Assembly: GCF_023375815.1 (NCBI RefSeq)
Contig: NZ_CP067412.1
Location: 1,364,001-1,428,000, forward strand
Reading direction: 5' to 3'
Length of the DNA stretch: 64,000 nt
From: Pseudomonas sp. HS6
Lineage (GTDB): Bacteria > Pseudomonadota > Gammaproteobacteria > Pseudomonadales > Pseudomonadaceae
The notes below the pieces were generated by a model that saw only the letters and a list, made by a program, of their open reading frames with translations, was not told the origin of the DNA and made no database searches. Positions 1 to 64,000 of this stretch are shown piece by piece (position 1 is the first letter of the stretch; every line of letters begins with the position of its first letter). The translations under genes and the position numbers were made by a program.

Positions 1-318
1 TGTGTCGTCGGTGGCAATCACCAGCAATTGGCCCGGCGAAAACAGCAAACCGCAGGACGACACCTCGAACGCCAGGCTGCCGCCGCCGGAGTAGTTCTCC
101 GGGCGCTTCCAGATCAGGAACAGATGATCGGGATGGAACTCGATCCTCGACACCTCGTCCGGGTCCAGCGCCGAGGCCAGCGCGTGTTCATCGAGTTTGA
201 AGTGACTGTGCAGCAAATCGCGCTCGGCAGCGTCGGGGTTGCTGAATAGCATCACCTCAGCGTCCAGCCGCTCGACGCGCTGCAAGGCGCCGTGGCTCAG
301 TGCAAAGCTGTTGATCAT
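1..318 (-). CDS. CorA-family magnesium/divalent cation transporter, N-terminal part (truncated by window edge)
   Basis: The minus-strand reading frame opens with ATG at 318 and runs open to base 1, giving 106 residues. It begins MINSFALSHGALQRVE and has the acidic, hydrophobic pattern of the cytoplasmic N-terminal domain of CorA/ZntB-like channels, with an LDPDEVSRIEFHPDHL stretch that fits the family's cytoplasmic funnel. The pore helix and GMN motif would lie outside the window, so the transport role is inferred from the N-terminal domain alone. It starts 7 bases after the stop of the ATP-grasp gene and is probably co-transcribed with it. The substrate (Mg2+, Co2+ or Zn2+ efflux) cannot be told from this piece. 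Confidence 0.75.
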   Translation of the reverse strand, partial: MINSFALSHGALQRVERLDAEVMLFSNPDAAERDLLHSHFKLDEHALASALDPDEVSRIEFHPDHLFLIWKRPENYSGGGSLAFEVSSCGLLFSPGQLLVIATDDT

Positions 319-325
319 CGGCCGG

Positions 326-1900
326 TCACCAGGCCTGGCCGCGGCGCTTGAGTTCCAGACGCCTCACGAACTCCTCCAGTACCAGCGAATACAGATCGTC
401 TTGCAAGTACGCGTCTTCGATGCCGGCGTCGAGGTTCGGGTTGTCGTTGACCTCGATCACCACCACCTTGTCGCCCGCCTGCTTCAAATCGACGCCGTAT
501 AAGCCATCGCCGATCAGGTTGGCGGTCTTCACCGCCAGTTCAACCACGGCACGCGGCGCTTCGTGGATCGCCAGCGTGCGGCATTCGCCGTTGACGTCCT
601 GACCCTTGGCCTTGTGGTTGTAGATCTGCCAGTGCCCCTTGGACATGAAGTACTGGCAGGCAAAGATCGGTTTGCGGTTAAGCACGCCGATGCGCCAGTC
701 GTACTCGGTGTAGAAAAACTCCTGGGCCAGCAACAGCACCGAATGTTCGAACAGTTCGGCGGTGGCCTCCAGCAAGGCCTGTTGGCTCTCGACCTTGATA
801 ACGCCTCGGGAAAAACATCCGTCGGGAATTTTCAGTACCAACGGGAAACCGAGGCGCTCGCCGACACGTTCGAAGTCTTCCGGTCGTTCCTTGTAGAGAA
901 TTTCCGTGGCCGGCATGCCCAGTTGATGGCTGTTCAGCAGGTCGGTGAGATAGACCTTGTTGGTGCAGCGCAGGATCGACGTCGGGTCGTCCATCACCAC
1001 CAGCCCTTCGCTCTCGGCTTTCTTGGCGAAGCGATAGGTGTGGTTGTCGACGCTGGTGGTCTCGCGGATCAGCAAGCCGTCGTATTCTGCCAGCCTCGCG
1101 TAGTCCTTGCGTTCGATCAGTTCGACATCGATGCCCATGCCTTTGCCGACCCGCACGAAGTTCTCCAGCGCTCGGGCGTTGGATGGCGGCAAGGCTTCCT
1201 GCGGATCATGCAGGATCGCCAGGTCATAACGCGCTACTTGCGGCGAACGCGGTACACGCCAGACCTTGCGGCTGAAACCGTCCAGCGCATTGGCGAACTG
1301 ATCTTCCTGATCATCGCGCAACTTGTGCAGGGCGCCGGATTTAATGCCTTCGATGTGCCAACCGTTAGTTCGACGGAATTCAACTAACAGAATCGGGCAC
1401 GGAAACACTTCAAACAATTGTCGGGCCAGATCCTGCAAAGGCTCGATGTGTGTTCTGCCGAAGTAAAGTGTCAAAGTAAAACCTTCGGTGTCACTGTAGA
1501 GGTGATGACTGAGGGCCTTTTCCAGGGTTTTATCGAGGTCATCCAGCGCCAGGCCGTAGAGAGATTTTCGGGTCAGTTCGCTGATGGTCCGCACCGACGG
1601 AATCACCTTGTGCCCCCGGGCCTCAGCCAGCAACGAGCAATAGTAGCCGTGCCCCAGATACTTGTAGCTGCGGCACAGGTTGATCACCTGCACCCGTTTT
1701 CCCGGCTCGCTGTCGGGAGGTTGCTCAAGGTACTCCTGCGCCGACAGGATGTCTTCGCTGGGAAAGTAAGAAGCCCAGTCTTCCTTGCGTTCGACGATGA
1801 TCAACACTTGACTGGAAGTCCTGATCTGCGGTTTTAAATAAGTTGCCGGTGGCAAACTTTGACTGGATACTTCGCGCCAATGACCCTGTACCGCTGACAT
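326..1900 (-). CDS. RimK-like ATP-grasp ligase with RLAN N-terminal domain
   Basis: A protein of 524 residues. I chose the ATG at 1900 (MSAVQGHWREV) because a longer frame to 2047 would run through the divergent gene's promoter and start. The N-terminal ~200 residues match the RimK-like ATP-grasp N-terminal (RLAN) type, and the C-terminal ~300 form an ATP-grasp fold with the ATP-binding stretch GFPLVLKIPDG and the metal-binding end VVVIEVNDNPNLDAG. The family forms amide bonds between a carboxylate and an amine using ATP, as RimK adds glutamate to ribosomal protein S6. The substrate here is unknown. It lies back to back with a GNAT-C39 fusion gene, a pairing I recall as recurrent in Pseudomonas, which points to peptide or amino-acid conjugate chemistry. 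Confidence 0.85.
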   Translation of the reverse strand: MSAVQGHWREVSSQSLPPATYLKPQIRTSSQVLIIVERKEDWASYFPSEDILSAQEYLEQPPDSEPGKRVQVINLCRSYKYLGHGYYCSLLAEARGHKVIPSVRTISELTRKSLYGLALDDLDKTLEKALSHHLYSDTEGFTLTLYFGRTHIEPLQDLARQLFEVFPCPILLVEFRRTNGWHIEGIKSGALHKLRDDQEDQFANALDGFSRKVWRVPRSPQVARYDLAILHDPQEALPPSNARALENFVRVGKGMGIDVELIERKDYARLAEYDGLLIRETTSVDNHTYRFAKKAESEGLVVMDDPTSILRCTNKVYLTDLLNSHQLGMPATEILYKERPEDFERVGERLGFPLVLKIPDGCFSRGVIKVESQQALLEATAELFEHSVLLLAQEFFYTEYDWRIGVLNRKPIFACQYFMSKGHWQIYNHKAKGQDVNGECRTLAIHEAPRAVVELAVKTANLIGDGLYGVDLKQAGDKVVVIEVNDNPNLDAGIEDAYLQDDLYSLVLEEFVRRLELKRRGQAW

Positions 1901-1992
1901 AGAAATTGATCCGTTGGAGAACAAGACCTTTTCTATTAAGCACGAACTTTTTCGAAAGTCCCGTTTCGTTACGCAACTTTTACGGCGGTCAT
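1901..1992. promoter_or_regulatory. Divergent promoter region between the ATP-grasp and GNAT-C39 genes
   Basis: A relatively A/T-rich 92-base gap separates the two divergent starts (ATG at 1900 on minus, ATG at 1993 on plus), so both promoters must lie here or inside the opposite gene's 5' end. I see no clear operator. The shared gap supports joint control. Confidence 0.5.
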
Positions 1993-3096
1993 ATGAACAC
2001 TGTTTTTCGCTTGGCGACAGTTGATGATTTACCGGCGCTGCTGGCACTGGAAATGCACTGTTTCACCACGGACCGGCTCACCCGCCGCAGCTTTCAATGG
2101 ATGATTACCCGCGCCCACGGCCAGTTGCTGGTGGCCGAGCGCGAGGGGCAATTGCTGGGTTATGCGCTGGTGCTGTTTCATCGCGGCACGTCGCTTGCGC
2201 GGTTGTATTCCATCGCCATTTCCCCCGGAGCCCGGGGCGGTGGCCTGGGCAAGCAATTGCTGCAGCGCATCGAGGCCTGCGCCCTTGAGCACGACTGCGC
2301 TTACCTGCGGCTAGAGGTGCGCACTGACAACCCCGCCGCCATCGCGTTGTACGAACGCAGTGGCTATCGGCGCTTTGCGTTGATTCACGACTACTACGAA
2401 GACCACGCGGACGCCTTGCGTCTGGAAAAACGCATCCTTCAACATCACGACTCACGCAGTATCAAGGTGCCCTATTACCGGCAGACCACCGATTTCACCT
2501 GTGGCCCAGCTTGTTTGCTGATGGCCATGGGCGCATTGCAAGCTGATCGCCTGCTGGAGCGCCGCGAGGAATTGCAGCTCTGGCGCGAAGCGACCACCGT
2601 GTTCATGACCGCCGGCCACGGCGGTTGCAGCCCTCAAGGTCTGGCGTTGGCGGCATGGCGCCGAGGGTTTCGTGTGCGCTTGCAACTGAGCATGAGCGGG
2701 CCGTTGTTTCTCGATGGCGTGCGTGACGCGCATAAAAAAGACGTCATGCGCCTGGTGCATGACGAGTTCATGGCACAACTGAACGACACAGACGTTGATC
2801 AGATCATCGGCACGACACTGGATCTACCCCGACTGCTCAACGCTGGCGGACAACCGTTGGTGCTGATCAGCAGCTATCGTCTGACCCGCTCCAAATCACC
2901 GCACTGGGTGATCGTCACCGACTGCGATGAAGATTTCGTTTACCTGCATGACCCGGATGTCGACCACAGCCAGCATCGCCAGCCCATGGACTGCCAGCAC
3001 GTGCCGGTTAGCCATGGGGAGTTCGAGAAGATGTGCCGGTTCGGACGCGGCAAGCTGCGGGCGGCGGTAGTGCTCTACGCCCGCTCACCCGCATGA
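1993..3096 (+). CDS. GNAT acetyltransferase fused to peptidase C39-like domain
   Basis: The product has 367 residues, starting at the ATG in the sequence gtcatATGAACACTG. Residues 1 to about 150 are a GNAT fold with the acetyl-CoA loop ISPGARGGGLGKQLL (around 77-90). Residues about 155-365 are a C39-type papain-like domain: C170 in DFTCGPAC, H304 in SPHWVIVTD and D320 in YLHDPD fit the catalytic Cys-His-Asp order. True bacteriocin C39 peptidases are fused to ABC exporters, but none is present. The fusion with an acetyltransferase next to a divergent RLAN-RimK ligase suggests one enzyme ligates, another acetylates, and the peptidase trims or transfers a peptide-like product. No signal peptide is seen, so cytoplasmic. 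Substrate unknown. Confidence 0.85.
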   Translation: MNTVFRLATVDDLPALLALEMHCFTTDRLTRRSFQWMITRAHGQLLVAEREGQLLGYALVLFHRGTSLARLYSIAISPGARGGGLGKQLLQRIEACALEHDCAYLRLEVRTDNPAAIALYERSGYRRFALIHDYYEDHADALRLEKRILQHHDSRSIKVPYYRQTTDFTCGPACLLMAMGALQADRLLERREELQLWREATTVFMTAGHGGCSPQGLALAAWRRGFRVRLQLSMSGPLFLDGVRDAHKKDVMRLVHDEFMAQLNDTDVDQIIGTTLDLPRLLNAGGQPLVLISSYRLTRSKSPHWVIVTDCDEDFVYLHDPDVDHSQHRQPMDCQHVPVSHGEFEKMCRFGRGKLRAAVVLYARSPA

Positions 3097-3101
3097 CGTG
3101 T

Positions 3102-4247
3102 TTATTTGAGTCCGATCTTGTACAGCGAGCCGTCGGACTCATCCGTCAAAACATACAGGTAACCATCCGGCCCCTGACGTACATCGCGAATCCGCTGCTT
3201 CAAGTCGCCCAGCAAACGCTCTTCATGCACGACCTTGTCGCCATCGAATTGCAGGCGGATCAGCTCCTGGGTGACCAGCGCGCCGATGAACACGTTGTGC
3301 TGCCAGGGTTTGAAGAGATCGGCATCGTAGAACGCCATGCCGGTGACACCCGGTGATTTTTCCCAGACATGATGCGGGGCGACAGTGCCTTCGACGGTTT
3401 TACCCTGGGCTTCCGGAATGGGCTGCATCGAATAGTTGATGCCGTGAGTTGCCAGCGGCCAGCCGTAGTTCTTGCCGCGCTCGATGATGTTCACCTCGTC
3501 GCCACCGCGCGGGCCGTGCTCGTTCTCCCACAACGTGCCGGTCCATGGATTGAGCGCTGCGCCCTGCGGGTTGCGATGGCCATAGGACCAGATCTCCGGA
3601 CGCACGCCGGACTGGCCGACAAACGGGTTGTCATCCGGCACCTTGCCGTCCGGATAGATCCGCACGACTTTGCCCTGCAGCTTGTCCAGATCCTGCGCAG
3701 TGGGTCGGTCGTTGTTTTCGCCGAGGGTGATGAACAGATAACCGTCACGGTCGAACACCAGTCGCGAGCCAAAGTGGTTGCCGACCGACAGCTTCGGTTC
3801 CTGACGGAAAATAACAGTAAAGTCCTTGAGTGATTTCAGGTCATCCGACAGGCGCCCGCGCCCGACTGCAGTCCCGGCCTTGTCGCCGGCGCCACCGCCC
3901 TCAGCGTACAACAGGTACACCAGACGATCCTGTTTGAAGTCCGGCGACAGCACCACGTCCAGCAATCCGCCCTGCCCTTTGGCCCAGACCTTCGGAACGC
4001 CCTCGATTGGTGCCGATCGTTTGCCGTCCACGCCTACTACCCGCAGGTTGCCCGGACGCTCGGTCACCAGCATGCCCTGACGATCCGGCAAGAACGCCAA
4101 AGCCCATGGATGCTCAAGCCCCTGGGTGATGGTGGTGACTTCAAGGGTGCCCTGCTCGCTTTGCAATTCTTTGGGGGCGGCGGCAAATGCCGGGGCGCAG
4201 ATCACTGCGCTGGCACACAGGCCGGCTAAAAGGGTTTTACGCAACAT
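3102..4247 (-). CDS. PQQ-dependent aldose sugar dehydrogenase-like (YliI type), periplasmic
   Basis: The start is the ATG at 4247, preceded by AAAGGAA; the 381-residue product opens with a signal peptide (MLRKTLLAGLCASAVICAPAFA). The rest is a soluble-glucose-dehydrogenase-like beta-propeller: GLEHPWALAFLPDR near the start of the mature protein, then HRNPQGAALNPWTG and WENEHGPRGGDEVN, which are typical family signatures. YliI-type enzymes oxidise aldose sugars in the periplasm with PQQ. Substrate and electron acceptor are inferred from the family. It converges with the GNAT-C39 gene, with only 5 bases between the stops. Confidence 0.85.
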   Translation of the reverse strand: MLRKTLLAGLCASAVICAPAFAAAPKELQSEQGTLEVTTITQGLEHPWALAFLPDRQGMLVTERPGNLRVVGVDGKRSAPIEGVPKVWAKGQGGLLDVVLSPDFKQDRLVYLLYAEGGGAGDKAGTAVGRGRLSDDLKSLKDFTVIFRQEPKLSVGNHFGSRLVFDRDGYLFITLGENNDRPTAQDLDKLQGKVVRIYPDGKVPDDNPFVGQSGVRPEIWSYGHRNPQGAALNPWTGTLWENEHGPRGGDEVNIIERGKNYGWPLATHGINYSMQPIPEAQGKTVEGTVAPHHVWEKSPGVTGMAFYDADLFKPWQHNVFIGALVTQELIRLQFDGDKVVHEERLLGDLKQRIRDVRQGPDGYLYVLTDESDGSLYKIGLK

Positions 4248-4297
4248 GCACGATTCCTTTTGTTCGATTGAAGGGCTGACAGAAACGGTTCTGCCAT

Positions 4298-4621
4298 TCA
4301 ACGGTTGCTCTCGCCGTCACGGGCGGGTGGGTTGGGAATGAATTTCGGCGGGGTGCTCGGCACCGAACGCAGTGGCTGGCCATTGCCGATGCCGCCGTTT
4401 TCCACGGTGGGCGGTCGAGGGACGGGGACGGTATTCGGCCCGCGTATCACCGGACTGGCGGGCTGTGTGCCCTGCATGCTGTTGGGATTGGCCCGGTGAA
4501 TCGGGCTGTTGTAAGGATTGTTGCTGTTGCCACTGGGGCTTTGCGCCAGCAACAGGGCATCGGCGTGAATCAGCCCGCCACTGAGGGCCAGCAATGCGAT
4601 GCCAAGCAGAAAACGGTTCAT
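4298..4621 (-). CDS. Small exported proline/asparagine-rich protein of unknown function
   Basis: A protein of 107 residues from the ATG at 4621. The first ~22 residues are a signal peptide (MNRFLLGIALLALSGGLIHA). The mature part is low in complexity and rich in Pro, Asn, Gly and Ser (SGNSNNPYNSP, PVPRPPTVENGG) with no domain I recognise. A longer frame to 4711 exists, but its extra residues do not look like coding sequence and would remove the clear signal peptide. It lies upstream of the sugar dehydrogenase on the same strand (50 bases between), so the two may share a transcript. Confidence 0.6.
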   Translation of the reverse strand: MNRFLLGIALLALSGGLIHADALLLAQSPSGNSNNPYNSPIHRANPNSMQGTQPASPVIRGPNTVPVPRPPTVENGGIGNGQPLRSVPSTPPKFIPNPPARDGESNR

Positions 4622-4811
4622 GAACGGCCTCTCTCGATGCACGTGGGTTAGAGCCTTCGAGTCCACGCTACGCCGAGGGTTCGGATTTGTTAACCCGTCA
4701 TCGATAAACAAGGTGTAACACGGTTTGACCTGCCTCCCGCCCCCCCCGAAGACAGTGGAAACTTTTGCGCCGGGCCGCAGGTCACCCGAACATCACTCGG
4801 AGAACGTCACC

Positions 4812-5672
4812 ATGGCTCGGGCAATCTGGAAAGGCGCAATCAGTTTCGGTCTGGTGCACATCCCCGTGGCGCTGGTCTCGGCAACCTCATCCCAGGGTGT
4901 GGATTTCGATTGGCTGGACAGCCGCAGCATGGACCCGGTTGGCTATAAACGGGTCAACAAGGTCACTGGCAAGGAAGTCACCAAAGAGCACATCGTCAAA
5001 GGCGTGCAGTTCGAGAAAGGTCGCTATGTGGTGCTCAGCGAGGAGGAAATCCGTTCGGCGCACCCGGTTTCGACCCAGACCATCGACATCTTTGCCTTCG
5101 TCGACAGCGAGCAGATCCCGCTACAAAACATCGACACGCCCTACTACCTGGCCCCAGACAAGCGCGGCGGCAAAGTCTACGCGTTGCTGCGGGAAACCCT
5201 GAGCAAGACGCACAAGGTCGCCCTCGCCCGCGTGGTTTTACACACGCGCCAGTATCTGGCGGCGTTGATGCCGCTGGAATCGGCACTGGTATTGGTGAAG
5301 TTGCGTTGGCCCCAGGAGGTGCGGAGCCTCGATGAACTGGCGCTGGGCAGCGATGTGAGCGACCCAAAACTGGCCAAGGCCGAACTGGATATGGCCAAGC
5401 GCCTTGTGGAGGACATGAGCGCCGACTGGAAGCCCGAGGATTACACCGACGAATTTGAAGACAAGATCATGGCCCTGGTGGACAAGAAGGCCCATGAAGG
5501 CAAGATCGAGGACGTTGAAACCGTTGACGGCGAAGAAGAGCGCAAATCTGCTGATGTGATCGACTTGACCGAACTGCTCAAGCGCAGTCTCGGCGGGAAA
5601 TCTCCGGCCAAACCGGCGAAGAAGACCGCGAGCAAGGCTACTGCGGCGAAAAAGACCAAAAAAGCGTCGTAA
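4812..5672 (+). CDS. ku: Ku protein, non-homologous end-joining DNA-end binder
   Basis: The product has 286 residues from an ATG preceded by GGAG. It begins MARAIWKGAISFGLVHIPVAL, the hallmark of bacterial Ku, and carries the single Ku core domain to about residue 230, then a lysine/alanine-rich tail (AKPAKKTASKATAAKKTKKAS) of the type that contacts DNA and LigD. Homodimeric Ku threads onto double-strand breaks and recruits the LigD ligase/polymerase. No ligD is present in the window, so the partner must lie elsewhere. The gene stands alone, with a divergent small exported gene upstream and a terminator after it. Confidence 0.97.
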   Translation: MARAIWKGAISFGLVHIPVALVSATSSQGVDFDWLDSRSMDPVGYKRVNKVTGKEVTKEHIVKGVQFEKGRYVVLSEEEIRSAHPVSTQTIDIFAFVDSEQIPLQNIDTPYYLAPDKRGGKVYALLRETLSKTHKVALARVVLHTRQYLAALMPLESALVLVKLRWPQEVRSLDELALGSDVSDPKLAKAELDMAKRLVEDMSADWKPEDYTDEFEDKIMALVDKKAHEGKIEDVETVDGEEERKSADVIDLTELLKRSLGGKSPAKPAKKTASKATAAKKTKKAS

Positions 5673-5678
5673 AAATGA

Positions 5679-5712
5679 AATCGGGCGACTGTCTTTCAAC
5701 AATCGCCCGATT
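5679..5712. terminator. Bidirectional hairpin between ku and lpxO
   Basis: A perfect 10-base stem AATCGGGCGA (5679-5688) pairs with TCGCCCGATT (5703-5712), preceded on the minus-strand side by an A-run that reads as a T-run for lpxO. It sits between two convergent stops, so it can serve both genes. Confidence 0.75.
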
Positions 5713-5714
5713 CA

Positions 5715-6614
5715 TCAGATCAGAATGAAGATCGCCAGCAGACCGCCGAAGATCGCCCATTTTTCCAGGTAGTAGAGCTTGCGATTGCGCTTTTTCAGCT
5801 CTTTGCCACGCAGACGAATCTTGTAGATCTTGGTAAACAAACGGTTGATACCGCCGGTGCGGTCGCCCGCATCGTTTGGCGCACCGGCCGCCGACATCAC
5901 AGTGCGGCTGAACCAGCCGTTGAACGCAGCCGCCCAGCGATACTTCATCGGGCGCTCGACATCGCAGAACAGAATGATGCGGTTCTTGTCAGTGGTGTTT
6001 TCGGCGTAGTGAATGTAGGTCTCGTCGAACATCACCGCTTCACCGTCGCGCCAGTGATAGTTCTCGCCATCGACGTTGATGTAGCAACCGGCGTCGTTCG
6101 GCGTTTCCAGGCCCAGGTGATAACGGTAGGAACCGGCATACGGGTCGCGGTGACGCACCAGTTTCGAGCCTGGCGGGAGTTCGGCGAACATCGCGGCCTT
6201 GATGGAACCGATGCTCTGCACCAGTTCAGTGGTGCGCGGACACAGTTGCAGCGCCGACGGGTGGCTGTCGCCGTACCATTTCAGGTAGAAGCGCTTCCAG
6301 CCGGTCTTGAAGAAGGAATTGAAGCCGACATCGTCGTACTGGTTAGAACGCTTGATCTCGCCGGCACGCAGCAGCTTCTGGCCTTCTTCGCGGATTTCCT
6401 CCCAGTGAGCCTGCAACGGACTCAGATCGGGAAAATCCTTCGGATCGAGGTAGGGCTTGTTCGGATTCTTCGAGAACAGATAAAGGAAGCAGTTGATCGG
6501 CGCCAGGAACGTCGAATGATCACTCAGCTGACGGCCCAATTTGTGGCGCACACGACCACGAAGGTGAACGTATGCAATGGAAATGACATAAATAGCAGCA
6601 ATGATGAGTTTCAC
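5715..6614 (-). CDS. lpxO: LpxO, lipid A 2-hydroxylase (Fe(II)/2-oxoglutarate dioxygenase)
   Basis: This 299-residue reading starts at the GTG at 6614 (read M-KLIIAAIYVISIAY, my recollection of the usual family start); an alternative GTG at 6626 adds four residues. There is a hydrophobic helix at each end (residues 2-16 and the C-terminal WAIFGGLLAIFILI), with an aspartyl/asparaginyl beta-hydroxylase domain between. Likely iron and 2-oxoglutarate ligands are in RHRDPYAGSYRYHLGL and in the DGEAVMFDETYIHYAEN segment. LpxO hydroxylates the 2-position of a secondary acyl chain on lipid A at the inner membrane, which alters sensitivity to cationic peptides. No strong Shine-Dalgarno is visible before either GTG. 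Confidence 0.9.
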   Translation of the reverse strand: MKLIIAAIYVISIAYVHLRGRVRHKLGRQLSDHSTFLAPINCFLYLFSKNPNKPYLDPKDFPDLSPLQAHWEEIREEGQKLLRAGEIKRSNQYDDVGFNSFFKTGWKRFYLKWYGDSHPSALQLCPRTTELVQSIGSIKAAMFAELPPGSKLVRHRDPYAGSYRYHLGLETPNDAGCYINVDGENYHWRDGEAVMFDETYIHYAENTTDKNRIILFCDVERPMKYRWAAAFNGWFSRTVMSAAGAPNDAGDRTGGINRLFTKIYKIRLRGKELKKRNRKLYYLEKWAIFGGLLAIFILI

Positions 6615-7004
6615 GGAAATCGTCACACGTCAAAAGTGAACAAACTGCCGCCTTTCTGGCATTGGCCAAAGGTCTGTGGCAGTGGTCTGAATACAAAACA
6701 GCGTCTCGGTGGCACATCCTTGAGCCCATGCCGGGCAAGGGCATTGGGTGAATGGATGGCATTTTAGCCACAGTTTGTAACCAATAGTGAACCTTCATCT
6801 GTGAAAAACTGTCCCGCGATTGCGCCAATTGGCATTCCGGGTGACACCGCCCTATCGCTTGAAGAGCCAGACCAGTACAATCGCCGCCAAACTTTAGCGC
6901 CCCCCCTTGGTTGATGACGGGAAATCCCGCCCCAGCGCACTTCGACTCGGGCCAAGCGCTCCGGCCGCACCCTCGCTACTCAGATTGCTTCGCAGGAAAA
7001 ACCT
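6615..7004. promoter_or_regulatory. Intergenic region of 390 bases between lpxO and the ABC-F gene
   Basis: Two divergent genes need promoters here. I see no convincing coding frame, RNA gene or named operator. A Shine-Dalgarno AGGAAA at 6994-6999 belongs to the TTG start at 7005. Confidence 0.5.
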
Positions 7005-8591
7005 TTGATTTCTACAGCTAACATCACGATGCAGTTCGGCGCCAAGCCGCTATTCGAAAACGTTTCGGTCAAATTCGGCGCGGGCAACCGTTACGGCCTG
7101 ATCGGCGCCAACGGTTGCGGCAAGTCGACCTTCATGAAAATCCTCGGCGGCGACCTCGATCCGTCCGGTGGTCAGGTCATGCTCGAGCCGAACGTGCGTC
7201 TGGGTAAGTTGCGCCAGGATCAGTTCGCCTACGAAGAATTCACCGTGATCGACACCGTGATCATGGGTCACGAAGAGCTGTGGAAGGTCAAGGCCGAGCG
7301 CGATCGCATCTACTCGCTGCCGGAAATGAGCGAAGAAGACGGCATGGCCGTGGCCGAGCTGGAAACCGAATTTGCTGAAATGGACGGCTACACCGCCGAA
7401 TCCCGCGCCGGCGAACTGTTGCTGGGCCTGGGTATCGGCATCGAGCAACACTTCGGCCCGATGAGCGAAGTGTCGCCGGGCTGGAAACTCCGCGTATTGC
7501 TGGCGCAGGCGCTGTTCTCCGATCCGGAAGTGCTGTTGCTCGACGAACCGACCAACCACCTGGACATCAACACCATTCGCTGGCTGGAAAACGTGCTGAC
7601 CCAGCGTAACAGCCTGATGATCATCATCTCCCACGACCGTCACTTCCTGAACAGCGTGTGCACCCACATGGCTGACCTGGACTACGGCGAGCTGCGTCTG
7701 TTCCCGGGCAACTACGACGAATACATGACCGTGGCGACCCAGTCCCGCGAGCAACTGCTGTCGGACAACGCCAAGAAGAAAGCGCAGATCTCGGAACTGC
7801 AATCGTTCGTCAGCCGCTTCTCGGCCAACGCCTCGAAAGCCAAGCAGGCCACGTCTCGCGCCAAGGCGATCGACAAAATCCAGCTGGCCGAGGTCAAGCC
7901 TTCGAGCCGTGTGAGCCCGTTCATCCGCTTCGACCAGAACAAGAAGCTGCACCGCCAGGCTGTCATGGTCGAAAAGATGGCCAAAGGTTTCGATGGCAAG
8001 CCATTGTTCAAAGACTTCAGCTTCCAGGTTGAAGCTGGCGAGCGTGTGGCGATCATCGGCCCGAACGGTATCGGCAAGACCACCCTGCTGCGCACCCTGG
8101 TCAACGAACTGACGCCGGATGCCGGTAGCGTCAAGTGGACCGACGCCGCGGAACTGGGCTACTACGCTCAGGACCACGCTCACGATTTCGAAGACGACGT
8201 CACCCTGTTCGACTGGATGGGTCAGTGGACTCAGGGCGAGCAGATGATTCGCGGTACTTTGGGGCGCATGCTGTTCTCCAACGACGAAATCCTCAAGTCG
8301 GTGAAGGTGATCTCCGGTGGTGAGCAAGGTCGCATGCTGTTCGGCAAGCTGATCCTGCAAAAGCCGAACGTGCTGATCATGGACGAACCGACCAACCACT
8401 TGGACATGGAATCGATCGAGGCGCTGAACCTGGCGCTGGAAAACTACCCGGGCACGCTGATTTTCGTCAGCCACGACCGTGAGTTCGTATCGTCCCTGGC
8501 CACGCGCATCATCGAGCTGACCCCGAGCGGCGTGACCGACTTCAGCGGCACTTACGACGACTACCTGCGTAGTCAGGGCGTCGTGTTCTAA
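7005..8591 (+). CDS. ybiT: ABC-F family ATPase, YbiT type (translation factor)
   Basis: The product has 528 residues and starts at TTG, chosen because AGGAAA lies seven to eight bases upstream and the next start would cut the first beta-strand. Two nucleotide-binding domains are joined without membrane segments: the first has Walker A GANGCGKS, Walker [13 protein letters not shown] and a degenerate signature (SPGWKLR in place of SGG); the second has [16 protein letters not shown] and [12 protein letters not shown]. The charged linker between them is the P-site tRNA-interaction motif region. It matches E. coli YbiT closely by memory, including the [16 protein letters not shown] segment. ABC-F proteins bind the ribosomal E-site and relieve stalling. 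Confidence 0.93.
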
Positions 8592-8612
8592 GTCGAATCG
8601 AGCTGCAAATAG

Positions 8613-8645
8613 AAAGCCCTGTCCTTGTGACGGGGCTTTTTTTGC
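8613..8645 (+). terminator. Rho-independent terminator of the ABC-F gene
   Basis: AAAGCCCTGTC, a short loop, then GACGGGGCTTTTTTT: a GC stem followed by seven T, beginning about 20 bases after the stop. Confidence 0.9.
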
Positions 8646-8735
8646 GCCGAGGAAAAGATCGTTAGCCTGCTTCCTTTTATTTCGGCGCCAAGCCATGATG
8701 CGGACTCTCCCACCGCCGCCCGCGAACGAGCCCTC

Positions 8736-9923
8736 ATGTCTGCGCAGCAACAGCCACCGCAAAGCTCCATGGCGATCACCCTGCAGATCGTTTCCATCGT
8801 TTTCTATACCTTTATTGCCTTCCTCTGCATTGGCCTTCCGATTGCGGTATTGCCGGGCTACGTGCACGAGCAATTGGGTTTCAGCGCAATCGTTGCGGGC
8901 CTGGTGATCGGCTCGCAGTATCTGGCCACCCTGCTCAGCCGTCCCATGGCCGGGCGCATGTCGGATACCGTCGGGACCAAACGGGCGATCGTTTACGGCT
9001 TGTCGGGGATCGTGCTCAGCGGCCTGCTGACGCTGGTTTCCACGCTGCTGCAGGACTTCCCGCTGGCGAGCCTGATCATCCTGATTGCCGGGCGTTTGCT
9101 GCTCGGCATTGCGCAGGGTTTGATCGGTGTTGGCACCATCAGTTGGTGCATGGGCCAGGTAGGTGCGGAACATACCGCCCGATCCATCGGCTGGAACGGC
9201 ATTGCCTCGTACGGCGCCATTGCTATCGGCGCCCCGCTGGGCGTGCTGATGGTGGCTGATTACGGCTTTACCAGCCTCGGGATCGCGCTGTCGGTATTGG
9301 CCGCTGGCGCGCTGCTGCTGATCCGCAACAAACCCTCGGTGCCGGTGGTACGTGGCGAGCGTCTGCCGTTCTGGAATGTATTCGGGCGAATTGCACCGTT
9401 CGGGGCGAGTTTGAGCCTGGCCTCGATCGGTTACGGCACCCTGACCACCTTCATCACCCTTTATTACCTCAATCGCGGCTGGACCGGCGCGGCGTACTGC
9501 CTGACGGTGTTCGGCGTGTGTTTCATCCTTTCCCGATTGCTGTTCATTTCCGCCATCGCCCGATTTGGCGGCTTTGCTTCCGCCATCGCCTGCATGAGCA
9601 TCGAGACCATTGGCCTGTTGCTGCTGTGGCTCGCGCCTTCGACCGGCTACGCGCTGATCGGCGCCGGGCTGGCCGGGTTTGGACTGTCACTGGTGTATCC
9701 GGCGCTGGGGGTTGAAGCGATCAAGCAAGTGCCCAACTCTAGCCGAGGGGCCGGGCTGAGTGCTTACGCGGTGTTTTTCGATCTGGCGCTAGCGATTGCC
9801 GGGCCTCTGATGGGCGCGGTGGCGTTGAATCTGGGGTATTCGTGGATTTTCCTGTGTGCGGCACTGTTGTCCGTGACCGGACTGGCGTTGACCTTGCTAC
9901 TCAAGCGCCGGGCAATGAACTGA
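8736..9923 (+). CDS. MFS transporter of the YhhS/YfcJ (UPF0226) type
   Basis: 395 residues, almost entirely hydrophobic, with about twelve membrane helices. The MFS loop 2-3 motif is present as SRPMAGRMSDTVGTKRA, with a second-half helix pair around GAGLAGFGLSLVYPALG. The sequence pattern fits the YhhS-like carriers once called UPF0226; substrates are poorly known, though some have been linked to arabinose or glyphosate efflux. It follows the ABC-F terminator and so has its own promoter. A start at the second Met (8769) is possible. The Shine-Dalgarno is weak. Confidence 0.85.
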   Translation: MSAQQQPPQSSMAITLQIVSIVFYTFIAFLCIGLPIAVLPGYVHEQLGFSAIVAGLVIGSQYLATLLSRPMAGRMSDTVGTKRAIVYGLSGIVLSGLLTLVSTLLQDFPLASLIILIAGRLLLGIAQGLIGVGTISWCMGQVGAEHTARSIGWNGIASYGAIAIGAPLGVLMVADYGFTSLGIALSVLAAGALLLIRNKPSVPVVRGERLPFWNVFGRIAPFGASLSLASIGYGTLTTFITLYYLNRGWTGAAYCLTVFGVCFILSRLLFISAIARFGGFASAIACMSIETIGLLLLWLAPSTGYALIGAGLAGFGLSLVYPALGVEAIKQVPNSSRGAGLSAYAVFFDLALAIAGPLMGAVALNLGYSWIFLCAALLSVTGLALTLLLKRRAMN

Positions 9924-9942
9924 GCTTTCAAAGTCAATCACT

Positions 9943-10031
9943 GTGAGAGCGAGCTTGCTCGCGATGGCGGTCTAACCGCCCACACCTTCATCGACTGACT
10001 TGACGCTATCGCGAGCAAGCTCGCTCCCACA
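9943..10031. repeat. REPIN-like pair of inverted REP elements
   Basis: The segment gagcgagcttgctcgcgat (about 9948-9966) recurs in inverted form as atcgcgagcaagctcgctc (about 10007-10025), flanked by GTGAGAG/CTCCCAC, with about 40 bases between that contain a small GCGGTctaACCGC hairpin. This is the common Pseudomonas REP sequence arranged tail to tail. It lies between two convergent stops, as REPINs usually do, and may also stop transcription. Confidence 0.9.
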
Positions 10032-10045
10032 AAGTGATCTGCGAC

Positions 10046-11083
10046 TTACTGATCCGCCGTCTGCATCCCGGCCCGATCCGGTTTGCCCAGCGCATGGGAG
10101 AAGAACCGCCCGGCCTCGGAAATCAGGTTGCGGTGAATGTCTTCGCGATCCACGCCATCGGCATCGGTGCAAAGCGCTGGCATCGCACGGATCTGCTCTT
10201 CATTGCACGGCGCCATGAACACGAAGTGCCCTGCCCCGGCCAGCAACTTGAAGTCCGGTGCGGTCGGCAGTTTGCGCGCCAGGGCAGCGGCGTTCTTGTC
10301 GAAGGCCACCAGTTTGTCGCCGTCGCCGCTGTACAGCAGCACCGGCACATGCACGTCGGCCAAGGTGTGGCGGCCGAACTTCAGGCTTAGCGGTGCCATT
10401 AATAACAACGCATGGACCCGTGGGTCCGCCACCGGTTGCAGGTCATCGCGGTCCACGATGAGCTCGCCCTGGGTGTTGCAGGCGTCGCGGTCATCCGGAC
10501 GTTCCTGGCAGTAACGACGCAGGCGATCCAGGTCAGGCTGTGCACCCGAAAGTATCAACGCAGTCTCGCCCCCCGCCGAATAACCGATCACGCCAACCTG
10601 ATCGGCATTCACGAACGGTGCGAGCATACGGTCGCCGAGGGTGGCGGTTATGGCTTCGGAAATCTGGATCGGGCGCCCATATAGATTGCTCAAGGTACCC
10701 AGGCGGCTGTGATCCTTGGAGTTGTCACCGGGATGAATCACCGCGACCACCACAAAGCCTTTGCGTGCCAGCGATGTGGCGAGGTCATGCAGCGCCAGTG
10801 GCGTGCCGGTGTTGCCGTGGGACAGCATCAGCATCGGAAAGCGGCCGAGGGCGACCTTGGTATCTTCACCGGCTTCGACCGAGTAGCCCTCAAGCAGGCT
10901 CATGTGTTCGCGGTCGCTGGAGGGATAGAACGCGATGGCGCGCATCGGTTGCAGGTCGAGCGGATCGAGGAACGTCATCTCGTGATAACCGACGCTCCAG
11001 CGCGGGTGCTGGCCGGGGGCTGCGTGCACTGAATTCAGGCTGCCGAGCAGGCAAATCAGTAACGTTGCACAAAGACGCATCAT
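10046..11083 (-). CDS. Exported alpha/beta hydrolase (dienelactone hydrolase/PAF-acetylhydrolase-like)
   Basis: The protein has 345 residues from tandem ATGs at 11083/11080, with a signal peptide (MMRLCATLLICLLGSLNSVHA). The nucleophile elbow is GYSAGGE (Ser in G-x-S-x-G). HGNTGTP is the oxyanion-hole HG motif, and GAGHFVFMAPC holds the catalytic His. The family includes predicted dienelactone hydrolases and acyl-ester lipases acting in the periplasm. Four or more cysteines (for example in YCQERPDDRDAC) suggest disulfides. The substrate is not predictable. A REPIN lies directly downstream. Confidence 0.85.
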   Translation of the reverse strand: MMRLCATLLICLLGSLNSVHAAPGQHPRWSVGYHEMTFLDPLDLQPMRAIAFYPSSDREHMSLLEGYSVEAGEDTKVALGRFPMLMLSHGNTGTPLALHDLATSLARKGFVVVAVIHPGDNSKDHSRLGTLSNLYGRPIQISEAITATLGDRMLAPFVNADQVGVIGYSAGGETALILSGAQPDLDRLRRYCQERPDDRDACNTQGELIVDRDDLQPVADPRVHALLLMAPLSLKFGRHTLADVHVPVLLYSGDGDKLVAFDKNAAALARKLPTAPDFKLLAGAGHFVFMAPCNEEQIRAMPALCTDADGVDREDIHRNLISEAGRFFSHALGKPDRAGMQTADQ

Positions 11084-11233
11084 GGGATGCCCCACCCTGT
11101 TGTTACTCAATCGAAAGATCCGTTGTGTTACGACGCCCGAAACCCCGTGGTTCGGTGATCCGGCGCGGCGTTGCACTCAGACGTTGATCATCAGACTGCA
11201 TAACCCGGGCCAGATTATGTAACAGTCGGAAAC

Positions 11234-11284
11234 AAAAAACTCCGTATCTGGCCCTTGCAGAACCAGAATACAGAGTTTTTTTGG
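11234..11284. terminator. Bidirectional terminator-like hairpin downstream of azoR
   Basis: An imperfect inverted repeat, AAAAAACTCcGTATcTGG against CCAgaATACaGAGTTTTTTT, flanked by A- and T-runs. It lies downstream of the azoreductase on the minus strand and upstream of the hydrolase. Confidence 0.65.
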
Positions 11285-11319
11285 TATTGCCTGAACGAGA
11301 GCTGTTCTTTACGAAAGCC

Positions 11320-11931
11320 TTACGCTGCGGCGAACAGTTGCTCGCTGATGCGGGTGTGGGCAGCGCTCATGGCGTTGTTGCGAACTTCTTCGCCGTAGGC
11401 GAGGCCTTCGGCACGGACGATTTCGATGTCGGTGATGCCGAGGAAGCCGAACACCAGTTTCAGGTAGTCTTCGTGAGCGACGCCCGAAGCCTGACCGGCG
11501 TGAATGCCACCCGAGGTGGAGACGATCACGACTTTCTTGCCACCGCACAGGCCTTCAGGGCCGGCTTCGGTGTAGCGGAAGGTCTGGCCGGCGACGGCGA
11601 TGCGGTCGATCCAGGCCTTGAGCTGGGTTGGAACGGTGAAGTTGTACATCGGCGCGGCAACGACGATGGCGTCGGCGGCGATGAACTCGGCCAGGGTGGT
11701 GGCGCTCAGCTCGGCTTCGTGCTGTTGTGCGGCGTTGCGCAGCTCAGCGGTGGTGCCGGCGGCGACCAGAGTGGTCGACGAGAAGTGGCTGATGGCGTCT
11801 GCAGCCAGGTCGCGGTAGGTCACGACAGCGCTTGGCTCGGCGGCTTGCCAGGCTTTGACGACTTCGGTGCTCAGCTGACGGGAAGCGGAGTTGTCGCCCA
11901 GAATGCTCGAATCGATGTGCAGCAGTTTCAT
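11320..11931 (-). CDS. azoR: FMN-dependent NADH-azoreductase (AzoR family)
   Basis: 203 residues from the ATG at 11931, preceded by CAGGAGA. It has a flavodoxin-like fold: [21 protein letters not shown] is the FMN phosphate-binding start of Azo[20 protein letters not shown] is the flavin-contact segment, and SGGIHAG follows. AzoR enzymes reduce quinones and azo compounds with NADH in two-electron steps, guarding against thiol and quinone stress. A LysR gene diverges from it across about 130 bases and is the likely regulator. Pseudomonas strains carry several paralogues, so the exact number (AzoR1-3) is not assigned. Confidence 0.9.
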
Positions 11932-12059
11932 TGTGGAATCTCCTGGAAAGAATCGCCGGTGGCGACGGAATGGAGACAATCCTACCTACGAAACCAATAG
12001 CTGATTAGACGGCAACAATGCGATAGTTTGTCCCACTGATAGAACAGTCGGAATTCCCC

Positions 12060-12968
12060 ATGCAAGACCTCAACGATCTCTACTATTTCGCCAAAGTGGT
12101 CGAGGCCGGCGGATTCGCCGCTGCCGGCCGTTTGCTGGGTATTCCCAAGTCGCGGTTGTCACGGCGGATTGCCGAACTGGAAGAACGCCTCGGCGCGCGT
12201 CTGCTGCAACGTACCACCCGCCAATTGAAGCTGACGGCGGTGGGCGAGCGCTATTTGCGTCACTGTCAGGCGATGCTGCTGGAAGCGGAAATGGCTGATG
12301 AGACGGTGGCCAGCATGTCCAGCGAGCCCCGTGGGCGCCTGCGGGTTTCGAGCCCGACGGGGCTTGCCCATGAAATGCTGCCGGTGGTGATCAGCAATTT
12401 CCTGGGCAAATACCCTCAGGTGCAACTGGAAGTCACCCTGATCAATCGCCGGGTCGATCTGATCACCGAGGGCATAGACGTGGCCTTGCGCGTGCGCGAG
12501 CACGGCACCGAAGAGCCGATGTTGGTCACCCGCCGTTTGCGCCAGGCGCAAATGGTGGTCGTGGCGAGCCCTTCTTTTATAGAGGGTCTGGAAATCAATC
12601 ATCCGCAGGATCTGAAGAACCTGCCGGTGCTTGGCGCACTGGAAGCTGATCGCATGGTGCATGTGCGCCTGCTCGATCAGCACGGCAAGAGTTGCGATTT
12701 GGCGCTGGAGGCGCGGTTGGGGATCGACGATTTTATCGTGCGCAAGGCCTGCGTGCTGGCCGGCCAGGGTTTCACCCTGCTGCCGATGATGTATTGCGAA
12801 GCGGAACTGAACAACGGCACGCTGGTGCAGTTGCTGCCGGAATGGTCATTGCCCGGCGGCTGGTTGCAAGCGGTGTATCCGCACCGGCGAGGAGTGATGC
12901 CGGCGGTGCGTGCCTGGATCGATCATCTGGTTGAGTCGTTTAATGCCTGTGGAGAGCGATTGTTATGA
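12060..12968 (+). CDS. LysR-family regulator, probably of the divergent azoreductase
   Basis: A 302-residue LTTR. The N-terminal winged helix runs over residues 1-60 (LNDLYYFAKVVEAGGFAAAGR, then RLSRRIAELEERLGARLLQRT). A substrate-binding domain follows from about residue 90 (GRLRVSSPTGLAHEML). It resembles the PcaQ/YhaJ-type LTTRs that often sit beside quinone reductases. Divergent placement next to azoR suggests it senses an electrophile or quinone and switches azoR. Its stop overlaps the start of the YjbR-like gene by four bases (ATGA), so those two are translationally coupled. Confidence 0.88.
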   Translation: MQDLNDLYYFAKVVEAGGFAAAGRLLGIPKSRLSRRIAELEERLGARLLQRTTRQLKLTAVGERYLRHCQAMLLEAEMADETVASMSSEPRGRLRVSSPTGLAHEMLPVVISNFLGKYPQVQLEVTLINRRVDLITEGIDVALRVREHGTEEPMLVTRRLRQAQMVVVASPSFIEGLEINHPQDLKNLPVLGALEADRMVHVRLLDQHGKSCDLALEARLGIDDFIVRKACVLAGQGFTLLPMMYCEAELNNGTLVQLLPEWSLPGGWLQAVYPHRRGVMPAVRAWIDHLVESFNACGERLL

Positions 12969-13324
12969 AACAAGGAAAGTTGAGCGAAGCGGACGTCGCG
13001 GATTTCTGCCTGGCATTGCCCGGTGCGCAAGAAGACTACAAATGGGGCGGCGTGCGGGTATTTTCGATTGCCGGCAACAAGATGTTCGCCTTGCAGGGGC
13101 TGCGTGGCGAGTCGCTGGCGTTCAAGGTCGACAAGGATCTGTTTCTCGGTCATTGCGACCGGCCGGGCATTCACCCGGCGCCGTATCTGGCGCGGGCGCA
13201 GTGGATCATCATGCACCCGCCCTACCCCTTGGGCGCCGAGGAACTGCGAGGGTTGCTGCAACGTTCTCACCAGTTGGTGGTGAGCAAACTGCCGAAGAAA
13301 ACCCAGGTGGGCTTGCTGCTGTAA
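12965..13324 (+). CDS. MmcQ/YjbR-family protein
   Basis: 119 residues, starting in an ATGA overlap with the LysR stop. The family is a small CyaY-like fold; the signatures here are LALPGAQEDYKWGG, FKVDKDLFLGH and the C-terminal LPKKTQVGLLL. Members are often labelled DNA-binding, but the function is not established. Coupling to the regulator gene suggests co-expression; no direct link to azoreductase activity is known to me. Confidence 0.85.
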   Translation: MKQGKLSEADVADFCLALPGAQEDYKWGGVRVFSIAGNKMFALQGLRGESLAFKVDKDLFLGHCDRPGIHPAPYLARAQWIIMHPPYPLGAEELRGLLQRSHQLVVSKLPKKTQVGLLL

Positions 13325-13326
13325 CC

Positions 13327-13755
13327 CTAACCCAGCAACAACAGGTTCGAGCCGAGGAACAACTGATCGATCCAGAACACCTGGTGCAGCGCGACGATCA
13401 CCCAGAACAGAATCTGAAACGACACCTTGCGCGTTTTGTGCCGGAAGACCTGCTGGGCGATCAACGCGCCCGGCCAGCCTCCCGCCAGTTCTACGGCGTG
13501 CAGGACGTTCTCCGGGGTGCGCCAGGCGTCGGCACGAGCCTTGCGCTTGTCGGCCCAGTACAGGAAAAACGCCAGCACGCTGACAATCCCGTAGGCCGCC
13601 AGCGGCACCCGCGAAATCCCGCGCAGCCACATCGACAGCGAGCCGAACAGCGGCAGCGCGCAGACGATCAACAACACGATCAGCTTCAATTTCAAATGCT
13701 GGATGCTGCCACCGGAGGGACCACGATCCGGGCGGCGTGCGCGGGAATCACTCAT
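13327..13755 (-). CDS. DUF1294 membrane protein
   Basis: 142 residues. The chosen ATG (13755-13753) overlaps the uppP stop as ATGA. Three hydrophobic helices are visible ([46 protein letters not shown]). The DUF1294 signature is [16 protein letters not shown] followed by [19 protein letters not shown]. Many relatives carry an N-terminal cold-shock domain; it is absent here, where a short basic tail replaces it. Function unknown; coupling to uppP suggests an envelope role. Confidence 0.85.
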
Positions 13756-14582
13756 GGCTTGGCGGCCGCCCAGTCCACCCAGCCGAACTGCCAGGTCGCC
13801 AGAATCAACAGGCCGAACACGATCCGGTACCAGGCGAATGCCGCATAACTGTGGCTGGCAATGAACTTGAGCAAACCGCGCACGGCAATCATGGCGAAAA
13901 CGAATGCGGTGACAAAACCGATGGCAAAGACCGGGAAGTCCGCTGGCACGAACAGAGCGCGGTACTTGTAGCCCGAGTAGACCGCCGCACCGACCATGGT
14001 CGGCATTGCCAGGAAAAACGAGAACTCGGTGGCGGTCTTGCGTGACAGACCGAACAGCAGGCCACCGATGATGGTCGAGCCGGAACGCGAAGTGCCCGGG
14101 ATCATCGCCAGGCATTGGGCAAAGCCGACCTTCAGTGCATCTTTCCAGGTGATTTCATCCACTGTCTCGGCATGCACTTCATGCTGCCGACGCTCGGCCC
14201 ACAACATGATGATGCCGCCCACCACCAGCGCCGTCGCCACGGTGATCGGGTTGAACAGGTATTTGTGAATCAGATCGGCAAAAATAACGCCCAGCACCAC
14301 GGCGGGCAGGAAGGCGATCAGCAGGTTGGCGGTAAAGCGGCGTGCACTCGGCTGAGTCGGCAAACCGATGACCACGTCGAGAATCTTGCGGCGAAACTCC
14401 CAGACCACCGCGAGAATCGCGCCGAGCTGGATGATGATGTTGAACGCCATGGCGCGTTCGCCGCCGAAATTCAGCAGGTCGGCGACAATGATCTGGTGTC
14501 CGGTACTGGAAATGGGCAAAAACTCCGTCAGCCCTTCTACAACTCCAAGAATCAGTGCCTGCAAGGCGGTCCAAAGATCCAT
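13752..14582 (-). CDS. uppP: UppP (BacA), undecaprenyl-diphosphate phosphatase
   Basis: 276 residues from the ATG at 14582, with a GGGGGA Shine-Dalgarno. Both family motifs are present: [18 protein letters not shown] near the N-terminus, with the catalytic Glu, Ser and His, and [17 protein letters not shown] near the middle. Seven to eight membrane helices. The enzyme dephosphorylates undecaprenyl diphosphate at the inner membrane to recycle the lipid carrier for peptidoglycan and O-antigen; overexpression gives bacitracin resistance. Pseudomonads usually have more than one enzyme of this activity, so this may not be the only copy. DUF1294 follows in an overlapping operon. Confidence 0.96.
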
Positions 14583-14886
14583 CAATCCCCCAAAGAGCGA
14601 TGCGCTCAGGCATGCCCCGATAGTATTTTTTTACGTTCACTGCGTTCAGCGTAGCTGTTTGTTGCTGTACCGATTCCGCGCGCAAAGGATCCACACGAAA
14701 CAGTCAAAATTCCGTGAAATGACAACTTGGGTTCAGGTTTTCACGCGCGGGGCCGAAATCCTATCAGACAAGCCGTAATAGCGCTGCCGCGTTCTACGAC
14801 TTGGGTCGCGTATGCCCGGCCATGGAAACGTGGTTGGATGCTGGCGGTGATTTATTACAAGAAAAAGAAATCGGAGTGACAGCGTT
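14583..14886. promoter_or_regulatory. Intergenic region between uppP and the chemoreceptor gene
   Basis: About 300 bases of divergent promoter DNA. No coding frame, RNA gene or clear operator stands out. The Shine-Dalgarno for the chemoreceptor is weak. Confidence 0.4.
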
Positions 14887-16521
14887 ATGAACAGCTTGCG
14901 CAGCGTGTCGATCAGCCGACGCTTGTGGCTCATCTTGATTGTGGCGGTGGTCATGCTGCTGACCCTGGGCCTGTTGATGCTCAAGCAGATCCACGATGAC
15001 CTTTACCACGCCAAGGCCCAGAAAACCCAGCATGTAGTGCAGACCGCCAGCGGTTTGCTGACCTATTACCAGGGGCTGGAAGCGGCCGGGACCCTGACCC
15101 GCGACGCCGCCCAGAAGCAGGCCCTGACTGCGATTCGCGGCCTGCGTTACGACCAGAACGATTACTTCTGGATCAACGACCTCACGCCCGTGATGGTCAT
15201 GCACCCGACCAATCCCAAGCTTGAAGGCCAGAACCTCTCGGCAATTCGCGATCCGGACGGTTTTGCGGTGTTCAACGAGATGGTGGCCATCGCCAAGGCC
15301 AAGGGCGCCGGCATGGTCGATTACCGTTGGCCAAAACCCGGTGCCAGTGAACCAGTGGCCAAGACCTCCTACGTGAAACTGTTCGAGCCGTGGGGCTGGG
15401 TACTGGGTTCCGGCGTGTACGTCGACGATGTACAGGCCGAGTTTCAGGGCCAGGTTTTCAAGGCTTCCGCCGTCGGCCTGGTCATCGCGCTGATCATGGG
15501 CGTGCTGGTGATCCTGATTGCCCGCAGCATTGTCCGCCCCTTGCAGGAAACCGTGAACGCCATGGCCAACATTGCCAGCGGCGAAAGCGACCTGACCCGC
15601 AGCCTCGACACCCATGGCCAAGACGAAGTGACGGAACTTGCGCGCCACTTCAACGCCTTCACCGCCAAGCTGCGCCGGGTGATCGGCGATTTGCAGGTGT
15701 CGGCCAGTGCGCTGGGTCAGTCCTCCACTGAACTGGGCAATGATGCAAGCCAGGCTCAACAACGCAGCCAGCAACAGTCGCAGCAAATGGAACTGGTGGC
15801 GACCGCCATCAATGAAGTCACTTACGGCGTGCAGGATGTGGCGAAGAACGCCGAGCATGCCGCCAACGAGATGCGCGATGCCGAGGCACAGGCGCAACAG
15901 GGCCAGATCAACATCGACGGCAGCCTGCAACAGATCGACAAGTTGTCCGGAACCATCGATCAGGCGGTCGAAGTGATTCGTACTTTGGCGACCGAAAGCA
16001 CGCAGATCGGCAGCGTTCTTGAGGTGATCCGCTCGATTGCCGAACAGACCAACCTGTTGGCGCTCAACGCTGCCATCGAAGCCGCCCGCGCCGGTGAACA
16101 GGGACGTGGTTTTGCGGTGGTGGCCGATGAAGTCCGTCTACTGGCGCAACGCACGCAGAAATCCACGGCGGAAATCCAGTCGATGATCGAGCGTCTGCAG
16201 AACCATTCCGAAGCCGCCGTGAAGGTGATCGGTGACAGCAGCAAGGCCTCGCAACTGACCATCGAACAGGCCGGACTGGCCGGTGCGAGTCTCAATGCCA
16301 TCGGCCAGGCGCTGCGCAACCTCAACGGCCTGAACGCTTCCATCGCCAGTGCAACCCTGCAACAGGCGCACGTGGTCGAGGACATCAACCAGAACGTCAC
16401 CCAGGCCGCCGGCCTGTCCCACAGCACCGCAATGGCCGCTGAGCAGTCGAGTGCCGCCAGTGTGCGGCTTGGCCAGTTGAGCGAGCAGTTGAACGGATTG
16501 CTGCGCCAGTTCCGCGTCTGA
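14887..16521 (+). CDS. Methyl-accepting chemotaxis protein with single Cache (sCache_2) sensor
   Basis: A 544-residue transducer. Membrane helix 1 is at about residues 13-31. The periplasmic sCache_2 domain at about 33-190 has the usual [12 protein letters not shown] and [13 protein letters not shown] signatures. Membrane helix 2 is at 194-213, with HAMP at about 214-268. The signalling domain reaches the hairpin tip [20 protein letters not shown] around residues 381-400. It senses small ligands in the periplasm and feeds CheA/CheW. sCache_2 receptors often bind short carboxylates such as propionate or pyruvate, but ligand specificity cannot be read here. No C-terminal CheR-tethering pentapeptide. 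Confidence 0.95.
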
Positions 16522-16530
16522 CGTTCTCAC

Positions 16531-16561
16531 CCTGTGGGAGGCTCACTCCCACAGGTTTTTG
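16531..16561 (+). terminator. Rho-independent terminator of the chemoreceptor gene
   Basis: CCTGTGGGAG-gctca-CTCCCACAGG followed by TTTTT, ten bases after the stop. The stem resembles the GTGGGAG core seen in Pseudomonas REP ends. Confidence 0.9.
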
Positions 16562-16603
16562 GGTACAATCCGCCCCCTCTTTTACTCCCTCCAAGGATCT
16601 TGC

Positions 16604-17167
16604 ATGTCCGGGCTCGAACTGTTTGCTGCCGCCCTCGGCGTGATCGCCGTCTGGCTGACGGTCAAACAGAACCCCTGGTGCTGGCCGATCGGGCTGGTCA
16701 TGGTGTTGCTCTACAGCTGGGTCTTCTTCGAGGTGAAGCTGTATTCGGACATGTTGCTGCAGGTGGTTTACGCCGCCCTGCAAGTCTACGGCTGGTGGCA
16801 ATGGACCCGGGCCGGGACGATGCATGACGGCCGCCAGGTCAGCCGGCTCAACACGCCTTCAATCCTCAAAGGGTTGGCCATCGGCAGTGTCGGCAGTCTG
16901 CTGCTGGGCGCCGCCATGGCGCACTGGACCGATGCCGCGCAACCCTGGCTCGACGCCGCACTGACGGGTTTCAGCCTCGTCGCGCAATTCTGGATGGCCC
17001 ACAAGCGCCTGCAATGCTGGGCGCTGTGGTTTGTGCTGGATGTAATCTTCGTCGGCCTGTTCCTTTACAAAGGGCTTTACCTCACTGCTGCGCTGTACGC
17101 CTTGTTCACCCTGATCGCGGTGCTGGGCTGGCGGGAATGGCGCGCCGATCCGGCGTTGCGCACATGA
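16604..17167 (+). CDS. pnuC: PnuC, nicotinamide riboside transporter
   Basis: 187 residues from the ATG at 16604 after AAGGAT. Seven membrane helices are expected: the start FAAALGVIAVWLTVKQNPWCW and YAALQVYGWWQWTR carry the tryptophan-rich PnuC pattern (N-P-W-x-W-P and W-x-x-W). PnuC is a SWEET-like facilitator; uptake is driven by cytoplasmic phosphorylation. The next gene, overlapping by four bases, is a nicotinamide-riboside-kinase-like ATPase that would supply that trapping step, which makes the substrate assignment firm for nicotinamide riboside rather than thiamine or riboflavin. Confidence 0.93.
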   Translation: MSGLELFAAALGVIAVWLTVKQNPWCWPIGLVMVLLYSWVFFEVKLYSDMLLQVVYAALQVYGWWQWTRAGTMHDGRQVSRLNTPSILKGLAIGSVGSLLLGAAMAHWTDAAQPWLDAALTGFSLVAQFWMAHKRLQCWALWFVLDVIFVGLFLYKGLYLTAALYALFTLIAVLGWREWRADPALRT

Positions 17168-17688
17168 AAGTCGTTGTTCTGACCGGGCCGGAGTCCAGCG
17201 GCAAGAGCTGGCTGGCGACCGGGCTTCAGCAACAGTTCGGCGGTTTGCGGGTAGACGAGTACGTGCGCTGGTTCATTGAGCAGAATCCCCGGGACACTTG
17301 CCTCGCCGACATTCCCGAGATTGCTCGCGGCCAGTTGCGGTGGGAAGACGAGGCTCGGGCGCAACGGCCGTCATTGCTGATTCTCGACACGCACCTGCTG
17401 AGCAATATGCTGTGGAGCCAGACGTTGTTCGGCGACTGCCCGGCCTGGCTGGAACCGGAGTTACTGGCGCGTCACTACGATCTGCACTTGCTGTTGTCTC
17501 CGGAGCAGATCGACTGGAAGGACGATGGCCAACGCTGCCAGCCAGAGCTCAGCGAACGGCTGGCCTTCTACGACAAAACCAAAGACTGGCTGGAAGACCA
17601 CCAGCAACCCTTGCAAATCATTCAGGGCGACTGGGCCGAGCGGCAGACTCAGGCCTTCGACGCCGTTCGTTCCCTATTGGTAAGCTGA
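17164..17688 (+). CDS. NadR-type ATPase, probable ribosylnicotinamide kinase
   Basis: 174 residues, beginning in an ATGA overlap with pnuC. It carries P-loop GPESSGKS (8-15), an Asp/Glu-Arg motif VDEYVRWFIE, Walker-B-like LLILDTHLLSN and a lid segment near WKDDGQR. It corresponds to the C-terminal kinase domain of NadR alone; the repressor and adenylyltransferase domains of enterobacterial NadR are absent. It should phosphorylate imported nicotinamide riboside to NMN for NAD salvage. Confidence 0.9.
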   Translation: MKVVVLTGPESSGKSWLATGLQQQFGGLRVDEYVRWFIEQNPRDTCLADIPEIARGQLRWEDEARAQRPSLLILDTHLLSNMLWSQTLFGDCPAWLEPELLARHYDLHLLLSPEQIDWKDDGQRCQPELSERLAFYDKTKDWLEDHQQPLQIIQGDWAERQTQAFDAVRSLLVS

Positions 17689-17739
17689 CCCGAACTGCGG
17701 GTTATCTGGCCCGTGCATTTCCCCCGATTCGGGGCAAAA

Positions 17740-17757
17740 GTGTCCAATCCTGAAACA
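17740..17757. promoter_or_regulatory. Candidate upstream activator site 1
   Basis: GTGTCCAATCCTGAAACA shares most positions of the perfect palindrome at 17896 (centre CAATC and right half TGAAACA). Centre about 242 bases before the -12 GC. Confidence 0.5.
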
Positions 17758-17813
17758 CTCTTACAGCTGCAAAGTGCCCGTCCCAAGGGCCTTCATCACA
17801 TTGTCATCCGACT

Positions 17814-17831
17814 TGTTACGCTGTTGAAACA
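17814..17831. promoter_or_regulatory. Candidate upstream activator site 2
   Basis: TGTTACGCTGTTGAAACA has the right half TTGAAACA exactly and TGTT of the left half of the palindrome at 17896. Centre 74 bases downstream of site 1. Confidence 0.5.
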
Positions 17832-17895
17832 CCTGCGCGCAAACCCTTGTCCCAGAGCTTTGCGACGGCTCTAGCCACCTGAACCCGCAGGGGCT

Positions 17896-17913
17896 TGTTT
17901 CAATCTTGAAACA
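17896..17913. promoter_or_regulatory. Perfect 18-base palindrome, candidate activator site 3
   Basis: TGTTTCAA-TC-TTGAAACA: two exact 8-base inverted half sites with a 2-base centre, 82 bases downstream of site 2 and about 86 bases before the -12 GC. The size fits a dimeric Fis-type activator site. Confidence 0.65.
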
Positions 17914-17975
17914 GCTTTTGTATCAAGGTTGCACAGCTTCAAGCCAACCCATTGAAACCCATGGGAATTTAAAAA

Positions 17976-17992
17976 GCGGCACAGCTTTCGCT
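17976..17992 (+). promoter_or_regulatory. Sigma-54 promoter of the fap operon
   Basis: GCGGCACAGCTTTCGCT holds GG (17978-17979) and GC (17990-17991) separated by exactly ten bases, with CAC after GG as in the consensus TGGCAC-N5-TTGCW. Transcription would start near 18003, giving a leader of about 40 bases before the fapA GTG. Confidence 0.75.
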
Positions 17993-18044
17993 CTCTCCTT
18001 CACAACGCTGACTAGGGCCAGCCCACTGAGAAGGAATTGCCGCC

Positions 18045-18494
18045 GTGGGAAATATCAATAAAACCTTCACCTGCCTTCTGCTGATCGGATCAGCAGCCAG
18101 CACATTCCTCAGTTTCAACGTTCAGGCCGAGGGCAATGGCGTGATCGTGCTCAGCCGCGACGTTCAACCAATTCCAATCGGACGCAGCGCTTTCGGCAAA
18201 GACCCCTACCCGACCACCGTGAATGCCAACCCTTCCGGTCGCATTGACCAGGCAATGAACAGCACTGAACTCAATGACGGTGACTTTGCAAGTGTAGCGA
18301 GTGGCTCATCCATTCGCGGCAACATCGGCGTCGACTCCAGTCTGCCCGGCATGAACGTCCTGACCAATCCAAACGGCCTACCCGGCATGAGCGCAGGACA
18401 CGGCGGCGGTGGGGGCGGCACGATTTCCAACACCATCAATCGCTCCCTCAGCACCGGTCTGGCTCCTCTGACTCGCATGGCCGGAGGCCAATAA
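18045..18494 (+). CDS. fapA: FapA, fap amyloid operon chaperone-like protein
   Basis: 149 residues, starting at a GTG eight bases after AAGGAA. A signal peptide ends near FLSFNVQA. The rest is mainly polar and disordered, with a glycine run (GHGGGGGGT) near the C-terminus. FapA is the first gene of the fap operon; it is periplasmic and is thought to hold FapB/FapC unfolded before export, and its loss changes which subunit dominates in the fibre. Its stop is one base from the fapB start. Confidence 0.9.
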   Translation: MGNINKTFTCLLLIGSAASTFLSFNVQAEGNGVIVLSRDVQPIPIGRSAFGKDPYPTTVNANPSGRIDQAMNSTELNDGDFASVASGSSIRGNIGVDSSLPGMNVLTNPNGLPGMSAGHGGGGGGTISNTINRSLSTGLAPLTRMAGGQ

Positions 18495-18495
18495 G

Positions 18496-19071
18496 ATGAA
18501 TCGTTCCCTGCTCCTGCTTGCGCTGCTTGGCTGCACCAGCGTCATGGCCGCCGATCCGAGCGCCGTGGACAGTGCCAACATTCAGAACTCCGGCGTGCAG
18601 TACAACGGCAACTTCAACGTCAACCAGGCCGCCGGCGACCAGCAACAACAGACCAACGTCAAGTCGATAGCCATCGGCACGTCGGCCAGCGCCACCACCA
18701 CCATTCACCAGAAACTCGATACCCCCGCCGACCGCTCGATCAACGCGAGCTCCTCCATCGGCGGTACCTCATTCAGTAACGGCAACGGCGCACTGGGCGT
18801 GAACCAGGGCTCCGGGGCCAACAACCAGATGGCCAACGCCATGCGCATCAGCATCAGTGCTGCGCCGCAGAGCGTTGACGATAGCGCCCTTTCGCAACAG
18901 AACGTGGCGTTGTTACCGAGCTCAGGAGCAACTGGTACCTCACCCGGCAGTCGCCAGGTCACGACAAGTGATCAGGCCTTCACCGGCAGCCGAGGGGTAA
19001 TCCAGGTGAACCAGAGTGCCGGGGTGGGGAACCGAATGGCTAACACCCTGAGCATCCGGGTCGCTGACTGA
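18496..19071 (+). CDS. fapB: FapB, minor amyloid subunit/nucleator
   Basis: 191 residues with a signal peptide (MNRSLLLLALLGCTSVMA). Three imperfect repeats are visible, each ending in a [IV]-x-V-N-Q-x-x-G-x-x-[NQ]-x-x-x-N core: FNVNQAAGDQQQQTN near residue 40, LGVNQGSGANNQMAN near 100, and IQVNQSAGVGNRMAN near 168. These are the amyloid-core repeats of the FapB/FapC family. FapB is secreted through FapF and seeds FapC polymerisation. A ready Shine-Dalgarno (GGAGG) lies within the 3' end of fapA. Confidence 0.93.
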   Translation: MNRSLLLLALLGCTSVMAADPSAVDSANIQNSGVQYNGNFNVNQAAGDQQQQTNVKSIAIGTSASATTTIHQKLDTPADRSINASSSIGGTSFSNGNGALGVNQGSGANNQMANAMRISISAAPQSVDDSALSQQNVALLPSSGATGTSPGSRQVTTSDQAFTGSRGVIQVNQSAGVGNRMANTLSIRVAD

Positions 19072-19142
19072 CCCAAACAAGAAGCAGTGCAATTAGAAAG
19101 TACCAACACTTAACCAACTAATAAGCACGACGGAGAAACACC

Positions 19143-20147
19143 ATGAAAACTACAATGGCTCTGAAACCACTGGTTTTCGCTCTTGCTGCAGTAATGGCAA
19201 TGGCGGCTCAAGCAGGCGGCAATGATCATGGTAACAATGGCGGTCACGGTCACCAGCCTCCTCCACCAAAAGGCCCAACCCTCGAAGAACTGCTGCAAAT
19301 CGGCGCAGGTGCCGGTGCTGCCGTACTCGATGTGCAAAATAACGCCGATAACACCGTCCTGAACCAAGGTACCCAAAACAACGCTGCCATCAGTGGCTCG
19401 CTCAATGGTGCCAACGGCAACATCGGCGCAAACAACGTTGCTGGCGACGGCAACCAACAAGACAACGCTGCTGCCCTGGCAACCGCTGACGAAAGCTTCA
19501 TCTTCGGTTCTGCGGTGTCCGCTTCCAGTGCAACCCAGGTCAACTCCAACAACGGTGTTTCAAACTACTCCAGCACTGCCAATGCCAGCCTGAACAACGT
19601 CGGCAACAGCGGCTCGGGTAACATCGGCGTCAACAACGCCGCCGGCAACTTCAACCAACAGAAAAACAACCTGGCAATCGCTGTGTCCGGTGGTCGTGTA
19701 GCGCAGGCCGCTGCCGCCGCCAACCAAAGCACCACCGGTCTGGGAGTTGCTAACAACGGCACTGCGACCTACAAAAAAGATACGCTTACTGGCACATTTA
19801 CCGCAGGCGGCGCATTCGTGGCTGCAGGCACTGCGACCACCAAAGATGACGATCATGGTCACGGCGGTGGCGGTTATGGCAACAACGACAAAGGCCATGG
19901 CGGTAACGGCGGTGGCAAAGATCAGAAATCTGATTTCGTCGCCGTGGGTGTCTTCGGTCTGGCTGGTGTGACCACTCAACAAGTGATGACCCCAGACGGC
20001 TGGAAAAACCCTGTCACCAACAACGCCAACATGACCAACGTAGGCAACAACTGGTCGGGTAACGGTGGCTTCAACAACGCTGCTGGCGCTGGCAACCAAC
20101 AAAGCAACTCGCTGTCCATCGCTGCAGGTTGCAAAGCCTGCATGTAA
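19143..20147 (+). CDS. fapC: FapC, major functional amyloid subunit
   Basis: 334 residues with a signal peptide ending AAQA. Three amyloid repeats lie at about 78-116, 143-180 and 292-328, each with N-N-x-A-G-x-x-N-Q-Q-x-N. They are separated by a short first linker and a second of about 110 residues. C330-K-A-C333 forms the conserved C-terminal CxxC. Two His/Gly/Asn-rich stretches (about 25-38 and 236-260) are notable. FapC is the main fibril protein of Fap biofilm amyloid outside the cell. It is longer than the ~250-residue FapC I recall from strain UK4, mainly in linker 2. Confidence 0.95.
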   Translation: MKTTMALKPLVFALAAVMAMAAQAGGNDHGNNGGHGHQPPPPKGPTLEELLQIGAGAGAAVLDVQNNADNTVLNQGTQNNAAISGSLNGANGNIGANNVAGDGNQQDNAAALATADESFIFGSAVSASSATQVNSNNGVSNYSSTANASLNNVGNSGSGNIGVNNAAGNFNQQKNNLAIAVSGGRVAQAAAAANQSTTGLGVANNGTATYKKDTLTGTFTAGGAFVAAGTATTKDDDHGHGGGGYGNNDKGHGGNGGGKDQKSDFVAVGVFGLAGVTTQQVMTPDGWKNPVTNNANMTNVGNNWSGNGGFNNAAGAGNQQSNSLSIAAGCKACM

Positions 20148-20161
20148 TCGCGATCGAAACG

Positions 20162-20186
20162 AAAGCCCCGGAAACGGGGCTTTTCC
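20162..20186 (+). terminator. Intra-operon hairpin between fapC and fapD (attenuator candidate)
   Basis: AAGCCCCG-GAAA-CGGGGCTT followed by only four T, 14 bases after the fapC stop. A weak terminator here would let fapC be made in excess over fapD-F while still allowing read-through. Confidence 0.65.
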
Positions 20187-20210
20187 TCAGTCCGCAAAGG
20201 CGTATCGATC

Positions 20211-20891
20211 ATGCGTAAGACTGCCCTCCTCGCTCTGCTTTGCCTGTCCGGCCTGACTCAGGCTGCCCAGATGCCCGTGGCTGCCCTGCCCGGTGGCGTA
20301 CTGGTCTACAAGAACGTGCAAAGCATTCGTGAACGCAAGTTTTCCGACATCGTCGAACAAAAAACCGATTTCAGCTGCGGCGCCGCCGCACTGGCCACGG
20401 TACTGCGCCAGGCTTATTGGCTCGACGTCGATGAGGAGCACATCATCAAAGGCATGCTGGTCAACGCTGACCAGGACCTTGTCCGTACTCAAGGTTTTTC
20501 CATGCTGGACATGAAGCGCTACATAGAAAGCATCGGCATGCGCGCCAGGGGCTACAAGATTCCACCGGAAAAACTCGACGCGGTCACTATCCCGGTGGTG
20601 GTACTGATGGAAATTCGCGGCTACAAGCATTTCGTCGTGCTGCAGCGGTCGGACAAGGATTGGGTTTACATCGGAGACCCGGTTCTCGGCCATAAGCGCT
20701 ACAAACATGACGACTTTGTCAAAGGTTGGAACGGCATCGTCTTTGCCATCGTCGGCCCCGGATACGACAAGACCAATGCACTACGCAGTCCTCCGGCACC
20801 GCTGACCGCCAAGAACAAGCTGGATAACTTCAACCCCGTCAAAGATGCTGAATTGATGGACTTCGGGTTCATACAGAGCGACTTCTTTTAA
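20211..20891 (+). CDS. fapD: FapD, C39-family cysteine protease of the fap system
   Basis: 226 residues with a signal peptide of about 19 residues. The C39 triad is in order: C56 in TDFSCGAAALA, H140 in GYKHFVVLQ and D156 in YIGDPVLGHKRY. FapD is periplasmic and is reported to be needed for FapF function and Fap export, possibly by processing another Fap protein. Unlike bacteriocin C39 domains it has no ABC exporter attached. Translation starts 63 bases after fapC, beyond the attenuator hairpin. Confidence 0.93.
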   Translation: MRKTALLALLCLSGLTQAAQMPVAALPGGVLVYKNVQSIRERKFSDIVEQKTDFSCGAAALATVLRQAYWLDVDEEHIIKGMLVNADQDLVRTQGFSMLDMKRYIESIGMRARGYKIPPEKLDAVTIPVVVLMEIRGYKHFVVLQRSDKDWVYIGDPVLGHKRYKHDDFVKGWNGIVFAIVGPGYDKTNALRSPPAPLTAKNKLDNFNPVKDAELMDFGFIQSDFF

Positions 20892-20935
20892 TCGCCGATT
20901 ATAAAGAATGGGGCTGGATGTCCCGGGAGCAGCAG

Positions 20936-21682
20936 ATGAAAACCTCATACTGGCTGGCCGCCGCCTGCCTGGCAGCGAGTGCGTCAGGCTATGCCAATGC
21001 AGGATTCAAACCCATCGAAATCCAGGATTCGGAGCTGTCACAGCTTCGCGGTCGTTACGTCATGCCGGGGCGGATCATCAGCTTCGGTATTGTCATGAGC
21101 AGTACTTGGCGCAACGCCAGCGGTGACCTGATCGGGGCTGCGACCTCGATGCAATTGCAGGCTGCAACGATAAAACCCGAATTCTATGTCTCGACCATCA
21201 AGGAAACCGGCAACGGCAGCACCCCGCAAACGGGCACCGGTTCGGTCATTGGTGGCGCAGGCCTCAACAGTTCCCAGGGCGTGACGCAAAGCGTGCGCGC
21301 TGCCGGCGACGGCAATACGGCTTACAACAACGTTGCGATCAACGTTTCTGAATCCAACCAGGCACCGGCGTTGGTACCGACCCAAGGGCAAGCCTTGATG
21401 GCCGGACAAACAATCTCCGGCAGTAACGCCGCCGGCAGCGTCGCGGTTTCCGCCACTGGCGGAGGCGTGCAAATGGCCATCCAGGCCGCAGGCAATCAGG
21501 GCACGGCCCTGCAACAAGTAGCCCAAGGGGGGCTTCTGCAAAACACTCGTTTGATGGGTAATGCGAACGTAGTCAACAACCTGACACAACTCAACGTTGT
21601 TCTTAACAATAACGGCATGAGCGCCGGCGCACTGGACTGCAACCTGACTCAACTCAGGGCACTACGCAATATCGGATATTGA
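20936..21682 (+). CDS. fapE: FapE, minor extracellular Fap component
   Basis: 248 residues. I use the ATG at 20936 because GGGAG lies just upstream and it gives a clean signal peptide (MKTSYWLAAACLAASASGYANA); the ATG at 20918 would put six extra residues before it. The mature part carries FapB/C-like Asn/Gln/Gly motifs (QSVRAAGDGNTAYNN, MAIQAAGNQGTALQQ) and ends in LDCNLTQLRALRNIGY with a single Cys. FapE is exported and found in small amounts in the fibres. Confidence 0.88.
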   Translation: MKTSYWLAAACLAASASGYANAGFKPIEIQDSELSQLRGRYVMPGRIISFGIVMSSTWRNASGDLIGAATSMQLQAATIKPEFYVSTIKETGNGSTPQTGTGSVIGGAGLNSSQGVTQSVRAAGDGNTAYNNVAINVSESNQAPALVPTQGQALMAGQTISGSNAAGSVAVSATGGGVQMAIQAAGNQGTALQQVAQGGLLQNTRLMGNANVVNNLTQLNVVLNNNGMSAGALDCNLTQLRALRNIGY

Positions 21683-21727
21683 ACTACGCTGAGTCTCGAT
21701 CATTGGGCTTAAAGGGACGGCTTATTC

Positions 21728-23035
21728 ATGTATCGATCAGTACCACTGCGTGCCGCTTTATGTTTGAGTACTCTTCTACCCGCAGCGATGCTGCAAGCAG
21801 CACCCGATGCGGATGTGGAGACCCTGAAACAGGAACTTCTGGAGCTTAAGCAACGATACGAAGTGCAACAAAAAGCCCTGGCGGTGCTCGAGCAACGGGT
21901 TCGCCAGGTCGAAGATCAACCCGCTTCCCCACCACCGAAACGTCTGGCCAAGTCGCCAGCCGACATGAAAGGCAATCCGAAGGTGGCCACCGGCACCGGG
22001 GCCGCAGCAGCGTCGGGGGGCGCCGCCGGGGGCAGTGGTGCTTCTTACGGCCAGTCACTGGCTGACGATTCGCAACCGGCACAGAGCGTGTCAAACCTGT
22101 ATGACGAGGCCAGCGGCTTCTTTGGCGGCGGCAAGTTCAGCTTCGAAACCGGCGTAACCTATTCGCGTTACGACACCCGTCAGCTGATTCTCAACGGCTT
22201 CCTGGCACTGGACTCGATCTTTCTGGGCAACATCAACCTCGACCGGATCAAGGCCGACACCTGGACCCTCGACCTGACGGGCCGCTACAACTTCGATAAC
22301 CGCTGGCAGTTCGACGTGAACGTGCCGGTTGTGTATCGCGATTCGACTTATCAGTCGGGCGGCGGCAACCAAGGTGCGGCGAACGTCACCACCGAACAGG
22401 ATGTCACCCGGGATCCGACCATTGGCGACGTCAACTTCGGCATCGCCTACAAGTTCCTGGACGAATCAGCCAACACCCCGGATGCCGTGGTCACCCTGCG
22501 GGTGAAAGCGCCTACCGGCAAAGACCCGTTCGGTATCAAGCTGCGCAAGACCGACGACAACAGCAACCTGTTCGTACCTGACACCCTGCCCACCGGCAAC
22601 GGTGTCTGGTCGGTCACGCCGGGAATCTCGCTGGTCAAGACGTTTGATCCCGCTGTGCTGTTCGGCAGCCTGTCTTATACCCACAACCTCGAGGAATCGT
22701 TTGATGACATCAGTTCTGATGTCAACCAGAAGACTCCAGGCAAGGTTCGTATCGGCGACAGCTTCCAGATCGGCGCAGGCATAGCCTTCGCACTCAACGA
22801 AAAAATGAGTATGTCGTTCTCGGTGTCTGACCTTGTACAACGCAAGAGCAAGCTGAAACAGGATGGCGGGGATTGGCAATCGGTGGTGTCCAGTGACGCC
22901 AACGCCGGTTACTTCAACGTCGGCATGACCATCGCGGCCACCGACAACCTGACCATCGTGCCCAACCTGTCCATCGGCATGACCGACGATGCCCCGGACT
23001 TTTCCTTCAGCCTGAAATTCCCGTACTACTTCTGA
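21728..23035 (+). CDS. fapF: FapF, outer-membrane trimeric secretion pore for Fap amyloid
   Basis: 435 residues with a signal peptide ending LQAA. A coiled coil follows at about residues 28-65 ([20 protein letters not shown]), then a Pro/Ala/Gly linker (65-115). A C-terminal 12-strand beta-barrel runs from about residue 135 to the terminal aromatic FPYYF. FapF forms a trimer whose N-terminal coiled coil gates export of FapB, FapC and FapE across the outer membrane. Last gene of the operon, closed by a strong terminator. Confidence 0.95.
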
Positions 23036-23062
23036 CCTGCCACACCATGAACGCAACATCAT

Positions 23063-23103
23063 AAAAAGGCCCGCTGCGACTTGCATCGCGGCGGGCCTTT
23101 TCA
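23063..23103. terminator. Terminator of the fap operon, shared with the convergent regulator
   Basis: AAAAAGGCCCGC pairs with GCGGGCCTTTT around a 16-base loop; A-run on one side and T-run on the other make it bidirectional. Confidence 0.88.
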
Positions 23104-23130
23104 GCTTCTTGCCGGAAGAAGCACCGCGCC

Positions 23131-24456
23131 CTAGCGGATCTGGTGTTTGTGCAGCAAGCGGTAGAACGTCGGCCGAGAAACCCCCAACACTTTGGCGGCA
23201 ACGCTGAGGTTGTCACTGTGCCGATTCAGTACATCGCACAACGCCTGGCGTTCGGCGCGGGTCTTGTAGTCTTCGAGGGTCCCCATCGGCGTGGCAATCG
23301 ACTGCTGGCTGATCAGCCCCAAGTCACGGGCCTCGATCTGCCGCCCTTCTGCCAGCACCAGTCCCCGGCGTACGCGGTTGGCCAGTTCACGGACGTTACC
23401 CGGCCAGTCGTGCTTGCCCATGGCGATCAAGGCGTCCTCGCTGAAACTACGTGGACGACGGCCAGTTTCGTGGCTGTAGAAATGGGAAAAGTGGTTGGCC
23501 AGCATCGACAGGTCGCCGTGGCGCTCACGCAGCGGCGCGGTCATGACTTGCAGCACATTCAGCCGGTAGTACAAGTCCTCACGGAAGCGCTTCTTTTCGA
23601 TCGCCGCTTCAAGATCGACGTGGGTTGCCGCCAATACCCGGACATCTACCGGGATCGGCTGGCTGCCGCCCACTCGTTCGATATGTTTTTCCTGGAGGAA
23701 GCGCAGCAGGTTGGCTTGCAGCTCCAGCGGCAGGTCACCGATTTCATCGAGAAACAATGTGCCGCCGTTTGCCGCCTCGATGCGCCCGACCTTGCGTTGA
23801 TGGGCGCCGGTAAACGCACCTTTTTCATGACCGAACAGCTCGGACTGGATCAAGTGCTCGGGAATCGCCCCGCAGTTGATCGCCACGAACGGTTTGCTGT
23901 GCCGTTGCGATTGTCGATGCAAGGTCCGTGCGACCAATTCTTTACCGGTGCCGCTTTCACCACGAATCAGCACTGGCGACTCGGTGGGTGCGAGTTTGCT
24001 CAACAGTTTGCGCAGCTCGCGGATCGGTTTGCTGTCGCCCAGCAGCTCGTGTTCCGGCTGGTCTACATGAATTGTGCCCTGACCACGCAGGCGCGCCATG
24101 CCGAACGCCCGGCCAAGGGTGACCTGGACCCGCGACACGTCGAACGGTAAGGTATGAAAATCGAAAAACCATTCGCAGACGAAGTCCCCTACGTTCTGCA
24201 GGCGCAACACTTCCTGATTCAGCACGGCGATCCACTCGGTGCCGCTGCGGCTGATCAGTTCCTTGACCGCCTCCGGTCGTTCCAGGTGAAAAGGCTGCAA
24301 GCGCAGCAGGCCGACATCGCAACTGCGGTCGGCGGCATTTTCCAGGCTGCAACTGTCGACATCCCAGCCTACCGCACGCAAACCGGGCAACAATCGGTGA
24401 CAGTCGTCACAAGGGTCGACTACCAATAAACGTCGTAACGCAGGCGCTTCGCTCAT
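23131..24456 (-). CDS. Sigma-54-dependent activator with VpsR-like N-terminus, probable fap regulator
   Basis: A 441-residue protein from an ATG with AAGGAAC upstream. Residues 1-125 resemble the VpsR/FleQ-type receiver-like domain (LLVVDPCDDC) without a standard phosphorylation pocket. The AAA+ domain at about 138-370 has Walker A GESGTGKE (166-173), GAFTGA (213-218) and Walker B GGTLFLDEIG (231-240). The Fis-type helix-turn-helix at 405-441 includes VAAKVLGVSRPTFYRLL. The intact GAFTGA loop means it can open sigma-54 complexes. It converges on the fap operon, whose promoter is GG-N10-GC, so it is the best local candidate for the fap activator. VpsR relatives bind c-di-GMP, which would suit a biofilm operon, but that is inference. 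Confidence 0.9.
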   Translation of the reverse strand: MSEAPALRRLLVVDPCDDCHRLLPGLRAVGWDVDSCSLENAADRSCDVGLLRLQPFHLERPEAVKELISRSGTEWIAVLNQEVLRLQNVGDFVCEWFFDFHTLPFDVSRVQVTLGRAFGMARLRGQGTIHVDQPEHELLGDSKPIRELRKLLSKLAPTESPVLIRGESGTGKELVARTLHRQSQRHSKPFVAINCGAIPEHLIQSELFGHEKGAFTGAHQRKVGRIEAANGGTLFLDEIGDLPLELQANLLRFLQEKHIERVGGSQPIPVDVRVLAATHVDLEAAIEKKRFREDLYYRLNVLQVMTAPLRERHGDLSMLANHFSHFYSHETGRRPRSFSEDALIAMGKHDWPGNVRELANRVRRGLVLAEGRQIEARDLGLISQQSIATPMGTLEDYKTRAERQALCDVLNRHSDNLSVAAKVLGVSRPTFYRLLHKHQIR

Positions 24457-24800
24457 GACTGTTCCTTGGCGCCAAATTATAGGAAATGATTGTAAAAACA
24501 GTCATTTGGCAGACCTGGCTGTAACATTAGCAAGAATTTGACGGCGCCTTGTATCGATTGCTTATAGGTGTACAAGTGAAGCAGTTATAAGAACCCGCTT
24601 TATTAGTTAGCTATCGACTTGAATCTTTCACCAGCCTTTCAAAACCTCTCGCCATATTGATTGTATGAAAGAAAGTCGAAATTTCTTCAAATCCTGTGTG
24701 ACCCGTCGGTGGGTTGCGTGCATCAGTACAAGTAACTCGCCGAACGGTAAGCCCAACCGACGGCACATCACTTGATTGGGCACTATAGAGAGAAGACCCC
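24457..24800. promoter_or_regulatory. A/T-rich intergenic region with a structured leader
   Basis: 344 bases separate the regulator from the next gene, both reading outward. A stem CCGTCGGTgGG (about 24705) against CCCAACCGACGG (about 24753-24764) encloses about 45 bases just before the small gene and would fold in its leader. I found no coding frame or known RNA family. The upstream part is clearly richer in A/T than the neighbours. Confidence 0.4.
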
Positions 24801-25067
24801 ATGACCGCCCCGCTCCGTATCAACGAAGCTCTTTTGATTGCCAACCGCGCATTTAAACCTTTTCAGTGCGTGGCCTGGGCCCCACAAGACGGTAACGGCG
24901 AACTGAGCCTGACCGTTATCGACCGCACCAATTCGCAGATTGGCCGCACCCGCATTCCAAGCAGCGCCTATTCCGATCCGGCGCAACTTGAGTACCTGTT
25001 GCAACAGGCACGTGCTGAACTGAGTGATGAAGGCTATACGCTGCAATCCTGGTCGATGGCACACTGA
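24801..25067 (+). CDS. Conserved small Pseudomonas protein of unknown function
   Basis: 88 residues from the ATG at 24801, preceded by AGAGAGAAG. The sequence (MTAPLRINEALLIANRAFKP, then WAPQDGNGELSLTVIDRT) reads like a compact soluble alpha/beta domain with no signal peptide or helix. I do not recognise the family. Its long A/T-rich leader with a stem-loop, and a perfect terminator right after the stop, make it a monocistronic unit, which suggests control of its own. Confidence 0.75.
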   Translation: MTAPLRINEALLIANRAFKPFQCVAWAPQDGNGELSLTVIDRTNSQIGRTRIPSSAYSDPAQLEYLLQQARAELSDEGYTLQSWSMAH

Positions 25068-25070
25068 TTC

Positions 25071-25110
25071 GAGGGCATTGCGGATGACTTTTCGAGTCAT
25101 CCGCCCTCTT
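25071..25110 (+). terminator. Terminator after the 88-residue gene
   Basis: GCGGATGACT-TTTCG-AGTCATCCGC is a perfect ten-base stem, extended by GAGGGC/GCCCTC outside, followed by TCTTCT. Confidence 0.8.
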
Positions 25111-25350
25111 CTGTTAGTTGCTGAATCTTTTTTAACTTCGTCCTCTTTGTACAACTTCCCCCAACACTTTCGCGCCTGAATGCTTGGCAGGCTTGCGAGT
25201 GGTTCCAAAAGACACTGTTCTGGCACAGTACGACCCTCCACCTGTTAGTTCTGTCAGTTGTACTTGTGGGTATACAGGGATTGAATGTTTCGCTCATGCA
25301 GTTGCCGACCCGCCTTCCGGGTATTGGTCAACTCGCAAGGAGAAGCATGC

Positions 25351-26640
25351 ATGTCAACGCAGACCGCTATTGCGCTCCCGACGCTAGCGAATAACGCCGG
25401 ACAACTCGACAAGGCATTTGCCAATAACGGCGTGGCTCAGGTTTATTTTGCCGGCAGTACGTCCAGCCTGACTCAACACGTAGCGCTCGATCCGCAAGGT
25501 CGAATCCTGATTGCCGCCAAAATCGGCACTCCTCAAGGCAGCCGTTTCGGCCTGGCGCGTCTACTGGATGATGGCTCGGCAGATCTCGGCTTCGGCTTTC
25601 AGGGCAGCGTGATCGGCCAGTTTGCCTCTGGCTTCGAAGCTACAGGCAGCAAGGTTCAGGTCTTGCCTGACGGGCGAATCCTGCTGGCAGGCCTGCATTA
25701 CGAATCCGAACACCGCACCCTGCCCGCACTGGCACTGTTTGATGCGCACGGCCGACCGGAGCCGGACTTCGGCGACAGCGGCCGGAAAATAGTGCGCTTG
25801 CCGGGCGACCTGTCTCTGGGCACTCGCGACACATGGCTGCCCCCGGGAGTCCCTGGAGCCGAGGCCTGTGATTTCGCAGTCCAGGACGATGGACATATCC
25901 TGCTGATTGCCAACCACCACTGCTCATTGGCCGACCACGTCGGCATGCTGATTCGTGTCACACCCGTCGGTAATCTCGACCAATCCTTCAACGGTCGAGG
26001 TTTTGTGATGGTCCGGCACTTGTTGCTCAACACTTGGCTTGGCGGTTTGCTGCTGCAAGAGGACGGGCGAATTGTCGTGGCCGGCGCGATCGACTTCCCC
26101 CAGGAAGGCCTGCTCGCACGTTACCTGCCGAATGGACAGCTCGACGAACGCTTTGCTCTGGACGGTTTCTTGGCCTTCAAGGCTCAGGGCCACAGCGCGC
26201 TGGTCAACCAGGTCATCGAATCTGCGGATCGTCTGCATTGCTTTGGCAGCAGCCGGGACCCGATCCGGTGCATGGCACTGTCCGTCCACCGTAACGGTCG
26301 CCACGACTTGCATTGCAACAACGGTCAACCCAACTTGCTGGATATAGGCCCCAGCGGCTGTCAGTGGAGTGCCGCGCAACGCATGGCGGACGGGCGACTC
26401 ATCGCGGCGGGTGCAACAATTGGCGGGGTAGAGGCCGATTTCATAGTCGCCCGCTATCAGGCCGATGGCCGTCTCGACCAAAGCTTCGGCGCCGGCCAGG
26501 GCTGGCTGCGTACGCGACTTGGCCGCAGCCTCGACACCGCCACATCGCTGGCAGTGCAACCAGAAGGTGGAATTCTGGTCGGCGGCTATTCATTGGATGG
26601 CAACTACCGCGCCGTGGTGGCACGCTATCTGAATCAATAA
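25351..26640 (+). CDS. Delta-60 repeat protein (seven-repeat propeller-like)
   Basis: 429 residues from an ATG behind AAGGAGA. At least seven delta-60 repeats (L-D-x-x-F-x-x-x-G) are visible: LDKAFANNGVAQVYF near residue 19, then copies around ADLGFGFQGSV, PEPDFGDSGRKIV, LDQSFNGRGFVMV, LDERFALDGFLAF, HDLHCNNGQPNLL and LDQSFGAGQGWLR. The repeats alternate with DGRIL[LVI]AG strands, which suggests one beta-propeller. There is no signal peptide, so it is cytoplasmic or uses a signal-free route. No function is known for these proteins in Pseudomonas. Confidence 0.85.
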   Translation: MSTQTAIALPTLANNAGQLDKAFANNGVAQVYFAGSTSSLTQHVALDPQGRILIAAKIGTPQGSRFGLARLLDDGSADLGFGFQGSVIGQFASGFEATGSKVQVLPDGRILLAGLHYESEHRTLPALALFDAHGRPEPDFGDSGRKIVRLPGDLSLGTRDTWLPPGVPGAEACDFAVQDDGHILLIANHHCSLADHVGMLIRVTPVGNLDQSFNGRGFVMVRHLLLNTWLGGLLLQEDGRIVVAGAIDFPQEGLLARYLPNGQLDERFALDGFLAFKAQGHSALVNQVIESADRLHCFGSSRDPIRCMALSVHRNGRHDLHCNNGQPNLLDIGPSGCQWSAAQRMADGRLIAAGATIGGVEADFIVARYQADGRLDQSFGAGQGWLRTRLGRSLDTATSLAVQPEGGILVGGYSLDGNYRAVVARYLNQ

Positions 26641-26717
26641 AAGCCAAACCGATACCGCACTTGATCTTGCTCAACGCTTACGGCAACTTGCGCGCTTCTT
26701 AAAGCAAGGAGCAACCG

Positions 26718-28220
26718 ATGTCCGGTTCGATGGCCCAGGCGTTCGCGCACAATTTTCTCGGGCATTCGCCCCGCTGGTACAAGGCGTGCATCGTCGGGTT
26801 CCTGATTCTCAACGCCGTGGTGCTGTGGTCGGCAGGTCCTGTCGCTGCAGGTTGGCTGTTGGTGATCGAATTCATTTTCACGCTGGCCATGGCCCTCAAG
26901 TGCTACCCGCTGATGCCCGGCGGCTTGCTGTTGATCGAAGCCCTGTTGTTGAAGATGACCACGCCCCAGGCGCTGTACGAAGAGTTGCAGCACAACTTCC
27001 CGGTAATTCTGCTGCTGATGTTCATGGTCGCCGGCATCTACTTCATGAAGGATCTGCTGCTGTTTCTGTTCTCGCGCCTGCTGCTGGGCGTGCGCTCGAA
27101 GATGCTGCTGGCGTTGATGTTCTGCTTTTTGTCGGCGTTTCTTTCGGCGTTTCTCGACGCACTGACTGTGACCGCCGTGATCATCAGCGCCGCCGTCGGT
27201 TTCTATTCGGTCTATCACCGAGTGGCCTCTGGCAACGATCCGCGTCAGGACAGCGAATTCAGCGACGATCAGCATTTGCCAAAGCTGCATCACGAGGATC
27301 TGGAGCAATTCCGCGCCTTCCTGCGCAGCTTGCTGATGCATGGCGCCGTCGGCACCGCGCTCGGTGGCGTCTGCACACTGGTTGGCGAGCCGCAGAACCT
27401 GCTGATCGGCCATGAGATGGGTTGGCATTTCGCCGAGTTTTTCCTCAAGGTCGCGCCGGTTTCCCTGCCGGTGCTGGTGGCTGGTCTGTTGACCTGCATG
27501 CTGCTGGAGAAGCTGCGCTGGTTCGGCTACGGCACCTTGCTGCCGGACAACGTCCGCGCGGTACTCGCCAACTACGCCGCCGAGGACAACGCCGAACGCA
27601 CGCCTCGCCAGCGTGCCGCGCTGTTGGTGCAGGGCGCCGCCGCATTGATCCTGATTGCCGGGCTGGCGTTCCATATCGCTGAAGTCGGCTTGATCGGCCT
27701 GATGGTCATTGTGCTGATCACCGCGTTTACCGGCATCACCGATGAACATCGTCTGGGCAGCGCCTTCAAGGACGCCATGCCCTTCACCGCGTTGCTGGTG
27801 GTGTTTTTTGCCGTTGTGGCGGTAATCCACGATCAGCAATTGTTCGCGCCATTGATCCAGTGGGTGCTGGCATTGCCCGCCGAGCAGCAACCGGGGATGT
27901 TGTTCATCGCTAACGGTCTGTTGTCGGCAATCAGTGACAACGTGTTCGTGGCGACGATCTACATCACCGAAGTGAAACAGGCATTCCTGGCCGGCCACAT
28001 GAGCCGTGAACACTTCGAGACGCTGGCCATCGCCATCAACACCGGCACCAACCTGCCAAGCGTGGCGACGCCCAATGGTCAGGCTGCGTTCCTGTTTCTG
28101 CTGACGTCGGCGATTGCGCCGCTGGTGCGCTTGTCCTACGGGCGAATGGTGTGGATGGCATTGCCCTACACCGTAGTGATGGGTTTGCTGGGCTGGTATG
28201 CCGTGAGTTACTGGCTGTAG
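26718..28220 (+). CDS. nhaB: NhaB, sodium/proton antiporter
   Basis: 500 residues with a Shine-Dalgarno AAGGAG and about twelve membrane helices. It begins [22 protein letters not shown] and contains [19 protein letters not shown] and [16 protein letters not shown], which are NhaB signatures. It expels sodium in exchange for protons at the inner membrane, supporting pH and salt homeostasis; NhaB works at neutral to acid pH better than NhaA. Single-gene unit with its own terminator. Confidence 0.95.
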
Positions 28221-28228
28221 AAACAACA

Positions 28229-28257
28229 ACGGGAGCCCCTGGGCTCCCGTTTTTTTA
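28229..28257. terminator. Terminator of nhaB
   Basis: AACGGGAGCCC-ct-GGGCTCCCGTTTTTTT, eight bases after the stop; it also ends just outside the convergent HAD gene. Confidence 0.9.
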
Positions 28258-28265
28258 TGCGTCGA

Positions 28266-29075
28266 TCAACGCGGCAAAATGTAATTTTCGATGGCCTGCG
28301 CCACACCGTCCTCGGTATTAGGCCCAGTCACCACGTCCGCCTGACACTTCACTGAGTCTTCTGCCTGCCCCATGGCGATCGACAGACCGGCGACATGGAA
28401 CATCGCCGGGTCGTTGCCGCCGTCGCCAATCGCTGCAGTCTGCGCCAACGGAACGCCCAGATGGGTAGCAATGGTTGTCAGAGCCGCGCCCTTGTTGGCC
28501 TCCAGCGCCGTCACGTCCAGATACACCGGCTGCGAACGCGAGACCTGCGCCATGCCCTCGACCTTCGCCAACAAACGTGCCTCGAGTTCGACCAACAGTT
28601 CGGTGTCGTTGCTGGTCGCCACGATCTTGTCGATGCGCTCCAGATACGGCTCGAAACTCTCGACCACCACCGGCGGATAACCGAGGCCGTGCTGCTCGCG
28701 CGGGACCATCGGCCCGTGCGGGTCCTTGAGCAGCCAGTCGCCACCACTGAACACCCAGATCTCGACATCCGGCTGATCGGCGAACAGCGCCAGTGCCGTC
28801 AGTGCAGCCGTGGCCGGCAGGTAATGTGCGACCAGAATGCTGCCGTCCGGGTTGACGATCGTGCCACCGTTGAACGCCGCAGTCGGCAGATCGACGCCCA
28901 GGGCTTCGATCTGCTGCAACATGGCTTTGGGTGGACGCCCCGTAGCGAGGCTGAACAGCACGCCCGCCTCACGCAGCGAACGCACCGCGTCGAGGGTGCG
29001 CTGACTCAGGCTGTGATCGGGCAGCAACAGCGTGCCGTCCATGTCACTCAACAGAAAACGGATCGGCTCACTCAT
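28266..29075 (-). CDS. Cof-type HAD sugar-phosphate phosphatase
   Basis: 269 residues. HAD motif I is DMDGTLL (D11, D13), motif II SLATGRPP, motif III near EANKGAALTTIA and motif IV IGDGGNDPAMF. A C2 cap of the Cof/YbjI/YidA type lies at about residues 85-190. These enzymes dephosphorylate sugar phosphates or FMN. The start overlaps the zwf stop by four bases; as the last gene of gnd-zwf-HAD it may hydrolyse a pentose-phosphate pathway intermediate or a damaged phosphosugar, which is inference from context. Confidence 0.88.
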   Translation of the reverse strand: MSEPIRFLLSDMDGTLLLPDHSLSQRTLDAVRSLREAGVLFSLATGRPPKAMLQQIEALGVDLPTAAFNGGTIVNPDGSILVAHYLPATAALTALALFADQPDVEIWVFSGGDWLLKDPHGPMVPREQHGLGYPPVVVESFEPYLERIDKIVATSNDTELLVELEARLLAKVEGMAQVSRSQPVYLDVTALEANKGAALTTIATHLGVPLAQTAAIGDGGNDPAMFHVAGLSIAMGQAEDSVKCQADVVTGPNTEDGVAQAIENYILPR

Positions 29076-30595
29076 CCGAGACCATGCCAGACGCGACCAT
29101 CGCGAGTCAGTAAATCATCGGCAGCCTGAGGCCCGTCTTCGCCCGCAGCATAACTTTGCACGCTCGCGTCCTGTTGCCAGGCATCGAGGAACGGTTGCAC
29201 CGCACGCCAGCCGTTCTCAATGTTGTCAGCACGCTGAAACAACGTCTGGTCACCGGTCAGGCAGTCGTAGATCAAGGTTTCGTAGCCGGTGGACGGCTGC
29301 ATTTCGAAGAAATCCTTGTAGGCAAAACCCAGTTCGATATTGGCCATGTTCAGCGCCGGCCCCGGCCGCTTGGCCAGCAGGTCGAACCACATGCCTTCGT
29401 TGGGCTGGATCTGGATGCGCAGATAGGTCGGCTGCAATTCGTCGACCTCGGTGTCACGGAACTGCGCATACGGTGCCGGTTTGAAGCAGATGACGATCTC
29501 GGTGTCGCGCACGCTCATGCGCTTGCCGGTGCGCAGGTAAAACGGCACGCCGACCCAGCGCCAGTTGTCGATCATCACCTTGAGCGCCACGTAGGTTTCG
29601 GTGCTGCTCTCGGGCGAGACGTTGGCCTCTTCGCGATAGCCGGCCAGAGGCTTGCCATCGATTTCGCCGGCGCTGTACTGGCCGCGTACCGAGTTGGCTC
29701 GCGCTTCTTCGGTGGTCCACGGACGGATCGCACCGACCACCTTGGCCTTTTCGCCCCGCACCGCATCGGCGCCGAACGCGGCCGGTGGCTCCATCGCCAC
29801 CATCGCCAGCAACTGGAACAGGTGATTGGGCACCATGTCCCGCAAGGCGCCGGTGTGTTCGTAGAAACTGCCACGGGTCTCGACGCCGACGGTTTCGGCG
29901 GCGGTGATCTGCACGTGGTCGATGTAGTGATTGTTCCAGAACGCTTCGAACAGGCTGTTGGAGAACCGGCTGACCAGAATGTTCTGCACGGTTTCCTTGC
30001 CCAGATAGTGATCGATCCGGTAGATCTGCTTTTCCGACATCACCTTGAGCAGGCAGGCGTTCAACGCCTCGGCGGTCTGCAGGTCGGAGCCGAACGGTTT
30101 TTCGATCACCACCCTTCTGAAGGCTTCGGGGGTTTCTTCCAGCAAACCGGCGCTGCCGAGGCGGCGCACCACTTCGCTGAAAAAACGCGGCGCGGTGGCC
30201 AGGTAGAACACCGCATTGCCGGTACCGCTGTCGGCGATTTTCGCCGCCAGCGCGGAATAAGTGCTGTCGTCCAGAAAGTCGCCCTGGACGTAGCTGATAC
30301 CGTTGGCGAGCTTGGCCCACAAGGTCGGATCAAGAATCTGATCGCCCTTGCCGACCTTCGCCGCCACTTCGGTGCGGATGAAGTCTTCGAGCTTCCTGGC
30401 GAAAGCTTCATCCGTGATGGCGTTGTGGTCAACGCCGACGATCCGCAGGCCATCATCCAGCAGGCCGTCGCGACTCAGGTTATACAGCGCCGGCATGAGC
30501 AGGCGCTTGACCAGATCACCGTGGGCGCCGAACAGAAACAGCGTGGTCGGTGGCGCGGGTTCTGCCTTGGATTTCCTGCGGATCGTATGGGTCAT
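29072..30595 (-). CDS. zwf: Zwf, glucose-6-phosphate 1-dehydrogenase
   Basis: 507 residues. The N-terminal nucleotide-binding motif is [14 protein letters not shown] (usually G-A-S-G-D-L; here H replaces S), and the active-site signature is [17 protein letters not shown] and the [16 protein letters not shown] segment are also typical. It oxidises glucose-6-phosphate to 6-phosphogluconolactone and supplies NADPH. It overlaps gnd upstream and the HAD gene downstream by four bases each (ATGA). No pgl, eda or hexR neighbours are present, so this is the gnd-linked second isozyme rather than the Entner-Doudoroff zwf. Confidence 0.97.
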
Positions 30596-31572
30596 TTCTT
30601 AGGCGTCTCCACGTGGCCACCGAAGCCGAAGCGCTGGGCCGAAAGAATCTTGTCGCCGAAAGTGCCCTGGCCGCGGGAGCGGTAGCGCGAGAACAGCGAG
30701 TTGGACAGCACCGGGACCGGCACCGCTTGTTCCATCGCAGCTTCGATGGTCCATTGACCTTCGCCGCTGTCAGCCACGGAGCCCGAGAAACCGTCAAGTT
30801 TCGGGTCGCTGGCCAGGGCGTCGGCGGTCAGGTCGAGCAACCACGACGACACCACACTGCCACGACGCCAGACTTCAGCGATGTCAGCCACATTCAGATC
30901 GAAACGCTGATCTTCCGGCAGGCGTTCGCTGGACTTGGTCTTGAGGATGTCGAAGCCTTCAGCGAAGGCAGCCATCATGCCGTACTCGATACCGTTGTGG
31001 ATCATCTTCACGAAGTGACCGGCACCGGCAGGGCCGGCGTGAATGTAGCCGTGCTCGGCACGGTGGTCATCGGACTTGCGGTCCTTGGTGCGCGGGATGT
31101 CGCCCATGCCCGGGGCCAGCGCTGCGAACAGCGGGTCCAGACGTTGAACGGTCTCGGCATCGCCGCCTATCATCATGCAGTAGCCGCGTTCCAGGCCCCA
31201 AACGCCGCCGGAGGTGCCGACGTCGATGTAGTGCAGGCCTTTTTCGGCCAGGGTCTTGGCCCGGCGGATGTCGTCCTTATAGTTGGTGTTGCCACCGTCA
31301 ATGATGGTGTCGCCAGTCTCGAGCAGATTGCTCAGGGTTTCGATGGTGTCTTCGGTCGGTGCGCCGGCCGGCAGCATGACCCACACGGCACGCGGCTTGG
31401 CCAGGCCTGCAACCAGCGCAGGCAGATCGGCGACGCCGGTAGAGCCCTCGGCGGCCAGGGTGTCGACAAAGGCGGTATTGCGGTCGTAAACAACGGTGGT
31501 GTGACCGTTGAGCATCAGACGCCGTGCAATATTGCCGCCCATGCGGCCCAGTCCAATAATCCCGAGTTGCAT
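30592..31572 (-). CDS. gnd: 6-phosphogluconate dehydrogenase, decarboxylating, short form
   Basis: 326 residues, the short NAD-preferring type (full Gnd is about 470). The Rossmann start is [19 protein letters not shown], the substrate motif [20 protein letters not shown], and the catalytic Lys-Asn region [18 protein letters not shown]. It converts 6-phosphogluconate to ribulose-5-phosphate with CO2 release. It heads the gnd-zwf-HAD operon with overlapping stops and starts, so the oxidative pentose phosphate route is made as one unit. Confidence 0.96.
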
Positions 31573-31844
31573 GTGCTGATGCTCCTTACTACAAATAAAA
31601 GTGTGTCAAAGGTTATAGCCCAACGCTCTCATGGAGGTTAGTCCAGAGCGTCGGTGTGAAGTTTCCGGGCATTGTGCCCGATCCAGACTGATAACGTCGG
31701 GAAACGTGCCGAAGACACAACGACCATGAAAAATAAAAAAGTTCCAATCACGAGCAAAAGAAACCAAAATCGGCGCCGATAGCAGGTCAAGGCTCGAAAC
31801 CGGGGCTGATCTGCAGTTGAGACACGCCATTTGCGAGGTGAGCA
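31573..31844. promoter_or_regulatory. Divergent promoter region of gnd and the small gene
   Basis: 270 bases without a convincing gene. gnd has AAGGAGC close to its start. I see no HexR-like palindrome. Confidence 0.4.
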
Positions 31845-32027
31845 ATGGGCACAGTACACACAGCAATGCCGCCACAAACCCTGTATGTCACGATCCGTCG
31901 CGATGAATTGCGTCAGTTGAAAGACGAACGCGACCAGCTGAAACAGGAACTGGCGCAACTGCGCCTGATGACCCAGGGCCTTGAGCCGCAGCCTCTGCCC
32001 CGCGTACTGCGTTCCCCCCAAGCCTGA
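31845..32027 (+). CDS. Small coiled-coil protein of unknown function
   Basis: 60 residues from an ATG with GAGGTGAG upstream. The middle (RRDELRQLKDERDQLKQELAQLR) is a regular heptad coiled coil with Leu at a/d positions; the ends are proline-rich. No signal peptide or known family. A strong Shine-Dalgarno and clean heptads support it as a real gene. Confidence 0.6.
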   Translation: MGTVHTAMPPQTLYVTIRRDELRQLKDERDQLKQELAQLRLMTQGLEPQPLPRVLRSPQA

Positions 32028-32040
32028 CTGCCCGCCTGTT

Positions 32041-32069
32041 TCGGGGACGGCTGCCCTGCCGTTCCCGAC
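32041..32069. terminator. Hairpin after the small coiled-coil gene
   Basis: TCGGGGACGGC-tgccct-GCCGTTCCCGA forms an eleven-base stem with one G-T wobble, but no T-run follows. It may be a weak terminator or simply a structured spacer. Confidence 0.4.
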
Positions 32070-32241
32070 ATGATTCGCCCTACGCCATTTTCGGCAACTA
32101 ACAAAGTTTTCACATTCGCTTGTTGATACTCCGGCCCATTCTGCCGTGCGTGTCCGCGCGTGGCTTCCGTTCGTCGGTTTTCATGCTCTCGTTTCATGAA
32201 GTGCCCCGACGGTGACAATGGTGACTGAGTTGGAGCGCTGA

Positions 32242-33990
32242 ATGGCATTGTTCAAACGCAGCAAAACTGCTGCGGCAGGTTTTGACTGGGCCGGGTTCAT
32301 CTGGCTGTTTGTTTTCTTCTGGTACTTCTCCGGTATCACTCAGCTGCTGATCCAGCTGACCGGCACCTCCGGCTTCACCGGTTTCCGCCAGGCGTTCGTG
32401 ATGAGCGCGGTGTGGCTGGCGCCGATGCTGCTGTTCCCCAAACGCACCCGTTTGCTCGCCGCTCTGATCGGTGTGGTGTTGTGGGCGTGCTCGATGGCCA
32501 GCCTGGGTTATTTCTTCATCTATCAGCAGGAGTTCTCCCAGAGCGTCATCTTCATCATGTTCGAGTCGAACGTGTCTGAAGCCGGCGAGTACATGACTCA
32601 GTATTTCGCCTGGTGGATGGTTCCTGCGTTCCTCGCTCACACCGCGTTCGCCTACTTCCTGTGGACCCGCCTGCGCCCGGTCTACATGCCGCGTGGCCGG
32701 GCCTTCGTCGCAGCCATGGCGATTCTGATCGCGGTGGTCGGTTATCCGCTGATCAAACAGACCCAGCGCACCGGCAGCTTCGCCGGCGGTTTCGAGAAAT
32801 TCGAAACCCGCATCGAACCCGCCGTGCCTTGGCAAATGGCCGTGGCCTATCACCGTTATCTCGAAACCCTGGGCGAAATGCAGGGCATGTTAGACAGCGC
32901 GAGCAAGATCCCACCGCTGCACAACCTCAAGGACGCTGGCGCCAATCAGCCTGCGACCCTGGTGTTGGTGATCGGCGAGTCGACCAACCGTCAGCGCATG
33001 AGCCTTTATGGCTATCAGCGCAAGACCACGCCGGAGCTGGACAAGCTCAAGGATCAACTCTCGGTCTTCGATAACGTCGTCACCCCACGCCCGTACACCA
33101 TCGAGGCGCTGCAACAGGTGTTGACCTTCGCCGACGAAGAGAACCCGGATCTGTACCTGTCCACGCCGTCGCTGGTCAGCATGATGAAACAGGCCGGCTA
33201 CAAGACGTTCTGGATCACCAACCAGCAGACCATGACCAAGCGCAACACCATGCTCACGACCTTCTCCGAACAGGCCGACGAGCAGGTGTATCTGAACAAT
33301 AACCGCAACCAGAACGCCGCGCAGTACGACGGCGACGTGATCGACCCGTTCAACAAGGCCTTGACCGATCCGGCACCGCGCAAGCTGATCGTCGTGCATC
33401 TGCTCGGTACGCACATGAGCTACCAGTACCGTTATCCGCCGACCTTCGACAAGTTCCAGGACCGCAGCGGCGTGCCGGCCGGCGTGCGTGACGACCAGGT
33501 ACCGACCTACAACAGCTATGACAATGCGGTGCTGTATAACGACTTCGTGGTGTCGAGCCTGATCAAGGACTACGCCAAGTCTGATCCGAACGGCTTCCTG
33601 CTGTACCTCTCCGACCATGGTGAAGACGTGTTCGACTCGGCGGGCCACAACACCCTGGGCCGTAACGAAAACAAACCGACCGCGCCGATGTACACCATTC
33701 CGTTCATGGCCTGGGCATCGCCGAAGTGGCGTGAAAACCACGACTGGAGTTTCGCCGCAGACTTGAGCCGGCCTTACAGCAGTGCTCACCTGATCCACAC
33801 CTGGGCGGATCTGGCCGGTTTGAGCTTCGATGAGCTGGACCGCAGCAAAAGCATCGTCAGCGACAGCTTCAAACAGCGTCCGTTGCTGATCGGCAACCCT
33901 TACGAACGCGAGCAGCGAGCCTTGATCGACTTCAGCCTGATGAAGCCGAAAAAGCCCGACGACGCACCGAAGGAAGTGGTCAAGCAATAA
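32242..33990 (+). CDS. cptA: CptA, phosphoethanolamine transferase for LPS core
   Basis: 582 residues. Five N-terminal membrane helices (residues about 15-175) are followed by a periplasmic sulfatase-fold domain. The motif VIGESTNRQRMSLYGYQRKTTP carries the catalytic Thr (GEST-N), LLGTHMSYQYRYPPTF is the family HxxH-type region, and YLSDHGEDVFDSAGHN binds zinc. CptA adds phosphoethanolamine to LPS core heptose and helps resist cationic peptides. Monocistronic with its own terminator. It complements the lpxO gene in this window as a second envelope modifier. Confidence 0.93.
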   Translation: MALFKRSKTAAAGFDWAGFIWLFVFFWYFSGITQLLIQLTGTSGFTGFRQAFVMSAVWLAPMLLFPKRTRLLAALIGVVLWACSMASLGYFFIYQQEFSQSVIFIMFESNVSEAGEYMTQYFAWWMVPAFLAHTAFAYFLWTRLRPVYMPRGRAFVAAMAILIAVVGYPLIKQTQRTGSFAGGFEKFETRIEPAVPWQMAVAYHRYLETLGEMQGMLDSASKIPPLHNLKDAGANQPATLVLVIGESTNRQRMSLYGYQRKTTPELDKLKDQLSVFDNVVTPRPYTIEALQQVLTFADEENPDLYLSTPSLVSMMKQAGYKTFWITNQQTMTKRNTMLTTFSEQADEQVYLNNNRNQNAAQYDGDVIDPFNKALTDPAPRKLIVVHLLGTHMSYQYRYPPTFDKFQDRSGVPAGVRDDQVPTYNSYDNAVLYNDFVVSSLIKDYAKSDPNGFLLYLSDHGEDVFDSAGHNTLGRNENKPTAPMYTIPFMAWASPKWRENHDWSFAADLSRPYSSAHLIHTWADLAGLSFDELDRSKSIVSDSFKQRPLLIGNPYEREQRALIDFSLMKPKKPDDAPKEVVKQ

Positions 33991-33994
33991 CCTG

Positions 33995-34021
33995 AAAAGG
34001 GCCGGAAACGGCCCTTTTTTC
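33995..34021 (+). terminator. Terminator of cptA
   Basis: AAAAGGGCCG-GAAA-CGGCCCTTTTTT, four bases after the stop. Confidence 0.92.
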
Positions 34022-34040
34022 ATGCCGTCGCAGCACCCTT

Positions 34041-34063
34041 CAAATGACAATATTTCTCGTTTG
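34041..34063 (+). promoter_or_regulatory. Fur box upstream of the TonB-dependent receptor
   Basis: CAAATGACAATATTTCTCGTTTG is nearly palindromic (outer arms CAAATGA and TCGTTTG) and follows the GATAAT-repeat pattern of Fur sites. It lies about 75-97 bases before the receptor ATG, so Fe-Fur would repress the gene. Confidence 0.7.
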
Positions 34064-34137
34064 GTACTAAATCGCACTTTCCCTCTTCGTCTCTGAACCA
34101 AAGGAATTTTTCCCTCGAAGACAAGGAGTCGGCTGCG

Positions 34138-36384
34138 ATGTTCGCGCCCATCACCCGTTCCATGACCCTCACCCTGGGCTTGTGCAGTGCTGCATTGAGC
34201 CCCGATCTGCTGGCTGAAACCGAAGCCGAAAAACAGCCAGACACCGTCGCTCCGGCACTCGAACTGGCGTCCACCAGTGTCACGGCCCAGGGCTTGGGCA
34301 GCACGACTGAAGACACCGCTTCCTACACCACCGGCGCCATGAGCACGGCGACGCGGCTGAACCTCTCGATCAAGGAAACCCCGCAATCAGTGTCCGTGGT
34401 GACCCGCCAGCAGATGGATGACTTCAAGCTCGGTACATTGTCCGAAGCCATGAGCCAGACCACAGGCGTTGTGGTTCAGCATTACGACTCGGACCGGGTC
34501 AACTATTCGTCTCGCGGCTACTCGATCAACAACTTCCAGATCGACGGGATGCTCAACACCTTCAGCCGGATGAAGTCCGATTCCGACACGATCATTTATG
34601 ACCGGATCGAAGTGGTACGCGGCGCCACCGGCCTGACCACCGGCGCAGGTGATCCTTCGGCCACCATCAACATGGTACGCAAGCGCCCGACCGCGCAATT
34701 GCAGGCTCTGGCTGGGGTCAGCGGCGGCAGCTACAACGATTACTACAGCTACGTGGACGTGGGTGGCCCGCTTGCCTTCGATGGCCGTTTGCGCGGGCGC
34801 AGCGTGCTGGCCTATCGCGACAGCCAGTCGTTTCGCGACCACTACGCGCTGCAACGGCAAGTCGGTTACGGCATCCTCGAAGGCGACCTGACGGAGTCGA
34901 CCGTGTTGGCTGTCGGCTACGACTATCAGGACAAACAAGTGCAAGGCAGCTCCTGGGGCACCGTGCCGTACTGGAACGCCGACGGAGGCAAGGCGGGCCT
35001 CGGTCGCTCGACCAACATGGCGACTTCGTGGAGTTCCTGGCCGATCAAGGACAAAACCGCCTTCGCCACCGTAGACCAGGCACTGGCCGGCGGCTGGCAT
35101 TTGAAAGCGGCCTACACCCATCGCCAGAGCGATACTGACGGCAAAGTCTATTACGGCGGCTCCGGGTTCCCTGCGGATGATCGCAGCGGGATGATGGCGT
35201 ACTCGTCACACATGATCGGTACGCAGAAAATGAAGACCTATGACTTCAACGTGTCGGGGCCGTATGCGTTGTTCGGTCGCGAACACGAAATGATGTTCGG
35301 TTATGGCGAGGCTGAGCGCAGCGAGCGCTCCCCTTATACGATCGACGGCCCGGTGTCACCGGGTTACGGGCGGATTCGCGACTGGAAATACATGGGCGAT
35401 ATCACCAAATTCCCTGACACCGTCACCGGTTTGACCGGCTCAACCTCCAGCACCCGCCAGAAAGCCGGATACCTTGCCACTCGCCTGAGTTTCACCGATG
35501 ACTTGCATGCGGTGCTCGGCAGCCGTTACGGCAGCTGGAAGGCGTCAAAAGCCGACAATACGTATGACGACAATCGGCAAGTGAGTGCGGTCGACGCCAG
35601 CCGCCAGCAACATAACGACATGTGGACCCCGTACGCGGGGCTGCTCTACGACTTGACGCCCGAGTACACCGTGTATGCCAGCTACACCGACATCTTCAAT
35701 CCTCAGGAATACCGCGATGCCAATCGCAAATTCCTTGAGCCGGTGGTCGGCAGCAACTACGAAATAGGCCTCAAGGGCAGCCTGCTCGACGAGCGCCTGA
35801 ACCTGGCCACGGCGGTGTTCTGGAGCAAGCAGGACAACGTCGCCGAACTCGACGATTCGGTCCCACCGGATCCGGTCACCGGCGAGGAGTTCTACAAAAG
35901 CGGCGGCAAGGGCAACAAGGTCAACGGGTTCGAGGCCGAAGTCTCGGGCGAAATCCAGGACGGCTGGAACCTGACTGCCGGCTACACCTACACCCACGCG
36001 CTCAACGGCGAGAAAAATCGCACCAACACCAACCAGCCGCTGAACATGCTCCGTCTCTCTACCGCGTATCGCTTGCCGGGCGACTGGAGCGCGCTGACCG
36101 TGGGCGGCGCGTTGAACTGGCAGAGTGACGTCTACGGCAACTCCAACCGTCCGGTCGGACGCGGTGCCAATGGCCGGGTCATCACCGAACGAACACGGAT
36201 CAGTCAGGGCGCCTACTCGGTGATCAAGCTGATGTCGCGTTATGAATTCGACAAACACCTGTCGGCATCGCTGAACGTCGACAACCTGTTCGACAAGAAG
36301 TACTACGACAACGTCGGCTTCTACAACGGCGTGTTCTGGGGCGATCCGCGCACAGTGACGCTGAGCCTCGACTGGAAACTCTGA
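34138..36384 (+). CDS. TonB-dependent siderophore receptor
   Basis: 748 residues with a signal peptide to about residue 26. A TonB-box-like segment (LELASTSVTAQ) follows, then a plug domain at about 75-185 (KETPQSVSVVTRQQMDDF, then RGYSINNFQIDGM) and a 22-strand barrel to TLSLDWKL. It has the FpvA/FhuE-type fold but lacks the N-terminal signalling domain that talks to FecR-like anti-sigmas, so regulation should be by Fur, whose box lies upstream. The ferric ligand is unknown; the class is for hydroxamate or pyoverdine-like siderophores. The C-terminus is Leu, not the usual Phe. Confidence 0.93.
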   Translation: MFAPITRSMTLTLGLCSAALSPDLLAETEAEKQPDTVAPALELASTSVTAQGLGSTTEDTASYTTGAMSTATRLNLSIKETPQSVSVVTRQQMDDFKLGTLSEAMSQTTGVVVQHYDSDRVNYSSRGYSINNFQIDGMLNTFSRMKSDSDTIIYDRIEVVRGATGLTTGAGDPSATINMVRKRPTAQLQALAGVSGGSYNDYYSYVDVGGPLAFDGRLRGRSVLAYRDSQSFRDHYALQRQVGYGILEGDLTESTVLAVGYDYQDKQVQGSSWGTVPYWNADGGKAGLGRSTNMATSWSSWPIKDKTAFATVDQALAGGWHLKAAYTHRQSDTDGKVYYGGSGFPADDRSGMMAYSSHMIGTQKMKTYDFNVSGPYALFGREHEMMFGYGEAERSERSPYTIDGPVSPGYGRIRDWKYMGDITKFPDTVTGLTGSTSSTRQKAGYLATRLSFTDDLHAVLGSRYGSWKASKADNTYDDNRQVSAVDASRQQHNDMWTPYAGLLYDLTPEYTVYASYTDIFNPQEYRDANRKFLEPVVGSNYEIGLKGSLLDERLNLATAVFWSKQDNVAELDDSVPPDPVTGEEFYKSGGKGNKVNGFEAEVSGEIQDGWNLTAGYTYTHALNGEKNRTNTNQPLNMLRLSTAYRLPGDWSALTVGGALNWQSDVYGNSNRPVGRGANGRVITERTRISQGAYSVIKLMSRYEFDKHLSASLNVDNLFDKKYYDNVGFYNGVFWGDPRTVTLSLDWKL

Positions 36385-36400
36385 CGCCCTTCCATGCGAC

Positions 36401-36425
36401 CTGCACGCGTCAGCGGCGCGTGCAG
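36401..36425 (+). terminator. Hairpin after the receptor gene
   Basis: CTGCACGCG-tcagcgg-CGCGTGCAG, 17 bases after the stop. No clear T-run follows, so termination is likely but not certain. Confidence 0.45.
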
Positions 36426-36567
36426 CCTTCGTCCGCCCCCCCTGGAAACAATCGGTAAAAACTGCACGGAGCGCGCGTTAACCCTTGGTTAATGCCCTCG
36501 ACGGACACTGCGCCCCGAGGTTCTGATTCATGGATGAACGGCTCCGATTTTTTTCGTAGGAGGCACC

Positions 36568-36774
36568 ATGAAAACCACGACTGCAATCCTTGCCGGTCTA
36601 CTCACACTTGCATCCGCCAGCGCTTTCGCCGAGGGCGGTGCCGAGCGGATGAGATACCACTGGGAAAACTTCCCGGTCCACACCGCCCAAAGCCAACAGA
36701 CAGACACGAAAGCCAACGAGCTTCGCGTCCCGGACGACCAGACCGCGCAGGTCACCGAGCACTACCGTCCATGA
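36568..36774 (+). CDS. Small exported protein of unknown function
   Basis: 68 residues, with a strong Shine-Dalgarno (TAGGAGG) and a signal peptide ending ASAFA. The mature part is about 47 polar residues (GGAERMRYHWENFPVHT near its start) with no domain I know. Small proteins of this form are common next to Pseudomonas receptor genes, but I can name no function. It lies behind the receptor and may be read with it or alone. Confidence 0.7.
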   Translation: MKTTTAILAGLLTLASASAFAEGGAERMRYHWENFPVHTAQSQQTDTKANELRVPDDQTAQVTEHYRP

Positions 36775-36834
36775 TCCAGACAGGTTTACCGATGGACCTG
36801 CGATAGCTCCGCTCTGGCTTCGCAGACGACAGTT

Positions 36835-36860
36835 GGGCGCCCTTTCGGGCGCCTTTTTTT
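36835..36860 (+). terminator. Terminator after the small exported gene
   Basis: GGCGCCC-TTTC-GGGCGCC followed by seven T, about 60 bases after the stop; it ends at the stop of the convergent acetyltransferase gene. Confidence 0.9.
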
Positions 36861-37356
36861 ATGCCTGCAATTCCTTGATCCAGAACAGCATGCGCCCGTG
36901 ACTCGGATCGAACATGCCCGGCGCAAAACCGAATTTGGCGTAGGAACCCTGGGCCACAGCGTTGCCTTCAAGCACTTCCAGGGTGATCTTGCAGCAACCA
37001 CGCTGACGGGCGATGTCCTCGACCTTGCGCAGCATTTTCTGGCTCAGCCCCAGGCCTCGAAACTTCGACACCACTGACACGTCATGCACGTTGACCAGCG
37101 GTTTGCAGGCAAAGGTCGAAAACCCTTCAAAGCAGTTGACCAGACCTGCCGGTTCGCCGCCGACAAAGGCCAGGACGCTGAACGCGTGAGGCCGCTTGGC
37201 CAGTTCTGCGGGCAGTTGCTGCAACAGTTCAGGGGCAATCGGATGGCCGCCGCCCATCGGGTCTTCGGCGTAATGATTGAGTACCACACCGATAGCCTCG
37301 GCATGCACCGGGTTGGTATAGCTGGCTTGAAGCACAAGAATATCTGCGGAATCCAT
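36859..37356 (-). CDS. GNAT-family N-acetyltransferase
   Basis: 165 residues from the ATG at 37356, preceded by GAGGAAGGAA. The core GNAT pattern is VVSKFRGLGLSQKMLRKVED (the R/Q-x-x-G-x-G/A acetyl-CoA loop), then ITLEVLEGNAVAQGSYAKFGF. The acceptor is unknown; the family includes amine, antibiotic and peptide N-terminal acetyltransferases. It stands alone between convergent terminators and the DinB gene. Confidence 0.85.
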   Translation of the reverse strand: MDSADILVLQASYTNPVHAEAIGVVLNHYAEDPMGGGHPIAPELLQQLPAELAKRPHAFSVLAFVGGEPAGLVNCFEGFSTFACKPLVNVHDVSVVSKFRGLGLSQKMLRKVEDIARQRGCCKITLEVLEGNAVAQGSYAKFGFAPGMFDPSHGRMLFWIKELQA

Positions 37357-37454
37357 TTCCTTCCTCGATCGCTCGGAGCCCCGGCGCGTTAGATACGCAC
37401 TGATAGGCGCACCGACCTTAGCGCGAGGCACCCCCCGGCCACAACCCGGCCGTT

Positions 37455-38036
37455 TCAGTGGCCCCAGATCAGTTCTTCCGTCCAGCCCAGTTCGGCGAAA
37501 TCCTCGGCCCGTAACCCGGACTCGCCGGCACAGAAGAACTCATCCAGTTGCGGCGGTTTCACCGGCGTGTCGCTGAGCATGGCGTGGACCTGGCCACGAT
37601 GGTGGATCTGATGTTCGAACAGGTGCGAAATCATCCGCAGACGGCTGTCGTGCTGCGGTGTGTCGCGGGCGATGGTGACGATGCGGCCCAGATCGGCATC
37701 GCGCAGTTGCTCGCAATAAGCGATCAAGCGGCGGTCGACGTGCGCCTGCTCACGGCGCAAGGCCTGCGCTTCGGTGAACGGTTCGTCCACGTTGAAAAAC
37801 ACGTAGCAATCGGGATGCGGCTCATCACTGCGCAACTCACGCTCCAGCGCATCGACGTAGAACCCGTCGCAGGTGAGAATGTGATTGAGGATCAGGCGAA
37901 TGCTCGGGAAAAAACTCACCCTGGGCGCCGCCAGCTGCACGTCGTCGAGTTGCAGCCATGCCTTGGCCAGTCGGTGATTGGCCCAGGCGTTCTGATAAGC
38001 CATGGACAGCAAGTGATGGGACAGTGGCTGAGTCAT
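37455..38036 (-). CDS. DinB-family protein
   Basis: 193 residues from the ATG at 38036; a longer frame to 38198 exists but adds no convincing domain. A four-helix DinB bundle is predicted with a metal triad: H52 (LILNHILTCDG) and the pair in HLFEHQIHHRGQVHAM (H142, H146). Such proteins are often damage-induced or thiol-dependent transferases; the actual role is unknown. It lies 17 bases after zapE on the same strand and is probably co-transcribed with it. Confidence 0.85.
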   Translation of the reverse strand: MTQPLSHHLLSMAYQNAWANHRLAKAWLQLDDVQLAAPRVSFFPSIRLILNHILTCDGFYVDALERELRSDEPHPDCYVFFNVDEPFTEAQALRREQAHVDRRLIAYCEQLRDADLGRIVTIARDTPQHDSRLRMISHLFEHQIHHRGQVHAMLSDTPVKPPQLDEFFCAGESGLRAEDFAELGWTEELIWGH

Positions 38037-38053
38037 TTCGCGCCCTCCGTGCA

Positions 38054-39172
38054 TCAGGTGTCGGCAAAGCGTTGCAGCTGCATCTCCTGCAAGCGGCTTA
38101 AGGTCCGGCGGAACGGGAATTCCAGATAGCCCTCGGTGTACAGCGCGTCCATCGGCACATCGGCCTCGATGTACAGCGGCACCTTGCGGTCGTAGCACTC
38201 GTCGACCAGCGCGATGAAGCGCCGTACGCCGTCATCGTGCACTGACAGTTGCGGCAACTCACGGTCGCCGGCCACCACACGCTCCGCTCCGTCCTCGGTG
38301 CCCCGGGCGATCCGCCCTTCACGCTTCTGCGCGCTCAGGTTCGGCACCTCGCTCAACAGAATAGCCCGGTAGGCGTCGCACAGCGCGATGAAGTCCATGG
38401 CCGCGAACGGTTGCTCGCAAAGGTCCGCGTAACGGCACCACAACACCGACTCGCTGGCCTTCACCACATTCAAGGCGCGGTAGCCGACCGGCACCGGTTC
38501 TGAGTTGGCGCCCTGCCCGGCCGCCAATGCGTCGAACACCTTGGCCAGTGCGCAACCCTGCTCCGGGACCGCCACCCAATAGCGTTGTTCGAGGGCACCC
38601 GGATGCAAACGATGGTCTTCGGCACCGTTCACCGCAACCACCTGCATATGCTGCTTGATCGCCGTGATCGCCGGCAGGAAGCGGTCGCGATTGAAGCCGT
38701 CGGCATACAGCTGATCCGGCGGCAGGTTGGAGGTGCAGACCACCACCACGCCTTCGTCGAACATCACCTGGAACAACCGGCCGAGGATGATCGCATCGCC
38801 GATGTCATTGACGAACAGTTCGTCGAAACACAGCACCCGTACTTCGGCCGCCAACTCCCTGGCCAGGGCCCGCAGCGGATCGGCAATACCGGTCAGTTGA
38901 AACGAGCGCTGGTGGACCCAGCCCATGAAGTGATGAAAGTGCTGACGCCGGGCCGGCACTCGCAGGCTTTGATGGAACTGGTCCATCAGCCAGGTCTTGC
39001 CGCGCCCGACCGGCCCCCACAGATAAACGCCGGTGACCGAACGGGCACCGGCGTGCAGGGCTTCATGGCATTTTTGCAACGCCCAGACCGCGTGCTCCTG
39101 GGCTTCATCCTGGATGAAGCCCTTGTGCTCGACGGCATGTTGCCAGGCGCTTAAGGGAGAGTCGAAAGTCAT
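38054..39172 (-). CDS. zapE: ZapE, AFG1-type cell-division ATPase
   Basis: 372 residues. Walker A is GPVGRGKT (53-60), Walker B VRVLCFDELFV (111-121), and the sensor region is VVVCTSNLPPDQLYADG. It is the bacterial AFG1/LACE1 homologue. ZapE interacts with FtsZ at the septum, mostly under low oxygen or stress. The start is the ATG at 39172. Pseudomonads may carry two AFG1-like proteins, so the symbol is by family. Confidence 0.88.
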   Translation of the reverse strand: MTFDSPLSAWQHAVEHKGFIQDEAQEHAVWALQKCHEALHAGARSVTGVYLWGPVGRGKTWLMDQFHQSLRVPARRQHFHHFMGWVHQRSFQLTGIADPLRALARELAAEVRVLCFDELFVNDIGDAIILGRLFQVMFDEGVVVVCTSNLPPDQLYADGFNRDRFLPAITAIKQHMQVVAVNGAEDHRLHPGALEQRYWVAVPEQGCALAKVFDALAAGQGANSEPVPVGYRALNVVKASESVLWCRYADLCEQPFAAMDFIALCDAYRAILLSEVPNLSAQKREGRIARGTEDGAERVVAGDRELPQLSVHDDGVRRFIALVDECYDRKVPLYIEADVPMDALYTEGYLEFPFRRTLSRLQEMQLQRFADT

Positions 39173-39194
39173 GCGCGGCAGTATGCCACGATGG

Positions 39195-39536
39195 CTACAC
39201 GGAAATATCCAACCGTGCGATTTTGCCCTGCTCGTTGAGGCGAAAGGTGTAGCACAGTTCCAGCGGGCTGCCGGGAAACGTCCCGGAAATCAGCCCTTGC
39301 ACCAGCACTTTGCCGGTTCGCTGCTGCACGCCCAGCACTTCGACCCGTGGCTGATAGCGGCGGGCGGTGTCTTGCATCCAGTGGGCGATAGCCTGAGCGC
39401 CGACCTGATGATGGCCTTCATCGAACACGTGGGCATCCTCGGCAAAATAACTGCCGACCCGGGACGTATCCCGAGCATTGGCGGCGTTGATGTACTCAAC
39501 GATGGCCGGGGCGAGTATCGAGATGGGATGGAACAT
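39195..39536 (-). CDS. NTF2-like (SnoaL-type) small protein
   Basis: 113 residues, starting MFHPISILAPAIVEYINAAN. The cone-shaped NTF2 pattern is seen in YFAEDAHVFDEGHHQVG and GLISGTFPGSPLELCYTFRL. Family members are small binding proteins or isomerases with no general function. It lies 22 bases upstream of zapE on the same strand; the WYL regulator gene just before it may control it. Confidence 0.8.
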   Translation of the reverse strand: MFHPISILAPAIVEYINAANARDTSRVGSYFAEDAHVFDEGHHQVGAQAIAHWMQDTARRYQPRVEVLGVQQRTGKVLVQGLISGTFPGSPLELCYTFRLNEQGKIARLDISV

Positions 39537-39587
39537 GAGTGCAGCTCCTTGTTTTCGGTTCTGTCGCCATCCTAGAACAGCCCTGCG

Positions 39588-40304
39588 TCAGTTTTCGTCA
39601 GGAGTGAAGCGCCCGCTTTCGTCCAGTTGCATCTGCCGCTGCCAGGTGCGCAGCAGGTCGCTGCGACGCCCCGGATAACGCTCGCCCTGCAGGCTGGCCG
39701 CAGAAATCCGGTCGGTTCGGAACGTGCGATATGCGCTGCGCAACTCGCACCACGCCACAATGATCCGCACCTCGTTGAGAAACCCCAGCGCCAAGGGCCA
39801 GATCAAGCGCTGGCTCGGCACCTGCTGTGCGTCGGCGTAATCGATGTGCAGCTTGGCCTGATCGCGGATCGCCTGACGGAACACATTCAACGGCACTGCG
39901 TTCTGCGGAAACCCGTAACCGGGCGGCCCGGGCATCACTGTCGGATTGCGCATCGCCTCCTGGGCCTGTGGATCCAGCACCGCCGCAATTTTTGCCAGAG
40001 CATCCGCTGCGGCTTTGCTCAGGACCTCGTCGCCGCGTTGATCGACATAGCGCAGTCCCAGGACGATGGCTTCGGTCTCGTCGGCGTTTAGCATCAGCGG
40101 CGGCAGAAACAGACCGCTGCGCAACACATAACCGATGCCCGCCTCGCCACGAATCGGCGCACCGAGCGCCGTCAATTCGGCGATGTCGCGATAGAGGGTG
40201 CGTTCGGAGATTTCCAGCTCGGAGGCCAACGTCGCGGCGGTCACCGGGCGTTTCTTGCCACGCAGCACTTGCAGCAGGGTCAATAGGCGAGTGGTTCGCG
40301 ACAC
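39588..40304 (-). CDS. YafY-type WYL-domain transcriptional regulator
   Basis: 238 residues from a GTG at 40304. The N-terminal HTH_11 helix-turn-helix is TAATLASELEISERTLYRDIAEL. A WYL domain follows at about 130-210, with VPSQRLIWPLALGF and the WCELRSAYRTFRTDRI segment. WYL proteins bind nucleic acid or nucleotide ligands and often repress nearby genes, so the NTF2-like gene downstream is a possible target. The Shine-Dalgarno is weak. Confidence 0.88.
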   Translation of the reverse strand: MSRTTRLLTLLQVLRGKKRPVTAATLASELEISERTLYRDIAELTALGAPIRGEAGIGYVLRSGLFLPPLMLNADETEAIVLGLRYVDQRGDEVLSKAAADALAKIAAVLDPQAQEAMRNPTVMPGPPGYGFPQNAVPLNVFRQAIRDQAKLHIDYADAQQVPSQRLIWPLALGFLNEVRIIVAWCELRSAYRTFRTDRISAASLQGERYPGRRSDLLRTWQRQMQLDESGRFTPDEN

Positions 40305-40401
40305 GATGTGAGGCTCTGGGCAGAAATTTGCCGGAGCTTAGCAGAGCCTGGTGTCAGAAATTGTCAGGAGCTTTCGACAGCCGAAAGCTCCCGATGAAGT
40401 C

Positions 40402-41361
40402 TCAAACGTCGACTTTGTGCCGGGCCGCGTACAGGCACAACATCTCCATGGCCAGGGTCGCCGCCGCCAGCGACGTCACGTCCGCGTGGTCATAGGCCGG
40501 GGCCACCTCCACCACGTCCATGCCCACCAGATTGATCCCGCGTAATCCGCCGAGGATCTCCAGCGCCTGCACCGTGCTCAACCCGCCGCAGACCGGCGTG
40601 CCGGTGCCCGGTGCGAAGGCCGGATCCAGGCAGTCGATGTCGAACGTCAGGTATACCGGGTTGTCCCCGACCCGCGCACGAATGGCCTCGACAATCGCTT
40701 CGCAGCCCCGGCGATGCACCTGCCGCGCGTCCAGCACCTGGAAGCCCTGATGATCGTCATTGGTGGTGCGCAAACCGATCTGCACCGAGCGCGCCGGATC
40801 CACCAGCCCTTCCCGCGCCGCGTGCCAGAACATGGTGCCGTGATCGACGCGTTTGCCGCCCTCGTCAGGCCAGGTGTCGCTGTGGGCGTCGAAGTGGATC
40901 AGCGACAGCGTGCCGTGCTTGCGCGCATGGGCCTTGAGCAGCGGGTAGCTGATGAAGTGATCGCCGCCGAACGTGAGCATCGCGCTGCCGGAATTCAGGA
41001 TGTGCTCGGCGTGGGCCTCGATGCTCTCCGGAATGGTGTGCGGCGAGCCGTAATCGAAGTCGCAGTCGCCGTAGTCGATTACTGCGAGGTGATCGAACGG
41101 ATCGAACGCCCACGGCCAGTGACGTTCCCAGGCGATCCCGGTGGACGCCGCACGAATCCCCCGAGGCCCGAAACGCGCGCCCGGACGGTTGCTGGTGGCG
41201 GTGTCGAACGGCACGCCGCTGACCGCCACGTCCACGCCGCGCAAGTCGCGGCTGTAGCGCCGGCGCATGAAACTGGTGATCCCGGCGTAGGTGCTTTCGG
41301 CAGCGGTGCCGTAGAGGCTGTCACGGGTCAGAGCCTGATCGTTCTGCATTGGCACGTCCAT
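40402..41361 (-). CDS. speB: Agmatinase/guanidino-ureohydrolase family enzyme (SpeB-like)
   Basis: 319 residues, AAAGGAG before the ATG. The binuclear manganese ligands are all present: H135 in GGDHFISYP, D158, H160 and D162 in HFDAHSDTW, and the pair in TFDIDCLDPAFAPGTGTP. Ureohydrolases of this length include agmatinase, guanidinobutyrase and guanidinopropionase; the residue after the GGDH motif is Phe, whereas Ser is usual, which may reflect another guanidino substrate. It lies 29 bases after a polyamine-type binding protein gene, so a guanidino compound or polyamine is likely taken up and cut to urea. Confidence 0.85.
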   Translation of the reverse strand: MDVPMQNDQALTRDSLYGTAAESTYAGITSFMRRRYSRDLRGVDVAVSGVPFDTATSNRPGARFGPRGIRAASTGIAWERHWPWAFDPFDHLAVIDYGDCDFDYGSPHTIPESIEAHAEHILNSGSAMLTFGGDHFISYPLLKAHARKHGTLSLIHFDAHSDTWPDEGGKRVDHGTMFWHAAREGLVDPARSVQIGLRTTNDDHQGFQVLDARQVHRRGCEAIVEAIRARVGDNPVYLTFDIDCLDPAFAPGTGTPVCGGLSTVQALEILGGLRGINLVGMDVVEVAPAYDHADVTSLAAATLAMEMLCLYAARHKVDV

Positions 41362-41390
41362 CGGTGTGCTCCTTTGGTTTTTATCCAGCG

Positions 41391-42482
41391 TTATTGATGG
41401 CTACGGAAAGTGGTCCACAAGCGCGTGCGCTGACGCATGTCCTTGAGGCTCATGCTGCGGTCGGCGTACAAGCGCTCGCGCACTTCGGGTTTCGGGTAGA
41501 TGTCCGGGTCATTGCGCACCGCTTCGTCCACCAGCGGCGTGGCAGCCTGGTTGGCGGTGGCGAAGAACAGCGTATTGGTCAACGCTGCTACGGATTCGGG
41601 GCGCAACATGAACTCGATGAAGGTGCGTGCGGCCTCCGGGTGCGGCGCGTCTTTGGGGATGGCGAGGTTGTCCTGCCACACCAGCGTGCCTTCTTTCGGG
41701 ATTCGGTAGGCCACTTCAAACGGCTTGTTGGCCTTGCGTGCCTGATCGGCAGCCATGCTTGCGTCACCGTTGTAGGTCAGCGCCAGGCACACGCTGCCGT
41801 TGGCCAGATCACTGATCTGCCGGCCCGTGGCGACGTAAAGCACCGAGGGTTGCAACTTCTGCAACAGGGCCTCAGCGGCGGCCAGATCGTTCTTGTCGGT
41901 GCTGTAGGGATCCTTGCCGAGGTAGTGCAGCGCCAGGCCGATCACTTCCTGCGGCGAATCGAGAATGGCGATCCCGCAATCCTTGAGCTTGCTGGCGTAT
42001 TCGGGCTTGAACAGCAGATCGAGGCTGTTGAGGGGCACATCCGGCAGCCGCTGCTTGACCGCTTCGACGTTCATGCCCAGGCCGAGCGTGCCCCAGGTGT
42101 AAGGCACGCCGTAACGGTTGCCGGGATCGACTGCTGCCAGTTTCTCCAGCAGGTCCGGATCCAGATTGGCGTAACCCTTGAGCCCGTCGTGAGGGATTTC
42201 CTTCAACGCGCCGGCGGCCAAGCCTCGGGCCAGCACGCTGGACGACGGCACCACCACGTCGTAGCCGCTGCCGCCGGTAAGCAGCTTGGTCTCCAGCACC
42301 TCGGAGGTATCGAAGGTGTCGTAGCGCACATGAATGCCGGTTTCCTTTTCGAAGCGCTGCAAGGTTTCAGGCGCCACGTAATCGGCCCAGCTGTAGAGGT
42401 TGAGCGTCTTGTCCTCGGCCTGGGCGGCGATGGAGACAGAGAGCAACAGCGCGGGTAAACACAGCTTGAACAAGGGAGCCAT
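41391..42482 (-). CDS. Orphan PotF-like polyamine-binding periplasmic protein
   Basis: 363 residues; the ATG at 42482 gives a clean signal peptide (MAPLFKLCLPALLLSVSIAAQA). The mature start LNLYSWADYVAPETLQRFEKETG and PYTWGTLGLGMN are the PotD/PotF fold with tryptophan ring contacts. No ATPase or permease genes lie near, so it must use a transporter encoded elsewhere or act as a sensor. It is followed by the agmatinase-family gene, with which it should be co-transcribed. A LysR gene diverges from it. Confidence 0.9.
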   Translation of the reverse strand: MAPLFKLCLPALLLSVSIAAQAEDKTLNLYSWADYVAPETLQRFEKETGIHVRYDTFDTSEVLETKLLTGGSGYDVVVPSSSVLARGLAAGALKEIPHDGLKGYANLDPDLLEKLAAVDPGNRYGVPYTWGTLGLGMNVEAVKQRLPDVPLNSLDLLFKPEYASKLKDCGIAILDSPQEVIGLALHYLGKDPYSTDKNDLAAAEALLQKLQPSVLYVATGRQISDLANGSVCLALTYNGDASMAADQARKANKPFEVAYRIPKEGTLVWQDNLAIPKDAPHPEAARTFIEFMLRPESVAALTNTLFFATANQAATPLVDEAVRNDPDIYPKPEVRERLYADRSMSLKDMRQRTRLWTTFRSHQ

Positions 42483-42582
42483 GACGAAACACCTGACCGG
42501 AGGAAGTGGTTGCAGGATGCGCCGTCGGATACATTGGAGAAATATCAAGTTTGTTAACCTGACTTTATGCCGGAGTAATGTG

Positions 42583-43482
42583 ATGCTCGGTCAGCTCCAC
42601 GATGTCGATTTGCAACTCCTGCGCCTGTTTCTCGGGGTGGTCGAATCCAACGGTTTCAGCGCCGCCCAAGGCGAATTGGGCTTGAGCCAGTCGAGCATCA
42701 GCCAGCAAATGGCCAAGCTGGAAACCCGTCTCGGCTATCGGGTTTGCAACCGTGGCAAGGGCGGTTTCAGCCTGACGCCCAAGGGCGAACAACTGCTGAT
42801 TGCCGCGCGCAGCCTGTTCGATTCGATTGAAACCTTCCGCCATCAATCCAACGGCGTCGCCGGGCGCTTGATCGGCGAGGTGCGTCTGGGCCTGTCGGAG
42901 GCGGTCGATCAATCGGTGCTGCAACGGGTGGCAGAGGCGATCCGGCGGTTTCGCGAGCGGGACGAATCGGTGCGCATCGAACTGATCAGCGCCATGCCCG
43001 GCGAAATGGAGCGTCTACTGTTGCAACAGCGGCTGGACCTGGCCATCGGTTATTTCTCCCAGGTGCAGAGCGCGTTCGACTACCGCGAACTGTTCAGCGA
43101 AACCCAGCATTTGTACTGCGCCCCCGGCCATCCGCTGTTCACCGACGATGCCCCCGATGACGCAGCCTTGCTGGCCTGTGACCGGGTCGATCACCCGTAT
43201 CGGTTCCTGCGCAGTGACGAGCCGTTTCAGGGCAAGGTCTGTTCGGCGCGCTCTGAACAGGTCGAAGGCACCCTCGCCTTCATTCTGTCCGGCAAACACG
43301 TCGGTTATCTGCCCAACCATTACGCACGCCAATGGCAGGACAAAGGTCTATTGAGACCAGTGCGCGAGGGTGAGTTGAGCTTTGAAGTGGCGTTCCATCT
43401 GGCCCGCCATCGGGCGCAGGTGCCGGGGGATGCGCAAAAGGCGTTTGAGGAAGATCTACTGTCAGCCTTTGGTCGAACCTGA
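42583..43482 (+). CDS. LysR-family regulator of the divergent binding protein/agmatinase unit
   Basis: 299 residues from the ATG at 42583 after CGGAG. It has an N-terminal winged helix (DLQLLRLFLGVVESNGFSAAQ, SQSSISQQMAKLETRLGY) and a substrate-binding domain from about residue 90. The 100-base gap to the divergent binding protein gene is typical LTTR layout, so it probably responds to a polyamine or guanidino ligand. The next gene on the same strand is a nucleobase permease that starts 99 bases later and may be read from the same or its own promoter. Confidence 0.88.
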   Translation: MLGQLHDVDLQLLRLFLGVVESNGFSAAQGELGLSQSSISQQMAKLETRLGYRVCNRGKGGFSLTPKGEQLLIAARSLFDSIETFRHQSNGVAGRLIGEVRLGLSEAVDQSVLQRVAEAIRRFRERDESVRIELISAMPGEMERLLLQQRLDLAIGYFSQVQSAFDYRELFSETQHLYCAPGHPLFTDDAPDDAALLACDRVDHPYRFLRSDEPFQGKVCSARSEQVEGTLAFILSGKHVGYLPNHYARQWQDKGLLRPVREGELSFEVAFHLARHRAQVPGDAQKAFEEDLLSAFGRT

Positions 43483-43581
43483 CCTTTTGGGCAGTTTTAA
43501 TGCGTTGCCCTCGCTCCCCGCTTGCGGCATCCTGCGCACCCATTTTCCGACCCGGCCCCGCATTGCGGCACGCAAACCACC

Positions 43582-45048
43582 ATGACCGTCTCTGAAAAAG
43601 CCCCGCGCAACAACGATCTCATCTACGGTCTCAACGACCGTCCGCACTTCACCGCCACGGTGTTTGCCGCGCTGCAACACGTGCTGGCCAGCTTCGTCGG
43701 CATCATCACCCCGACCCTGATCATGGGCGGCGCCCTCGGCCTGCAAAGCGAAATCCCTTACCTGATCAGCATGGCGCTGTTCGTCTCCGGCCTCGGCACG
43801 TTCGTCCAGGCCAAGCGTTTCGGCCCGGTCGGTTCGGGACTGCTGTGCCTGCAAGGCACCAGTTTTTCCTTTATCAGCGTGATTCTCAGCGCCGGTTTCA
43901 TGGTCAAGGCCCGGGGCGGCGGCACCGACGAAATCCTGTCGACGATCTTCGGCGTGTGCTTCTTTGCAGCGTTCATCGAAGTGGTGTTGAGCCAGTTCAT
44001 CGGCAAGTTGCGCATGCTGATCACCCCGGTGGTGACCGGCACCATCATCACGCTGATGGGCCTGTCGCTGATCAAAGTGGCGATGACCGACATTGCCGGC
44101 GGCTTCGGCGCGGCGGATCTGGGCGCGGCCAGCCATGTGTTCCTGGCGGCGCTGGTGCTGGGCACTATCGTGGTGCTGAACCGGGTCGACGTACCGTTCC
44201 TGCGCCTGGGCGCGATTGTCATCGGCCTGACCCTCGGCTACGTGGTGGCGTGGCTGATGGGCACCGTGGATTTCGCCAACTTGCCCGAAGTGCCAGTGTT
44301 CAGCGTGCCGGTGCCGTTCAAGTACGGCTTCAACTTCGACTGGGTGGCGTTCGTGCCGGTGGCAGTGATTTTCCTGGTGTCGCCGCTCGAAGCTGCCGGT
44401 GACCTGACCGCCAACTCGATGATTTCCCGGCAACCGGTGAAAGGCCCGCTGTACATCCGCCGGATCAAGTCCGGGCTGCTCGCCGACGGCCTCAACTCGG
44501 CCATGGCCGCGGTGTTCAACAGCATGCCGATGGTGACCTTCGCCCAGAACAACGGGGTGATTCAACTCACCGGCGTGGCCAGCCGTTACGTAGCGTTCTT
44601 CATTGCCGGTCTGTTGGTACTGCTGGGTCTGTTCCCGATGATCGGCGCCGTGCTGCAACTGATGCCGAAACCGGTGCTCGGCGGCGCGGAGCTGGTGATG
44701 TTCGGCACTGTCGCCGTGGCCGGGATCAAGATCCTTGCCGAGGCCGGCCTGCATCGGCGCAACATGCTGATCGTGGCGATTTCCCTCGGCATGGGCCTGG
44801 GCATTGCCGCCGTGCCGGAAGTGCTGCGTGAACTGCCGCAGGCGCTGCGCAATATTTTCGAATCGCCGATCACCGTGGGTGCGCTGTGTGCGATCGTGCT
44901 GAACATCTTCCTGCCGGAAGAATTCATCGAGCTGGAAGAAGATGACTTCGACCCGGAAGCCTCTATCCTTCAGGTCATGGAAAACCCGGACGTGCCGGCC
45001 AAAGGTGAACCTGCATCAAAGGCCGCTGTCGCACAGTTGACCCGTTGA
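43582..45048 (+). CDS. NCS2 nucleobase:cation symporter (uracil/xanthine permease family)
   Basis: 488 residues from the ATG at 43582. About fourteen membrane helices are expected. NCS2 signatures are SPLEAAGDLTANSMISRQPV, with the key Glu and Asp, and FAQNNGVIQLTGVASRYV (the QNNGxxxxTGVxSR motif). It resembles the XanP/UacT/UapA branch, which carries xanthine or uric acid with protons. Substrate cannot be fixed without modelling. The C-terminal 50 residues are charged and cytoplasmic. Confidence 0.92.
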   Translation: MTVSEKAPRNNDLIYGLNDRPHFTATVFAALQHVLASFVGIITPTLIMGGALGLQSEIPYLISMALFVSGLGTFVQAKRFGPVGSGLLCLQGTSFSFISVILSAGFMVKARGGGTDEILSTIFGVCFFAAFIEVVLSQFIGKLRMLITPVVTGTIITLMGLSLIKVAMTDIAGGFGAADLGAASHVFLAALVLGTIVVLNRVDVPFLRLGAIVIGLTLGYVVAWLMGTVDFANLPEVPVFSVPVPFKYGFNFDWVAFVPVAVIFLVSPLEAAGDLTANSMISRQPVKGPLYIRRIKSGLLADGLNSAMAAVFNSMPMVTFAQNNGVIQLTGVASRYVAFFIAGLLVLLGLFPMIGAVLQLMPKPVLGGAELVMFGTVAVAGIKILAEAGLHRRNMLIVAISLGMGLGIAAVPEVLRELPQALRNIFESPITVGALCAIVLNIFLPEEFIELEEDDFDPEASILQVMENPDVPAKGEPASKAAVAQLTR

Positions 45049-45064
45049 TCCTGTCCGCTCGATG

Positions 45065-45103
45065 AAAAAAGGGCTGATACCGGCAACGGTTCAGCCCTTT
45101 TTC
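45065..45103 (+). terminator. Terminator of the permease gene
   Basis: AAAAAAGGGCTGA-loop-TTCAGCCCTTTTTC starts 16 bases after the stop; it precedes the lipoprotein start by about 15 bases, so that gene relies on a promoter inside or before it. Confidence 0.85.
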
Positions 45104-45118
45104 AATGAGAGAGCATCA

Positions 45119-45592
45119 ATGCGCCGCATCCAAGCCGTCCTCCTGTCCCTGCTTCTGCTCTCCCTCAGCGCCTGCGCGCTGTTTCCCAACCGCGACCCGG
45201 TGAACATCAACGTGGTCGGCGTCGAACCGCTGCCGAGCCAGGATCTGGAAGTGCGCTTCGCCATCAAGCTGCGGGTACAGAACCCCAATGAAACCGCCAT
45301 CGACTACAACGGCATCGCGCTGGATCTTGACGTGAACGGGCATTCCTTCGCGTCCGGTGTCAGCGATCAAAGCGGTTCCATTCCACGGTTCTCCGAAGCC
45401 ATCGTCAGCGTCCCGGTGAGCATTTCGGCGTTCTCGGTGCTGCGCCAGACGCTCGGCCTGAGTCAGACCCAGACCCTCGACAATCTGCCCTACGTGCTGC
45501 GCGGCAAACTGGCGGGCGGTGTGTTTGGCACCATGCGTTTTGTCGACAGCGGCAAGCTCAGTCTGCCCAAGGCCAGTGCCGCAACCTGGTAA
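45119..45592 (+). CDS. LEA type 2 (WHy-domain) lipoprotein
   Basis: 157 residues from the ATG at 45119 with a lipobox LLSLSAC (Cys near residue 20). The mature part is a LEA14/WHy-like beta-sandwich: VRFAIKLRVQNPNETAIDYNG is the typical start of this domain. LEA type 2 lipoproteins are linked to desiccation or envelope stress, but the bacterial role is not proven. It follows immediately after a terminator hairpin. Confidence 0.85.
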   Translation: MRRIQAVLLSLLLLSLSACALFPNRDPVNINVVGVEPLPSQDLEVRFAIKLRVQNPNETAIDYNGIALDLDVNGHSFASGVSDQSGSIPRFSEAIVSVPVSISAFSVLRQTLGLSQTQTLDNLPYVLRGKLAGGVFGTMRFVDSGKLSLPKASAATW

Positions 45593-45644
45593 AGATGCGG
45601 TAGCCTGCACGGCTCACTGACAGAAACAGGGAAGCCGCAGGTTT

Positions 45645-46202
45645 ATGGAAGACACCCCCACGTTGTACACCGAACGGCTGATCTTGCGTCCGCTGGAGCT
45701 GGCGGACGCAGAGGCCATCCAGCAGCAGTTTGCGCACTGGGAAGTAGTGCGTTATCTGAACGCCTTCGTGCCCTGGCCTTATCCGGTCGACGGCGCCCTC
45801 ACCTACCTGCGTGACATTGCGCTGCCTGCTGTTGCGGCGGGCAACGAGTGGCACTGGACGATCCGTCTCAAGTCGGCACCGGAGCAATTGATCGGCAACA
45901 TCAGCCTGATGATCGGGCCGGACGACAACCGTGGTTTCTGGCTCGCCCCGGCCTGGCAGGGCCAGGGTTTGATGACCGAAGCCAGCGAAGTCGTCACCCA
46001 GTACTGGTTCGAAACCCTCGATCAATCGGTGTTGCGCGCGCCGAAAGCCGCACCGAACCTTGGCTCGCGAAAGCTCTCGGAGCGCACCGGCATGCGGCTG
46101 ATCCGCACGGATGAGGACAACTTCGTCGGCGGACGTTTCCCGCGGGAAATCTGGGAAATCACCCGTGAAGAATGGCGGCGTCGACAGTCCGTCAAACCGT
46201 GA
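45645..46202 (+). CDS. RimJ/RimL-type GNAT acetyltransferase
   Basis: 185 residues. It begins [20 protein letters not shown], the usual start of the GNAT_3/RimJ group, and has [18 protein letters not shown] (acetyl-CoA loop) and the [14 protein letters not shown] segment, which is the N-x-x-S-x-x-L-x-x-x-G pattern. Acceptors may be protein N-termini, amino acids or antibiotics. The last eleven bases overlap the stop of the convergent nitrilase gene. Confidence 0.87.
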
Positions 46203-47115
46203 ATCGCACGCCCGGTTTCTCCCGCTCGTCCACGCTCAACTCGAACACATCCGGCCGTGCATAGTGGCCGACCACGTCGTAGTCGTAGCGGGCGCGCACC
46301 AGTTCTTCGGTATCGATCTCGGCGGTGAGCAGCCCGGCCTCGCCGCGCAACGGCCCGGCCAACACATCACCCATCGGCCCGACGATCACGCTGCCACCGG
46401 CAATCAGCGGTCGATCCCCCGGCCAGTTGGCGATCTCCACACCCAGTTCATTCGGCGAGGCCTGCACCTGACAGGCGCTGACCACAAAGCAGCGCCCTTC
46501 ATGGGCAATGTGGCGCATGCTCACCTGCCACATCTCGCGCTCATCCACGGTCGGCGCGCACCAGACTTCGATACCCTTGGCGTACATCGCCGTGCGCAGC
46601 AGCGGCATCATGTTTTCCCAGCAGATCACCGCACCGAGCTTCCCGACCTGAGTGTCGAGCACCGGCAGTGTCGAGCCGTCGCCCTTGCCCCAGATCAGCC
46701 GCTCGGTGCCGGTGGGCATCAGTTTGCGGTGCTTGGCCACCAAGCCCGCCTGCGGGTCGAAATACAGCGCCGTGCAATGCAAAGTGCTGCCGGCCCGTTC
46801 GATCACGCCGATCACCAGGTGGGCGCCAGAGCGCGCCGACAACCCGGTCAGTGCTTCGGTTTCTGCGCCTGGCACGTCGATGGCGTTGGCGAAGTAACGG
46901 GCGTAGGCCTCGCGCCCTTCCGGCAGGCGATAACCCAGTTGCGTGCCGAAGCCCTCGCCTTTCGGATAACCGCCAAGCAACGCTTCGGGCATCACCACCA
47001 GCGAGGCGCCGGATTCGATGATGGCGGCTTCCCAGCTCAGGATCTGTTCCAGTGTTTCAGCTTTGCCGCCGGGCAAGGCGCCGATCTGCAGTGCGGCAAC
47101 GATTGATTTGGGCAT
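46192..47115 (-). CDS. Nitrilase/carbon-nitrogen hydrolase
   Basis: 307 residues; the ATG at 47115 lies after CGGAG. The catalytic triad is E44 ([10 protein letters not shown]), K131 ([11 protein letters not shown]) and C165 (VICWENMMP), the strict nitrilase form with CWEN. Typical bacterial nitrilases turn an aliphatic or aryl nitrile into the acid. The CWEN motif and length match branch-1 nitrilases rather than amidases. The next gene upstream is a divergent LysR, which may regulate it. Confidence 0.9.
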
Positions 47116-47199
47116 GGCGGTCACTCCGTGAAGTTCAGGTGTTGCTCATTCTCCGGCGCCACGTGATCATGAATAAAGCCCGACTCACTGCTGAATGAT

Positions 47200-48114
47200 A
47201 TGAACACAATGAATATCGCAACTGTCGATCTCAACCTGCTGAAAGTCTTCGAAGCGCTGCATGAAGAGTCCAGCGCCAGCCGTGCAGCGTTGCGGCTGGG
47301 CGTGACGCAATCGGCGGTCAGTGCGGCGTTGCGCCGGTTACGCGAGGTGTACGGGGATCAATTGTTCGTGCGCACCGGCCGGGGTCTGGCGCCGACCCTC
47401 AAGGCCAATCAGTTGAAACCGGTGGTCAGCGATGCGCTGAACAAGTGTCGCCAAAGCCTGGCGATGGTCGACCCGACCGCCAACCATTACGAGGGCCGCT
47501 CGGTCACTGTGGGGTTGTCAGATGATTTCGAGATTGCTTACGGGCGACGCCTGATCGAGGAAATCGAACGACGTGCGCCGAAACTGCGCCTGATCTTCCG
47601 CCAGACCCACAGCCAGATCGTCGCCCGGGCCCTGATGGAGCGCAGCATCGACCTGGCGATCACCGCAGGTGGATTCGCCGAGCGGCTGCTCAGCCGTCAG
47701 GTGCTGGGTGAAGGGGGTTACGCGTGTCTTGTTGATCCGGCGAGCCTTGCGCCCGGCCAGCACCAGATCGGTCTGGAGGAGTTTGTCTCCCGCGAGCACA
47801 TTCTGGTGTCGTCGGGTGGCTTTATCGGGATCACCGATGAAGGCTTGGCGGCGCTGGGGCTGTCTCGCCGGGTCTGCGCCTCGACCACGCATTTTGCGGC
47901 ATTGCCGCATCTGCTCAAGGGCAGCGCCGGCGTGGCGACCATTCCCACCCATGCGGCGCAGGCGATTGCATCTCTGAGCGGGCTGTCACTGCTGCCCTGC
48001 CCGCTGGCGCTGCCGCGTTATCCGGTTGAGTTGGGCTGGCGCACCAGCACTCAGATCGACCCGGTGGTATTGAAAGTTCGCGAAGCGATTGTCGCCAGTT
48101 TCAGCACCGAATGA
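47200..48114 (+). CDS. LysR-family regulator, probably of the divergent nitrilase
   Basis: 304 residues. The helix-turn-helix SASRAALRLGVTQSAVSAALRRLREVYGDQLFV and VDLNLLKVFEALHEE are of the NodD/LeuO/NahR type that often control degradation genes. The start lies 84 bases from the divergent nitrilase start, which is the expected LTTR layout. It ends one base before the end of the convergent small gene (48115). Confidence 0.87.
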   Translation: MNTMNIATVDLNLLKVFEALHEESSASRAALRLGVTQSAVSAALRRLREVYGDQLFVRTGRGLAPTLKANQLKPVVSDALNKCRQSLAMVDPTANHYEGRSVTVGLSDDFEIAYGRRLIEEIERRAPKLRLIFRQTHSQIVARALMERSIDLAITAGGFAERLLSRQVLGEGGYACLVDPASLAPGQHQIGLEEFVSREHILVSSGGFIGITDEGLAALGLSRRVCASTTHFAALPHLLKGSAGVATIPTHAAQAIASLSGLSLLPCPLALPRYPVELGWRTSTQIDPVVLKVREAIVASFSTE

Positions 48115-48369
48115 TTACTTGTTGGCAGCCATCAGCCGGTTGACTTCACTGCGCACCATGTTGGCGAACTCCGGCGGCGACATACCGTCCAGTTCGGCGC
48201 GCACAAATTCGGCCCATTTACCCTTGCGCTTGGAGCGCTCGCCGAACAATCGCGCGGCTTCGCCCTTGGCTTTACCCAGATTGTTCTGCCAGAGTTCGAA
48301 CAGTCGGGATTTCTCGTCTTCCAGCGCAGCGCGCTCTGCGAGGGGTTTGTCGGCCAGATTGAAACTCAT
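48115..48369 (-). CDS. Small conserved cytoplasmic protein
   Basis: 84 residues, highly charged and helical (KSRLFELWQNNLGKAKGEAAR), ATG at 48369. No family recognised. The Arg/Lys-rich pattern and lack of signal peptide point to a cytoplasmic protein, perhaps nucleic-acid- or ribosome-associated. It abuts the LysR stop directly. Confidence 0.7.
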   Translation of the reverse strand: MSFNLADKPLAERAALEDEKSRLFELWQNNLGKAKGEAARLFGERSKRKGKWAEFVRAELDGMSPPEFANMVRSEVNRLMAANK

Positions 48370-48522
48370 GGGGAATTACCTGCTGCATGAAATGGCGACA
48401 TCTTACACGCTGGACGGAAATCTCCGGCGCAGGTTTTTCTTCCTGACAGAAATTCACTGCAACTTTTCAAGCAGCGCCACACTCCATTGTTCACTGTCCA
48501 TTCAACTGCAAGGAGTCACCCA

Positions 48523-48840
48523 ATGGCCCGCAAAAGCGCCGTTCAAGCCGCTGAAGACCAAATCAAGGATCAAGCGTTCAGCGAACTTCAGGCTCTGATC
48601 GAAGAGTCGGACAAACTGCTAAAAAGCAGTGCCTCACTGGTCGGTGAAGAAGCGGAGACCCTGCGCGGACAAATCGCCCTGAAATTGCAACAGGCGCTGG
48701 ATTCGGTATCCAGCGTGCGTGACCGCACCAAACCGGCGGTGGACGCCACCGAAAGCTACATCGGCGGGCACCCGTGGCAGACCGTGGCGATTTCGGCCGG
48801 TTTTGGCCTGGTGGTCGGTCTGTTGCTCGGCCGCCGCTGA
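48523..48840 (+). CDS. DUF883 (ElaB/YqjD-type) ribosome-tethering membrane protein
   Basis: 105 residues from the ATG at 48523 with AAGGAG upstream. A long amphipathic helix region (KDQAFSELQALIEESDKLL) leads to one C-terminal membrane helix (WQTVAISAGFGLVVGLLLGRR). ElaB and YqjD tie ribosomes to the inner membrane in stationary phase. The G-H-P-W-Q motif before the helix is typical. Confidence 0.9.
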   Translation: MARKSAVQAAEDQIKDQAFSELQALIEESDKLLKSSASLVGEEAETLRGQIALKLQQALDSVSSVRDRTKPAVDATESYIGGHPWQTVAISAGFGLVVGLLLGRR

Positions 48841-48850
48841 ACCCGGTGAA

Positions 48851-48881
48851 AAAAAGGCGAGCCCTTAGGCTCGCCTTTTTC
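48851..48881. terminator. Terminator of the DUF883 gene
   Basis: AAAAAGGCGAGC-cctta-GGCTCGCCTTTTT, eleven bases after the stop; it also lies just beyond the end of the convergent dpkA. Confidence 0.92.
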
Positions 48882-48896
48882 ATGTCCGGCAAAACG

Positions 48897-49928
48897 TCAT
48901 TCGCCCGCCAGTTCACGCAACTGCGCCAGGGTCTGCCCATCCAGCACAATGCCCTCGGCCAGTGATTTGGCCCGCTGCAAATGCCGCCGATCACCCGGCA
49001 AACGCTTGAGCCCAACCCCGTGCATCTGCCTGACCAGTTCCTGGCTGCGTTCGGCGAAGCTCTGTCCGGCGGTCTTGCTCGGGTCGATCACGATCAACAA
49101 CTGACCAGTCCACGGGGTCTTGGCCCCCGGATGGTTCTTCCAGTCGAATTCAAACGAGAAATTGCCACCGGTCAGCGCGGCGGCGAGCAGCTCCACCATC
49201 ATCGACAGCGCCGAACCCTTGTGTCCGCCAAACGGCAGCAACGCGCCGCCTTCAAGAATCGCCTTCGGATCACAGGTCGGCTGGCCGAGGCTGTCCACGC
49301 CCATGCCTGCCGGCAACTTCTCGCCTTTGCGTGCGGCAATCTGTACGTCGCCATGGGCAATGGCGCTGGTAGCCAGGTCAAATACGATCGGCGCACCGCC
49401 GGCCCGTGGCGCGGCGAAGGCGATCGGGTTGGTGCCGAACAATGGCCGGTCGGCGCCGTGCGGCACTACGCAAGTCATGCTGTTGACCACGCTCAAGGCC
49501 ACCAGTCCTTCGTCGGCGAAAGGCTCGACGTCGGGCCACAGCGCTGCGAAGTGATGGGAATTACGGATCGCCAATATCGCGATCCCGGCACTGCGGGTCT
49601 TTTCCACCAGCAGTGGACGCGCCGCCGCCAGCGCAGGTTGGGCAAAGCCGTTGCCGGCATCGACGCTGACAAATCCTGATGCCACGTCCTCGACCTTCGG
49701 CACGGCCTGGCCATTGACCCATCCGCTGTTGAGGGTCGAGACATAACCGGGAATCCGGAAGACGCCATGGCTGTGGGCGCCGTCCCGCTCGGCATTGGCG
49801 CAATTGGCGGCCAGCGTTCTGGCGACTTCGGCCGAGGTGCCGTGACGGGTGAAAATCGTTTCCAGCAATTGAGTCAGCTCGTCCAGGGACACCGTGGACG
49901 AGACCGCATGATCGTGTGGCGCAGACAT
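48897..49928 (-). CDS. dpkA: DpkA, delta1-piperideine/pyrroline-2-carboxylate reductase (malate/lactate-dehydrogenase superfamily)
   Basis: 343 residues from the ATG at 49928. The Ldh_2 fold is seen in AERDGAHSHGVFRIPGYV, NSHHFAALWPDVEPFADEGL and GGALLPFGGHKGSALSMMVELL. By recollection it closely resembles P. syringae DpkA, which reduces delta1-piperideine-2-carboxylate to L-pipecolate with NADPH in D-lysine breakdown, and also pyrroline-2-carboxylate to proline. It is a single gene here. Confidence 0.88.
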   Translation of the reverse strand: MSAPHDHAVSSTVSLDELTQLLETIFTRHGTSAEVARTLAANCANAERDGAHSHGVFRIPGYVSTLNSGWVNGQAVPKVEDVASGFVSVDAGNGFAQPALAAARPLLVEKTRSAGIAILAIRNSHHFAALWPDVEPFADEGLVALSVVNSMTCVVPHGADRPLFGTNPIAFAAPRAGGAPIVFDLATSAIAHGDVQIAARKGEKLPAGMGVDSLGQPTCDPKAILEGGALLPFGGHKGSALSMMVELLAAALTGGNFSFEFDWKNHPGAKTPWTGQLLIVIDPSKTAGQSFAERSQELVRQMHGVGLKRLPGDRRHLQRAKSLAEGIVLDGQTLAQLRELAGE

Positions 49929-50151
49929 CTGAAGCTCCAGAATAATTATTGGAGGGAACAACAGCGTACGAACAAACCGCACTCCGATTAACCACGCCAG
50001 ACCGGCCGCGTGTCAACCCTGCGCGGGTGGCAGAGGCACAACCGCGTCGCTGCAGTGCGGTATCTATGCAATGCCAGCCATCCGCCTCTCCTTCCTAGTC
50101 TTCGGTTCCGATTTACCGACTCATTCAACAGCCTTCATTCGAGACCCGCCG

Positions 50152-53100
50152 ATGTCCACGCTACCTGCACCGCTGCTGTTCCCAGAAGTTTTCGACGCTC
50201 CTGGCTTATGGGCCACCCTGGGAAAAAACCATGGTTTGACGCAAGAGGACTTTCGCTGGCTGGCCCAGGTAAAACTGAGCTCCAGCAAACTGCGCCAACA
50301 GCAAGACCCGCCGATGTACGCCGAACGAATTCTGCTCAAGGTCATCGATCTGCCGGCAATCGCCCTGCCCGGCGGCTTCATGCTCAGCATCACACCCGAT
50401 GACGAAAAAAGTGTGATGCTCTACACCCCCTATGAGGGCCTGAGAAAATGCGACAGTCGCTCGTCCTTGAAATCGGAGCTCGAGGAGCGCCTGAACGACC
50501 CCGAGCAACAGGAAGATCTGTTGGCGTTTCTGGGCTTTCCGCAGCGTAAGTCTTTGCAAGAAGGTGGCAGGATTTCGCTTGCGTTCTCATTCATCGACGG
50601 CGTCGTATTCGATGAGCTCGGCGAGGCGATCGCGCGGGCCCACTTCTTGAACGCACGGGTTCTGCATGAAGAGCTCAGACAATTGCCACCCCTTGCCGAA
50701 GTGCTCGGAGCGATACTGGAAGAACTGCTCAAACCGCACTTCGGGGCGCTGTCGCAGGCCCGTACACGCGTCACCTCATACACCCGTGTCGACAACAGCG
50801 ATTCCACAGGCGGCAGTGACAAGCACTGGCTCGGCTCGATGAGCCTGAGTGAAGCGGTGTTGCTGCATTATCGCTATCAGAGCTGGCCACTTGGCCAGTT
50901 ACAGGAGTACTCCAACCCCGACAGGACGCCCCAGGCTGATGATCAGAAACACTGGGCCAACGCTGTCACGACTGCTTCGAACAGGTTGACCACCTTGTTG
51001 TTTCAACAACTGGAACACTATTGGCAAGCGCCTTCGGCCGAGGGACCGACACGCCGCGCGCTCTTCAGTCAGGTTCTGGAGGAGCAGGCGCGCGCCGAAC
51101 TGATGCTGAAACGAGAGTCCGGCATCGTTGATGCCAGGCAGTTCGACACGTTGCACCAGATGTTTCGACCGGCTACCACTGCGGTACGCCTACCGATCTA
51201 TGAAACTGTACGACTGTGGGAGCATCAGGCCAATTATGTCGAGTTGGCAGGTTCGCTGATGATCAGCGAGACCAGCGCGTTCCTCTATACGCCCGCCCAA
51301 GGTCTACAGGTGCTCAAGGATTACGACGATCTCAAGGACACATTGCGCACCAAGTTCCTGGCGCGCGGGCATGAAGATGAGCTGTACGCCCTTTTGAGTC
51401 TTGAGGAGCGCAGCCGTTTTCTGGGATTCCATGAACCGCAAGTGTCGGGCGAAAGGGTTGCCGGCGAGCTCTTCAAGAGCCTGTTCGAGGCGATCATCAC
51501 CAAACAGCGACAAAACATCGAATATGCGCTGCAGGTGTTTCGTCACAGTGATGGCTCGGTCAACCTGGATGCATTGTTCGACAAGGCACTGGATATCCGC
51601 TCGATGCTTCATGAACGGTTGACCAGGCTCGATGACGACGGACGCTGGAGTACACGTCCAGTGCTCGCCGGCAGCCTCGCGCCCTCAATGGTTCAAGCGG
51701 GCAAGGCCGCTGCGGCCATCAAGACTTTAGCTGCAATCCAGGCGCCTCTCGTCGATGCCCTGAAAGCGCAACCCATGACGAACGCGGCCTTGCAACGAGC
51801 CTATCTGGAAAACCTGAAACCGAGCCTGGCCCATGCATGGTTTGCCGGTGTCAATGCGGAAGCCAAGTTGCGCTTGATGAGTCGGTCAATCCATCACGCG
51901 CAACAGGCGATCGTCAACACGGTGCTCGACGCCAGCTCCCCGACCCGCGTGGAGCGAACCCCACTCAATGGTTTTCGGCCCGATGTTTATGCACTCAGTC
52001 TGGAATGCCCCGGCCAGGCTGCCCCTTTGCCGCTGGCTCATTGCGTACTGATGACCGAACGCGGCGGCATCGACCCACAGCATTCCGGACAAGCCATTAC
52101 CTGGACCCCTGCTTTCGGCCTGGAGATATTCGAGAATGTCACCAGCGCCAGGCGGGCAATGAATTCGCGTCTGGCAGACAAGATCCAGCGTCTGGCGTTA
52201 CTGGAAAATCTTTCACCGAACCGGTACCCGTTTCATCAACGTTGTGAGCTGGGCCCACTCAGGCCGATTCAAGGCAACGTTTTGCAGGATCAGGCGCATT
52301 CGGCGATCGAACACTTCATGAGTCGTTGCGAGCAGGTTCGCTTGCGTATCGAAGATCCGATAGCCCAACGAAAAAACCTCAATGCCTTGAATTTTTCAGC
52401 ACTTTTTTACCAATTGCCTCTGGCATCCAACCAGGCCCAGGCCATCCGACAGCAACAGATACTGCCGGCCTGGCTGGGCAAGGCACCGCTCAGGGAACAG
52501 CAGCTGCATATCGAGCTGCTGGAACAGTGGCGCCAAAGCGTCGATGACAACAAGGATTACCTCGCCGACGTGCCACCGTTGGCGGACTATATCGCGCAGA
52601 GATTGAAATCACTGATCGATACCCGATTTCCCGACAGCAGGCTCGCCCCCCATCAAATCGTCATCACGCCCAATCTCGTTCTGGCGGGCAAAGCTTGCAG
52701 CCTGGTCGACTTTGCCTTGAATCATATCGGCGCACCCCAGGGAATCAGCTTCAAAGTGACTTCAACATCAACCCGTGGGTTGCCGGAAGGGCTGGATCAA
52801 AGTGCCGTCGTTCAATTGCTGTCTTCACTGGATATTCCTGCGTACGCGCAACAAGTGATGGATGCGATATCCGGTCCCGACGCGAAGGATGAAACAGCCA
52901 AAGAGCGATTTCTGCGCCAGGTCCCCTGGCAACTGTTGCAACATGCCCACGCGCTAAAACTCCAACAGCAATTGTCCGAGACCGCATTCGGCTACATTCG
53001 CCAGGTGCTCGACATGCCGGATGCCATCGCCCGAGCCGACGTCAAAGGGGCTCATGCCATTGCTTCACCGTTGTCGCTCATCAAGACTATCGGCGGCGCG

Positions 53101-54936
53101 GCCACGAATGCACTGGGGCTCTATATTTTCGGCCCAGGGACTGGCCACAAAGGCCCCCAGGTTCTTTATTCGCCTTACGGTTCACCGGCATTCAGCGAGT
53201 TTGAAAGCGAAAGCGCCTTGATCGCGGCTTTGAATGTACCCGGGCGTTTGCAGGATCTGATGCTGCGACGCCTGCCGGAAAACCAGCGAGAGATTTTTCG
53301 CAGCCTGTTGGAGTCAACCCTGGGCGAAACCAGTGAAATGACGCTGAACATCAACGCTATCGCGGGCAACTTTCTGGAGCGTTTGTTCAGCGACAATCTG
53401 AGCCTGCTGAAACAGTTTCTGGGCTCCCGGACGCAGAACGATGGACAATCCGACTGGGAGACAGCGAAAAATCTGTTCAATGCAGAGCTCAAGCCGGTCT
53501 CCGATCTGTTGCAGGGGAAAGTGGAATTCATTCCTTTGCTCTGGGATGCCTATGAGGACTTCAAGGACTCTGCCGAGGCGCTGCAGGATCATCATTGGAA
53601 GGTCGCCCTCAAGGCATTTATCGACGGCGCAGCGCAGATGGTGCAAGTTGCCCTGCTTGCGCAAATGTCAGGTGAAAACACGACTGCCGCTGTGACACTG
53701 GTAGAAGAAGCGGTTGCACCTGAACGGGATGATATTGAACTGACGTCGCCCTATCGCACCACATTGCAGTCGTTTGAAGCGAGATCTGTAGCCCTCACCG
53801 ACCTGACCCGTCATCCAGAAGACGGGATTTACTACCAGCCCTCTACCCATCGCACTTACGCACCCGTTGCCGGCAAGGTGTATCGAGTCACAAAAAACGG
53901 CGATGGCTGGAGACTCAAGAATGAGCGCACCCTGGGCCCGGCGCTTTCCCAAAGTGGCTCAGTCCAGGTGCTGGAGCCGAATCAGATCATTCATTTCGGC
54001 AAGGCCTTGTCGAAGTTGCATTCGCGCCGGGTTTACGCGCGCATGCGCCAGACGATGATCAACATCGAAGCGAGGGGCATGGACGAGATCCGCCGCAAAT
54101 ACCCGGAAAGAGCCCGCGTGCTGGTTCAGGCCATCGATCTGGCGCGTTTTTATGCCTTCAATTGCCTGCACAATCTCGCATTGGTCAATGGCGGGGCACC
54201 ACGCGGTCGTGTTCACCTGTTTCTGGAGGACTTGTTTGATGTCGACTCGGTCAGCTCCGTGCTCCTGAAAAAGATCGGTACGGCGATTTTTCCGCTGTGC
54301 AAGGCGCTGGTGGATCCGAGCGATGATTTGATGAATACCGACCGGTTCGTCGTGGGTTCCAATCGTTTCTTCGACGACGTCATCGCCTTTGTGCTGGAAG
54401 GTGACAACCAACAGATTGTGCACTTCACCGAACACTTCTTCGATCAGCAGCTGGACGAGTTCATTCCGCACATCTCCGCAGCCTTCGACATTGATGGGCA
54501 CGCCCAGGCCTCATCGATCATTCACGAGTTTGCCCATCAGTTCAGCAAGGCGGTGGATATCGTGACGATTCGTGCAAGAGAGCCTTTTACGGATCTGATA
54601 TCGCCTGACTCACCACAAGGACTGCTCCTGCAAAACCGACTAGAGGATGAGCAACGAATGGCCCTGTCACTCCAGACGCCGCGAGCTGAGCTGTTTTCTA
54701 CCTGGAGCACGACTCTGAACCGCTGGATCGGTTTCGATGCCGATCCCTTCATGAAAACAGTAGCTGATCAAATTCTGAAAACGACCGGAGCCAGAAGCCT
54801 GGCCGAAGCGCGCAGCGCCTTTTGCGACCGGGTATCTCCGGATACCAGGATTGACGTTATCTTGTTGAACGCCGACTCCATCGCGCGTCTGATCTGCGAA
54901 ATCGGCCGGCAGCTGGATCCCGCGCCAACGAACTGA
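50152..54936 (+). CDS. Large DUF6543/dermonecrotic-toxin-domain protein with C-terminal HEFAH motif
   Basis: 1594 residues from the ATG at 50152 (an in-frame ATG at 50071 is possible; neither has a strong Shine-Dalgarno). The Pseudomonas family is labelled dermonecrotic-toxin-like. Four copies of a loose module are visible: V-x-L-Y-T-P-x-x-G-L near residue 89, F-L-Y-T-P-x-x-G-L near 376, I-T-W-T-P-x-F-G-L near 648 and V-L-Y-S-P near 1003. Each is followed by a charged helix and a leucine-rich L-x-x-L-x-x-x-x-R. H1458-E-F-A-H1462 is a HExxH zinc-protease signature in the last 150 residues. No signal peptide. Such proteins are thought to be secreted effectors or toxins; the target is unknown. 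Confidence 0.8.
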   Translation: MSTLPAPLLFPEVFDAPGLWATLGKNHGLTQEDFRWLAQVKLSSSKLRQQQDPPMYAERILLKVIDLPAIALPGGFMLSITPDDEKSVMLYTPYEGLRKCDSRSSLKSELEERLNDPEQQEDLLAFLGFPQRKSLQEGGRISLAFSFIDGVVFDELGEAIARAHFLNARVLHEELRQLPPLAEVLGAILEELLKPHFGALSQARTRVTSYTRVDNSDSTGGSDKHWLGSMSLSEAVLLHYRYQSWPLGQLQEYSNPDRTPQADDQKHWANAVTTASNRLTTLLFQQLEHYWQAPSAEGPTRRALFSQVLEEQARAELMLKRESGIVDARQFDTLHQMFRPATTAVRLPIYETVRLWEHQANYVELAGSLMISETSAFLYTPAQGLQVLKDYDDLKDTLRTKFLARGHEDELYALLSLEERSRFLGFHEPQVSGERVAGELFKSLFEAIITKQRQNIEYALQVFRHSDGSVNLDALFDKALDIRSMLHERLTRLDDDGRWSTRPVLAGSLAPSMVQAGKAAAAIKTLAAIQAPLVDALKAQPMTNAALQRAYLENLKPSLAHAWFAGVNAEAKLRLMSRSIHHAQQAIVNTVLDASSPTRVERTPLNGFRPDVYALSLECPGQAAPLPLAHCVLMTERGGIDPQHSGQAITWTPAFGLEIFENVTSARRAMNSRLADKIQRLALLENLSPNRYPFHQRCELGPLRPIQGNVLQDQAHSAIEHFMSRCEQVRLRIEDPIAQRKNLNALNFSALFYQLPLASNQAQAIRQQQILPAWLGKAPLREQQLHIELLEQWRQSVDDNKDYLADVPPLADYIAQRLKSLIDTRFPDSRLAPHQIVITPNLVLAGKACSLVDFALNHIGAPQGISFKVTSTSTRGLPEGLDQSAVVQLLSSLDIPAYAQQVMDAISGPDAKDETAKERFLRQVPWQLLQHAHALKLQQQLSETAFGYIRQVLDMPDAIARADVKGAHAIASPLSLIKTIGGAATNALGLYIFGPGTGHKGPQVLYSPYGSPAFSEFESESALIAALNVPGRLQDLMLRRLPENQREIFRSLLESTLGETSEMTLNINAIAGNFLERLFSDNLSLLKQFLGSRTQNDGQSDWETAKNLFNAELKPVSDLLQGKVEFIPLLWDAYEDFKDSAEALQDHHWKVALKAFIDGAAQMVQVALLAQMSGENTTAAVTLVEEAVAPERDDIELTSPYRTTLQSFEARSVALTDLTRHPEDGIYYQPSTHRTYAPVAGKVYRVTKNGDGWRLKNERTLGPALSQSGSVQVLEPNQIIHFGKALSKLHSRRVYARMRQTMINIEARGMDEIRRKYPERARVLVQAIDLARFYAFNCLHNLALVNGGAPRGRVHLFLEDLFDVDSVSSVLLKKIGTAIFPLCKALVDPSDDLMNTDRFVVGSNRFFDDVIAFVLEGDNQQIVHFTEHFFDQQLDEFIPHISAAFDIDGHAQASSIIHEFAHQFSKAVDIVTIRAREPFTDLISPDSPQGLLLQNRLEDEQRMALSLQTPRAELFSTWSTTLNRWIGFDADPFMKTVADQILKTTGARSLAEARSAFCDRVSPDTRIDVILLNADSIARLICEIGRQLDPAPTN

Positions 54937-54942
54937 AGCGAC

Positions 54943-54969
54943 AATGCACAGACTACCGAGCTGTGCATT
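54943..54969 (+). terminator. Hairpin after the toxin-like gene
   Basis: AATGCACAG-actaccgag-CTGTGCATT is a perfect nine-base stem starting seven bases after the stop, but the T-run is missing. Confidence 0.5.
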
Positions 54970-55222
54970 GCCTGACCCATCAGTCGAACTGACGGCTGTG
55001 TTCGGCCCAACTGATCGCACATCACATTGCCTGAAGCGCCATCGAGGCGGCACAGCCTTTCTTGATCAATTTTTCACTCCATTTGTGGATAGTGTTCAGA
55101 AGACGTCCCTTTTTTGGGGCGCCGGAGAAAAAAAATATGTTTCACTTTGATGGGTAATTGCCATGACGTTGTTCTCGGCACCTTCCCCACAAGGTTAGAA
55201 TGCAGCAAATCAGGACGAGTCA

Positions 55223-56224
55223 ATGACCCAGAACACGCTCTCGGAAGCCGAATACGATGCGATCACCGATGCCGCCGCGCATTGGTGCATGCGCCTGCAT
55301 GCCGTCGACTGCACCGCCGAGGAACGGCTGGCGTTCGAGCAATGGCGCAATGCGCACCCGCTTCATGCGTTCGAATACGAGGCGATGCTGGAAATCTGGG
55401 ATGTCGCCGAACACCTGCCGCGCCCGGAGCCGGCGGTGGTCGTACCGATCAGGCAGCCGGGCCGGAGCTGGCGCCAATACGCGGTAGCGGCCTCCATCTG
55501 CGCGCTGGCGCTGCCACTGGCGGCGTGGACCGGCTGGAACCTGGGCTGGCTGCCCAACAGCTATCAGCATTTCGCGGCCACCGACAATGTCCGCCACGTC
55601 ACTCTGGGCGATGGAAGTCAGGTCGAACTCAACCTCAATACCGATCTGACCTTCAGCAATTACAAGGACGAGCGCCGTGTCACCCTGAAAAGGGGTGAGG
55701 CCTTTTTCGAAGTCAGCCATGACCTGAACCATCCGTTTATCGTCAGGGCTGGCGAAGGCAAGATTCGCGTCACCGGCACCCGTTTCAACGTCTGGATGTA
55801 TGAAGACCAGGTGAAGGTGAACCTGGTCGAGGGTTCCGTGCTGGTCACCAGCAACACTCAATTGTCCGGCGATGGTCTGCGCCTTGGGCCCTCGATGCAG
55901 GCGCGCTACAAACACGGCGACTACATGCCGCAAATCAGCCAGACCTACGCCAACGACACTTCGCTGGCCTGGCGCAGCGGCAAATTGATTCTCGACAACC
56001 TGGCGTTGAATGAAGCCCTGCCGCTGATCAACCGTTATCTGGACAAACCGTTGATGCTGGCCGATAGCGCCACGGGGTCGATCCGGGTCGGCGGCGTCTA
56101 CAACATCAAGGAGCTGAACAGCTTCGCCAGTTTGATACCCAGAGCCCTGCCGGTGTACATCACCCGCAACAAGGACGGCAATCCGGTGATCAACCCGATG
56201 CCGCAGCAACCCCCAAAAAGCTGA
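55223..56224 (+). CDS. FecR-family anti-sigma/regulator without a sigma gene
   Basis: 333 residues. The N-terminal DUF4880 segment (AAHWCMRLHAVDCTAEERLAF) is followed by a single membrane helix at about residues 88-106, the FecR domain (HVTLGDGSQVELNLNTDL, KRGEAFFEVSHD, GTRFNVW) and a C-terminal STN-like domain. FecR proteins hold an ECF sigma factor and pass signals from a TonB receptor. Here no ECF sigma gene and no receptor gene lie in the same operon. It follows the toxin gene and converges on pvdQ, so a link to pyoverdine signalling (FpvR-like) is possible but inferred. Confidence 0.88.
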   Translation: MTQNTLSEAEYDAITDAAAHWCMRLHAVDCTAEERLAFEQWRNAHPLHAFEYEAMLEIWDVAEHLPRPEPAVVVPIRQPGRSWRQYAVAASICALALPLAAWTGWNLGWLPNSYQHFAATDNVRHVTLGDGSQVELNLNTDLTFSNYKDERRVTLKRGEAFFEVSHDLNHPFIVRAGEGKIRVTGTRFNVWMYEDQVKVNLVEGSVLVTSNTQLSGDGLRLGPSMQARYKHGDYMPQISQTYANDTSLAWRSGKLILDNLALNEALPLINRYLDKPLMLADSATGSIRVGGVYNIKELNSFASLIPRALPVYITRNKDGNPVINPMPQQPPKS

Positions 56225-56253
56225 AGGCCGCCCTTTGCGAGGGCGGCCTTCAG
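56221..56253. terminator. Shared hairpin between the fecR-like gene and pvdQ
   Basis: CTGAAGGCCGCCCT-TTGCG-AGGGCGGCCTTCAG: perfect 14-base stem, which includes the fecR-like stop codon (TGA at 56222-56224). It lies between convergent genes and likely stops both. Confidence 0.75.
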
Positions 56254-56280
56254 CGTTCGTTGCGATATCCTGGCGAATGA

Positions 56281-58623
56281 TTACTGCGCCGCCACTTTCC
56301 CCGTTTTATCCAGATCCTCACGCACGCTTTGCACCTGATACTGCGGATCAGCCTTGATCTGCTGTTCGGTGAATGGCAATGCGCTCCACTGTTTCTTCGA
56401 GAAGGCCTCGGTCTGATCCCGCGAGTACTTCGACGCCGGATCACTGGACAGCGAGAACGCGAGCAACCCTTGAGCGTGCGGCCCCTTGTCGTCAAACGTC
56501 ACGACTTGCAGGTAACTGGTGCCACTGACCACTTCCAGCTTGCCGTCTTCACGCGGCACGCTCTGAATCGCGTTGTAGATGCCCAGCGTGCCTGGCCCGC
56601 CATGGATCGGCGTCTGCTGACCGCCACTGCTGACCACCTGGACATCGCCCCAACGGGTTTGCGCAGTCAGGCCCATTTTGCTGGCCGACTCGGCTGACGC
56701 CAGCATCGCTTCGCGCAGAGCCTTGGCCACTTCGGGCTTTTCAGTCGCCAGCCCGCGCGGGGTGTGCTGTGCGTCTTTCGGGTCGAACGCCACACGCCAG
56801 ACATCCGGCGACTCCTGCAAGGCTTGCATGATGTTCTGGAAATGCACCAACCCCATTCCCGAGTCCAGATTCGCCCGACCGTCCCATGCCTTGAGACCGC
56901 TGCACACCGATTTCAACGCGGCCTCGGCGCCGGTTGGCGATGCACAGAACGTCAGCAGATCCGGCAGTGCCTGACTGGCCAGAAACACTTGATCGTCCAT
57001 CACCATGTGTTGCAGATCCTGCACCGACACCGAACCTTTTTTGCTCAGGTTTGCCAGGCGATCCAGTGCGAAACGCGAGCGCAGCCCCAGCGGCTGGCCT
57101 TCCTGACTGATCAGCGGCGAGAAACCGGTCAGCGGTTGTGCCGGGTTGGCCAGCCACGCCGAATCGTTGGAGTGCTGGACAAAATCCTTGCGCGACAGTT
57201 GCGGCAATTGGCTGGATGCGTAGATGCCTTTTTGCGCGGCTTGCGGATCGATGTCCCAGGCGCAGGCGCTGTTGGAGCCGTCGAGCACGATCATTTTCAG
57301 ACCGATACGCGGATCACTGCACTTGGCCAGTTTGTCGGCACTGACGTTCGGCACCACCGACAGGTTCATGTACAGCGTCTGACCCTTGTCATCCACCGCC
57401 AGGGTGTTGACCCACGGGATGCCCTGGATCTTGTGCACCGAATCCTGCAGATCCTTGAGGTTGTCGGCACGGTTCATCGCATACCACTGAGTCAACACCC
57501 GGTCGTTGTCGAGGTTGGCATCGCGCAAGCTGTAGGCGTACTGATTGTTCCAGTCGAGCTTGCCCGGCCACTGCACGATCGGGCCGAACTGCGAACTGTA
57601 GATCTCGCGCGATACCGGCGTCACCTGCCCGTCCGCCTGCTTGACCTGCACTGTCACCGTTTGCCTGTTCAACGGCAGCGATTTGCCATCGAGCAGGTAG
57701 CGGGTCGGGTCTTTCGGATCGAGTTGCAGGCGATACAGGGTGAAATGCTTGGACGAGTCAACCGTGTGGGTCCAGGCCAGGTGCTGGTTGAAACCGATGT
57801 TGATCATCGGCAGGCCCGGCAGCGCTGCGCCCATCACATCCAGTTTGCCGGGAATGGTCAGGTGCATCTGATAGAAACGCATGCCGCCGACCCACGGAAA
57901 ATGCGGGTTTGCCAGCAACATTCCACGGCCGTTGAAGGAACGCTCGCTGCCCACGGCCACCGCGTTGCTGCCACGGTCCAGAGCGAAGCGTTGCAGGCGC
58001 GTGGCGGCCAGGTCATAAGCGCGGGCATGGCTTTCGTTTTGCGCAGTGACTTGTGGCGGCGTGGCGCCGACCAGTGCCTCGGCAAACTGACCGACACCGC
58101 CCTCGACCAGCAACCGACGCGTCAGTTTCACCAGGTCTTCGGCTGCGATATCGCGCACCCATTCACCCTGGCACTGTTGCGGCAGCCCTTGCTGGCGTCG
58201 TTCGGCCAGATAACGGTTGTAACCAGCGGCATAACCCTGCACCAGATCACGGACTTCGACCGGCTGCGCCTGCCAGAAGGCATTCACCGCTTGCGGGGTG
58301 TTGAGCCATTGGAAGAACACATCACTGACACGGTTTTCGCGTTCTTCGACGGTGAGCTGATCCGGTCCGAAGTAACGCGACCGCTCGCCGTTGACCGTCA
58401 CGATTTCATTGGCCAGCAGACACAAATTGTCCTGCGCATAAGCGTAACCGATGCCGAACCCGAGGCCGCGTTCGTTTTCCGCGCGGATATGCGGCACGCC
58501 AAACCCCGTGCGACGGATGTCGGCCCCGGCCTGGGTGGAAGGACTGAACGCATGCGCCGACAGACTCAGCCCGAGAAACATGCCGGCTAGGGTCAGTCCG
58601 GTTAACTGCCTGGAAATAATCAC
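56281..58623 (-). CDS. pvdQ: PvdQ, periplasmic Ntn-hydrolase acylase for pyoverdine maturation
   Basis: 780 residues. The GTG start at 58623 has CAGGAGC upstream and leads into a signal peptide ending LSAHA. The alpha chain opens with [22 protein letters not shown]. The new N-terminal Ser of the beta chain is in [14 protein letters not shown], the autoprocessing and catalytic site. PvdQ removes the fatty acyl chain from the pyoverdine precursor (ferribactin) in the periplasm and can also cleave long-chain acyl-homoserine lactones. By memory the sequence matches PA2385 better than QuiP. A Fur-like gene diverges from it, as PA2384 does in P. aeruginosa. Confidence 0.95.
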
Positions 58624-58742
58624 GCTCGCTCCTGATCGAAATACCCGAGAGCGGACCCGTGCGTCACATTCGAATACGTCGTGCGCTACGGCCCCGCCCT
58701 GAAATCACCCACGCGTCCACGCGCAATGAGCCTTTCCAGAAA

Positions 58743-58765
58743 ACGAAGCCGGGAAAAAAAATTTA
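58743..58765 (-). promoter_or_regulatory. Candidate PvdS (iron-starvation sigma) box for pvdQ
   Basis: On the minus strand: TAAAT (58765-58761) then CGT (58745-58743), with 15 bases between. The known form is TAAAT-N16/17-CGT, so the spacing is one base short. It lies about 120-140 bases before the pvdQ start. Confidence 0.45.
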
Positions 58766-58816
58766 GTCTGTCGCAAGCCCGTTTCGGGCCCGGATCACGG
58801 AGAAAAGACGAATCAA

Positions 58817-58854
58817 CGACAAATTTTCTACATTTTTCACTTCATGATTTGTCG
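58817..58854. repeat. Inverted repeat, candidate operator
   Basis: CGACAAAT (58817-58824) and ATTTGTCG (58847-58854) are exact inverted copies with 22 bases between, a half-site centre-to-centre distance of 30 bases (about three DNA turns), 70-105 bases before the Fur-like gene. Confidence 0.5.
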
Positions 58855-58924
58855 GGCTGATACGTCTTGTTTAGAGAGAGCACCCGTAACCCTTCCTGAT
58901 CAGGCTCTGAAAAGGAGTAATCGC

Positions 58925-59302
58925 ATGTACAACCCGCAACTACCATCGGACGGTAGCCAGGCACCACAAGGAGCTTCCATGGGTTCGCACGCTGGCGTAT
59001 TCGGACAAAGGGCCGAGCGCCACGGCAATGAACGTATTCGCCTGTTGCTCAAGAGTTTCGGCCTGCGCACCAGCCTGATTCGCCTGAAAGTCATCGACGC
59101 CCTGCTGGTCGCCGCCCAGAGCGAGCGCAGCCTGGGTGTACGTGGTGTCCACAGCCAATTGCTGGACCTGGGCATTCCGCTGTCTTTTCTCAGCGTGCGC
59201 GAAGTGTTGAAGCGCCTGTGCGCCGAAGGCGTGATCACCTTCAACGCCGACAAGAGCTACAGCCTGCATCCACAGGCTGCCGCTGTCCTCAATAGCGATT
59301 GA
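58925..59302 (+). CDS. Fur-like winged-helix protein lacking the metal domain
   Basis: 125 residues from the ATG at 58925 with AAAAGGAG upstream. The core (LLLKSFGLRTSLIRLKVIDALL, then LSVREVLKRLCAEGVITF) looks like the Fur DNA-binding winged helix. The C-terminal metal-binding and dimerisation domain, with its His/Cys clusters, is absent: the protein ends about 20 residues after the wing. It corresponds in place and kind to PA2384, remembered as a distant Fur relative with broad effects on iron genes. It is divergent from pvdQ, so local control is likely. Confidence 0.8.
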   Translation: MYNPQLPSDGSQAPQGASMGSHAGVFGQRAERHGNERIRLLLKSFGLRTSLIRLKVIDALLVAAQSERSLGVRGVHSQLLDLGIPLSFLSVREVLKRLCAEGVITFNADKSYSLHPQAAAVLNSD

Positions 59303-59320
59303 ATCGCTTCTGGAGCGCCG

Positions 59321-59509
59321 TCAGGGTTTGACCTTGCGGCGCATCACCCCGTTGATCACCACCACGACCACCGCCACGCCAATGGCGATGTACTGGAACA
59401 CTTTTTGGCTGATCATCCCGGCGTTCTGCATCCAGGACAGGCCGAACATGATCGCCAGTACGGTGAGGGCGATCAGAATCGAGTATTTCAAACGTTGCGA
59501 CTGGGTCAT
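59321..59509 (-). CDS. Small two-helix inner-membrane protein
   Basis: 62 residues, ATG at 59509 with AGGAA before it. Two hydrophobic helices (LKYSILIALTVLAIMFGLSW and FQYIAIGVAVVVVVINGVM) and a basic C-terminus (RRKVKP). No family recognised. Confidence 0.75.
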   Translation of the reverse strand: MTQSQRLKYSILIALTVLAIMFGLSWMQNAGMISQKVFQYIAIGVAVVVVVINGVMRRKVKP

Positions 59510-59666
59510 TGCGGATTCCTGTAACTTTGAAATGTATCGGGTTTGTATCGGCTTTCATGCCATGGGCATACCGTGTCACGGGGATGCGACGCTGCAAACG
59601 GGGTCTCATGTTACAGCCGATGAAGAGCTTTGGCTCCATGCGGCGTTAACCATGAGGACTTTTGAA

Positions 59667-59807
59667 ATGCTGCGTCGAATCACTTGGCTGATTCCTGTAT
59701 TGGCGCTGCTCACCCTGAGCGGCTGTATCATTTTCCCCCACGGCGGCTGGCATGGCGACCATCGCTATTATGGCGCGCCCGGCCCAGGCTACTACCAACA
59801 TCGGTAA
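59667..59807 (+). CDS. Small lipoprotein
   Basis: 46 residues. The start is the ATG at 59667, eight bases after GAGGA; the ATG at 59652 is an alternative. The lipobox is LTLSGC with Cys at residue 20. The mature part is only 27 residues, rich in Gly, His and Tyr (FPHGGWHGDHRYYGAPGPG). It is a tiny outer-membrane or periplasmic-facing lipoprotein; function unknown. Confidence 0.65.
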   Translation: MLRRITWLIPVLALLTLSGCIIFPHGGWHGDHRYYGAPGPGYYQHR

Positions 59808-59871
59808 GGCTGACATTTGAACGACAAGGATATCCGCTTATTCAAATGCAACATTTGATTGAGCACCCGTA

Positions 59872-59902
59872 AAAAATGCCCACGATGATGTGGGCATTTT
59901 CC
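59872..59902 (+). terminator. Terminator after the small lipoprotein
   Basis: AAAAATGCCCAC-gatgat-GTGGGCATTTTC, stem of eleven to twelve bases with a T-run, about 65 bases after the stop. Confidence 0.85.
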
Positions 59903-60069
59903 GTATATATCCCCCATCAAATGTCGGACGTTTCGCCAGCAGCAGTCAGCAATCCGCCTACGGTAATACCCTGCAAACCTGCGACATACAACGTCGCAGC
60001 AACGACGTAGGAACACACCATCTCTCGCCCCTACCCTTTGCGCTCTCCCTTTGAAGGCCATGGAAGCGC

Positions 60070-61323
60070 ATGCAAAGCACACTCATCGATATCCCGCCGC
60101 TAAAAACACTTGGCTTCTGTCTGGCCATCACGCTGTTCGAGTGGCTGACCTACATGGCCAGCGACATGATCATGCCGGCCATGCTCTCCGTCACCAAAGA
60201 CCTCAGTGCCGATCCACGTCATATCCCCACTGCGTTCAATCTGTACCTGATCGGTGGCGTCTGCCTGCAATGGCTGATCGGGCCTCTGTCCGACCGGTTT
60301 GGCCGGCGTCCCTTGCTGCTCATCGGCTGCGCGCTCTTCGCCATGACCTGCCTGGCTGCGATCGCCACACCTGGCATCGAAGTCTTCAATGCGCTGCGAC
60401 TACTGCAAGGCATGGGGCTGGGGTTCGTGGTGGCTGTCAGTTATCCCGCGCTTCAGGAAGTGTTCGGTGAGGCGGATGCCGTACGGCTCATGGCGCTGCT
60501 GGGCAACGTCGCGCTGTTATCGCCACTGATGGGCCCGCTGCTCGGCAGCCTGCTGCTGGAATGGCTGAGCTGGCGCGAACTGTTCCTGGCCCTGGGCCTG
60601 GCGGCCGCCATCACGTGGATCGGGCTCTACGCCTGTATGCCGGAAACCGTTGGGGTCGTTCGTCGTGATGGCAGCCAGCAGGCTTCGGTTCCGTTGTCCT
60701 GGCGACTGACGCGTCGTCGGTATCTGGCCCTGCTGCGCAACCCGAAATTCCTCGGTGCGAGCCTTGCACTGGGGATGATGAGTCTGCCGCTGATAGCGTG
60801 GATCGGACTCTCGCCTCTGTTGCTGATCCAGCGACTTGGCTTGTCTATGCGTGAGTACGCCTTGTGGCAGATACCGATCTTTTCGGCGGTCATCGTCGGC
60901 AATCTGATCCTTGACCGGTTACTGGCCTCGCGCGAACTGGCGCAATTGATTCGCCTGGCGCTGTGGCCGTTTTGCCTCGGACTGCTGACCCTGCTGATCG
61001 GCGCCCTGACCGGTGCCTCCCTCAATTTGTTGATTGCAGGCCTCGCGCTGTACGCATTGGGACTGGGTATCAGCAATGCCGCGCTGTACCGGCTGGCGCT
61101 GTTTTCCAGCGATGACAGCAAAGGTCTGGTCTCGGCAGCAGTGGGCATGATCTCGATTGCGGTAATGGGCACCGGCGGTTCGCTCATCGCGGCCATCGGC
61201 GGCGGTGCCCGCCTCGAATTCTTCGCCCTTTGGGCAGCACTGGGCGGGCTGCTGAGCCTGCCCTTCTTGTACCGTTTTCTGCGAGAAACTCCGGCGAAAA
61301 CCGCCTCTTCGACACATCAATAA
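60070..61323 (+). CDS. MdfA-like multidrug/product exporter (MFS)
   Basis: 417 residues, twelve helices. It follows the E. coli MdfA pattern: EWLTYMASDMIMPAMLSV (helix 1 with the membrane acid), GPLSDRFGRRPLLL (motif A), and GNVALLSPLMGPLLGSLLLEW. Placed ten bases before a LuxE-like gene and in line with a LuxC-like gene, it probably exports the compound they make rather than acting as a general drug pump. No regulator gene is next to it in the window. The Shine-Dalgarno is weak. Confidence 0.9.
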   Translation: MQSTLIDIPPLKTLGFCLAITLFEWLTYMASDMIMPAMLSVTKDLSADPRHIPTAFNLYLIGGVCLQWLIGPLSDRFGRRPLLLIGCALFAMTCLAAIATPGIEVFNALRLLQGMGLGFVVAVSYPALQEVFGEADAVRLMALLGNVALLSPLMGPLLGSLLLEWLSWRELFLALGLAAAITWIGLYACMPETVGVVRRDGSQQASVPLSWRLTRRRYLALLRNPKFLGASLALGMMSLPLIAWIGLSPLLLIQRLGLSMREYALWQIPIFSAVIVGNLILDRLLASRELAQLIRLALWPFCLGLLTLLIGALTGASLNLLIAGLALYALGLGISNAALYRLALFSSDDSKGLVSAAVGMISIAVMGTGGSLIAAIGGGARLEFFALWAALGGLLSLPFLYRFLRETPAKTASSTHQ

Positions 61324-61332
61324 GGACGTCTG

Positions 61333-62463
61333 ATGTCTCATTTCCCCCACAGCGACGCGCTCTGTGCGTTGTCGCAACCCTATTGCCCGGAATCCGTACC
61401 AGTGGGTCTTTTCGACCAGGCCATGGCCGAAATCAGCCGGTTTCACAGTGAGCACACGCCTGGTTATGAACATTGGTTGAACGCCAACGGCCTGACCGTG
61501 ACGGACCTGGACAGCATCGACGATTGGTCGCGACTGCCGCCGATCTTTGCCAGTTTCTTCAAACAGCAACAACTGCTCAGCCCGACGGGTGCAGACGCAC
61601 TGGAACTGACATCGTCAGGCACCAGCGGCCAGAAAAGCCGCATGCGTTATGACGAACGCAGTCTTGCCGCTGCGCAGTACATGGTTGAACGGATCTTCCA
61701 CCACTATGGCTGGGACAGCCCGCACACGCCGTGCAACTACTTGCTTCTGAGCTATGAGCCCGAAGCCAGCATCACCCTTGGCACGTCGTTTACCGACCAG
61801 TTCCTGTGCCGATTCGCTCCGGTCAACCGTGTGGCGTATGCCTTGCGCCGCACCGGTAGCGGCCATGAGTTTGACGGTTTCGGCGTCATTTCGGCGTTGC
61901 AGTCCTTTGCCGAAGAAGGCCTGCCGGTGCGCATCATCGGCTTCCCGGCGTTTCTGTGGCACACCCTGCAACGCATGCGTGCCTCCGGGGTGGCAGATCT
62001 GCGCCTCGCGCCGGACTCGCTGGCGTTGTTTGGCGGCGGCTGGAAAACCAGCGCCGCGCAGGAGATTCCCCGCCGTAAGCTTTACGAGCGCATTCATCAG
62101 CAATTGGGAATCGACATCGCCCGCTGCCGCGACGGCTACGGTGCAGTCGAGCATCCGGTGCCTTACTTCGAATGCGCTCACCATCGTTTCCATGTCCCGG
62201 TGTATTCGAAGGTATTCGTGCGCGATCCATCCAGTTTCTCCGTCCTGCCCTATGGCCGGCCGGGCTTGCTGAGTGCGGTCTCGCCCTACATTTCTTCCAG
62301 CCCTGCCCATGCGGTCGTCATGAGCGACCTCGCCACCCTGCACCCCGGCGCAAGCTGCGGCTGCGGTCTGGACAGCGACTGGTTCGATTTGCATGGCCGC
62401 GCCGCCGCCACGGCGGGCAGAAGCTGCGCCATGGCGGCGTCCGAACTGCTGGGGAGGCACTGA
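61333..62463 (+). CDS. LuxE/PaaK-type acyl-protein synthetase
   Basis: 376 residues, AAGGA before the ATG. The ATP/AMP-binding loop is TSSGTSGQKSRMRYDERSL (93-111), a glycine/serine-rich P-loop of the acyl-adenylate superfamily. Further family traits are LLLSYEPEAS and DGYGAVEHPVPYFEC. The C-terminus has the CGCGLDSDWFDLHGRA motif seen in PaaK. LuxE activates a fatty acid and passes the acyl group to a cysteine on the reductase partner. The next gene is LuxC-like and starts two bases later, so the pair should hand acyl groups on to aldehyde formation. Confidence 0.87.
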   Translation: MSHFPHSDALCALSQPYCPESVPVGLFDQAMAEISRFHSEHTPGYEHWLNANGLTVTDLDSIDDWSRLPPIFASFFKQQQLLSPTGADALELTSSGTSGQKSRMRYDERSLAAAQYMVERIFHHYGWDSPHTPCNYLLLSYEPEASITLGTSFTDQFLCRFAPVNRVAYALRRTGSGHEFDGFGVISALQSFAEEGLPVRIIGFPAFLWHTLQRMRASGVADLRLAPDSLALFGGGWKTSAAQEIPRRKLYERIHQQLGIDIARCRDGYGAVEHPVPYFECAHHRFHVPVYSKVFVRDPSSFSVLPYGRPGLLSAVSPYISSSPAHAVVMSDLATLHPGASCGCGLDSDWFDLHGRAAATAGRSCAMAASELLGRH

Positions 62464-62464
62464 C

Positions 62465-64000
62465 ATGTACCTGATCAATGGACAACTTCACGATGACCTC
62501 AACCTCGATACCGCGCTGAATCAACTGCGTCACGTGCTGCCACAACGTCTGAATTCGCCTCTGCAAAGCGAGACGGTTATTCATGCGGCGGCCGCGTTCG
62601 CCCGCCGGTTAGGCGATTTCAGTCCGGCCCTGCCGCTCGATGCAGAACAACGCCAGTCGTTGATTGCGTTCTGTCAGCCTCAAGGGCTGCGGCGCAAGCT
62701 CGAACGGGAGCTGGGCGATCAACCCTCTGCACTGCGTCGCTTCGACTTTCGCCAACCACGTTTCGAGCGCTGGAGTCCGCTGGGCCTGGTGGTTCATATC
62801 ACCCCCGGCAACGCGACACTGTTGGCGTTCTGCGCGGTGATCGAGAGTCTGCTGGCCGGTAACGTCAACTGGCTACGCCCCAGCAGCAGCGACCACGGGC
62901 TGACTGCGCAATTGCTCAATGCGCTGACGCAATGCGACCCCAGCGGCCAACTCGCGGGACATGTCGCTGTCGTTCCGGCGACCACCGCGCAAATCGGCCA
63001 GTTGTGCCAATGGGCCGACGGTGTCTCTGCCTGGGGTGGCGAATCGGCACTGCAAGCGATTCGTCAGCAGATCCCCGCCGGGTGCCGCTGGATCGATTGG
63101 GGGCACCGCATCAGCTTCGTCTATCTGACTCCGGACGCCGCCTCGCCGCAAGCGCTGGATGCCGTGGCGGATGAAGTCTGTCGACTCGATCAGCAAGCCT
63201 GTTCCAGCCCGCAATGGTTGCTGGTGGACAGCGACGACGAAGCCGTGCTGCGCGAGATCGGTGAACGCCTGGCCGAGTCATTCGAACGCCGTGCCGGGCA
63301 ATGGCCGCCCTTACAGCCCACCCTTCAGGAAGCCTCGCAAATCACCACCGACACGGCCATGGCCAGGCTTGCACACAGTTTCGCCGAGGTGGCTGGCGAG
63401 GTCTGGACAGCACCCGGCTGGCGGGTGATCTGGACCCATGACCAACACTTGAAACCTTCGCCGCTGTTTCGCAGCCTGCTGCTCAAGCCACTGCCCCGCA
63501 CGCGGGTGATCGAGACCTTGTTGCCATGGCGAAACCTCCTGCAAAGCTGCGCCCTGATCTGCCCGGAACAGCAGATTGCAGAGCTTTCACAGCGACTGAT
63601 CACCGCCGGCGTCACCCGGATTGCGCCGATGCTAGCCATTCACGATGGCTACAACGGCGAACCTCACGACGGCGTCTATGCCCTGCAACGCTTGAGCCGG
63701 CGAGTCTCGGTCAGTCTGTCGCCGACACAACTGACCACCCAGGCGACGCTCAACGGCCCGCCACCTCGGCCCCGCGTGGCCGACCTGCCGATCATGAGCA
63801 AGGAAGACTTCGTCACACGTCCGATCAATCCTGCGGCCCAGCTGTATTTCCGATCCGGCGGCAGCAGCGGCGTGCCGGCGTTGTCAGGCTTCAGCTATCG
63901 GGACTTTCGCCAACAGATGTGCGCGACGGCCGATGGTCTGTTTGCATCCGGTCTTGATCCAGTTAAAGACCGGGTGATGAACCTGTTTTTCAGTGGCGGT
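62465..64000 (+). CDS. LuxC acyl-CoA reductase fused to a PaaK-like ligase domain (truncated by window edge)
   Basis: 512 codons to the window end. Residues 1 to about 430 form the LuxC fold: RWSPLGLVVHITPGNATLL, then SAWGGESALQAIRQQ, and the active cysteine C246 in RLDQQACSSPQWL, which forms the acyl thioester. After about residue 435 a new AMP-ligase segment begins (LPIMSKEDFVTRPINPAAQL, RSGGSSGVPALSGFSYRDF), which is the PaaK P-loop type. So one chain carries a reductase and a second acyl activator. The natural substrate is unknown; with LuxE and the exporter it suggests a small-molecule pathway making an aldehyde or amide. Confidence 0.87.
   Translation, partial: MYLINGQLHDDLNLDTALNQLRHVLPQRLNSPLQSETVIHAAAAFARRLGDFSPALPLDAEQRQSLIAFCQPQGLRRKLERELGDQPSALRRFDFRQPRFERWSPLGLVVHITPGNATLLAFCAVIESLLAGNVNWLRPSSSDHGLTAQLLNALTQCDPSGQLAGHVAVVPATTAQIGQLCQWADGVSAWGGESALQAIRQQIPAGCRWIDWGHRISFVYLTPDAASPQALDAVADEVCRLDQQACSSPQWLLVDSDDEAVLREIGERLAESFERRAGQWPPLQPTLQEASQITTDTAMARLAHSFAEVAGEVWTAPGWRVIWTHDQHLKPSPLFRSLLLKPLPRTRVIETLLPWRNLLQSCALICPEQQIAELSQRLITAGVTRIAPMLAIHDGYNGEPHDGVYALQRLSRRVSVSLSPTQLTTQATLNGPPPRPRVADLPIMSKEDFVTRPINPAAQLYFRSGGSSGVPALSGFSYRDFRQQMCATADGLFASGLDPVKDRVMNLFFSGG

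Follow-up and report, generated by a model that had tools for sequence, protein, structure and literature searches.

A putative leupABCD-type operon for a leupeptin-family peptide aldehyde beside the pyoverdine gene pvdQ in Pseudomonas

A non-NRPS pathway to leupeptin was reportedly described by Li et al. in 2020. The corresponding operon, leupABCD, is reported from Klebsiella michiganensis/oxytoca and from Xenorhabdus/Photorhabdus (PMC8283571, PMC11480411, PMC11212599). For Klebsiella CAV1374 the primers and coordinates of leupABCD were published, and a transporter adjoins the genes (PMC8283571). Leupeptin is described as the product of separate AMP-dependent ligases plus a reductase (PMC11212599), and the operon yields leupeptin together with its lysine analogue (PMC11480411). 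Antipain and MAPI are given as NRPS-made peptide aldehydes (PMC10548850, PMC11212599), and leupeptin is likewise listed among NRPS-made compounds (PMC10548850). In a literature search directed at Pseudomonas, no paper describing a leupeptin operon in this genus was recognised; Li et al. (2020) may report one.

The window analysed here is a stretch of 64,000 nucleotides, C1:1364001-1428000 of a 6.55-Mb genome, and the closest named relatives of its proteins come from Pseudomonas. Its last 4 kb and the sequence beyond contain the following features.

59875..59900, + strand: terminator-like hairpin followed by a T run, upstream of the operon, predicted from the sequence and partly conserved among relatives.
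60070..61323, + strand: MdfA-like MFS exporter, 417 aa (Pfam MFS_1; NCBIfam MdfA 350 bits, below cut-off).
61333..62463, + strand: LuxE-type acyl-protein synthetase, 376 aa, counterpart of LeupA (PF04443; 62% identity to P0138, which bears the leupA_f primer peptide).
62465..64000 and on to C1:1428915, + strand: LuxC reductase fused to a PaaK-like ligase, 816 aa, counterpart of LeupB (PF05893 and PaaK profiles; 53% identity to K. michiganensis P0258).
C1:1428899-1430188, wholly past the window (own locus L003): stand-alone PaaK-like ligase, putative counterpart of LeupC.
C1:1430188-1431108, wholly past the window (own locus L003): GNAT, putative counterpart of LeupD.

The open reading frames and Pfam/NCBIfam matches confirm the original prediction of an MdfA-like exporter, a LuxE and a LuxC-PaaK fusion packed at 60070-64000, and the cassette extends past the window, as had been foreseen, by two further genes, the PaaK-like ligase and the GNAT. 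The first two gene pairs are separated by 9 bases and 1 base, and the next two overlap by 17 bases and 1 base, so that the predicted gap of 1 base holds and that of 10 bases is actually 9. The longest open reading frame of the fusion starts at 62393; the start is most likely at 62465, since the relatives begin with MYLI... The GNAT gene is followed by a gene for a 218-aa protein on the opposite strand, which has no Pfam match, and then by a chemoreceptor-like gene. With these two as the downstream genes, we rejected the idea that carrier proteins or ketosynthases extend the cluster.

The exporter matches Pfam MFS_1 (E 1.2e-33), and its top NCBIfam model is MdfA, at 350 bits against a cut-off of 439. 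LuxE matches PF04443 (E 6e-22), and the N-terminal part of the fusion is LuxC (PF05893, E 4.1e-110). As predicted, the LuxC chain runs into a second acyl-activating domain, a PaaK-like half found by NCBIfam PaaK (5.8e-14) and Pfam AMP-binding (19.3 bits against a cut-off of 29.9), both below cut-off. A profile of the fusion compared with the PDB found phenylacetate-CoA ligases (4e-25) and LuxC 7xc6 (3.9e-24). In the sources the fusion carries the labels 'acyl-CoA reductase', 'aldehyde dehydrogenase family protein' or 'phenylacetate-CoA ligase'.

The catalytic residues are intact. C365 of LuxE is conserved and aligned to a Cys of bioluminescence LuxE that we take to be the acyl-transfer site, C246 of LuxC is conserved and aligned to the active Cys of lux LuxC, and the SGK lysine is present in both PaaK-like units, the fusion half and the stand-alone ligase. 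Against five relatives, dN/dS was 0.09-0.23 across the five operon genes and 0.04 for the chemoreceptor, ratios that are rough, given the large number of synonymous differences (0.44-0.67 per site in the operon genes). They point to purifying selection on the operon genes.

The relation to leupABCD was examined by comparing the Klebsiella primers, as translated peptides, with the listed relatives. Primer leupA_f, read in its third frame, gives EDSDSQ, which occurs in 1 (P0138) of 120 LuxE relatives listed, and leupB_r, reverse-complemented, reads EQLKDH, present in 66 of 120 fusion relatives listed, at residue 47 in 65 of them and at residue 23 in one. The named proteins among these 66 are from Klebsiella, mostly K. 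michiganensis. The printed range of leupA_f exceeds the primer by two bases; EDSDSQ and P0138 are in exact register when the end coordinate of that range is used and counting begins at the published cluster start. With the first residue of P0258 taken as the leupB start, leupA comprises 1128 bp plus one base; the 1-base gap between LuxE and LuxC is common to the Klebsiella and window operons. From LuxE to GNAT the window operon measures 5776 bp, compared with 5831 bp for the Klebsiella cluster, in which 2296 bp are left for leupC and leupD; by this comparison of lengths only, there is room for a ligase and a GNAT. LuxE of the window is 61-62% identical to LuxE relatives tied to proven operons, and the fusion shares 53% identity with P0258 along 801 aa. 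By gene content, gene order and leupA/leupB identity, the sequences place the operon with the leup operons.

We therefore read the operon, with a probability of about 0.9, as a Pseudomonas pathway of leupABCD type, which would make and export a leupeptin-family N-acyl tripeptide aldehyde without an NRPS. The product would be of the acetyl-Leu-Leu-argininal type. The GNAT (LeupD) would N-acylate leucine from acetyl-CoA, and two PaaK-type units, LeupC by itself and LeupB with its C-terminal half, would make the two amide bonds. LeupA (LuxE) would then adenylate the tripeptide acid and hand it over via its C-terminal Cys to the Cys of LuxC, which would reduce it to the aldehyde, and the MFS protein would export the peptide aldehyde. 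The three adenylating units equal the number of ATP-dependent activations needed (two amide bonds and one reduction), and together with one N-acyltransferase and one reductase they correspond to the steps of a route to an N-acyl tripeptide aldehyde. We infer which step belongs to each unit, which residues and acyl group this strain uses, and that the product is exported. The predicted scheme of acid activation, reduction to an aldehyde, joining and export fits a peptide aldehyde. Its 'unknown product' probably fails, because leupABCD with its transporter is an aldehyde pathway already described that shares this gene order.

The full-length fusion was found in 58 of 298 sampled Pseudomonas genomes, the present one included, and split in two pieces in 2 more; with this many genomes holding it, the gene cluster is not a chance assembly. 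At 17 of 20 inspected loci the genes for MFS, LuxE, fusion, ligase and GNAT are flanked by a Fur-like gene and the chemoreceptor, although in 2 of these 17 (L048, L054) the genes are in pieces. pvdQ precedes the operon in 15 of the 20, all among the 17 at the Fur-like site. At the other three loci (54-55% identity) the four enzyme genes stand in a different setting, and this exporter is missing. Seven genomes lacking the fusion were checked around pvdQ. In L141, whose PvdQ is 89% identical, the same neighbours adjoin, and 0.4 kb takes up the operon position; L142 lacks the 218-aa gene and the chemoreceptor as well; five have 2-8 kb of other DNA at this position. The operon is therefore an accessory unit at the pvdQ-side site. 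Control by PvdS was considered and rejected: its box, TAAAT-N16-CGT, the sole iron motif searched, gave 0 matches within the window, 0.51 being expected.

In a LuxE tree of 31 rows, with 11 of 28 inner branches well supported, the window protein falls in a proteobacterial branch with proteins of Klebsiella type and those of Xenorhabdus and Photorhabdus. The tree suggests two lineages in Pseudomonas, the main one being that of the pvdQ site; the other, P. entomophila-like, groups with enterobacterial and Burkholderia lata rows.

Outside Pseudomonas, a tblastn search of plasmids found relatives covering at least 80% of the query on two Salmonella plasmids (51%) and in four records of Streptomyces type (39-44%). 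In one Salmonella plasmid record the four enzyme genes, from LuxE to GNAT, follow the order of the window operon and are preceded by a shortened relative of the exporter; a search of 20,395 E. coli records for this Salmonella cassette gave no near match. The fusion was detected at 1e-20 in 0 of 368 other genomes of the class, a thin sample that carries little weight because fusion relatives occur in many Enterobacterales among the protein relatives listed. A scan of genome contigs with a Streptomyces-first alignment, from which the best 80 of 378 relatives were kept, all titled as actinobacterial, gave with two plasmid loci a set of 82. All five gene kinds are present in 77 of the 82; of the remaining five, three start near the contig start and two are without an exporter match. 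Homology to the window proteins is clear for the Streptomyces LuxE (50%), fusion (44%) and ligase (39%). By BLAST the Streptomyces exporter and GNAT have no similarity to their counterparts in the window, and the two GNATs are connected by a profile match only, over the N-terminal half (E 2e-11). Extra pathway genes beside these cassettes were considered and rejected, AraC-like genes occurring in just 2 of the 82 loci and a kinase-like gene in 1.

Several Streptomyces with the cassette have been connected with leupeptin. S. roseus ATCC 31245 is given as a leupeptin producer (PMC10548850), and its genome (L099) has all five gene kinds. S. cattleya DSM 46488, for which leupeptins and free acetyl-leucyl-leucine are reported (PMC12235219), has all five on its megaplasmid (L056), and the free dipeptide fits discrete ligases. 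Leupeptin was tentatively assigned to S. virginiae THA-960, and the cassette is present in another strain of this species (L065). This co-occurrence is an association, not proof, and makes the Streptomyces cassettes candidate leupeptin genes in that genus. As a weak side test, NRPS-type reductase domains were searched with PF07993. S. roseus gives 7 matches, of which the best scores 61.5 bits and lies in what appears by eye to be a ligase plus epimerase-like protein; the cassette-bearing S. albireticuli and S. noursei have strong matches, up to 224 and 214 bits; and S. cattleya, searched on the megaplasmid only, has one of 135 bits. An NRPS route to leupeptin in Streptomyces may therefore exist.

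A variant of the leupABCD-type reading, for which we see a lesser but real chance, is that the Pseudomonas product is a different N-acyl peptide aldehyde, with altered residues or another acyl group, or acts mainly via a derived pyrazinone. Identities of 61-62% (LuxE) and 53% (fusion) to relatives from proven operons leave room for altered specificity, Val, Lys and propionyl variants are known from Streptomyces producers (PMC12235219), and the Klebsiella leupeptin pyrazinone raises siderophore production (PMC11480411). In the LuxE tree, however, proven producers are on the branch of the window and reported producers outside it, which makes leupeptin itself the simplest guess. It is a speculative extension, and a doubtful one, that the operon of fluorescent Pseudomonas, fixed in the vicinity of pvdQ and a FecR-type regulator, yields an aldehyde of the leupeptin family, that the pyrazinone of this aldehyde also feeds iron control, in the way reported for Klebsiella siderophores, and that classical Streptomyces leupeptin stems from this cassette, not from an NRPS.

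That the five-gene architecture was kept and its chemistry changed, towards an unrelated small molecule, is improbable. The product assignment for Pseudomonas is drawn from the genes, PaaK-like enzymes make many kinds of esters and amides, and the PDB includes AjiA1 and other PaaK-like ligases; against this, the five gene kinds stay together from Streptomyces to Pseudomonas, and leupeptin has been reported from either extreme of the known range. A bioluminescence-like route to a fatty aldehyde, perhaps fed by a fatty acid from PvdQ, would accord with the homology of LuxE and LuxC to the bioluminescence proteins (23-24%) and with the position of pvdQ ahead of most inspected loci, but is very unlikely, as luxA, luxB and luxD are absent from the operon, identities are 51-62% to leup-type proteins as against 22-24% to lux, and the cassette is found away from pvdQ and pvdQ without the cassette.

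The leupABCD-type reading gives a testable product to an operon held by about a fifth of the sampled Pseudomonas. A secreted protease inhibitor, if made, would bear on encounters with plants, insects and protists. The locus looks like a compact and complete route to leupeptin-like protease inhibitors, a type known from other bacteria and located here in Pseudomonas beside the pyoverdine gene pvdQ.

Among the known systems, the NRPS peptide aldehydes share with the proposed product its class, that of N-blocked peptide aldehydes, whereas their clusters have condensation, carrier and reductase modules, none of which was found by Pfam scan in the five operon proteins. With luxCDABE, for which the lux genes on a laboratory plasmid of E. 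coli K-12 served as control, the operon shares the LuxE and LuxC folds and the aligned acyl-transfer and active Cys residues; it differs in having LuxC fused to PaaK and no luxA, luxB or luxD, which agrees with the prediction that bioluminescence is not its function. leupABCD is the closest. Its leupA encodes, from the primer peptide in P0138, a LuxE-type protein as in the window, its leupB a LuxC-PaaK fusion directly after leupA, again as in the window, and the identity across these two compared genes is 53-62%. The transporter adjacent to leupABCD and the MdfA-like MFS of the window correspond by presence alone. What sets the window operon apart from leupABCD is its setting, on the chromosome after a Fur-like gene and mostly with pvdQ.

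The window holds the following genes on the 5' side of the operon:

50071–54936, 1621-aa open reading frame with a HEFAH (HExxH-like) motif close to the C-terminus, upstream of the FecR-type gene
55223–58623, FecR/DUF4880-type regulator and PvdQ, adjoining the operon

PvdQ was called at 1466 bits, above the cut-off of the NCBIfam PvdQ model, and no sigma-factor gene was noticed immediately before the FecR gene in the list of window open reading frames. In Pseudomonas genomes without the operon (L143–L147), its site is occupied by other DNA of 2–8 kb.

Loci L051–L053 represent a second lineage of the cassette within Pseudomonas, which the LuxE tree shows to be P. entomophila-like; in these loci the cassette has a different setting, 3' of a gene encoding 1001–1005 aa, and the MdfA-like exporter is absent. 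Broken copies were also found in Pseudomonas: the exporter and second ligase genes are in pieces in locus L048, and the fusion gene in locus L054 and genome G280, reflecting either decay or assembly error.

The four enzyme genes of the cassette are also carried by a conjugative Salmonella plasmid (CP054717.1; L055, 13467–19630), surrounded by toxin-antitoxin and recombinase genes and preceded by a shortened relative of the exporter. In Streptomyces europaeiscabiei (NZ_CP109155.1; L059, 10538–13116), LuxE and LuxC are unfused and adjoin YcaO, DUF692, and MBL-fold genes; this group looks like a RiPP-type cluster, in which an aldehyde step is possible.
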